A stretch of 35,090 nucleotides of DNA from Mariprofundus ferrooxydans PV-1 (GTDB lineage Bacteria; Pseudomonadota; Zetaproteobacteria; Mariprofundales; Mariprofundaceae): contig NZ_DS022294.1 of the NCBI RefSeq assembly GCF_000153765.1, positions 495,451 through 530,540 on the forward strand. The letters run 5' to 3'. The notes beneath the pieces were generated by a model. The model was not told where the DNA came from and made no database searches. It saw only the letters and a list, made by a program, of their open reading frames with translations. Positions within the stretch are counted from its first letter, which is position 1, and every line of letters begins with the position of its first letter. The position numbers and the translations under genes are program-made. Shown piece after piece: positions 1 to 35,090 of this stretch.

Positions 1-2
1 GA

Positions 3-326
3 TTTTGCCATGCATATCAAAGTAAAAATTACTCGGCTCTGTCTCGTTTGTTTTCACGTAACTGGCATGCGGCAGACGGTAGCGACATCTATGATCTGGA
101 GGAAACCCTGACTAACAGTTTCCGGATGTTTAACAGCATTAAGATGAGTATAAGAGGACTGACGATTCAGCGGGATGAAGATTCATACAAGGTGCGCTAT
201 GAGGCTACCATCACCGGTCAAATTTCCCGGCTTCGCCCCCATAAAGAAACATCAAACGTTGAAGATACCGTATCAATAACCCCTGATGGTCCAAAAATCA
301 TGAGCAGCACGGGCATGCTGCACTAG
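3..326 (+). CDS. C-terminal part of an unrecognised protein, possibly NTF2-like (5' end outside window)
   Basis: The reading frame is open from the left window edge to a TAG at 324-326, so this is the 3' end of a longer gene. A TTG codon at 48 could serve as a start, but the frame is open upstream of it with reasonable residues, so a truncated larger protein is more likely. The visible ~107 residues alternate charged and beta-prone stretches, with acidic 'ADGSDIYDLE' followed by 'IKMSIRGLTIQ' and 'YKVRYEATITG'. This pattern resembles small NTF2-like (SnoaL/DUF4440-type) domains, an inference from style only. No function can be assigned. Confidence 0.55.
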   Translation, partial: FCHAYQSKNYSALSRLFSRNWHAADGSDIYDLEETLTNSFRMFNSIKMSIRGLTIQRDEDSYKVRYEATITGQISRLRPHKETSNVEDTVSITPDGPKIMSSTGMLH

Positions 327-637
327 CACTCTGCCCGACTTATGAGGGCTACCCGTCAAGGTGCCCCTGCACCGTACCCATGAGTCGTGCGGGCGGGGAG
401 TCATGGCGGCCCAAAATATCGTGATTCATCATTCAGCCCATTCATGGCCTGCACCATTTGGACAGACATATCGGCACTCTGCTGGAATGAGCTACTTTCC
501 CCTTTAACCGGTGTGGAGCTGTCACACTGGTAATACTTCCCTGCACGACATACTGCACAGGCCGGACGGAGCAGAGGCAGACTCCATTCATCATGCCAAA
601 AGGGTGAGGTTTCTTGCTTTGAGTGTTTTGTTGCTAT
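327..637. other. Gene-poor spacer between two converging genes
   Basis: I see no convincing gene in these 311 bases. A small plus-strand frame beginning at 511 runs into the antisense of the permease gene and has no ribosome binding site. The only structure noticed is a nine-pair inverted repeat with a seven-base loop around 505-532 (arms ACCGGTGTG and CACACTGGT, one G-U pair). It lacks a T-run and is not a clear intrinsic terminator. Confidence 0.4.
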
Positions 638-1921
638 TCATACCCCATCAGATGGCGGGTTTATTCGAATGGATGGCCGCCGATCATGCCACGGCGCCAC
701 CTTGAGTAGTAGTAACATACCGGGCACAGCCAGCACGGCGCAGAACAGAAAGAAATTCACCCACCCCATCGACTCAACCAGCCAGCCTGCACCGGCATTG
801 ATAAAGGTGCGCGGCACTGCAGCCAGACTACTGAACAGCGCGAACTGGGTCGCTGTATAGGCCGGATGCGTCGAGCGGGCGATAAACGCCACAAAGGCTG
901 CCGTACCCACCCCGACGCCGAATGCCTCAAAGGCAATCACCACCGCCAGGCGGGTCAACTCTACAGGACCGACATCAGCCTGTACCCCCACTGCAGCCAA
1001 CCAGAGGAAACCGAATATCGAGCCGAGCTGTACCACCCCGAACAACCAGAGTGCCCTGTTGATACCGATTTTCACCATCCACAAACCGCCCAGCAGCCCG
1101 CCGATCACGGCCGGCCACAGCCCTGCATTCTTGGCAATCAGCCCGATCGCTGTCTTGGAGTAACCCATATCCAGATAAAATGGTGTGGCCAGTGCGGTAC
1201 ACAGGCTGTCGCCCAGTTTGTAGAAGAAGATAAAGGCCAGCACCATCACTGCACCCCGCCACCCCTGACGATCAAGAAACTCGTGCAACGGCTCAACCAC
1301 CGCCTGACGCAGGCTTTTCGGTGCAAGCGCTACAACGGGCTCGCTGACCAGCAGCGTCATCACCATGCCCGGCAGCATGAACAGGGCGGTAATCATAAAC
1401 ACCGCACTCCAGGGCAGATGATCGGCCAGAATCAGCGCCAGAGAACCCGGCACCAGTCCTGCCACGCGGTAGGCATTGACATGTACCGAGTTGCCCAGCC
1501 CCAGCTCTTCATCCGACAGCAGCTCCCGCCGATAGGCATCCAGCGCGATATCCTGTGTTGCGGAGAGAAAGGCAAGCAGCGTGGAAAAGAGGATGATCAT
1601 CGTCAGTTCCGTTTGCGGTGAAAAGCCCCCCATAGCGGCGATCGTCAGTAACAAAGCGACCTGAGTCAGCAACATCCAGCCACGCCTGCGACCCAGCCAC
1701 GGTACTGCGTAGCGATCCAGCAGCGGCGACCACAAAAACTTCCATGTATAGGGAAACTGGATCAGCGCAAACAGACCGATGGTCGTCAGATCCACATGTT
1801 CACTGCGCAGCCATGCAGGCAGCAGGTTGATCAGCAGATACAGCGGCAAACCCGAAGCAAAGCCGGTAAAGACGCAGATAGCCATTTTACGGGTGAACAG
1901 CGGTGAGATGATACTCATCAT
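638..1921 (-). CDS. ampG: AmpG-like MFS permease
   Basis: This 427-residue polytopic membrane protein looks like the AmpG branch of the major facilitator superfamily. AmpG imports anhydro-muropeptides from the periplasm for cell-wall recycling. Family-like features are the N-terminal 'FTGFASGLPLYLL' segment, 'GLFALIQFPYTWKFLWSPLLDR' split across the TM2 loop, the cationic GRRRGW loop near residues 75-80, and the 'SATQDIALDAYRRELL' stretch in the fourth/fifth helix region. About 12 hydrophobic segments are spread over the whole length. The start is a double ATG at 1921/1918, with a GGGAAG-type ribosome site about a dozen bases upstream. It is the last minus-strand gene before the window's left spacer, 153 bp downstream of ydbL. 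Some AmpG homologues transport other solutes, so the substrate is inferred. Confidence 0.75.
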   Translation of the reverse strand: MMSIISPLFTRKMAICVFTGFASGLPLYLLINLLPAWLRSEHVDLTTIGLFALIQFPYTWKFLWSPLLDRYAVPWLGRRRGWMLLTQVALLLTIAAMGGFSPQTELTMIILFSTLLAFLSATQDIALDAYRRELLSDEELGLGNSVHVNAYRVAGLVPGSLALILADHLPWSAVFMITALFMLPGMVMTLLVSEPVVALAPKSLRQAVVEPLHEFLDRQGWRGAVMVLAFIFFYKLGDSLCTALATPFYLDMGYSKTAIGLIAKNAGLWPAVIGGLLGGLWMVKIGINRALWLFGVVQLGSIFGFLWLAAVGVQADVGPVELTRLAVVIAFEAFGVGVGTAAFVAFIARSTHPAYTATQFALFSSLAAVPRTFINAGAGWLVESMGWVNFFLFCAVLAVPGMLLLLKVAPWHDRRPSIRINPPSDGV

Positions 1922-2074
1922 GATGTAGGTTGCTTCCCTTTCACATTCGCGTACGTGATGTTTACCTGCTGCACGCTATGGTGAAAAGAGGCTTCAGTCT
2001 CTGTTGATCTGCATCGGGGTCTCACTCAAGCATTGTCGCCGTGCAGTTGCTTGCACCGCCCTGTTGGGGTGCGC

Positions 2075-2434
2075 TTACTTTCGTACCCACTGACCGGAAG
2101 CGGTCATGATAAACTGGCCGGGCGCCGTCTTCGCCTGCGCTGTACGTCCGGCGAGCACTTCGACCGCCTGCAATGACGTACCATTTTTTGCGGCAATCGC
2201 CTGATAATGCGCACGCCGCTTGCCGTTTATATCGGCAACCAGCGCCGCTACAGCTGCTCCGCCCTGAACGACTCCGAGGTAACCATCCGGCTTTTCGCCG
2301 ACCAGGCCGGATGCCTTGGCATCGTGCAAGTCCATCGCCCAGCCGCTTGCAGGTATCGCCACCATCGAGGAGAGCCCCAGCATCAGGGCAAACAGCGGCA
2401 TCACAAGGTAACGGGTATAGTTAAAATAACACAT
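2075..2434 (-). CDS. ydbL: YdbL-family periplasmic protein (DUF1318)
   Basis: The start is placed at ATG 2434 because GGGAG lies seven bases upstream; an open frame extends further but would overlap ynbE. The product is 119 residues, with an N-terminal hydrophobic signal ending in 'PASGWA' near residue 33, then 'DLHDAKASGLVGEKPDGYLG', and a C-terminal 'GQWVRK'. This matches the YdbL family in length and in the KxxGLVGExxDGYLG-type motif. The family acts in the periplasm with YnbE and YdbH, where it has been proposed to regulate YdbH-YnbE assembly. The gene follows ynbE by 16 bp on the same strand, which supports the call strongly. Confidence 0.85.
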   Translation of the reverse strand: MCYFNYTRYLVMPLFALMLGLSSMVAIPASGWAMDLHDAKASGLVGEKPDGYLGVVQGGAAVAALVADINGKRRAHYQAIAAKNGTSLQAVEVLAGRTAQAKTAPGQFIMTASGQWVRK

Positions 2435-2450
2435 AATTCGACTCCCTTTC

Positions 2451-2648
2451 CTAGAACAGGCCACTGTCTTGCGACAGGACATGATCGAGATCTTTTTCCA
2501 CCTTGATGCGGATCTCATGTTCGATTTTTACATTCAGGTTGATGGTGATCGGCTTGTCCGGCACTTCAACCTTGACGGTAGGGGTACATGCCAACAGCAC
2601 TGCGGCATAGCCCGTGAACATCACAATCATGATTACTGCTTTGCGCAT
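2451..2648 (-). CDS. ynbE: YnbE-family small outer-membrane lipoprotein
   Basis: This encodes a 65-residue protein with a short signal peptide and a lipobox ending L-L-A-Cys21, predicting lipidation at Cys21. The mature part is short and beta-prone ('VKVEVPDKPITINLNVKIEHEIRIK', residues about 25-50), as in YnbE. In Escherichia coli, YnbE is reported to pair with the C-terminus of YdbH to complete a periplasm-spanning phospholipid bridge. The gene lies 38 bp after ydbH and 16 bp before ydbL, reproducing the known ydbH-ynbE-ydbL order. Confidence 0.88.
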   Translation of the reverse strand: MRKAVIMIVMFTGYAAVLLACTPTVKVEVPDKPITINLNVKIEHEIRIKVEKDLDHVLSQDSGLF

Positions 2649-2686
2649 TACCCACCTGCCTTGCTGTGCGAACGACCTCGCCAGTC

Positions 2687-5068
2687 TTACCGTTTCAGAC
2701 GCTGCTGCATCCGTTTGTTTATTCCTTTGCTGACATTGCTGTCAACACGCAGGCTCTTCAGCAACTGGAGCACATTCTCTTCGAGGCTGAGATTAAATGC
2801 CACTGCACGCCCTGCGGCATACGCCGGATTTCTCCCGGCCAGATGTACCTGCATCATCAACTGGCCGTTAGCCGCATAATCTGTCGTCACGTTCATCTGA
2901 TCATAGTGAAAATCGTGGAAGATGCCAAGCACCATATCCATTTTCGAGTTGCTCTTCGCCAGCGCCTGCGCTGTATCATTGGCCACGTAACGGATCACGC
3001 CACCCGGTGCACGCGCCGACAAATGCCCCTGTACTACCGTCATGCCATCCGGCGTGAATATCATCGGAATCGTACCGTCCAGCAGCCCGCTGCCATATAG
3101 CCCCTGCTGCCTCTCCAGCGCCAGTATCTGCTCGATATCCAGATGTGTCGCACTCAGGTTGAACGGATTTTTCCTGCGATTGAAATCCAGAGTGATGCCG
3201 GAGCCGGCAACCTTGCCCCCCAGCAGCTCTGCCGATGCATTATCAACGTGCACTACCGGCTTTCGCCCGCTCAATGGGAGCTCCAGGCCGAGCTTGAGCG
3301 TGAGATTGCGTATGGCAACACCGTTATCCAGCAGGGTCAGCGTTATCGTGGCCGGCGAGCGGTTGCTCAGCCGCTCGCCGCCTGCCAGCTGCAGATGCGT
3401 TGATAAACCGGAAAAGCGGCTTTCGCCCACGTTGCCCGAGAGGCTCTGCAGCACGGCGTCGATATGATGATTGAACCTGTATGCCGTGCCGGATCGCCGC
3501 CAGTCACTGGAACCGCTGAGTGACAACGCCCCGCCATCCAGATCGATATCCGGTCGCATCTTTAGCCAGCGGCTCAGGCGATGGCTCTCGCCAAACGCGA
3601 CTTCGGGCACTGACCATGTCAGCGACCCGCTGCCTGTTTGTAGCTGTTGTTTCGCCCGGCCACTGAGCTGCAGCAGACCGTCTTGACTGACGAGGGCAAA
3701 ACGGGATGAAGCGACTCCCTGCTCATAGCTCAGATAAAGATCCAGATCCGCCGCACGAACAGCGACAGCACCGGCAGCCAGCGTCACGCCACTCATTCGC
3801 AGTTGCCACTTCCTGCCTGAATCCAGCCGGAGCGAGCCTCCCTGGTGCGTTATGCGCAGGTCATTCCATTGCAATATCTGTTTTGCTACAGACAGGCCAA
3901 CGCTTTCAGGCTGCCAGCCTGACGCCGTTGCATAGGACAGCTGTAGCGGCTGGTCGACGTTTATCTCTGTATCAGGCAGCTTCAATCCGGAAAACTGCAG
4001 CTTGCCCAAGCCAAGCGTCTGCTGTGGCGCCAGGGTCAGCAGCAACCTGTTCTCATCCCGTACAACAGATCCATGCAGCCCGGCCGGCAACGACAGTGAT
4101 GGCGATCCGGTTGTATCCGGCCACTGTGCTGCCAGCTTCAATCCTCTGGCGACCCGCCATTCACAATGACCATCGGCAACAGTCAGTCGTAGCGTTCCGT
4201 TCAGGTCAACCTGCTTTGCTGACCCCCACTGCTCTGCCGTCAGCCTGGTCGAAACCCGAACCTCGCCGGCAAGACTTGAGAAGAGAGCCAGTCCGTTCGA
4301 TGGCAGCAGCTCCGGCCATGCCAGTTTCAGCTCCGCATCCAGTTGACCCCCAACCTTCTCTCCGCGCAACCAGCTCCCGGCAAGTGGCCATAGCAGCGCA
4401 TAATCGGCATGCAGAGTGCCTGCAAAATGCAGTTTCCCCTGTTGATCACTGACCATGCCCCTGATTGATGCAATTTCGGCAACAGCCTCCTGCCCCGGCT
4501 GCTCGAGAGCTATACGCAAGCTACCATCCTGTTTCATCTCGGCCTGCAGATGAAACTGCTCTCTTCCGTTATCCAGCACGAGCGGCGCTTTCAGCGTGCC
4601 ATGCCCATAATCAAGTTGCCCGGTGATCTGTCGCAATGGTTGGTCGGGCGGGAAATCAATATGTATCCGATCCACATGCAGCTCTTCGGCAGGAATCAGA
4701 GCCAGCATAGCTGCCGGTGCCGAAATACTGACACCCTGTGCCGGAGCGGAGGCGGGCTTTATCGCCAGCGACAAACCGGCCAGTTCAATGCGCCGGATAT
4801 GACCCGTCAACAGCTCGGTCAGCGAGTAATCCACGCTCAGCCCCTGCATGCTGATCTGCAACGCACCATCATCAGATCGCAACTGAGCGGTGTCGATTCT
4901 TGCACGACTCAGGTTTAACGATGCGATATGGAGTTGGTTGCTGCTATAGCCGGCATCGGCCAGTCGTGCGGATATCAGTATTGAAAGCAGCTGCGGAAGG
5001 GAGATATAAGTAACCGCCATCAACAGCACGAAAGCGATCAGCCAGAGAGTAGTGCGTTTTAACGGCAT
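2687..5068 (-). CDS. ydbH: YdbH-like AsmA-family inter-membrane lipid transport protein
   Basis: The product is 793 residues with one N-terminal membrane anchor (about residues 8-28) followed by a long, beta-rich periplasmic region without further membrane spans. It fits the YdbH/'dicarboxylate transport' family of AsmA-like bridge proteins. In E. coli, YdbH acts redundantly with TamB and YhdP to move phospholipids from the inner to the outer membrane. The C-terminal section 'GLLDGTIPMIFTPDGMTVVQGHLSARAPGGVIRYV' (around 685-720, written here in pieces of the family motif) is the conserved end that faces YnbE. The start is an ATG at 5068 without a strong ribosome site. It lies 46 bp downstream of a small same-strand gene and heads the ydbH-ynbE-ydbL cluster. 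The original 'dicarboxylate' label has little bearing on the present functional model. Confidence 0.87.
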   Translation of the reverse strand: MPLKRTTLWLIAFVLLMAVTYISLPQLLSILISARLADAGYSSNQLHIASLNLSRARIDTAQLRSDDGALQISMQGLSVDYSLTELLTGHIRRIELAGLSLAIKPASAPAQGVSISAPAAMLALIPAEELHVDRIHIDFPPDQPLRQITGQLDYGHGTLKAPLVLDNGREQFHLQAEMKQDGSLRIALEQPGQEAVAEIASIRGMVSDQQGKLHFAGTLHADYALLWPLAGSWLRGEKVGGQLDAELKLAWPELLPSNGLALFSSLAGEVRVSTRLTAEQWGSAKQVDLNGTLRLTVADGHCEWRVARGLKLAAQWPDTTGSPSLSLPAGLHGSVVRDENRLLLTLAPQQTLGLGKLQFSGLKLPDTEINVDQPLQLSYATASGWQPESVGLSVAKQILQWNDLRITHQGGSLRLDSGRKWQLRMSGVTLAAGAVAVRAADLDLYLSYEQGVASSRFALVSQDGLLQLSGRAKQQLQTGSGSLTWSVPEVAFGESHRLSRWLKMRPDIDLDGGALSLSGSSDWRRSGTAYRFNHHIDAVLQSLSGNVGESRFSGLSTHLQLAGGERLSNRSPATITLTLLDNGVAIRNLTLKLGLELPLSGRKPVVHVDNASAELLGGKVAGSGITLDFNRRKNPFNLSATHLDIEQILALERQQGLYGSGLLDGTIPMIFTPDGMTVVQGHLSARAPGGVIRYVANDTAQALAKSNSKMDMVLGIFHDFHYDQMNVTTDYAANGQLMMQVHLAGRNPAYAAGRAVAFNLSLEENVLQLLKSLRVDSNVSKGINKRMQQRLKR

Positions 5069-5114
5069 CTGTCAGCCCGGCGAATGGGCGAAACCCAAGT
5101 GGTACGGGCAGGCG

Positions 5115-5405
5115 TTAACCCAATAGCGGACCATCAAGAAAAGACAGCTCCACCCAGATACTGGTCGGCTCCCCGTGTACATCGCGAAAGCGCAACTGCT
5201 GGCAGCGTGGCACCAGTCGATTGGGCCGACCATAACTGTCCTCTTGCACCTGATCGCCATCGGCCGAGGAGAGGATCATCAAGCCCTCTTCGACCAGCAG
5301 ATCGGTCACCTCATACTCTTCATCAAGATAACGTACCCGTTGCCCGATCAGCCGTATAAGTGCTTCGGGTTCACCGATCATTCTGTGCAGTGCCGAATCA
5401 GTCAT
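5115..5405 (-). CDS. Unrecognised 96-residue protein upstream of ydbH
   Basis: I do not recognise this protein. The start is set at ATG 5405 because AGAGGAA sits six bases upstream; a second ATG at 5411 is too close to that site, and the frame farther upstream runs through a terminator hairpin. The protein is acidic and soluble, with no signal peptide or membrane segment. It has the segment 'IGQRVRYLDEEYEVTDLLVE' near residues 19-38, which reads like a small beta-barrel fold, and a C-terminal 'IWVELSFLDGPLLG'. It is 46 bp upstream of ydbH on the same strand and may be co-transcribed with it. No function is proposed. Confidence 0.7.
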   Translation of the reverse strand: MTDSALHRMIGEPEALIRLIGQRVRYLDEEYEVTDLLVEEGLMILSSADGDQVQEDSYGRPNRLVPRCQQLRFRDVHGEPTSIWVELSFLDGPLLG

Positions 5406-5468
5406 GGTCATTTCCTCTGTGACAACAGCATAGAAAAGCTGCCTGCATTGGTCAATGAGGCAGATCGT

Positions 5469-5507
5469 AAAAAACACAGACCCGCCTGTTACAGCGGGTC
5501 TGTGTTT
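5469..5507 (-). terminator. Intrinsic terminator downstream of the yceI-like gene
   Basis: A perfect 14-bp inverted repeat (arms 5472-5485 and 5494-5507, AAACACAGACCCGC and its complement) encloses an eight-base loop. Read on the minus strand, the stem is followed by a run of T from the A-tract at 5469-5474. It lies 28 bp after the stop of the minus-strand YceI gene and just upstream of the 96-aa gene, so it separates those two units. Confidence 0.9.
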
Positions 5508-5534
5508 CATACCTGATCTGCCGTAGCGATGACC

Positions 5535-6104
5535 TCAGCGGCTGAAATGCAACTGGAATGTGACAGGTACGGCTGTGGCAATCGATGGCAGTTTCGCCAC
5601 CTCACGCAATGCCTCAATACCCGCATCCAGACCAAAATCCGCAGCCTTGACGATCACCGGTGCCCTGCTGCTGACCAGCAAGCTGCCGTCAGCCAGCGCA
5701 ACCACGGTCACATCGGCATGCATATCTTTACGCATGCCATGCAAGTCGAGCGTCAATGGCAGGTCAGCCGACAGAGTTTCACCGGGCTTTAGCGCTGCAA
5801 CCTTTAGTCTGCTGATATCAGCGGTAATGGTTGCAGTGGCAAAGTGACTCACGTCAAACAGCATCGACTGCATACGCTCGTTGCGAATCGCCACGCCGGT
5901 CTCCACACTGCTCAGATCAACAGAGATCTTCGCCTGTCCATCGTCAATTGAGCCCTGCAGGCCGTTAAAATGGTGCACCTCGCCCACCGCGCCTTTTTTG
6001 ACCGATACAAAGTTCAGCGTCGACTGATTACCATCCAGAGACCAGTCGGCCGCCCAACCGCACACCGGCATACACAGCATACATAACATCACTATCTTTT
6101 TCAT
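5535..6104 (-). CDS. YceI-family periplasmic protein
   Basis: ATG 6104 is preferred because AAGGAG ends five bases upstream; a GTG at 6110 overlaps that site. The product is 189 residues with a signal peptide ending 'CGWA' around residue 18, then 'ADWSLDGNQSTLNFVSVKKGAVGEVHHF' (family start: WxLDxxxSxxxFxxxK), and the 'RNERMQSMLFDVSHFATATI' core typical of YceI lipocalin-like proteins. These bind isoprenoid-type lipids in the periplasm; the ligand here is unknown. It is a single-gene unit, with a strong terminator downstream and a divergent mechanosensitive channel gene upstream across 182 bp. Confidence 0.88.
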   Translation of the reverse strand: MKKIVMLCMLCMPVCGWAADWSLDGNQSTLNFVSVKKGAVGEVHHFNGLQGSIDDGQAKISVDLSSVETGVAIRNERMQSMLFDVSHFATATITADISRLKVAALKPGETLSADLPLTLDLHGMRKDMHADVTVVALADGSLLVSSRAPVIVKAADFGLDAGIEALREVAKLPSIATAVPVTFQLHFSR

Positions 6105-6286
6105 AAGCACTCCTTTTATCCCGGACTATATCCAACTCGAATTCTTGCCCGGCCACATCCTGAGCACAACACTGCATCGTGTGTGCCTTTGTCAGAGTTG
6201 CATGTTTTTATCCATGCTTGAGTCACAGCCGGATGCAATAAATCGCTATCCCTCTAGCATGGCCGACAACATGATCAAGGAGAGGC

Positions 6287-7372
6287 ATGATGCAAGAAGT
6301 TTGGACCCTGTTAACCGAGCATTCGCTGTTAAATATTACGCTGGCGCACTGGCTGATGGCTGTCATCGCCCTGTTCATGACAGTCGCTGCCCAGCGCATT
6401 TCACTTTCCGTATTCAACCGCATGGCCAAACAACTGGCCTCACGCACAAAAACCCAACTCGATGACGTACTGCTTGCTGCCGCAGAGCGGCCGGCAAGCA
6501 TGTTCATTCTTGTCATTGGCTTGCTGCTGACCGTTCATTTACTGCACCCACCGGCAGAAATATTTCCGCTGGTCTCCCTTGCCGACCAAGCCGGGCGGAT
6601 TATCGCCATATTTATCGGCATCTGGTTTCTGTGGCGGTTGATCAGTGGTTTGTCAGCCTACTTTACCGCCCGCGCACGTGAGACGGATTCATCGCTGGAC
6701 GATCAGCTGGTTCCCTTCGTTGCCAAAACGCTGAGAATTTTTCTGGTCATGACGGCTGTGCTGGTCGTTGCACAGAATATGGGCTATTCAATCTCCGGCC
6801 TGCTCGCCTCTCTCGGCATCGGAGGTATCGCCATTGCCATGGCGGCCAAGGATACCATCGCCAACGTATTCGGCTCGATCATGATCCTCGTTGATCGCCC
6901 GTTCACCGTGGGCGACTGGGTCAAAACGAACGAATTCGAAGGCGTAGTCGAAGAGATCGGGTTTCGCTCGACCAGGATACGCACGTTTGAGCGCACGCTG
7001 GTAAATGTACCCAACTCATCACTGGCCAACATGGTGATCGACAATATTGATGCCCGCAGCCAGCGCCGCATCAAGATGCGCATCGGCCTGACCTACGATA
7101 CGACTGCAGCCCAGATGGCCGAAGCCATTGCCGGCATCGAAGAGATACTGACAAAGCATCCGGGGGTCGATCAGGGCTATAAGCTGGTAAAATTCGACGA
7201 GTTCGAAGATTCTTCCCTCTCCATTTTTCTCTACTATTTCTCATCAAGCAAGGTATGGGCAGAGTACCTGCAAGTACGTCAGGAGATAAATATGCAGATC
7301 ATGGAGCTACTGGAGTCGATGAATCTCAACTTCGCCTTTCCAACGCGCACACTGCATATTGAAAAAGAGTGA
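6287..7372 (+). CDS. MscS-family small-conductance mechanosensitive channel
   Basis: This 361-residue protein has hydrophobic segments at about 15-36, 70-88, 103-125 and 146-166. They are followed by the pore helix and beta domain 'SGLLASLGIGGIAIAMAAKD' (170-189) and 'NVFGSIMILVDRPFTVGDWV', the diagnostic MscS signature. Extra helices before the pore resemble the YnaI/YbiO-type members. Such channels open under membrane tension and release solutes during osmotic downshock. The start is a double ATG (6287/6290) after AAGGAGAGGC. The stop codon abuts the ATG of rnhA with no gap, so translation of the two is probably coupled. Confidence 0.92.
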   Translation: MMQEVWTLLTEHSLLNITLAHWLMAVIALFMTVAAQRISLSVFNRMAKQLASRTKTQLDDVLLAAAERPASMFILVIGLLLTVHLLHPPAEIFPLVSLADQAGRIIAIFIGIWFLWRLISGLSAYFTARARETDSSLDDQLVPFVAKTLRIFLVMTAVLVVAQNMGYSISGLLASLGIGGIAIAMAAKDTIANVFGSIMILVDRPFTVGDWVKTNEFEGVVEEIGFRSTRIRTFERTLVNVPNSSLANMVIDNIDARSQRRIKMRIGLTYDTTAAQMAEAIAGIEEILTKHPGVDQGYKLVKFDEFEDSSLSIFLYYFSSSKVWAEYLQVRQEINMQIMELLESMNLNFAFPTRTLHIEKE

Positions 7373-7810
7373 ATGACTGAGAAGCCGGTTGTTCTGGCCT
7401 TTACCGATGGTGCATGCTCCGGCAACCCCGGACCCGGTGGCTGGGGCGTATTGCTGCGCATGGGAAAGCACGAGAAAGAGATCTATGGCGGCGAAGCTGA
7501 GACCACCAACCAGCAGATGGAGCTGCAAGCTGCGGTCGAAGCACTCAAGGCGCTTAAGCAGCCATGCAAAATCACCGTCATCTCGGACTCCAAATATGTT
7601 GTTCAGGGCATGAATGAGTGGATTCACAACTGGAAGAAAAAAGGCTGGAAAACGGTCGGCAAGAAACCTGTTTCCAATCTCGAGCGCTGGCAGGAGCTGG
7701 ACACTCTGGCAGCCCGGCATGAAGTACAGTGGCAGTGGGTGAAGGGGCATGCGGGGCACGTTGAAAATGAACGGGCGGATGAGCTGGCCAGGCGTGGCAT
7801 ACCCGCTTGA
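7373..7810 (+). CDS. rnhA: Ribonuclease HI
   Basis: This enzyme cleaves the RNA strand of RNA-DNA hybrids, removing R-loops and primers. The 145-residue protein has the expected family length and all catalytic residues: Asp12 in '[16 protein letters not shown]', Glu50 in 'QQMELQAA', Asp72 in 'ISDSKYV', His126 in 'VKGHAGH' and Asp136 in 'ERADELA'. Its ATG follows directly on the TGA of the channel gene, indicating translational coupling. An IS256-family element is inserted only 20 bp beyond the stop codon (28 bp including the target duplication), so the original downstream region of the transcript has been altered. Confidence 0.97.
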
Positions 7811-7830
7811 TAACTGAAATCTCGCTACCG

Positions 7831-7838
7831 GTTTACTC
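7831..7838. repeat. Target-site duplication, left copy
   Basis: The octamer GTTTACTC lies immediately outside the left end of the insertion sequence and is repeated exactly at 9153-9160 outside the right end. Eight to nine base pairs is the duplication length made by IS256-family transposases. The identical copies suggest the element has not rearranged since insertion. Confidence 0.9.
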
Positions 7839-7864
7839 GAGGCTGTAAATTGAACTGTGTAAAT
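7839..7864 (+). repeat. Left terminal inverted repeat of the IS256-family element
   Basis: These 26 bases match the complement of 9127-9152 at 22 positions. The match shares CTGTAAAT at positions 5-12 and CTGTGTAAAT at the inner end. It begins directly after the left target duplication. Confidence 0.88.
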
Positions 7865-7898
7865 GCTTTACTCAGCAAGAACTGAGGAAGGAGCATTT

Positions 7899-9119
7899 AT
7901 GAAGAAGAATGAGAAACGAAACGAGCTTGAAGCGATTGCCCGTGAGCTGGCGAAGCACGTCAAGACCGAAGAAGATTTGTCTAATCTGAGCCGAGACCTG
8001 GTGAAGATGACAGTTGAGGCGGCGCTTGGTGGAGAAATGGAAGCACATCTGGGCTATGCCCCGAGCGAGCGCAGCGATTCATCTAACAGCCGCAATGGTT
8101 ATTCAACCAAGCGCCTGATTGGTGGGCACGGTGAAGTCGAGATTGAGGTCCCCCGGGATCGTCATTCGAGCTTTGAGCCTCGTATTGTGGAGAAGGGCCA
8201 GAGTCGTCTGACGCAATTTGATGATCAGATTCTGGCCTTATATGCCAAGGGCATGAGTACACGGGACATTGTGGCCGCATTTAAGGAGATGTACGGCGCC
8301 GATGTTTCTGCCGGATTGATTTCCAAGGTAACCGAATCTGTACTGGAACGGGTTGTTGAGTGGCAGAACCGTCCACTGGATACTCTGTATCCGATTCTGT
8401 ATCTGGACTGCATCGTGGTGAAGATTCGCCAGGATAAGCGGGTTCTGAACAAGGCCATCTATATTGCCTTGGGCATCAATCTTGAGGGCGAGAAGGAAGT
8501 TCTCGGTCTTTGGCTGTCCGAGAACGAGGGTGCGAAGTTCTGGCTTTCAGTGCTGACGGAGCTGAAGAACCGGGGTATGCAAGATGCCTTTATCGCCTGT
8601 GTGGACGGCCTGACGGGCTTTCCGGACGCCATCAACGCGGTGTTCCCGCAAACGAAGGTGCAGCTATGCATCGTGCACATGGTGCGCAACGCCTTGCGCT
8701 TTGTTGCCTGGAAGGATCGCAAGCACGTGGCTACGGATTTGCGTAGGATTTACCAGTCGGTCACTGTGGAAGAAGCTGAACGGGAGTTGGATATCTTTGC
8801 TGAGAAATGGGATGGAAAATATCCGTCCATCAGCATCATGTGGCGCAGGCATTGGCCAAATCTGATCACGATTTTTGAATATCCTGATGAGATCCGCAAG
8901 GTCATTTACACGACCAATGCGATCGAATCGCTCAACAGCGTGATTCGCAAGGCCATCAAGAATCGCAAGGTATTCCCAAACGATCAGGCGGCCATGAAGG
9001 TCGTCTGGCTGGCCATCGAGGCTGCGGCCAAAAAATGGACCATGCCCATTCGCGACTGGAAAGCCGCACTGAACCGCTTTATGATCGAGTTTCCGGATCG
9101 AATGCCGGAGAGAATCTGA
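7899..9119 (+). CDS. IS256-family (mutator-type) transposase
   Basis: The start is ATG 7899, chosen for AAGGAG six bases upstream; the frame is open 12 codons further without a ribosome site. The 406-residue product has the usual IS256 family length. It shows the N-terminal 'AALGGEMEAHLGY' and 'RNGYSTKRLIGGHGEVEI' segments, then an RNase H-like core with the likely DDE residues Asp170 ('LYLDCIV'), Asp236 ('ACVDGLTGFPDAI') and Glu343 ('TTNAIESLN'). The 'QLCIVHMVRNALRFV' motif between them is also typical. It catalyses cut/copy transposition of the element through the 26-bp ends. All residues appear intact, so it is probably active. Stop codon and right terminal repeat are only a few bases apart. 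Confidence 0.96.
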   Translation: MKKNEKRNELEAIARELAKHVKTEEDLSNLSRDLVKMTVEAALGGEMEAHLGYAPSERSDSSNSRNGYSTKRLIGGHGEVEIEVPRDRHSSFEPRIVEKGQSRLTQFDDQILALYAKGMSTRDIVAAFKEMYGADVSAGLISKVTESVLERVVEWQNRPLDTLYPILYLDCIVVKIRQDKRVLNKAIYIALGINLEGEKEVLGLWLSENEGAKFWLSVLTELKNRGMQDAFIACVDGLTGFPDAINAVFPQTKVQLCIVHMVRNALRFVAWKDRKHVATDLRRIYQSVTVEEAERELDIFAEKWDGKYPSISIMWRRHWPNLITIFEYPDEIRKVIYTTNAIESLNSVIRKAIKNRKVFPNDQAAMKVVWLAIEAAAKKWTMPIRDWKAALNRFMIEFPDRMPERI

Positions 9120-9126
9120 GATGGCT

Positions 9127-9152
9127 ATTTACACAGATAGATTTACAGGCTC
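9127..9152 (-). repeat. Right terminal inverted repeat of the IS256-family element
   Basis: These bases are the reverse-complement partner of 7839-7864, with mismatches at repeat positions 4, 13, 14 and 16. They are followed directly by the right copy of the target duplication. Confidence 0.88.
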
Positions 9153-9160
9153 GTTTACTC
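9153..9160. repeat. Target-site duplication, right copy
   Basis: GTTTACTC is identical to 7831-7838. On the minus strand this octamer contains the TAA stop codon (9155-9157) of the lipase gene, so the insertion left the protein unchanged. Confidence 0.9.
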
Positions 9161-10306
9161 GTCTGTCGCCGCCTCAACAGGCGCTGCAAGCGACTGACCG
9201 GCCAGGTTCCGTTCGATTAATGTTACCGGCTGATCCAGCTCATCGGGCACATCAACCTGAATCACCCCGGCGGGTGTCTGCCTGCGATCAATCAGTCGCA
9301 ATGACTCACCGGCATGCACATCTTCAGCGATGACAGTCGTGGCACCCTCATCATACATTGAGCTGCGCAGGCCACAGCACAGGCTCGTCCCCTTACTCTC
9401 CCAATGCTTATCCCTGCCCGGTCTGCGTTTCACCGATGAGGGGGTAAAGTTGAGCGGCACATGGTCATGGCCATTGACCCTGACCCAGAGATTACGCTGC
9501 GCCGGTTCTGATGCCAGCTCTGCAGGAATAGCTCCTTCCTGCAGGAAATTGTAAATAAAAGGGAGCCGGTCCAGTTCTCTGGGCAGTGTTGAGTGATCAC
9601 CTGTAACCACCACATTGGGCGCCCATGGCAACCACGCAGAGACCGGATCGACGACCAGATCTCCTCTCAGGGTATGCTTACTGATGGCATAAGCATTAAG
9701 CACCTGGATGCCATCGAGTTCGCTGCCGTCCAGGCTGTTCAGATGCCAGAGGAAATCACTGCCCGGCTGAATCTCCTGAGCCTGTACATTGCCTGTCGCA
9801 GTCACCGATGCCAGCTCCGAGAGCAGACTGGCTGCACTCGTACCGAAATGAGGCACCGACAACAGCAACAAACGACGCACATTGTTGCCTGCATGGTGAG
9901 ACAGGTACTGCCGCACCAGCAGGCCGCCCATACTGTGCGCAACGATATCAACCTGTCCCGGAAAGCTTTTCAGGTAGCGCTCCAGATGCTCTTCCATAGC
10001 CTCAAGTGGCGGATAGCGATTCGGTAATGCACCGGTCCGGTAGTTGAAATAATAGATATCCCGCCCGAGACGCTTCTCCATCGCCAGCAATCGTTTTGCA
10101 TTCGGCCATGTGAACTCATCACCGTTCCATCCATGCACCAACAACACAGGCACGGCATCAGGATAGTCGGGCTGCATCAGCAGGTCTGACTCCTCCCATC
10201 CCTGCCACAGATTCCGGGCGACCTGTTCGCTGCTCTTGCCTGCACAGGAGGCAAGCAGCAAGACCAAAGCAAGCAGGCTGACGGGACGAATCAAGCGCTT
10301 CATCAT
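9155..10306 (-). CDS. Lipoprotein alpha/beta-hydrolase (lipase/esterase-like)
   Basis: The start is taken at ATG 10306 (a second ATG follows at 10303). It is set by a GGGAAG site about nine bases upstream and by the signal sequence that begins there. The 383-residue product has a lipoprotein signal with lipobox L-A-S-Cys21. An alpha/beta-hydrolase domain follows, with the oxyanion motif 'LLVHGWNGDEFTW' (about 55-67) and the nucleophile elbow Ala-His-Ser125-Met-Gly-Gly. 'VVTGDHSTLP' and 'NGHDHVPLNF' are candidates for the acid and histidine residues. The enzyme likely hydrolyses acyl esters at the cell envelope; the substrate is unknown. The IS256 element sits at its 3' end with the stop codon inside the target duplication. 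Upstream is the divergent yciB. Confidence 0.85.
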   Translation of the reverse strand: MMKRLIRPVSLLALVLLLASCAGKSSEQVARNLWQGWEESDLLMQPDYPDAVPVLLVHGWNGDEFTWPNAKRLLAMEKRLGRDIYYFNYRTGALPNRYPPLEAMEEHLERYLKSFPGQVDIVAHSMGGLLVRQYLSHHAGNNVRRLLLLSVPHFGTSAASLLSELASVTATGNVQAQEIQPGSDFLWHLNSLDGSELDGIQVLNAYAISKHTLRGDLVVDPVSAWLPWAPNVVVTGDHSTLPRELDRLPFIYNFLQEGAIPAELASEPAQRNLWVRVNGHDHVPLNFTPSSVKRRPGRDKHWESKGTSLCCGLRSSMYDEGATTVIAEDVHAGESLRLIDRRQTPAGVIQVDVPDELDQPVTLIERNLAGQSLAAPVEAATDE

Positions 10307-10406
10307 GCCGGCATGCTTCCCGATTGATCTGCACATGCCAATAGCCGAATCGCCACCTCGGCGCTTATGCTTGGCAAGAAGCGGTTGCTATGGTCTGATA
10401 CGCTTT

Positions 10407-10949
10407 ATGAAGATGTTATTTGATTTTTTCCCGGTTCTGCTGTTTTTCATTGTCTACAAGACGGTCGACATCTATGCCGCGACCGCTGTATTGATTGCAG
10501 CCTCTGCTGTGCAGACATTCGGACACCGCATGGTCAAAGGTTCATTCGAAAAATCGCATGTGATCACACTGGTACTGGTTGCCCTGTTTGGCACACTGAC
10601 CCTGGCCCTGCACGATGAAGTATTCATCAAGTGGAAACCCACGGCCATAAACTGGCTGTTTGCCGTTGTTTTTATCGGCTCGCAGTTTATAGGTAAAAAG
10701 CCGGTGATTGAACGTATGATGGGCGCCAACATTACGCTACCCTCAAACGTATGGACAAAGCTGAATATTGCCTGGGCTCTCTTCTTCATTGTGCTTGGCG
10801 CCCTGAATCTCTATGTCGCTTTCTCGTTCGACACCGACACCTGGGTCAACTTCAAACTGTTCGGGCTGATGGGACTGACCTTCGCATTCATTATCGCCCA
10901 GAGCTTCTATCTGCTTCCCTATCTGAAGGAAACAGAGAAAACCGACTGA
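10407..10949 (+). CDS. yciB: YciB inner-membrane septation-associated protein
   Basis: This is a 180-residue integral membrane protein with about five hydrophobic segments. It begins 'MKMLFDFFPVLLFFIVYK', which is the recognisable YciB (intracellular septation protein A) N-terminus. 'WKPTAINWLFAVVFIGSQF' and 'PSNVWTKLNIAWALFF' are further family segments. YciB has been linked to cell-envelope integrity and division in E. coli and Shigella; its biochemical role is unsettled. The start is fixed by homology, because no good ribosome binding site is visible before ATG 10407. It is convergent with the cytochrome gene, with only 15 bp between the stops. Confidence 0.93.
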   Translation: MKMLFDFFPVLLFFIVYKTVDIYAATAVLIAASAVQTFGHRMVKGSFEKSHVITLVLVALFGTLTLALHDEVFIKWKPTAINWLFAVVFIGSQFIGKKPVIERMMGANITLPSNVWTKLNIAWALFFIVLGALNLYVAFSFDTDTWVNFKLFGLMGLTFAFIIAQSFYLLPYLKETEKTD

Positions 10950-10964
10950 CGGGCTCAAATGCGG

Positions 10965-11399
10965 CTATTCAGGCTTACCGCCCATATTCAGCGGCTTTCC
11001 CTGTGATAACGATGACAAGTAGCTGATCAGATCAACCATCTCGGCGCTGTCATACGCAGGCGGTGTACCCTGCAGCGCCCCTGCAACACAGTTATGCACC
11101 TGATCGAGCAGCGTAATAACCTTGTCCTGCCTGCGATTGTAACGGGGAAAAACAGCCGCCGCATTGTTCAGACTTGGAATAGGGCTGCCGTCGGGCAGTT
11201 TGCCCGCTGTGGTTCCACCGGCCATATGACAACTGTTGCAGGTTCTGCCGTTACCGTTGAAGTTGGCCGTCATAAACAGGTGCTTGCCGCTCTCCACGGC
11301 CTGATTCAATGACTCGGCGTAACCTGTGAAGGGTGCGGCCACCACCACCGAGATAAAGGCCAGCAATATGGTCGAATTGCGTATACGTTTAACAAACAT
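10965..11399 (-). CDS. Small periplasmic c-type cytochrome
   Basis: This 144-residue protein has a signal peptide of about 28 residues (cleavage near 'TGYA') and a single heme-attachment motif Cys54-Asn-Ser-Cys57-His58. Met121 and Met139 are candidates for the second axial ligand. Cys104 in 'VHNCVAGALQG' is an additional cysteine like that found in SoxX/SoxA-type and related cytochrome c domains. The role is periplasmic electron transfer; the partners cannot be named from context. The start at ATG 11399 has AGGGAG seven bases upstream. The gene stands alone between yciB and the alpha-operon terminator. Confidence 0.9.
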   Translation of the reverse strand: MFVKRIRNSTILLAFISVVVAAPFTGYAESLNQAVESGKHLFMTANFNGNGRTCNSCHMAGGTTAGKLPDGSPIPSLNNAAAVFPRYNRRQDKVITLLDQVHNCVAGALQGTPPAYDSAEMVDLISYLSSLSQGKPLNMGGKPE

Positions 11400-11690
11400 T
11401 CCGGGCTCCCTGCATCTGATTTATGTCGAAATATCGGCACGGCGGATACTGTACGCCGGAAACACTCATAGTAAACAACCCACCCCGCTCCGGACCCAAA
11501 AAGCCCTATCGCGCATAAATGGAAGTTTTCTGCATGAAATATTAAGCGTAAGGAGTTCTGCCGGGTCATTGATCCCCAGCTAGCAGGCTACAAACCCAGT
11601 AAATTCGAACGCGGAGAAAGCGGCAGAACCGCGATCGGCTATGCTGTTTCAGATTTGTTAACTCTCTGTTTGTGCAAAGAACGGACCAAA
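11400..11690. other. Spacer between cytochrome c gene and alpha-operon terminator
   Basis: I see no gene here on either strand: the open frames lack ribosome sites and family-like content. The left part probably holds the cytochrome promoter. TTCGAA at about 11604 raised the possibility of a tRNA, but no cloverleaf arms could be built around it. Confidence 0.4.
11448..11475 (-). promoter_or_regulatory. Candidate promoter for the cytochrome c gene
   Basis: On the minus strand, TTTACT (11475-11470) and TACAGT (11453-11448) are separated by 16 bp. Each hexamer agrees with the sigma-70 consensus at four of six positions. The predicted transcript start is about 40-45 bp before the ATG. The match is moderate and unsupported by other evidence. 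Confidence 0.35.
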
Positions 11691-11717
11691 AAAAAGGCCC
11701 CGCAATGCGGGGCCTTT
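11691..11717 (-). terminator. Intrinsic terminator of the ribosomal supercluster
   Basis: An 11-bp perfect stem (AAAGGCCCCGC at 11693-11703 with its complement at 11707-11717) closes on a three-base loop. It is followed on the minus strand by a run of about nine T. It lies 25 bp beyond the rplQ stop codon. The T-run on the opposite side is shorter, so termination should be mainly for minus-strand transcripts. Confidence 0.93.
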
Positions 11718-11742
11718 AAAACAATCACTATTGATTGCGATC

Positions 11743-12126
11743 TTATTCGGCGACTGCCTCGGTCTTCTCAACCTGATCAACCAGTTCAATAATCGCCATG
11801 GATGCAGCATCGCCGGCACGAAAGCCGGTCTTGATCATGCGGGTGTAACCACCGGCACGATCGGAACAAGCAGCAGCCACGTCGTTGAACAGCAGATCAA
11901 CAATCGGACGATAACGCAATTTAGCCAGAGCCTGACGACGTGCATGCAGATCACCACGCTTGCCCAGCGAAATCAGTTTCTCGACATAAGGGCGCACTGC
12001 ACGTGCTTTAGCTTCTGTCGTTTCAATACGGCCATGCGTCAGCAGCGCTGTAGCCAGATTGGCCAGCAGAGCGCGACGGTGCCCGGTAGGCAGTCCTAAT
12101 GAACCGCGGTGTTTACGATGTCTCAT
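11743..12126 (-). CDS. rplQ: 50S ribosomal protein L17
   Basis: L17 (bL17) is a large-subunit protein near the exit-tunnel side. The 127-residue product begins '[20 protein letters not shown]', the family signature, and has '[15 protein letters not shown]' at about 28-42. It is the last gene of the alpha operon, 24 bp after rpoA, and is followed by the intrinsic terminator. Confidence 0.98.
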
Positions 12127-12150
12127 CTATCCTGTCCTCTCTTGCCAGAC

Positions 12151-13128
12151 TCAGTCTTCCAGCGCTTCCGCATCTTCCTGCGGTGGCCAGTTAGGCAAAT
12201 CCATGCCCAGTTCAAGTCCCATATTTTCCAGGACTTCCTTGATTTCATTCAGTGACTTGCGACCGAAGTTCGGTGTACGCAACATCTCCTGCTCACTACG
12301 CTGAACCAGATCACCCACGCGGAACACATCGTCGGATTTCAGGCAGTTCATCGAGCGAACAGACAGATCCAGGTGTTCAATCGGCTGAATCAGCAGGTTG
12401 TCCAGTGTATCATCAGGACCTTCCGGCTCAGAAACGATAGACACATTTTCAAAGTCTACGAAGACTGCCAGTTGAGCTTCCAGGATTTTTGCCGCGGAAT
12501 TCAATGCTTCTTCCGGAGACAGTGATCCGTTGGTTTCAATTTCCATGATCAGCTTGTCATAGTTGGTGCGTTGACCCACACGGGCAGCTTCAACACGTGT
12601 TGAAACACGGCGAATCGGAGAGTAGGAGGCATCCACCAACAATGAACCAACCGCGCGCTCATCCACTTCACGATCGGTAGCAGGCTCATATCCACGACCC
12701 TTTTCTACTACCGCCTCAATCTTCAGGTGAGCATCGTCATTCAGATGCGCCAGAATCAGCTCAGGGTTCAGCACCGACAAGCCGGCAGGGCACTTGATAT
12801 CGGCAGCTGTAACAATCGCAGAGCCTTTGATCTCGAGTGAAATAGTTGCCGCTTCGTCGCCTTCCATACGGAGGTCGAGCTCCTTCAAAGAGAGGATGAT
12901 GTCCATGACATCTTCGCGAACACCTTTGATGGAGTCATATTCATGCGCAACGCCGTCCATCAGAACCGATGTTACTGCGGCACCCGGCAGCGATGACAGC
13001 AGCATGCGACGCAAGCTGTTGCCAATTGTTGTGCCGTAACCGCGTTCAAGCGGCTCAAACACGATTTTGGCAGCACGACCTGGTACTTTCTCTTCAATGC
13101 TGATGTGGCGCGGATTAATCAATTGCAT
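12151..13128 (-). CDS. rpoA: RNA polymerase subunit alpha
   Basis: The alpha subunit dimer nucleates RNA polymerase assembly, and its C-terminal domain binds UP elements and activators. The 325-residue product has the N-terminal dimerisation domain (about 1-235, with 'PLERGYGTTIGNSLRRMLLSS' region) and a linker with acidic 'EPEGPDDT'. The C-terminal domain (about 245-325) carries 'LSVRSMNCLK' and 'NFGRKSLNEIKE', matching the family in order and length. It sits 17 bp after rpsD and 24 bp before rplQ, the normal alpha-operon position. Confidence 0.99.
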   Translation of the reverse strand: MQLINPRHISIEEKVPGRAAKIVFEPLERGYGTTIGNSLRRMLLSSLPGAAVTSVLMDGVAHEYDSIKGVREDVMDIILSLKELDLRMEGDEAATISLEIKGSAIVTAADIKCPAGLSVLNPELILAHLNDDAHLKIEAVVEKGRGYEPATDREVDERAVGSLLVDASYSPIRRVSTRVEAARVGQRTNYDKLIMEIETNGSLSPEEALNSAAKILEAQLAVFVDFENVSIVSEPEGPDDTLDNLLIQPIEHLDLSVRSMNCLKSDDVFRVGDLVQRSEQEMLRTPNFGRKSLNEIKEVLENMGLELGMDLPNWPPQEDAEALED

Positions 13129-13145
13129 GAATCGGTCCTCAATGT

Positions 13146-13775
13146 TTACTTGGAGTAAAGTTCGACGATCAGCTGTTCGCGAATATTCGAATCCAGCTGG
13201 TCACGCACAGGCATCTCACGATAAACACCCTGACGGCTTGGCAGATCAACATCCAGCCACTCTGCCGCACCACGACTGCCTGCAGCTTCTGTCGCAGCAT
13301 TTACACGCAACTGCTCCTTGGCACCGTCAACAAGCTCAAGACGAGAGCCGACAGCGACACGGTAAGAAGGGATGTTCACAATACCGCCGTTTACCTTAAG
13401 CAGCTTATGACGAACAATCTGACGTGCTTCGGTACGGGATGAGGCAAGCCCCATGCGGTAGACCACGTTATCAAGACGTGATTCAAGAATCTGCAGCAGA
13501 TTCAGACCGGTAATGCCAGGCATGCGATCAGCATCATCAAAGTAGCCGCGGAACTGCTTTTCCTGCAGACCGTAAATACGCTTGACCTTCTGCTTTTCAC
13601 GCAACTGCAGACCATAGTCAGATACCTTGGTACGACGGTTTTGACCGTGCATACCAGGTGCATAAGGACGACGCTCAATCGGACATTTGTCCGAGTAGCA
13701 TTTGCCACCCTTGAGAAACAATTTTTCGCCTTCACGTCGGCATAACCGACACTTGGCTTCCAGATAACGTGCCAT
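13146..13775 (-). CDS. rpsD: 30S ribosomal protein S4, zinc-binding form
   Basis: S4 (uS4) is a primary 16S rRNA-binding assembly protein, and in some bacteria it represses the alpha operon. The 209-residue product keeps a four-cysteine site (Cys9, Cys12, Cys26, Cys31), so it is the C+ zinc form. The S4 RNA-binding domain is recognisable at 'LESRLDNVVYRMGLASSR' (about 97-114). It lies 11 bp after rpsK and 17 bp before rpoA. Confidence 0.99.
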   Translation of the reverse strand: MARYLEAKCRLCRREGEKLFLKGGKCYSDKCPIERRPYAPGMHGQNRRTKVSDYGLQLREKQKVKRIYGLQEKQFRGYFDDADRMPGITGLNLLQILESRLDNVVYRMGLASSRTEARQIVRHKLLKVNGGIVNIPSYRVAVGSRLELVDGAKEQLRVNAATEAAGSRGAAEWLDVDLPSRQGVYREMPVRDQLDSNIREQLIVELYSK

Positions 13776-13786
13776 GTATTAAGCTC

Positions 13787-14176
13787 CTAAACGCGGCGCC
13801 GCTTGGGCGGGCGGCATCCATTATGTGGAATTGGGGTAACATCGCGGATAGTAGTGACATTGATGCCTACTGCAGCAATGGCACGCAATGCGGACTCACG
13901 TCCACTACCCGGACCACGAACCAGCACAGAGCAGTTCTTCACGCCGTGATCCATCGCCTTGCGGGCAGCTTCTTCAGCAGCAACCTGGGCAGCAAACGGA
14001 GTGCTCTTACGAGAACCGCGGAAGCCTGAAGCGCCACTGGTTGCCCAGCATATTGCGTCACCGTTACCATCCGTGAAGGTAATAAGTGTGTTATTGAAAC
14101 TTGCCTTAATATGGACAACAGCGTTCGCAATATTCTTGCGGACACGCTTCTTGGCCGAGGCTTTTGGTTTAGCCAT
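13787..14176 (-). CDS. rpsK: 30S ribosomal protein S11
   Basis: S11 (uS11) shapes the platform of the small subunit near the E-site codon. The 129-residue product has '[15 protein letters not shown]' (about 22-36), '[18 protein letters not shown]' and the C-terminal '[18 protein letters not shown]', all characteristic. It starts 12 bp after rpsM and ends 11 bp before rpsD in the alpha operon. Confidence 0.99.
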
Positions 14177-14188
14177 TCGAAACCCCTG

Positions 14189-14557
14189 TTACTTCTTCTT
14201 GCCAGCGACTGTACGGCGCGGGCCTTTACGAGTGCGAGCATTAGTTTTACTGCGCTGACCGCGAACGGGCAGGCCTTTACGATGACGCAGGCCGCGGTAG
14301 CAACCGAGGTCCGTCAAACGCTTAATGCTCATCGTTACTTCACGGCGAAGGTCACCCTCCACAGCGTAATCTGCATCAATCAATGAGCGGATTTTATCTA
14401 CTTCTCCGTCACTCAGATCTTTGACGCGGGTATTAACGTCGATACCAGCACTGGCAAGAATTGCCTTAGAGCTTGTATGACCAATACCATAAATATATGT
14501 CAACGCTATTTCTACGCGTTTCTGAGTCGGAATGTTTACACCGGCTATACGAGCCAC
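14189..14557 (-). CDS. rpsM: 30S ribosomal protein S13
   Basis: S13 (uS13) contacts the P-site tRNA and the central protuberance of the 50S subunit. The 122-residue product begins '[20 protein letters not shown]' and ends with the basic '[17 protein letters not shown]' tail expected of the family. It is the first gene after the candidate alpha promoter; with a start near 14587 its leader would be only about 30 nt. That is too short for the E. coli S4-binding pseudoknot. Confidence 0.99.
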
Positions 14558-14593
14558 TTGCTGCCTCCTTAGGCCTTGAGGAAAAGGGCGCGA

Positions 14594-14622
14594 ACCATAC
14601 CGATAAGTATGACGGCGCGCAA
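14594..14622 (-). promoter_or_regulatory. Candidate alpha-operon promoter between rpmJ and rpsM
   Basis: On the minus strand TTGCGC (14622-14617) and TATGGT (14599-14594) are exactly 17 bp apart. The -10 and following bases read TATGGTTCGCG, the same 11 bases as in the str promoter at the head of the supercluster. The -35 hexamer is weak (three of six). Its position matches where E. coli has its alpha promoter, and the GC-rich discriminator fits stringent control of ribosomal genes. Confidence 0.65.
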
Positions 14623-14627
14623 CTTCC

Positions 14628-14741
14628 TTAACCCTGTCGCTGTTTATGTCGTGGATTCTCGCAAATAATGCGGACTACGCCCTTGCGGCGAATCACTCGA
14701 CATTTGTTACACATTTTCTTGACCGATGCACGGACTTTCAT
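14628..14741 (-). CDS. rpmJ: 50S ribosomal protein L36, zinc-binding form
   Basis: L36 (bL36) is the smallest large-subunit protein, bound to 23S rRNA. Translation from ATG 14741 gives 37 residues beginning '[20 protein letters not shown]' and ending 'HKQRQG'. Cys11, Cys14, Cys27 and His32 form the zinc site, so this is the C+ form. A very good ribosome site (GAGGAGGT) lies seven bases upstream. It follows infA after a 166-bp hairpin-rich spacer and ends near the -35 of the candidate alpha promoter. Confidence 0.97.
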
Positions 14742-14907
14742 GCCTGCACCTCCTCAACTCTGCCGGATAAACCGGCATGGTGTTCACCGTAGGTATTACT
14801 ACCCATCAATGAGCCGGGGGACTTTTTGCTGTCGCCCGGTTTGATCATCCACCAGGTGGTGATCTTCTCTCAGCTGTACGCTGTTTCGACAACCGACTGG
14901 ATGTCGA
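14742..14907 (-). promoter_or_regulatory. Hairpin-rich spacer between infA and rpmJ
   Basis: In a cluster where most gaps are under 25 bp, this 166-bp gap contains four consecutive inverted repeats as read on the minus strand. They are 14907-14886 (TCGACA arms), 14864-14843 (nine pairs with one bulge), 14839-14814 (eight pairs with one mismatch, A-rich loop) and 14777-14761 (TGCCGG arms), the last just before the rpmJ ribosome site. None has a U-run, so they are not plain terminators. A regulatory leader or RNA-processing site is an inference. Confidence 0.45.
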
Positions 14908-15126
14908 TTACTTCTCGCGGTAACTGATGCGACCGCGGGAAAGATCATAAGGTGAAATTTCAACCGTCACCTTGTCACCTGGAAGAATGCGGATGTAATA
15001 CTTACGCATTTTTCCGGAAATCGTGCACAACAACTCGTGCCCGTTCTCCAACTTAACTGTAAACATGGCATTGGGAAGTTTTTCAACCACTTCACCGCTC
15101 ATTTCAATAATATCTTCTTTTGCCAT
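14908..15126 (-). CDS. infA: Translation initiation factor IF-1
   Basis: IF-1 is an OB-fold protein that occupies the A site during initiation. The 72-residue product starts '[20 protein letters not shown]' and contains '[20 protein letters not shown]' (about 28-47) and the end '[13 protein letters not shown]', a full-length match to the family. It is 3 bp after adk; the spacer to rpmJ is unusually long. Confidence 0.99.
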
Positions 15127-15129
15127 GCT

Positions 15130-15771
15130 TTAACCTTCTACCGCCTCTTTCAGAGCGGCGTAAACCGTCTCCATTTCCCCGGATGCATCTATCATGCGAA
15201 ATCCTGCCTTATGCCTGTAGTAATCCAGCAATGGGGCTGTCTGCTCTTTATACACTTCAAGTCGATGCGCAATCACATCTTCCCGGTCATCATCACGCTG
15301 GTACAACTCTCCACCGCAACGATCGCAGATGCCTGATTTTGAGGGGGGCGAATACTGCCGATGAAATCCAAAACCGCAAGCCTTACATATCAACCGACCG
15401 CTCAGGCGTTCCAGCAAGCTATCTTCAGGTGCATCCATAAACACCGTACGGCCGATACTCAGCCCGTGCCTGGACAACATCTGATTCAACGCTTCGGCTT
15501 GCGCCACATTGCGTGGAAAGCCATCAAGGAGGAAGTTCTGTGACAGATCCTCAATAATGCTGTCCTCAATCATGGCCACAACCAGCTCATCGGGAACCAG
15601 CTTACCAGCGTCCATGTACGCACGTGCTGCGATACCCGCATCGGTTGCTTCCCGTACGGCCGTGCGCAGGATATCACCCATGGCAAGATGCTTGATGCCA
15701 GTTTCACCGGCCAGCTTCTCACCCTGAGTACCCTTGCCCACACCCGGAGGGCCAAACAGAATCACATTCAT
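15130..15771 (-). CDS. adk: Adenylate kinase with four-cysteine LID
   Basis: Adenylate kinase interconverts ATP + AMP and 2 ADP. ATG 15771 is chosen because the protein then starts '[16 protein letters not shown]' with the P-loop at residues 7-15; the upstream frame belongs to secY sequence. 'DGFPR' at 83-87 is the AMP-binding signature. The LID (about 125-160) has Cys129, Cys132, Cys149 and Cys152, a structural zinc site found in many long-form kinases. The 213-residue length is typical. It overlaps the secY stop by four bases (ATGA). Confidence 0.98.
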
Positions 15772-17108
15772 GATTTGCCGGTCTTCAGACGCGCCTTTTT
15801 CATCAGACCTTCGTACTGGTGACTCATCAGATGGGACTGAATCTGACCCATCGTATCCATCGTCACTACCACAACGATCAACAGGCTGGTGCCGCCAAAG
15901 TAAAACGGTACGGACAACTCGGAGATCAGCCACTGTGGAAGCAGACAGACCATCGAGACATAAGCCGCGCCCACTACAGTAATGCGTGTAAGCACGCTAT
16001 CGACATAATCAGCTGTCTTCTGCCCGGGGCGAATGCCCGGAATAAAGCCGCCATGCTTCTTCAGGTTATCAGCCGTATCCTTCGGATCAAACACAATAGC
16101 CGTATAAAAGAAGCAGAAGAACACGATCAGACCGGTAAACAGTGCCATATAGAGCCATGCACCGGGAGAAAGCGCAGCCGACAAATCACCGAGCCAGGCA
16201 AATCCATCAACGCCCTTGGTAAACTGGGCAAAGGTTGCCGGCAACAGAATCAGTGATGACGCGAAGATCGGCGGAATCACACCTGCAGTATTCACCTTCA
16301 AAGGCAGGAATGAGGCCTTGCCGCCATACATGCGGTTACCCACCTGTCGCTTGGCATACTGGATCGGAATGCGCCTCTGGGCGCGCTCAAACCATACCAC
16401 AGCACCGGTTACAGCCAGTGACATCGCAAACAGACCCAGCACGGTAAATGCGCTGAACTCACCTGTACGGGCCAGCTCCAGCGTAGAGCCAACTGCGTGA
16501 GGCAGGCCTGCAACGATACCGCCGAAGATGATCAGGGAGATACCGTTACCGATACCGCGTTCGGTTACCTGTTCGCCAACCCACATCAGGAAAATCGTAC
16601 CTGTCACCAGCGTGATCACAGTCATCGCACGAAATGCCATGCCCGGATCAATCACAACAGACTGCCCACCGACCGAAAATGACTCCAGCCCGATGGAAAT
16701 GCCGATAGCCTGAAAAATAGCCAGACCCACAGTGCCGTAACGGGTGTATTCGGTAATCTTGCGACGACCGGACTCACCTTCTTTTTTCAGCTGCTCCAAC
16801 TTCGGAGAAACCACTGTCATCAACTGAATAATAATTGCTGCTGAAATGTACGGCATAATGCCCAGAGCAAAGATAGTCAGGCGAGACAAGGCACCGCCGG
16901 AGAACATATCAAACATGCCCAGCAACGAACCCTTGGCCTGGCTGAAGAACTGCGCCAGAACACCCGCATCAATACCGGGAACCGGGATATGCGCACCAAT
17001 CCGGTAAACAATCAGCATACCGAGAGTGAACAGAATACGGGACTTCAGCTCCGGAATCTTGCCGATATCACCGAATCCACCCAATGCGCCCGACGGCTGA
17101 GAGGCCAT
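15768..17108 (-). CDS. secY: SecY translocon subunit
   Basis: SecY forms the protein-conducting channel of the inner membrane with SecE and SecG. The 446-residue product has about ten membrane segments and starts with an amphipathic '[20 protein letters not shown]'. It also carries '[12 protein letters not shown]' (around 37-48), the plug region '[21 protein letters not shown]', and the cytoplasmic '[13 protein letters not shown]'. It sits 1 bp after rplO and overlaps adk by four bases, as in many bacterial spc operons. Confidence 0.99.
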
Positions 17109-17109
17109 A

Positions 17110-17562
17110 TCAGCCCTCGTTCACGATCAGATTTAGCGTACCACCAGCGGCTTCAACAGCTGCGACTGCAGATGCAGATGCAGCTGCTACGGATATACTG
17201 ATTTTCTTGCTCAGTACGCCTGTGGCCAGCAGCTTGATCGGATCAACTGCATTACGGATCAGACCTGCCTCGAACAATGCAGCTGCATCAACTGCCGCAC
17301 CATCGTCGAAACCGTTCAGATCAGCCAGATTAATAACCTGGAATTCGTTGCGGGAAAGCGGGGTAAAGCCGCGCTTTGGTACACGACGAATCAGAGGCAT
17401 CTGGCCGCCTTCAAAACCACGTGCAACCTTGCCGCCGGTACGGGACTTCTGTCCCTTGTGTCCACGGCCGCCGGTTTTGCCGTTGCCTGAAGCAATGCCC
17501 ATGCCTTTACGCTTGCGCGCTTTGCGGGAACCGTCTGCTGATTTCAGCTCATTCAATTTCAT
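17110..17562 (-). CDS. rplO: 50S ribosomal protein L15
   Basis: L15 (uL15) binds 23S rRNA late in assembly. ATG 17562 gives the family start '[20 protein letters not shown]'; an upstream extension would overlap rpmD. The 150-residue product has the glycine-rich '[20 protein letters not shown]' and '[17 protein letters not shown]' segments (about 26-70). It lies 4 bp after rpmD and 1 bp before secY. Confidence 0.98.
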
Positions 17563-17566
17563 CGTA

Positions 17567-17758
17567 TTACTCTCCGGATTCAATTCGAACAAGATGCTTG
17601 ATCTTGTTCACCATGCCACGAACGCTCGGGGTGTCTTCCAACTCAACCACCTGGTGCATGCGACGGAGACCCAGACCAACCAGTGTTGCTTTCTGATCTT
17701 CGGAGTAACCGATGCCGCTCTTCACCTGACGGACGCGGATCGTTTCTTTGTTTGCCAT
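17567..17758 (-). CDS. rpmD: 50S ribosomal protein L30
   Basis: L30 (uL30) is a small large-subunit protein. The 63-residue product contains '[19 protein letters not shown]' and '[20 protein letters not shown]' (about 28-47), the family core, at the normal bacterial length. It is 18 bp after rpsE and 4 bp before rplO. Confidence 0.97.
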
Positions 17759-17776
17759 TTGGAGCTCCTAATCTGT

Positions 17777-18256
17777 TCAGGCGGTTTTGCCACGACGTGC
17801 GGCAACCTGCTCTGGGCTTTCCAGCATCTTCAATCCGTTGAAGGTAGCACGAACACTGTTAATCGTGTTCCGTGAACCCTGTGACTTGGTCAGGATATCG
17901 CTGATTCCGACCGCATCCATGATCGCACGTACAGCCGAGTTGGCGATTACGCCGGTACCTTCGGATGCAGGCTTGAGCATGATGTAGCTGGCGTCCTGAC
18001 GACCTGTCACCTGATAGAAGATCGAACCATCTTTGCGAGGGACGAAAATGAGCGACTTGCGGGCGATTTCACCTGCTTTGCGGATCGCTTCAGGCACTTC
18101 TTTTGCCTTGGCATGTCCGTAGCCAACGTGACCGTTGCCGTCGCCCACAACCATCAGGGCGGAGAAGCTCATACGGCGGCCACCGGATGTTGTCTTGGCG
18201 ATACGATTAATCGACACCAGTTTCTCATTCAGATCCAATTCGTTTGCGTTGATCAT
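17777..18256 (-). CDS. rpsE: 30S ribosomal protein S5
   Basis: S5 (uS5) contributes to decoding accuracy and mRNA helicase activity at the entry channel. The 159-residue product has the dsRNA-binding-like N-terminal domain ('LNEKLVSINRIAKTTSGGRR', about 8-27). The C-terminal domain has 'GTGVIANSAVRAIMDAVGI' and 'GSRNTINSVRATFNGL', which are family hallmarks. Spacing is 13 bp from rplR and 18 bp to rpmD. Confidence 0.99.
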   Translation of the reverse strand: MINANELDLNEKLVSINRIAKTTSGGRRMSFSALMVVGDGNGHVGYGHAKAKEVPEAIRKAGEIARKSLIFVPRKDGSIFYQVTGRQDASYIMLKPASEGTGVIANSAVRAIMDAVGISDILTKSQGSRNTINSVRATFNGLKMLESPEQVAARRGKTA

Positions 18257-18269
18257 TTGTATGTATCTC

Positions 18270-18623
18270 CTAGAACTTCAGACCGCCGGCGCGAGCGCCT
18301 TCGGCCAGCGCCTGAACGCGCCCATGATATGCAAAGCTGCCACGGTCAAAAGCCACGACTTCGACACCAGCCTTGATGGCACGCTCGGCAATCAACTTGC
18401 CAACTGCTTCAGCACCCACCTTGTTGCCACCGTTCTTGACGGCTTCATCAAGACTGGAAGCTGCTGCCAGCGTCGTTCCGTTTGCATCGTCTATGATCTG
18501 TGCATAGACATGACGTGCTGAACGGAAAATGCTCAGACGCAGGCGACGGGATGCTTTGACCCTGGCGCGGACTTTGCGTGCACGGCGCACTGCGCCATTG
18601 GATTCGTAACGTTTGATACTCAT
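18270..18623 (-). CDS. rplR: 50S ribosomal protein L18
   Basis: L18 (uL18) binds 5S rRNA in the central protuberance. The 117-residue product has the basic N-terminus and then '[19 protein letters not shown]' (about 28-46). It ends with '[20 protein letters not shown]', the conserved C-terminal motif. It is separated from rplF by 34 bp, one of the larger gaps in this stretch, with no clear promoter. Confidence 0.98.
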
Positions 18624-18657
18624 CTCTTGCTAACCTCTACCTGTAAGCTGTAGGCCA

Positions 18658-19191
18658 TTATGCCTTCTTGCCTTCCTTCATGACGATATGCTCGCCGACA
18701 TAGCGCACACCCTTGCCCTTATAAGGCTCTGGCGGACGGTAAGCGCGGATCTCTGCAGCAACCTGTCCAACACGCTGCTTATCGATACCGCTGATGGTAA
18801 TAATACTCTGATCCACAACTGCAGTGATACCTTCAGGCAGCTCATGAACAACCGGATGGGAGAAACCGAGGGAGAGGTTCAACGCCTTACCCTGAACCTG
18901 GGCACGGTAACCGACGCCCTTGAGCTCAAGTTTCTTCTCAAAACCGGTACTGACGCCGGTGACATTACTGGCAACCAGTGCGCGAACCAGACCGAAGAAA
19001 GACTTGGTCTTCTTGTCTTCCAGGTTGGAACAGCTAATGGTCAGTACATTGCCTTCCTGTGCAGCGGTAATGCCTGCGAACAATGGAGACGTGAGTTCAC
19101 CCTTGGCACCCTTGATGGTGATAGAGTCGCTGCCGATAGTGGCTGATACGCCGGCCGGCATTGTAACGGGTTGTTTACCAATTCGTGACAT
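18658..19191 (-). CDS. rplF: 50S ribosomal protein L6
   Basis: L6 (uL6) lies near the factor-binding site of the 50S subunit. The 177-residue protein begins 'MSRIGKQPVTMPAGVSATIG' and has the two repeated L6 domains. The second contains 'LELKGVGYRAQVQGKALNLS' (about 88-107), and 'RPPEPYKGKGVRYVGE' is near the C-terminus. It is 8 bp after rpsH. Confidence 0.99.
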   Translation of the reverse strand: MSRIGKQPVTMPAGVSATIGSDSITIKGAKGELTSPLFAGITAAQEGNVLTISCSNLEDKKTKSFFGLVRALVASNVTGVSTGFEKKLELKGVGYRAQVQGKALNLSLGFSHPVVHELPEGITAVVDQSIITISGIDKQRVGQVAAEIRAYRPPEPYKGKGVRYVGEHIVMKEGKKA

Positions 19192-19199
19192 AATCTACC

Positions 19200-19595
19200 T
19201 CAAAATACCGTACAGAGGACTTCGCCGCCAACCTGGGCTGAGCGTGCCTTCTTGTCGGTCATGATTCCCTGTGATGTGCTGATAAGCGCAACACCATAGC
19301 CATTTTTTACACGCGGCAATTCATCAGCACCGACGTAAACACGACGGCCGGACTTGGAAATACGCTTGATCTCACGAATGATCGGCTTGGCTTCGTCATC
19401 ATAACGAAGGGTCACACGCAAAAAGCGATGGCCCTTGTGGTTATAGGCTTTGACTGCACCAAGATAGCCTTCATCCTTCAACAGTTCAGCCATTGCCAGC
19501 AAGGTTTTGCTTGCAGGCATTTCAATTCTTTCTATCCCTGCCATTTGTGCATTGCGAATTCGCGTCAGCATGTCGGCGATACGGTCCATCATCAT
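19200..19595 (-). CDS. rpsH: 30S ribosomal protein S8
   Basis: S8 (uS8) is a primary binder of the 16S rRNA central domain and represses the spc operon in E. coli. Three consecutive ATGs (19595, 19592, 19589) are possible; the first has GAGGAG about nine bases upstream and gives 131 residues. The protein has 'DRIADMLTRIRNAQMAG' and the C-terminal 'GVALISTSQGIMTDKKAR', as expected. It lies 13 bp after rpsN and 8 bp before rplF. Confidence 0.98.
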   Translation of the reverse strand: MMMDRIADMLTRIRNAQMAGIERIEMPASKTLLAMAELLKDEGYLGAVKAYNHKGHRFLRVTLRYDDEAKPIIREIKRISKSGRRVYVGADELPRVKNGYGVALISTSQGIMTDKKARSAQVGGEVLCTVF

Positions 19596-19608
19596 AGTTG
19601 TATACTCC

Positions 19609-19794
19609 TCACCAGCTCGACTTGACCATGCCGGGGATCTCTCCGGCAAGCGCATGCTTACGCAGGCAGATACGGCACATGCCCAGCTTACGGTAGACCG
19701 AATGCGGACGACCACAAAGCTGGCAGCGTGTATAGGCGCGAACTTTAAATTTTGGTGTGCGGTTGCACTTTACAATCATTCTCTTGGAAGCCAT
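19609..19794 (-). CDS. rpsN: 30S ribosomal protein S14, zinc-binding type
   Basis: S14 (uS14) binds the 3' domain of 16S rRNA. The 61-residue length and two CxxC pairs (Cys24/Cys27 and Cys40/Cys43) identify the short zinc (type Z) form. The ~101-residue zinc-free type seen in E. coli is clearly different. The product ends '[11 protein letters not shown]', a standard terminus. It is 12 bp after rplE. Confidence 0.98.
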
Positions 19795-19806
19795 GTAACA
19801 GCCCTC

Positions 19807-20346
19807 TTATTTGCGGAACGGCATGCTGAATTCTCTCAGCAGTGCACGTCCTTCATCATTGGTATTGGCAGTGGTGCAAATGGTGATGTCCATGCCACGC
19901 ACTTTATCAACCTTATCGTATTCGATTTCAGGGAAAATAATCTGCTCCCGAATACCCATGGTGTAATTACCACGACCGTCAAATGACTTCGGAGACAGGC
20001 CCTTAAAGTCACGAATACGCGGCAGAGCAATATTGACCAGGCGATCAAAAAACTCCCACATGCGCTCACCACGCAGTGTCACACGGCAACCGACCGGCAT
20101 GCCATCGCGCAACTTGAAGTTGGCGATCGACTTGCGAGCACGGGTCACTACAGGCTTCTGGCCGGTAATGGCGATCATGTCTGCCAGTGCGCCGTCCATC
20201 AGCTTGGCATTCTGAGATGCTTCGCCGACACCCATATTCACCACAATCTTGGTGATGCCTGGAATCTGCATAGGATTAGTGTAGCCAAACTCTTTTTTCA
20301 GAGCCGGTGCTACTCTTTCATTATATTGTTCTTTCAAACGTGCCAT
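19807..20346 (-). CDS. rplE: 50S ribosomal protein L5
   Basis: L5 (uL5) carries 5S rRNA into the 50S subunit and touches the P-site tRNA. ATG 20346 gives the family start '[20 protein letters not shown]'; upstream in-frame sequence belongs to rplX. The 179-residue protein includes '[11 protein letters not shown]' (about 33-43), '[19 protein letters not shown]' and '[17 protein letters not shown]'. It lies 13 bp after rplX. Confidence 0.99.
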
Positions 20347-20359
20347 TGTCGAGTCTCTC

Positions 20360-20689
20360 CTACCTATCCAGCACTTCGCCGCATTTGCAGCAAGTACGAA
20401 CCTTACGACCATCTTCAAGCGTCTTAACGGCCAGGCGGACGCCGGCTTTGCACTTGGCACAGAAGTACTGCACATTGGAGATCGCCAGAGGCGCTTCCTT
20501 GTCAATAATACCGCCTGCGCTGTTTTCCGTCTGACGGGTATGACGCTTGATCATGTTCACCTTGGCTACCAGTACACTGCTATCCTGCGGCAGAACACGG
20601 ATTACCTTGCCACGTGCGCCTTTGTCACGACCGGCAATGATGATCACTTCATCATCTTTACGAATTCGGGTTTTCACCGTTGCTGTCAT
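20360..20689 (-). CDS. rplX: 50S ribosomal protein L24 with zinc-ribbon tail
   Basis: L24 (uL24) initiates 50S assembly. ATG 20689 is chosen over an in-frame GTG at 20704 because GAGG lies about nine bases upstream. The 109-residue protein has the KOW motif '[18 protein letters not shown]' (about 12-29). A C-terminal pair of CxxC motifs (Cys77/Cys80 and Cys100/Cys103) suggests a zinc ribbon, absent from E. coli L24 but present in some lineages. It is 23 bp after rplN. Confidence 0.97.
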
Positions 20690-20712
20690 CTCTAATCGCC
20701 TCACTTTCCCGC

Positions 20713-21081
20713 TTACAGCACTTCAGGCGCAAGGGAAACTATTTTCATATAACCTTTGCTGCGCAGTTCGCGTGTTACAGGGCCAAAAATACGGGTGCCC
20801 ATTGGCTCATTCTGCTTGGAGAGCAGTACAGCGGCATTCTCGTCAAAGCGGATGGACGAACCATCGGCGCGACGAAATTCCTTGGCTGTACGCACAACAA
20901 CCGCGCGCTGAACCTCACCCTTCTTTACCTTACCGTTCGGTACTGCTTCCTTTACCGCTACGACAATCACATCGCCGACACTGGCATAACGGCGCTTGGA
21001 GCCGCCCAGTACCTTGATGCATTTTACTCTGCGGGCACCGGAGTTATCGGCAACCTGCAATACAGTTTCATTCTGAATCAT
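20713..21081 (-). CDS. rplN: 50S ribosomal protein L14
   Basis: L14 (uL14) forms inter-subunit bridges. The 122-residue product begins '[20 protein letters not shown]' and has '[20 protein letters not shown]' (about 37-56), which identify it directly. It is 12 bp after rpsQ. Confidence 0.99.
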
Positions 21082-21093
21082 GCCAATCTCTCC

Positions 21094-21360
21094 TTACAGC
21101 TGTTCAGCACGGGTCAGCACGTTCACCAACATCCAGCGCTTGCGGCGGGAGATTGGGGCTGACTCAATGATGCGTACGGTATCACCGATGTTGCATGTGT
21201 TCTCTGCATCATGTGCCATATATTTCTTGTGCGAACGTACGGTCTTGCGATAACGCGGATGCACAAACTTGCGCTCCACCTGCACGACGATGGTCTGCTC
21301 GCCCTTGTTGCTTAATACTACCCCTTCAAGGGTGCGCTTGTTGCTTGTTGCCTCGGACAT
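21094..21360 (-). CDS. rpsQ: 30S ribosomal protein S17
   Basis: S17 (uS17) is an OB-fold primary 16S rRNA binder. The 88-residue product has 'RTLEGVVLSNKGEQTIVVQV' (about 9-28), 'HPRYRKTVRSHKKYMAHD' and 'IGDTVRIIESAPISRRKRW', full-length family matches. It follows rpmC by 14 bp. Confidence 0.99.
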   Translation of the reverse strand: MSEATSNKRTLEGVVLSNKGEQTIVVQVERKFVHPRYRKTVRSHKKYMAHDAENTCNIGDTVRIIESAPISRRKRWMLVNVLTRAEQL

Positions 21361-21374
21361 CTCTCTCTATCTCC

Positions 21375-21572
21375 TTAGCTGCGCTGAGCCAGAATGGTTT
21401 TGATACGGGCGATCTCACGACGTACCTGGCCAACACGGGCCGTATTGTTCAACTGCATGGTAGCTTTCTGAAAACGCAGCTTCATACCTTCTGCGGCCAG
21501 CTCATTCATGCGCTCTGTCAAGTCAGCTGCACTGAGTGCGCGCAGCTCTTTTGCATTTTTGTTATCACTCAT
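21375..21572 (-). CDS. rpmC: 50S ribosomal protein L29
   Basis: L29 (uL29) is a two-helix protein at the exit tunnel, part of the docking site for trigger factor and SRP. The 65-residue product has '[19 protein letters not shown]' and '[18 protein letters not shown]' (about 47-64). Its ATG overlaps the rplP stop codon by four bases (ATGA). Confidence 0.98.
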
Positions 21573-21991
21573 CGTCCAACTCCACGCACGACAATCTTGG
21601 TGCGGATTGGCAATTTTGAAGCAGCGCGCTCAAGCGCACCGCGAGCCAATTCCTCATCAATACCGTCCATTTCATACAGGATGCGGCCTGCTTTCACAGC
21701 GGCAACCCAAAATTCAGGCGAGCCCTTACCCTTACCCATACGCACTTCAGCAGGCTTCTTGGATACCGGCAGATCCGGGAAAATCCGGATCCATACACGG
21801 CCCTGACGCCTGACATGGCGGTTAATGGTAATACGTGCAGCTTCAATCTGACGCGCAGTAATACGCCCCGGCTCCATCGCCTTCAATCCGAACTCTCCGA
21901 AATTCAGGCTGGCACCGCGCGGACTCTTGCCGCGAATACGCTGAAGCTCTTTGTGATGCTTACGCCAGCGGATCTTCTTCGGTTGCAACAT
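21569..21991 (-). CDS. rplP: 50S ribosomal protein L16
   Basis: L16 (uL16) helps position the A-site tRNA. The 140-residue product begins '[20 protein letters not shown]' and has '[20 protein letters not shown]' and '[19 protein letters not shown]' (about 84-102). The N-terminal part is somewhat more divergent than its neighbours, but every core motif is present. It follows rpsC by 34 bp and overlaps rpmC by four bases. Confidence 0.98.
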
Positions 21992-22025
21992 CGTGACTCT
22001 TCCTCTCTACCTAATTAACAAGTCT

Positions 22026-22676
22026 TTATGCGTTAGCGTCGGCGGTATCACCCAGCTTAATGCCGTTGAATACCCAAACTTTCACACCAATCACACCATA
22101 AGTGGTATGCGCTTCAGCAAAACCATAATCCACATCGGCACGCAACGTATGCAAAGGCACACGGCCTTCACGATACCATTCAGTACGCGCAATCTCGGCA
22201 CCACCCAGACGGCCGGCACAGTTGATACGCACACCCTTGGCGCCCATACGCATAGCACTCTGAACCGCGCGCTTCATTGCACGACGGAAGGCCACACGAC
22301 GCTCCATCTGGAAGGCCACATTCTCTGCCACCAGCTGAGCTTCCGCCTCAGGACGACGAACCTCAACAATGAACACCTGCACTTCCTGGCCGAACTCTCT
22401 GACCAGCTCATTACGAACCGCATCGATCTCGGAGCCCTTCTTGCCGATCACAACACCCGGACGGGATGTATGAACGGTAACCTTGATCTTGTCCGCAGGA
22501 CGCTCAATGATGATACGGGAAACACCCGCATGCTTGAGACGTTCTTTCACATGACGACGCAGCTTGATGTCTTCACGCAGCTGTGCACCAAAATTCTTAT
22601 CAGAGGCGTACCAGACTGATTCCCAGTTGCGAATAACACCTACGCGGAATCCAATCGGATTTACTTTCTGTCCCAT
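22026..22676 (-). CDS. rpsC: 30S ribosomal protein S3
   Basis: S3 (uS3) lines the mRNA entry tunnel and has helicase activity with S4 and S5. The 216-residue product starts '[20 protein letters not shown]'. It has a KH domain with '[19 protein letters not shown]' (about 74-92) and the C-terminal 'GVKVWVFNG' segment. It is 12 bp after rplV. Confidence 0.99.
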
Positions 22677-22688
22677 GAAATAACCCCT

Positions 22689-23030
22689 TTATCCGCGTTC
22701 GCTGACAGACACTGTCAGGTGGCTGTGGCGGTGAAAACGTTTACGCATACGACCCATGCCCTTCGGACGGAAGCGCTTGAGTGTCATACCCGCATCGGCC
22801 TTGGCCTCGGACACAAACAATGCATCCACATCGAGTCCGTGGTTCTGCTCGGCGTTAGCAATCGCAGACTTCAGCACCTTCTCGTAGAGACGGGCTGACT
22901 TCGTTGGTGAGAGCGCCAGAACTGCAATAGCGCGATCGACATTCAGGCCGCGAATAGCATCGGCCATCAGGCCTGCCTTCTGGGGGCTGATGTTACTGTT
23001 TTTGTGCAATGCACGTACTTTCTCAGACAT
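22689..23030 (-). CDS. rplV: 50S ribosomal protein L22
   Basis: L22 (uL22) contacts all 23S domains and its hairpin lines the exit tunnel. The 113-residue product has 'SPQKAGLMADAIRGLNVDRA' (about 15-34) and the tunnel-loop region 'RFRPKGMGRMRKRFHRHSHL'. It lies 3 bp after rpsS. Confidence 0.98.
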   Translation of the reverse strand: MSEKVRALHKNSNISPQKAGLMADAIRGLNVDRAIAVLALSPTKSARLYEKVLKSAIANAEQNHGLDVDALFVSEAKADAGMTLKRFRPKGMGRMRKRFHRHSHLTVSVSERG

Positions 23031-23033
23031 GCC

Positions 23034-23312
23034 CTACCTCTTCCTGGCCTTTTTATCCGCACCATGACCATAGTAGGTGCGGGTAGGTGAAAACTCACCC
23101 ATCTTGTGACCAACCATGTTCTCGGTCACGAAGACCGGTATAAACTTGTGGCCGTTATGTACGGCGAAGTTCAGCCCGACAAATTCCGGCGAAATGGTCG
23201 AACGACGTGACCAGGTCTTGATCACACCCTTCTTCTCAGATGCCTGCGCTGCCTCAACCTTCTTCTGCAGAGAGGCCTCAATGTAAGGGCCCTTCTTTAA
23301 TGAACGCGCCAT
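23034..23312 (-). CDS. rpsS: 30S ribosomal protein S19
   Basis: S19 (uS19) sits in the head of the 30S subunit next to S13. The 92-residue product begins '[20 protein letters not shown]' and has '[20 protein letters not shown]' and '[20 protein letters not shown]', as the family requires. It is 8 bp after rplB and 3 bp before rplV. Confidence 0.99.
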
Positions 23313-23320
23313 GTCTTACC

Positions 23321-24151
23321 TCACTTCTGGTTACGGCGGCGAATAATATCACGGTTCGACGCCTTGTTCTTCTGACGGGTCTTGTGACCCTTGGTTGGTA
23401 CACCCCAGGGGGTAACCGGATGACGGCCACCAGAGGTGCGTCCTTCACCACCACCGTGTGGATGATCAACCGGGTTCATGGCAACACCACGAACATTCGG
23501 ACGAATACCCAACCAACGGGTGCGACCAGCCTTGCCAACTTTACGGTTAGAGTGATCAGCATTGCCCATCACACCGATACTTGCCAAACAACGTGCATCC
23601 ACACGACGAAACTCGCCGGATGGCATCTTCAGGACAGCACGGCCGCCCTCTTTACCCATCAACTGGATGGAAGATCCTGCACTGCGGGCCATCTGACCAC
23701 CCTTGCCCGGCTTCATCTCCACGTTATGTACCAGCGTACCAACACGGATCATTGAAAGCGGTAACGTGTTGCCCGGACGAATTTCAGCATCAGGACCGGA
23801 CATCACTACATCACCCGAACGCAGCCCCTGTGGAGCAAGGATATAACGCTTGTCGCCGTTGCTATAAACAACCAGCGCGATGTGCGCTGTGCGGTTCGGA
23901 TCATATTCAAGGCGCGCAACCTTACCTTCAACGCCGAAATTGTCACGCTTGAAATCAACCATGCGATAAAGACGCTTGTGACCGCCGCCGCGATGGAAGG
24001 AAGTAATGCGTCCGTTGTTGTTACGGCCACCCGATTTTGTCAGGCCAACCGTCAACGATTTCTCAGGGGCGCCCTTGTGCAGATCAGTGTTTACTACACC
24101 GATGCGACCGCGATTACCGTTGGATGTGGGTTTCAGTGCTCTCAAAGCCAT
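23321..24151 (-). CDS. rplB: 50S ribosomal protein L2
   Basis: L2 (uL2) is needed for subunit association and peptidyl-transferase activity. The 276-residue product contains '[20 protein letters not shown]' (about 41-60). It has the conserved C-terminal loop '[20 protein letters not shown]', including the functionally critical His, and ends with basic '[15 protein letters not shown]'. It is 3 bp after rplW. Confidence 0.99.
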
Positions 24152-24154
24152 GGT

Positions 24155-24454
24155 TTATACCTCTTCCGCCACTTCCAGAGTCTGCCCTTCGGCCAGGCGT
24201 ACAACAGCCTTGCGGTAGCCGGAACGACTGCCTGACTGTGCACCACGACGCTTAGGCTTGCTAGGCATATTGATCACCTGAACCTTATCCACATTCACCT
24301 CAAAAATGGCTTCAATGGCGGCCTTGACCTGCGCCTTGCTTGCCTCACGGGCAACGCGGAAAGTGTACTGATTTGCTGCACCGGTAGCCGTGTAACTCTT
24401 TTCAGTAATTACAGGCTGGCGCAAAATGTTAAAGTGATTGATGTTCGCACTCAT
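24155..24454 (-). CDS. rplW: 50S ribosomal protein L23
   Basis: L23 (uL23) is the main docking site for trigger factor and SRP at the tunnel exit. The 99-residue product has 'ILRQPVITEKSYTATGAANQ' (about 10-29), 'YTFRVAREASKAQVKAAIEA' and 'VNVDKVQVINMPSKPKRRG'. Its ATG overlaps the rplD stop by four bases. Confidence 0.98.
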   Translation of the reverse strand: MSANINHFNILRQPVITEKSYTATGAANQYTFRVAREASKAQVKAAIEAIFEVNVDKVQVINMPSKPKRRGAQSGSRSGYRKAVVRLAEGQTLEVAEEV

Positions 24455-25074
24455 GCCAGACGCTCCTCAAGATTATCAATAGCAGCTGATGTCAGCACGA
24501 CACGCTTGCTCTTGAGCAGGTCATGCAGATTCACCTGACCGTCGAGAACAATGCGGGTGTTCGGCACATTACGTCCGGACAATTCAACTGCGTTGTTGGA
24601 CTCGCCCAACACGATCAGGCCTGAATCAGCACCCAGAGCGCCCAGTGTATCCACAAATGCCTTGGTCTTGATCTCAGCAAGCTCAAGCTTGTCTACAACA
24701 GTCAACTTACCTTCACGCAGACAATCAGACAGAGCCAGGCAGAGTGCCCGACGACGCTCTTTCTTGTTGATACGGGTAGCAAATGATGTATCAGCAGACG
24801 GACCATGTGCGGTACCGCCATGACGCCACTGCGCCTGACGTGAAGAACCTGCACGGGCACGACCGGTACCCTTCTGCTTCCATGGCTTCTTGCCGCCACC
24901 GGAAACTTCCGAACGATCTTTCACCTTGCTGGTGCCGCCGCGCTGGGCAGATGCCAGTGCTGCATACACACGGTGGACAAATGCAGCATCTGCATCCAGA
25001 CCGAATACAGCCGGATTAAGCTCGCGCTTGCCTACTTCTTTATTACTCTGATTTACGATGGTGATTTCCGCCAT
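24451..25074 (-). CDS. rplD: 50S ribosomal protein L4
   Basis: L4 (uL4) reaches into the exit tunnel, and in E. coli represses the S10 operon. The 207-residue product has the tunnel loop 'GGGKKPWKQKGTGRARAGSS' (about 60-79), followed by 'RQAQWRHGGTAHGP'. The E. coli-type S10 leader that L4 binds is absent, because rpsJ follows tuf with a 12-bp gap. It is 1 bp after rplC. Confidence 0.98.
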   Translation of the reverse strand: MAEITIVNQSNKEVGKRELNPAVFGLDADAAFVHRVYAALASAQRGGTSKVKDRSEVSGGGKKPWKQKGTGRARAGSSRQAQWRHGGTAHGPSADTSFATRINKKERRRALCLALSDCLREGKLTVVDKLELAEIKTKAFVDTLGALGADSGLIVLGESNNAVELSGRNVPNTRIVLDGQVNLHDLLKSKRVVLTSAAIDNLEERLA

Positions 25075-25075
25075 C

Positions 25076-25708
25076 TTACGCTCCCTTTACGGCTGGACGC
25101 AGTTCAACCAGCCCATTACGTGAACCGGGAACAGCACCCTTAACCAGAATGCGGTTTGCTTCTGCATCCACACGAACAACTTCCAGGTTCTGCGTGGTTG
25201 AACGAACATTACCGAAATGACCCGGCATCTTCTTACCCGGGAAAACACGGCCCGGCCACTGACACTGACCGGTTGAACCCATCTGACGATGAACCTTTTC
25301 AGCACCATGGGTTGCACGGCCACCACCGAAGTTATAACGCTTCATAACACCGGCAAAGCCATGGCCCTTGGAGGTGCCGGAAACGTCGATCTTCTGACCT
25401 GCTTCAAACAATGTTGCATTCAGCTCCTGACCGAGCTCAAACTCGGCATCAGCAGCAATGCGGAACTCTTTCAAGCCACCAGCTACTTCCTGGCCCTGAC
25501 GGGCATAGTGACCCTGCACAGGACGCGTGGTGTTGCGCTTGGCTGCACCAAAACCGACCTGAACAGCATCATAACCGTCCTTGTCAGCGCTACGACGTGC
25601 AACAACCTTGCACGGTTCGATGTTCAGGACAGTCACTGCAATAGCGGAGCCGTCTGCAGTAAAAATCTGTGTCATGCCCGCTTTCCGGGCGATTAATCCA
25701 ATACTCAT
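25076..25708 (-). CDS. rplC: 50S ribosomal protein L3
   Basis: L3 (uL3) nucleates 50S assembly near the peptidyl-transferase centre. ATG 25708 gives the family start 'MSIGLIARKAGMTQIFTADG', with a GGGGGAGAAG ribosome site upstream. The 210-residue product carries 'GTSKGHGFAGVMKRYNFGG' and 'MGSTGQCQWPGRVFPGKKMP', the glutamine-containing loop that is methylated in many bacteria. It is 13 bp after rpsJ. Confidence 0.98.
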   Translation of the reverse strand: MSIGLIARKAGMTQIFTADGSAIAVTVLNIEPCKVVARRSADKDGYDAVQVGFGAAKRNTTRPVQGHYARQGQEVAGGLKEFRIAADAEFELGQELNATLFEAGQKIDVSGTSKGHGFAGVMKRYNFGGGRATHGAEKVHRQMGSTGQCQWPGRVFPGKKMPGHFGNVRSTTQNLEVVRVDAEANRILVKGAVPGSRNGLVELRPAVKGA

Positions 25709-25721
25709 GATCTTCTCCCCC

Positions 25722-26030
25722 TTACAGCTTGATCTCGACATCCACGCCTGACGGCAGGTCGAGCTTCATCAGCGCGTCTACGGTCTGTGGTGTCGGCTTA
25801 TCTATGTCCAGCACACGCTTGTGCGTACGGATCTCGAACTGTTCACGAGAATCCTTGTATTTGTGTGGAGATTTGATCACACAAAACTTGCGGATTTTGG
25901 TCGGAATCGGAATCGGACCGCGCACTTCTGCGCCTGTACGTTTTGCTGTCGCCACAATGTCAGCCGCACTCTTGTCCAGAATACGATGATCAAAAGCCTT
26001 CAGGCGAATACGAATACTTTGAGTTGCCAC
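25722..26030 (-). CDS. rpsJ: 30S ribosomal protein S10 (GTG start)
   Basis: S10 (uS10) is a 30S head protein that also acts as NusE in antitermination. The 102-residue product reads '[20 protein letters not shown]' and ends '[14 protein letters not shown]'. The start codon is GTG at 26030 after a GGGGG site. It follows tuf by 12 bp with no visible promoter, so the str and S10 units appear fused here. Confidence 0.98.
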
Positions 26031-26042
26031 CTAGGCCCCCTA

Positions 26043-27233
26043 TTACTTACTAATGTCGGTAACGACGCCAGCGCCGACCGTACGACCACCTTCACGGATG
26101 GCGAAACGCAGTTCCTTATCCATCGCGATTGGGGTAATCAATTCAACATCCATTGAGATGTTATCGCCAGGCATCACCATCTCGGTGCCTTCCGGCAGTG
26201 TTACTGAGCCTGTCACGTCAGTTGTACGGAAGTAAAACTGTGGACGGTATCCATTGAAGAACGGGGTATGACGACCACCCTCTTCCTTGTTCAGGATATA
26301 AGCTTCAGCCTTGAAGGTTGTGTGCGGGGTGATTGAACCCGGCGTAGCCAGTACCTGACCACGCTCTACGTCTTCACGCTTGGTGCCACGCAGCAGTACG
26401 CCCACGTTATCACCAGCCTCACCACGATCCAGCAGCTTGCGGAACATCTCAACACCGGTACAGGTCGTCTTGGTTGTTGGCTTAACACCAACAATCTCGA
26501 TCTCCTCACCAACCTTAACCACACCCTGCTCAATACGACCAGTCACCACAGTACCGCGACCGGAGATAGAGAACACGTCTTCAATCGGCATCAGGAATGT
26601 CTTGTCGATCGGACGCGTCGGGGTAGGAATGAACTCATCCACAGCTGCCATCAGACGCAGAATAGATGGTGCGCCGATTTCAGATGCGTCGCCTTCCAGC
26701 GCCTTCAGTGCAGAACCGATGATCACAGGAGTGTCATCACCCGGGAAGTCGTAAGAGTCCAGCAGCTCACGAACTTCCATCTCTACCAGCTCAAGCAGCT
26801 CTTCATCATCAACCATGTCTGCCTTGTTCAGGTAGACTACCAGATGCGGTACGTTTACCTGACGTGCCAGCAGCACGTGCTCGCGGGTCTGTGGCATCGG
26901 GCCGTCTGCTGCCGATACAACCAGAATCGCACCATCCATCTGTGCAGCACCGGTAATCATGTTCTTTACATAGTCAGCATGGCCGGGGCAATCAACGTGG
27001 GCGTAGTGACGTGCCTCTGTCTCATACTCAACGTGGGCAGTCGAAATCGTAATGCCGCGCTCGCGCTCTTCCGGTGCGCCGTCAATGTCGCCGTAATCTT
27101 TAAATACAGCGCCGCCTGTCTCGGACAGAACCTTTGTGATCGCTGCCGTCAATGTGGTCTTGCCATGATCTACGTGACCGATGGTTCCAATATTGACGTG
27201 CGGCTTGGTCCGCTCAAACTTTTCCTTTGCCAT
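26043..27233 (-). CDS. tuf: Elongation factor Tu
   Basis: EF-Tu delivers aminoacyl-tRNA to the ribosome with GTP. The 396-residue product has G1 'GHVDHGKTT' (residues 19-27), G3 '[12 protein letters not shown]' and G4 'NKADMVDD' motifs, then domains II and III ending '[12 protein letters not shown]'. AAGGAG precedes its ATG by a few bases, and the gap to fusA is 10 bp. Whether a second tuf copy exists elsewhere cannot be seen. Confidence 0.99.
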
Positions 27234-27243
27234 GATTTACTCC

Positions 27244-29322
27244 TTAACCCTTAACTGCCGCAATAATTTCTTGCGCAATGTTATTTGGAACTTCTTCATA
27301 ATGCTTAAACTGCATGGTGTACGTTGCACGCCCCTGAGACATTGAACGCACGTTGGTCGAGTAGCCGAACATCTCGGACAACGGTACCTCAGCGTCAATT
27401 ACCTTGGCATTGTTACGATCTTCCATACCCAGGATGCGACCGCGACGACGATTCAGATCGCCCACGATATCGCCCATGTAGTCTTCCGGCGTCACCACTT
27501 CCACTTCCATCATCGGCTCAAGAATGACCGGCTTGGCCTGTGCACAACCGGCACGGAAGCCCATGGAACCAGCCACCTTGAATGCCATTTCATTGGAATC
27601 GACATCATGGTAAGAGCCGTCAACCACGGTGACACGAACGTCAACCATCGGATAGCCGGCCAGAACACCGTTCTGCATCGCTTCTTCAGCACCCTTGCCA
27701 ACAGCCGGAATATATTCACGCGGAATAGAACCACCGGTGATCTTGTCGACAAACTCGAAGCCGCCGCCAACTTCCATCGGCTCGATCTCCAGCCAGCAGT
27801 GACCATACTGACCACGACCGCCGGACTGACGTACAAACTTGCCTTCTGCCTTGGTTTTGCCGCGAATGGTTTCGCGGTAAGCCACCTGCGGCTTGCCGAC
27901 ATTAGCTTCCACGCTGAATTCGCGCTTCATACGGTCAACCAGAATCTCCAGATGCAACTCGCCCATGCCGGAGATGATCGTCTGACCGGTCTCTTCATCG
28001 GTACGAACGCGGAAAGAAGGATCTTCTGCAGCCAGACGGCCCAGAGCAATACCCATCTTCTCCTGATCCGCCTTGGTCTTCGGCTCGATAGCCACCGAAA
28101 TCACCGGCTCAGGGAACTCCATGCGCTCAAGGATAATCGGCTTTTCAGCCACACACAGCGTATCGCCGGTCGTGGTGAACTTCAGGCCTACCGCAGCGGC
28201 AATATCGCCGGCACGCACTTCCTTGATCTCGGAACGCTCATTAGCATGCATCTGCAGAATACGGCCCAGACGCTCTTTCTTGTTCTTGGTCGAGTTGATG
28301 ACATATGAACCCGCTTCAATCTCACCGGAATAAACACGGAAGAATGTCAGCGTACCCACGAACGGATCGGTCATCACCTTGAAGGCCAGTGCTGCAAACG
28401 GCTCTGAATCAGATGAGAGACGCACATCAGGCTCGTCGGTATCCGGGTGAACACCCTTGATCGCAGGCACATCGATTGGCGCAGGCATATAATCAACGAC
28501 TGCATCCAGCAGCGTCTGAACACCCTTGTTCTTGAACGCAGTACCAGCCAACACAGGAATCACACTGATATCAAGCACAGCCTTGCGGATACAGGTCTTC
28601 AGCGCAGCTTCGTCAATCGCCTCACCCTCAAGATAGGCCATCATCAGATCTTCGTCATGCACAAGCACGGCATCCAGCAACAACTCGCGACGCTCTTCAG
28701 CCACTTCCTGCAGATCAGCAGGAATGTCCATCACGTCGTACATCGCGCCCATGGCTTCATCTTTCCAGACGATGGCCTTCATGGAAACCAGGTCAACCAC
28801 GCCCTGGAAATTCTCTTCGTTACCGATCGGAATATTCAGCGCAACAGCATTATGACCCAGACGCTCACGAATATCTTCTACTACACTGAAGAAGTCGGCG
28901 CCGGTACGATCCATCTTGTTAACAAATGCAATACGGGGAACGTGATACTTGTCAGCCTGACGCCAAACGGTCTCAGACTGAGGCTGCACACCACCCACCG
29001 CACAAAATACGCCAACAGCGCCATCAAGCACGCGCAGGGAGCGCTCTACTTCAATGGTGAAATCCACGTGACCGGGGGTGTCAATAATATTAATCTGATG
29101 GTCCTGCCATGAACATGTGGTCGCAGCAGAAGTGATCGTGATACCACGCTCCTGCTCCTGAGCCATCCAGTCCATGGTCGCAGCGCCGTCATGCACTTCG
29201 CCGATTTTATGACTAACGCCAGTGTAAAATAACACGCGCTCAGTCGTTGTCGTTTTGCCGGCATCAATATGAGCCATAATGCCGATGTTGCGTACACGTT
29301 CCAGTGGTGTCTTACGAGCCAC
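27244..29322 (-). CDS. fusA: Elongation factor G (GTG start)
   Basis: EF-G drives ribosome translocation and, with RRF, recycling. The start codon is GTG at 29322 with AAGGAG seven bases upstream. The 692-residue product has G1 '[15 protein letters not shown]' (17-31), G3 '[20 protein letters not shown]', G4 '[10 protein letters not shown]', and the domain IV/V motifs '[19 protein letters not shown]' and '[12 protein letters not shown]'. Length and motifs indicate the canonical form. A 124-bp hairpin-containing gap separates it from rpsG. Confidence 0.99.
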
Positions 29323-29446
29323 GTCGCCACTCCTTAACCATCAAATTTGAAAGAACTAAAAAAACATACTGTCTTTTTAAATGCCGGACATTGCTGCCCG
29401 ACCAATTTTTATACCACTCTTGCCGGCGACTCGCGTCGCCCGCCAC
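29323..29446 (-). promoter_or_regulatory. Long structured spacer between rpsG and fusA
   Basis: This 124-bp gap is large for the cluster. Read on the minus strand, it holds a six-pair hairpin with a GCGA tetraloop (arms GGCGAC/GTCGCC, 29440-29425). A TATAAA hexamer follows (without a good -35), then a second imperfect hairpin and an AT-rich weak inverted repeat ahead of the fusA ribosome site. An internal promoter or translational control element is possible but not shown. Confidence 0.35.
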
Positions 29447-29917
29447 TTACCAGCGGAAGTGAGAGAATGCCTTGTTCGCTTCTGCCATACGGTGTGTCTC
29501 GTCGCGCTTCTTGAATGCACCACCGCGCTCATTAACAGAGTCGGCGATCTCATTGCCAAGACGCTCAGCCATCGTGTGCTCTGAACGCTTGCGCGAAAAC
29601 TCTACCAACCAGCGCACTGCCAGCGACTGCTGACGACGATCGGAAACTTCGATCGGCACCTGGTAGGTTGCACCACCCACGCGGCGGGACTTCACTTCCA
29701 CCTGTGGACGCACTGCTTCCAGCGCCTGGTGCAGAACAGCCAGCGCTTCTGCACCGGTCTTCTGCGCAGCGATATCCATTGCTTCATACACAATAGATTC
29801 CGCAATATTCTTCTTACCGTCGAGCATCACTTTATTAATGACGACTGAAACCTTGTGGTCACCATACTTGGCGTCGTTCACTACCGGACGACGGGTAACT
29901 GGGCCTTTACGTGGCAT
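29447..29917 (-). CDS. rpsG: 30S ribosomal protein S7
   Basis: S7 (uS7) nucleates assembly of the 30S head and is the str-operon repressor in E. coli. The 156-residue product begins 'MPRKGPVTRRPVVNDAKYGD' and has 'AVRPQVEVKSRRVGGATYQV' (about 68-87) and 'GNEIADSVNERGGAFKKRDE'. It is 15 bp after rpsL. Confidence 0.99.
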   Translation of the reverse strand: MPRKGPVTRRPVVNDAKYGDHKVSVVINKVMLDGKKNIAESIVYEAMDIAAQKTGAEALAVLHQALEAVRPQVEVKSRRVGGATYQVPIEVSDRRQQSLAVRWLVEFSRKRSEHTMAERLGNEIADSVNERGGAFKKRDETHRMAEANKAFSHFRW

Positions 29918-29932
29918 ATCTCTATTCCTCTC

Positions 29933-30304
29933 TTACTTCGGACGCTTGGCGCCATACTTCGAGCGAGCCTGTTTACGACTCTCAACACCCGTTGTATCCA
30001 GAACACCACGCAGAATATGGTAACGCACACCCGGCAAATCCTTCACACGGCCGCCACGAATCAGCACAACCGAGTGCTCCTGCAGCTTATGACCCTCGCC
30101 CGGAATATAGGCGGTGACTTCCTGACCATTGGTCAGACGCACACGCGCCACTTTACGCAGAGCTGAGTTTGGCTTCTTCGGTGTCGTCGTATACACACGT
30201 GTGCAAACGCCGCGACGCTGCGGGCAAGCCTGCAAGGCCGGAACCTTGTTGATTTTGCGCTTGTCTTTGCGCGACTTGCGAATCAACTGATTGACTGTTG
30301 GCAT
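29933..30304 (-). CDS. rpsL: 30S ribosomal protein S12
   Basis: S12 (uS12) governs decoding accuracy. ATG 30304 with GAGGT six bases upstream gives the family start '[20 protein letters not shown]'; in-frame sequence upstream is leader. The 123-residue product has wild-type Lys43 ('TTPKKPNS') and Lys88 ('GRVKDLPG'), so no classical streptomycin-resistance change is present. Asp89 is the usual methylthiolation site. It is the first gene of the supercluster. Confidence 0.99.
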
Positions 30305-30373
30305 GATTACCTCATTAAAAACTTTCACTCTGCTGGCAGCACTCCAAAAGAAGGTGCCTGCGAAGGGTCGCGA

Positions 30374-30402
30374 ACCATAGTGTCGCTCATTTAAACTGTC
30401 AA
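30374..30402 (-). promoter_or_regulatory. Promoter of the str-S10-spc-alpha supercluster
   Basis: On the minus strand a perfect -35 TTGACA (30402-30397) and a -10 TATGGT (30379-30374) are spaced by exactly 17 bp. AT-rich sequence upstream (30405-30440) could act as an UP element. The GC-rich TCGCG discriminator after the -10 is typical of stringently controlled ribosomal promoters. The predicted start near 30367 gives a leader of about 63 nt before rpsL. Confidence 0.88.
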
Positions 30403-30773
30403 CCCGATTTTATGGCATATTTTATTTTTCACCTCCTATATATATAACCTTCCGACAATCTGCAGCGCCAACATCATGTCCAACCGCAACGGATACAAGG
30501 CGTCAGGCCGTAGCGGGGCAACGGACATAGCGCTATATCATCTGTTTTTATCAGCCCTGCAAAAAATTCCGCCCTTCGTCGGCCTTTATCCACGACTTCA
30601 CCAACACGCAGAGCTTTCACCTGCCCTGCTACTCGTCTCGCCGGAACAGCGCACACCCTCATCTGTCATGAAACTTGAATTATCAGCATCTATTGCGATA
30701 ATCAGCAAATTGCTTCATCCTAAATATACCTTAAACCCGCATATTATAAGTTACAGGATGAACAAACGGGGAA
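30403..30773. other. Spacer upstream of the supercluster
   Basis: I see no supportable gene in this part of the 544-bp gap between rpsL and the next coding region. Short frames on both strands between 30474 and 30778 lack ribosome sites and recognisable content. A short inverted repeat (ATGTCC at 30475-30480 and GGACAT at 30524-30529) flanks a GC-rich patch that differs from the AT-rich surroundings. Confidence 0.35.
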
Positions 30774-30779
30774 TATAAT
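30751..30779 (+). promoter_or_regulatory. Candidate promoter for the membrane-anchored protein gene
   Basis: A perfect TATAAT (30774-30779) lies 17 bp after TTACAG (30751-30756), a weak -35. The surrounding 30720-30780 sequence is markedly AT-rich. A start near 30786 would give a leader of about 60 nt. Confidence 0.5.
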
Positions 30780-30848
30780 ACACTCCTGATTGCCAGCCGC
30801 AGACCAACGAGCGGCTGAAAGCCGGGAATATTATCAATGGAGGAACAC

Positions 30849-31394
30849 ATGAAAAAGAAGGAGCAGAACAACGGCCTGAGAATGATTCTATTCTATTTAA
30901 CATGCGCCGTTGTTGTCGTGATAATGCTATTCGGAGGTCTGCTTTTTACCAAAGCACACATTGTCTCAGGCGTTACCCACAACAATCAGACCGAGCTAAA
31001 TGAGGCTATCAACTTTCACAAGCTGAACAACTCCGTCCGGGGCCAGATGCCGGGTATTATGGATACGGTAAAAAAAGACCCTAACGACATATACTCCAGC
31101 TCAGCCATTATCAACAGCAATCACCCGAACATCACTGTCACACCGGAAAACGTTGTAGAGCTGATGATCAAGACCTCGATCGCAAAAAAAGATGCAGATG
31201 GCTCCGTTTCATTCAATGACTTTGACATGAGCAGAGAATCCCTCTCCTACTCCAGGCTGAGCCTGAAGTTTGTCAGCAAGACCAACAAGGATGACTGGTT
31301 CACCACCGTCATCGCCAAGGATGGCAGCGTATTGGTCTGGAAGGTCAATGCTGTATTCCTCTCCCCGTCACTGCTGGATAAATTGCTACAGTAA
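30849..31394 (+). CDS. Unrecognised single-span membrane protein
   Basis: I do not recognise this protein. ATG 30849 is preferred because GGAGGA lies just upstream, although an in-frame ATG at 30837 exists. The 181-residue product has a short basic N-terminus and one membrane segment (about residues 11-34). A hydrophilic, presumably periplasmic domain follows, rich in Asn, Ser and Lys, with 'TPENVVELMIKTSIAKKDAD' near 114-133 and a beta-like C-terminal part ending 'LSPSLLDKLLQ'. It has no cysteine pairs or catalytic signature. It is an isolated single-gene unit with its own candidate promoter and a strong terminator. Confidence 0.8.
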   Translation: MKKKEQNNGLRMILFYLTCAVVVVIMLFGGLLFTKAHIVSGVTHNNQTELNEAINFHKLNNSVRGQMPGIMDTVKKDPNDIYSSSAIINSNHPNITVTPENVVELMIKTSIAKKDADGSVSFNDFDMSRESLSYSRLSLKFVSKTNKDDWFTTVIAKDGSVLVWKVNAVFLSPSLLDKLLQ

Positions 31395-31412
31395 GCCCCG
31401 CGAGCAAACGAT

Positions 31413-31453
31413 AAAGGGGCCGAACGAAATCATTTCGTTCGGCCCCTTTTTTT
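31413..31453 (+). terminator. Strong intrinsic terminator after the membrane-protein gene
   Basis: A perfect 17-bp stem (AAAGGGGCCGAACGAAA at 31413-31429, complement at 31433-31449) has a three-base loop and is followed by a T-run to 31453. It is 18 bp downstream of the stop codon. Confidence 0.95.
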
Positions 31454-31664
31454 GCACGCATCAAACTTCAAACCACCGCCATGCACACTCCGGTGAAGGT
31501 TCGCAGACACCCCCTCCAGCAAAGTCGCACTCAATCCAATTTAAACTCAACCCTGCCGAATGCCTGCTCTCGGCAAAAAATAGATACTCAGACCACCCGT
31601 TAATGTATTCATACTCTTTCGCGATATATGCAACCTACTAATTTAACTTCATAAGGAACATTTC

Positions 31665-32039
31665 ATGCCATATACAAATATTTGGGAGCCTCGTGGCCTG
31701 CACTGGATGTTCTCAGGTGAAGTAAGTGGGGATGAGATTTTTGAATCAAACCTCGAGTTACATACAGATATCCGATTTAAAGGGATTCAATATATTATTA
31801 ATGATTTCTCAGGAGTAACAGATCACTCAATAGACCTGGGACATACGGAAGTCTATGCATCAACAGATAAGATAATATCTAAAACTAAACATACACTTGC
31901 AATCGCTCTGGTTGTACCTCAAGCACACTTTTTTGATTTAGCAAAAAACTATTGTGACCTCATGAGAGGACAAACGTTCGAATGTAATATTTTTCAGACA
32001 GTTGAGGATGCACGAAGTTGGATTAGCAAGTCTGAATGA
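31665..32039 (+). CDS. Unrecognised 124-residue protein, AT-rich gene
   Basis: I do not recognise this family with confidence. AAGGA precedes ATG 31665 at suitable spacing. The 124-residue product has no signal peptide or membrane span. It is an alternating alpha/beta-looking protein ('FKGIQYIINDFSGVTD', 'HTLAIALVVPQAHFFDLAKN'), a pattern resembling SpoIIAA/STAS-like folds; that is a guess from style. The gene is clearly more AT-rich than neighbouring genes and uses codons such as AGA and ATA more often, suggesting acquisition by transfer or low expression. It is followed by the repeat array. Confidence 0.7.
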   Translation: MPYTNIWEPRGLHWMFSGEVSGDEIFESNLELHTDIRFKGIQYIINDFSGVTDHSIDLGHTEVYASTDKIISKTKHTLAIALVVPQAHFFDLAKNYCDLMRGQTFECNIFQTVEDARSWISKSE

Positions 32040-32140
32040 CCGGGTGTGGACCACAAAATCAGTCACTCCTGGCTGAGCGCCATCACCACGTGGACACTGA
32101 ACTTGAACAACTGGGGCATACTCGTGCATTCAGGTTAAAG
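32040..32140. other. Short non-coding stretch before the repeat array
   Basis: No gene is seen here. The sequence includes short inverted motifs (GTGTGGACCAC at about 32043, CCACGTGG at 32089-32096) but no T-run terminator for the preceding gene. Confidence 0.35.
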
Positions 32141-32403
32141 CTTTTCAGTTGCTATCGCGTAATCTAAAACCACACCCGTGGCTTCGTTTCCTTCACACTA
32201 TCGCGCAGCTTTAAGCCATCCCCATGGCTCAGGTTTCAGGCTTTTCAGTTGCTATCGCGCAATTTAAAGCCACACCCGTGGCTTTGGTTTAAAGCCTTCC
32301 AGTTGCTATCGCGCAATTTAAAGCCACACCAGTGGCTTCGGTTTTAAATCTTTTCAGTTGCTATCGCGCAAATTGAAGCCACACCCGTGGCTTCAATTTG
32401 CTT
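32141..32403. repeat. Tandem array of five ~50-55-bp hairpin repeats
   Basis: Five units begin near 32141, 32191, 32241, 32295 and 32350, a period of 50-55 bp. The unit starts CTTTTCAGTTGCTATCGCGC, continues AATTTAAAGCCAC, ACCC, GTGGCTT, and ends in a variable T-rich stretch of about 10-15 bases. The second unit is degenerate; units 3-5 are nearly identical over about 40 bases. Each has an inverted repeat AAGCCAC/GTGGCTT around an ACCC-like loop. In the last unit this grows to a perfect 15-bp stem (32368-32382 with 32387-32401). No T-run follows, and the array ends 1-2 bp from the pntB stop codon. Confidence 0.9.
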
Positions 32404-32404
32404 G

Positions 32405-33802
32405 CTAATCCAGTGATTGGAGCATGGTTTCACATGCTTTCTTCGCATCGGCAAACAACATCATCGTCTTGTCCATGTAGAACAGGTCGTTATCCAGCCC
32501 AGCATAACCTGCGGCCAGGGAGCGCTTGATCACAATGACATGCTCGGCCTTGCCCACTTCAAGAATCGGCATGCCGTAAATCGGACTGGATGGGTCGGTC
32601 TTGGCTGCCGGGTTGATCACATCATTGGCCCCGATCACCAGCACCACATCGGTATCGGAAAACTCCGGATTAATCTCATCCATCTCGTAGACGATATCAT
32701 AAGGCACATCGGCTTCGGCCAGCAGCACATTCATATGACCGGGCATGCGTCCGGCTACCGGATGAATGGCAAACTTCACGTTCACATCCATCTTGAGCAA
32801 CACATCCACCAGCTCCTTGAGTGCATGCTGGGCTCGCGCCACGGCCAGACCATATCCCGGCACAATTACAACCGAACGCGCATTTTTCAGCAGAAAGACC
32901 GCATCCTCCGCCGCACCACTGTGTACCGGCCGCTCACCAACAGATCCGCCGCCGGCAGCCGCAGCCTCTCCGCCAAAACCGCCAAGCAGCACGCTAAACA
33001 ACGAACGGTTCATCGCCTTACACATGATATAGGAGAGGATCGCACCGGATGAGCCGACCAGCGCACCGGCCACAATCAACATATTGTTGCCCAGCGTAAA
33101 GCCGATGCCGGCAGCCGCCCAACCCGAATATGAGTTCAGCATCGATACGATCACCGGCATATCCGCGCCGCCAATCGGCACAATCAGCAACACGCCCAGC
33201 ACCATAGCCACCGCCAGCATAATCAGAAACGGCGTCATACCCTGGGTCACGCAGAACAGAATACCGGCAGCGATCATCACCAGACCCAGCACCAGATTCA
33301 GCCAGTGCTGGCCACCAAAGACCAGCGGCTTGCCGGAGAGTAAGCCCTGCAGTTTACCGAAGGCGATCAGCGAAGCGGTAAAGGTAATTGCACCAATAAA
33401 TGTACCGAGAAACAGCTCAATGCGACTGGCCGGATAAAGTCCGCCATGTGCATCAGCAATGCCATAGGATACCGGGTCAATAAAAGCGGATACCGCAATC
33501 AGCACGGCCGACAGACCCACCAGCGAATGCATAAAGGCCACGGTTTGCGGCATATGCGTCATCGGCACCTTGCGCGCAGTCACACCGCCGAAGAGTCCTC
33601 CGACAGCAAGCGCGGCCACAATCCATGCATAATTTTGCACGGAGTCCAGCTGCAGCGTTACCAGCGCGGCAATACCCATGCCGAGCATACCGAAGAAGTT
33701 ACCGCGACGAGCGGTTTCCGGACTGGCCAGCCCCTTCAGGGCAAAAATAATCAGTACGGATGCAATGAGGTAGGCCATAGCCACCATATTTAAAGACAGC
33801 AT
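32405..33802 (-). CDS. pntB: NAD(P) transhydrogenase subunit beta
   Basis: PntB is the membrane and NADP(H)-binding subunit of the proton-translocating transhydrogenase, which uses the proton gradient to make NADPH from NADH. ATG 33802 has an AGGGG site inside the end of pntAb and leaves one base between the genes. The 465-residue product has about nine membrane segments in the first ~270 residues. Domain III follows, with 'VVIVPGYGLAVARAQHALKE', 'VPYDIVYEMDEIN', 'VIGANDVINPAAKTDPSSPI' and 'IKRSLAAGYAGLDNDLFY', all NADP-site motifs. The hairpin repeat array touches its 3' end. Confidence 0.98.
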   Translation of the reverse strand: MLSLNMVAMAYLIASVLIIFALKGLASPETARRGNFFGMLGMGIAALVTLQLDSVQNYAWIVAALAVGGLFGGVTARKVPMTHMPQTVAFMHSLVGLSAVLIAVSAFIDPVSYGIADAHGGLYPASRIELFLGTFIGAITFTASLIAFGKLQGLLSGKPLVFGGQHWLNLVLGLVMIAAGILFCVTQGMTPFLIMLAVAMVLGVLLIVPIGGADMPVIVSMLNSYSGWAAAGIGFTLGNNMLIVAGALVGSSGAILSYIMCKAMNRSLFSVLLGGFGGEAAAAGGGSVGERPVHSGAAEDAVFLLKNARSVVIVPGYGLAVARAQHALKELVDVLLKMDVNVKFAIHPVAGRMPGHMNVLLAEADVPYDIVYEMDEINPEFSDTDVVLVIGANDVINPAAKTDPSSPIYGMPILEVGKAEHVIVIKRSLAAGYAGLDNDLFYMDKTMMLFADAKKACETMLQSLD

Positions 33803-33803
33803 A

Positions 33804-34157
33804 TCAGCCCCTGGAACGTTTCTTGAACATGGCCAGCATACGCTGGGTAACCATGAATCCACCGAAAATATTCACCGCCGCCAGGCCCACGGCAATCAGG
33901 CCAAGCACGGTAGCCAGACTCATCTCCACAGGACCTGCCGCCAGCAGCGCACCGACAATAATGATACTGGAGATAGCATTGGTTACACTCATCAATGGCG
34001 TATGCAGAGCCGGCGTCACATTCCAGACCACGTGGTAGCCTACAATCACGGCCAGCACGAACACCGTGAAAGAAAAAACAAACGGGTCCACAGCGGCATG
34101 TGCCGCATGGCCCGTAGCAGCCTGCGCTACAGCCTGTGTCATCTCTGGCGCACTCAT
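33804..34157 (-). CDS. pntAb: NAD(P) transhydrogenase subunit alpha, part 2
   Basis: This 117-residue membrane subunit corresponds to the C-terminal part of E. coli PntA and is a separate protein in three-subunit transhydrogenases. It has three to four membrane segments and the conserved '[20 protein letters not shown]' and '[13 protein letters not shown]' motifs (about 40-72). Its ATG overlaps the pntAa stop by four bases, and GGAGGAG is the ribosome site. The split arrangement excludes the fused enterobacterial PntA type. Confidence 0.96.
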
Positions 34158-35090
34158 GATTCTCCTCCCGACTTCAGCAACTGCGGCTTACGAAACTCGC
34201 CATTCTGACACAACAGCGACGCTTCGATCACTTCATCTTCCAGGTTGATATTCAATCCGCCCGACTCACTATCCAGCATCGGACTAATAAAATTAAACAG
34301 GTTCCGTGCATAGAGCTGGCTGGCATCGGTTGCCATCAGCGACGGCACATAGGAGATACCCACCAGCGTCACGCCATGCTTCTCCACCACCTGATCAAGC
34401 TCGGTCAACGGACAGTTACCACCCATCTCGGCGGCAAGATCCACAATCACCGAGCCCGGCTTCATGCTGAGCACTACCTCTTCGGTAATCAGTACCGGTG
34501 CCGGTCGACCGGGGATCAACGCTGTGGTGATGATAACATCGGATTTCGCAGCATGTGCTGCAATCAACTCCGCCTGACGCTGTTTGTAGTCGTCATCCAT
34601 CTCTTTGGCGTACCCACCGGCATCTTCGGCATCCGCGTCCGCCTTCACCTCGACAAAGCGGGCACCCAGACTCTCCACCTGCTCCTTGGCTGCCGCACGC
34701 ACATCAAACGCCTCCACCGTCGCACCCATGCGACGCGCGGTGGCAACCGCCTGCAATCCGGCAACGCCTGCCCCCATCACCAATACTCTGGCCGGCTGTA
34801 CTGTTCCCGCAGCAGTCATCAACATCGGGAAAAAGCGCTGATAATGCTCCAAAGCCAGCAACACCGCCTTGTAACCGGCGATATTCGCCTGTGAGGAGAG
34901 CACATCCATACTCTGCGCGCGCGAAATACGCGGCACCATCTCCATGGCAAAACAGGCCAGTCCATGATCGGCATAATCTTTCAGCAGCGGATTGGAAAAA
35001 ACGGACATCAGGCTGGCTACAGCCGCTCCCTTCGGCAGGGCCGGCAACTCGGATGCCTCGGGTGCGCGCACCTTAACACCAGATCAGCAC
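34154..35090 (-). CDS. pntAa: NAD(P) transhydrogenase subunit alpha, part 1 (partial, apparent frameshift)
   Basis: This soluble NAD(H)-binding domain I protein has its N-terminus outside the window. The 305-residue open frame from 35071 shows '[20 protein letters not shown]', the NAD fold '[20 protein letters not shown]', and '[20 protein letters not shown]'. The family continues further upstream, but this frame meets a TGA at 35086-35084. The conserved sequence A-D-L-V-L that should precede K-V-R-A-P is encoded in another frame at 35088-35074. One A is missing in TTAAGG compared with the expected TTAAAGG. This is either a real disruption or a base error. Confidence 0.85.

Follow-up and report, generated by a model that had tools for sequence, protein, structure and literature searches.

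REPs are short, mostly extragenic hairpins that often lie near gene 3′ ends, carry compensatory stem variants and occur in clusters; they sometimes supply the TAG stop or the C-terminal residues of a gene, and their superfamilies are defined by a GTAG or CGTC tag that stays unpaired next to the hairpin at one end (PMC3733652). A genome usually holds more than 100 copies (PMC2817692). In E. coli, TnpA-REP recognises single-stranded REPs with a bulge (PMC8266576), and REPs lying no more than 15 nt from a stop codon are reported to stall ribosomes and so to bring about cleavage of the mRNA (Liang 2015, as cited in PMC12306157). Enterobacterial BIMEs consist of several tandem hairpins between genes, with REP and iREP alternating. 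Two other systems are comparable in part: the Rickettsia palindromic elements (RPEs), which insert within ORFs and add codons to them (as cited in PMC3733652), and integron attC sites, which form hairpins past gene ends.

The hairpin repeats described here, next to pntB in Mariprofundus ferrooxydans PV-1, are REP-like by behaviour and fall outside the GTAG and CGTC superfamilies described so far. They represent one site of an apparently undescribed hairpin family of the iron-oxidising genus Mariprofundus, and we are highly confident that this family is genus-wide and conserved in structure.

A tandem array at the 3′ end of pntB

The window (the whole stretch of 35,090 nucleotides analysed, G000:C4:495451-530540) belongs to a 2.99-Mb genome in four contigs. 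A preliminary description had placed a tandem hairpin array against pntB, and a repeat search, TRF and a covariance model all bore this out, giving five head-to-tail units at 32152-32406. The unit length, put at 50-55 bp in that description, needed correction: the units are 46-55 bp, with CTATCGCG starting at 32152, 32198, 32252, 32306 and 32361 (spacings 46, 54, 54 and 55). There were four occurrences of CAGTTGCTATCGCGCAA at three or fewer mismatches, against a mean of 0.13 in shuffled sequences, none of which reached four. All five units were matched by the covariance model on the minus strand (E = 1.8e-15 to 7e-4). The features of the locus are listed below, with units numbered in the sense of the element.

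32405..33862, minus strand: pntB, NAD(P) transhydrogenase subunit beta (NCBIfam), with the array at its 3′ end
32405..32407, minus strand: pntB stop codon TAG (ORF and translation); its AG doubles as the start of AGCAAG
32360..32406, minus strand: unit 1, complete ('primary'); covariance model R1 72.4 bits, E = 1.8e-15, perfect inverted repeat, fold
32406-32401, minus strand: AGCAAG of unit 1
32400-32387 with 32382-32369, minus strand: 14-bp stem of unit 1
32386-32383, minus strand: loop GGGT of unit 1
32368-32361, minus strand: CGCGATAG of unit 1
32306..32360, minus strand: unit 2, 55 bp; A-rich spacer, 8-9-bp core hairpin, right arm and CGCGATAG, without a matching left arm
32252..32305, minus strand: unit 3, 54 bp; core hairpin, right arm and CGCGATAG; covariance model 35.4 bits
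32198..32251, minus strand: unit 4, 54 bp; hairpin intact, arm sequence different
32152..32197, minus strand: unit 5, 46 bp; farthest from pntB
31665..32039, plus strand: convergent 124-aa ORF with no Pfam or NCBIfam match; its end and that of pntB enclose the array

The best and only NCBIfam match of pntB is NF006974 (E = 1.3e-169, positions 2-460 of 460), at 565 bits and so below the curated cut-off of 689. Like pntB, the element has its sense on the minus strand, so each unit reads as a hairpin followed by CGCGATAG. The perfect 15-bp stem reported beside the pntB stop codon is present (inverted repeat 32368-32382/32387-32401), but the unit that holds it, originally taken as the final one, is the first. 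This stem is made of 14 perfect base pairs and one closing pair, begins 3 nt past the stop codon and folds at -26.7 kcal/mol (z = -5.5). The four units downstream, which fold more weakly (z = -2.2 to -1.1), retain just an 8-9-bp core together with the right arm and CGCGATAG. Unit 4 had been called decayed; it has diverged, yet it keeps an 8-bp stem and CGCGATAG.

A CRISPR was rightly dismissed from the start, as the whole unit is repeated and the spacers resemble one another rather than being unique. The array shares with enterobacterial BIMEs its several tandem hairpins between genes. Unlike BIMEs, its five units all have one orientation (minus), and arrays elsewhere are same-sense in a scan of the strand of the complete unit. 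None of the five units has GTAG or CGTC at its foot.

The plus-strand end of the convergent ORF (32019-32030) reads TGGATTAGCAAG, identical to the end of pntB on the minus strand (32401-32412). This stretch is possibly a relic unit; it folds no better than its shuffles. Elsewhere in the window, a mutator-family transposase gene is found at 7863-9119 (plus strand).

Distribution across the genome and the genus

With nucleotide BLAST, the array gave strong matches in its own genome only at pntB, and weak, palindromic ones in relatives; a covariance model (R1, built from twelve complete units of twelve genomes) was therefore needed. The search of own and related genomes that had been proposed as a check found the unit at dispersed loci. 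R1 matched the own genome at least 24 times at about ten loci or islands (pntB and about nine more), short of the copy number usual for REPs; all copy numbers are lower bounds, with 150 first-look candidates scored per genome. Other complete or near-complete units are at C4:1426364, C3:597756, C3:80075, C3:409777, C4:375320 and C2:33808-33946, a unit-bearing toxin-antitoxin island lies at C4:771-777 kb, and a short form occurs at C4:1465932. Some of these units follow genes that we take, by eye and not by profile, to be glnD-, dinG-, sensor-kinase- and apbE-like.

Twenty of the 23 Mariprofundus genomes have matches at E ≤ 0.1, including all sixteen of good quality, and the element also matches public contigs named Mariprofundus. 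Among other genera of the family, matches were found in 3 of 48 genomes; two of the three are arrays in another Mariprofundaceae genus that start exactly at the CCA end of tRNA-Leu(GAG) (L104, L105). Plasmids gave no match. In viral contigs the full pattern was absent, with one chance 17-mer match lacking the hairpin, and an Alcaligenaceae match to the genome pattern was discarded as chance, its arms not being complementary. No Rfam family matched above its gathering score, in keeping with the initial impression that no named family was involved, and a literature search covering mostly papers outside subscription returned none on Mariprofundus repeats or REPs.

Arrays at some loci are near-identical, as chance or an assembly duplication of one unit could produce. 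The preliminary description had named the latter as one finding that would take away the novelty. The comparative data refute this explanation, to which we attach practically no credence: the same period and anatomy recur at many loci of twenty independent genomes, and shuffled sequences do not yield the array. The same description had proposed a locally amplified, dispersed palindromic element of REP/BIME type. Dispersal over other loci of the genome and genus and local array amplification both hold; a BIME in the strict sense does not, as orientations do not alternate.

The pntB site itself is seldom occupied. Among 19 informative genomes with pntB orthologues, only G000 and G009 have the element there and the other 17 lack it, so it is gained and lost.

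In two islands of toxin-antitoxin-like genes, L131 (G006:C30) and L153 (G000:C4:771-777 kb), the genes are separated by repeats of ~150-300 bp containing the hairpin with TGCGATAG. Hairpins past gene ends, with some units between toxin-antitoxin cassettes, resemble integron attC sites. We rejected this identity: the RYYYAAC/GTTRRRY (R/L) boxes are absent from the units by inspection, and no unit was found at integrase loci of the genus. IntI scored above cut-off in seven of the 23 Mariprofundus genomes (L211-L217), the own genome not among them. The gene beside the L211 integrase is followed by an attC-looking sequence.

Position at gene ends

A same-strand stop codon is overlapped or abutted by 36 of the 62 complete units, compared with an opposite-strand stop for 4 of 62 and with 2 per cent of random positions. 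A stop was counted when it ended an ORF of 100 codons or more on the unit's own strand and fell within -3 to +13 of the unit's first base. The 36 units include many mutual orthologues and so are not independent; judged by eye, about thirteen different genes are involved. The stop codon sits inside the left arm in many units. Like RPEs, these are palindromes that add codons to genes; RPEs, as cited in PMC3733652, insert within ORFs, whereas the Mariprofundus units stand at the gene end, overlapping the stop.

There are exceptions to this placement. Units also occur inside toxin-antitoxin islands, and in about a dozen genomes the element stands between what we take, by eye, to be groEL and ppiD, antisense to both. 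This intergenic array is conserved (e.g. L154 at about 5800, L113, L120, L127) and lies beside an ordinary groEL terminator.

Placement on the same strand immediately behind genes, or behind tRNA-Leu in another genus, together with the strong stem, could indicate a non-canonical transcription terminator or a 3′-end processing signal that works without a U-tract. We consider this very unlikely. The array lacks T-runs, as first described: each stem is followed by CGCGATAG instead, so an intrinsic terminator was rejected. Canonical hairpin-T terminators are present both after groEL and within the window, where one with a long stem and T-run follows ORF 30837-31394 (31413-31449, plus strand). Moreover, some units lie between apparently co-directional neighbours, presumably purK/purE and tig/clpP (named from sequence by eye), and there are only about ten loci per genome (a lower bound).

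Less probable still is an array of protein-binding sites in DNA, serving nucleoid or chromosome organisation, which had also been among the initial options. Nothing favours it beyond the invariant foot motif, with CGCGATAG in every window unit, and the conserved groEL/ppiD array of about a dozen genomes. Copies are few, and neither the strong bias to the sense strand and to stop codons nor compensatory pairing is expected of a double-stranded site.

Pairing in the stem and the foot

In the sense of the upstream gene, the consensus of a complete unit is 5′-A(G/A)CAA(G/A), a 14-15-bp stem, a GGGT-type loop and (C/T)GCG(A/T)TAG-3′. The flanks A(G/A)CAA(G/A) and (C/T)GCG(A/T)TA are present in 61 of 61 units collected with that motif, and it is these, rather than GTAG or CGTC, that distinguish the family from REPs, as do the near-perfect stem of 14-15 bp and arrays that run head to tail with a single complete unit, the first. 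The position of CAAG directly against the stem raised the possibility of an IS91-type CAAG target.

Across the alignment of twelve units, both sides change in 11 of the 14 pairs, and 99.4 per cent of cells are paired, compared with 74.5 per cent when shuffled. In the 61 complete units, 766 of 793 stem positions are Watson-Crick, fourteen are G.T and thirteen are mismatched, a mismatch rate that is an underestimate because the set was chosen partly by pairing. A better test of pairing than this set is the orthologous site at the end of dinG, where nine genomes have the element. There, left-arm bases of the lower stem differ by 3.2 of 6 on average, and the lower pairs are Watson-Crick in 54 of 54 cases; when arms are swapped (the left of one orthologue against the right of another), only 47 per cent pair.

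The two sides of the foot, which look unpaired, also change together: A-G-CAAG occurs with CGCG-A-TAG in 56 of the 61 units and A-A-CAAG with CGCG-T-TAG in five, with no mixed cases, though independent A/T events are few because most A/T units are dinG orthologues. The pair next to this W/R position is G-C in 45 units, G-T in ten and A-T in six. With this co-variation, the stem in effect runs beyond 14 bp into the internal-loop motif. G.T pairs outnumber A.C mismatches by 12 to 6, or 12 to 3 once the spurious unit L142 is dropped, and the loop-closing pair in the twelve-unit alignment is C-G, T.G or T-A, never C.A. Both observations favour folding of the sense strand, which may occur as RNA or as single-stranded DNA; the count is small.

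Arrays of partial units

Twenty-four of the 61 complete units are followed by a total of 42 partial units, mostly at a 44-47-bp period and all 3′ and same-sense in a scan of the 3′ side on the same strand. Each consists of a core hairpin, right arm, CGCGATAG and A-rich spacer, and the left arm is never regained. The right arm of a partial unit matches that of its own primary unit at 4.0 of 6 positions and those of others at 2.35 of 6. Local tandem duplication, adding partial units 3′ of the complete unit at each site, would be the simplest account of these sequences. At L072 (G002:C39), a long array past a sensor-kinase-like gene mixes the right-arm types CAGGTAC and CATGATG, which suggests a higher-order duplication.

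A possible role at the stop codon

For a family that is dispersed, oriented in the sense of the upstream gene, overlapping with stop codons, maintained in its pairing and extended in directional arrays, we tentatively propose an mRNA hairpin at the stop codon, which may plausibly affect translation of the upstream gene, mRNA decay or both. The proposal draws on the analogy with E. coli REPs near stops. An mRNA 3′-end stabiliser had been one of the initial options, and it is possible in this refined form. The hairpin would act in mRNA; at a distance of no more than 15 nt from the stop codon, it would hinder the terminating ribosome, lowering yield or causing mRNA cleavage, and/or would block 3′-5′ exonucleases, and the extra hairpins of an array would strengthen the block. 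Units at pntB and elsewhere share with the stop-codon-proximal E. coli REPs (Liang 2015, as cited in PMC12306157) a hairpin no more than 15 nt from the stop in the sense orientation. They differ in sequence, and the effect on ribosomes shown in E. coli would apply here by analogy.

Several observations limit this proposal. In many units the left arm includes the stop codon, and a ribosome terminating there would melt part of the stem. The strand bias is drawn from a small count, and units at orthologous sites are not independent cases. At the groEL/ppiD site the element is antisense to both neighbours, which no mRNA role can account for, and no single gene needs the element, because most orthologous gene ends lack it, as at pntB.

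The main rival, which we regard as somewhat doubtful, is a purely selfish mobile hairpin of MITE/REP-like kind, without host function, which is non-autonomous and depends on a transposase acting in trans to move it as single-stranded DNA; gene ends would be tolerated insertion sites and arrays would arise from replication slippage. Presence at orthologous sites is patchy, as this rival would have it, and a structure-specific single-strand enzyme, of which TnpA-REP is an example, would select an invariant foot with coupled changes. However, old sites have changed in sequence and kept perfect pairing, which requires upkeep that a dead insertion would lack, and no target-site duplication was identified. 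The RAYT/TnpA-REP partner of REPs was not found either: no unit lies within about 1.5 kb of the twelve Y1-transposase loci examined (~50 further Y1_Tnp matches in the genus lie outside this sample), and the single-contig genome G011 has several element loci and no Y1_Tnp match. Copying driven by a reverse transcriptase was rejected, with no RVT_1 match in the own genome, G011, G007 or G020. The own genome has a RAYT-like Y1 transposase gene (L035, G000:C3:568545) with its own flanking inverted repeats, GGTCAGGCATGAGTTATTGAG, which are unrelated to the hairpin family.

It is also conceivable, if unlikely, that the element has a protein partner of its own, which recognises the folded foot A(R)CAA(R)/(Y)GCG(W)TAG and either sets hairpins exactly at gene 3′ ends or maintains them there, whether at stop codons or at tRNA CCA ends. 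Such a system would be REP-like, but its tag would be new, and so would its mobiliser or regulator, which would have no relation to RAYTs.

The Mariprofundus hairpins extend REP-like elements to the Zetaproteobacteria; their tag is different and they have no obvious RAYT, which tests whether RAYTs are required for such elements. Their coupled foot changes, same-strand stop overlap and directional arrays provide a clean natural data set for asking whether hairpins at stop codons are kept for the sake of translation or are selfish DNA.
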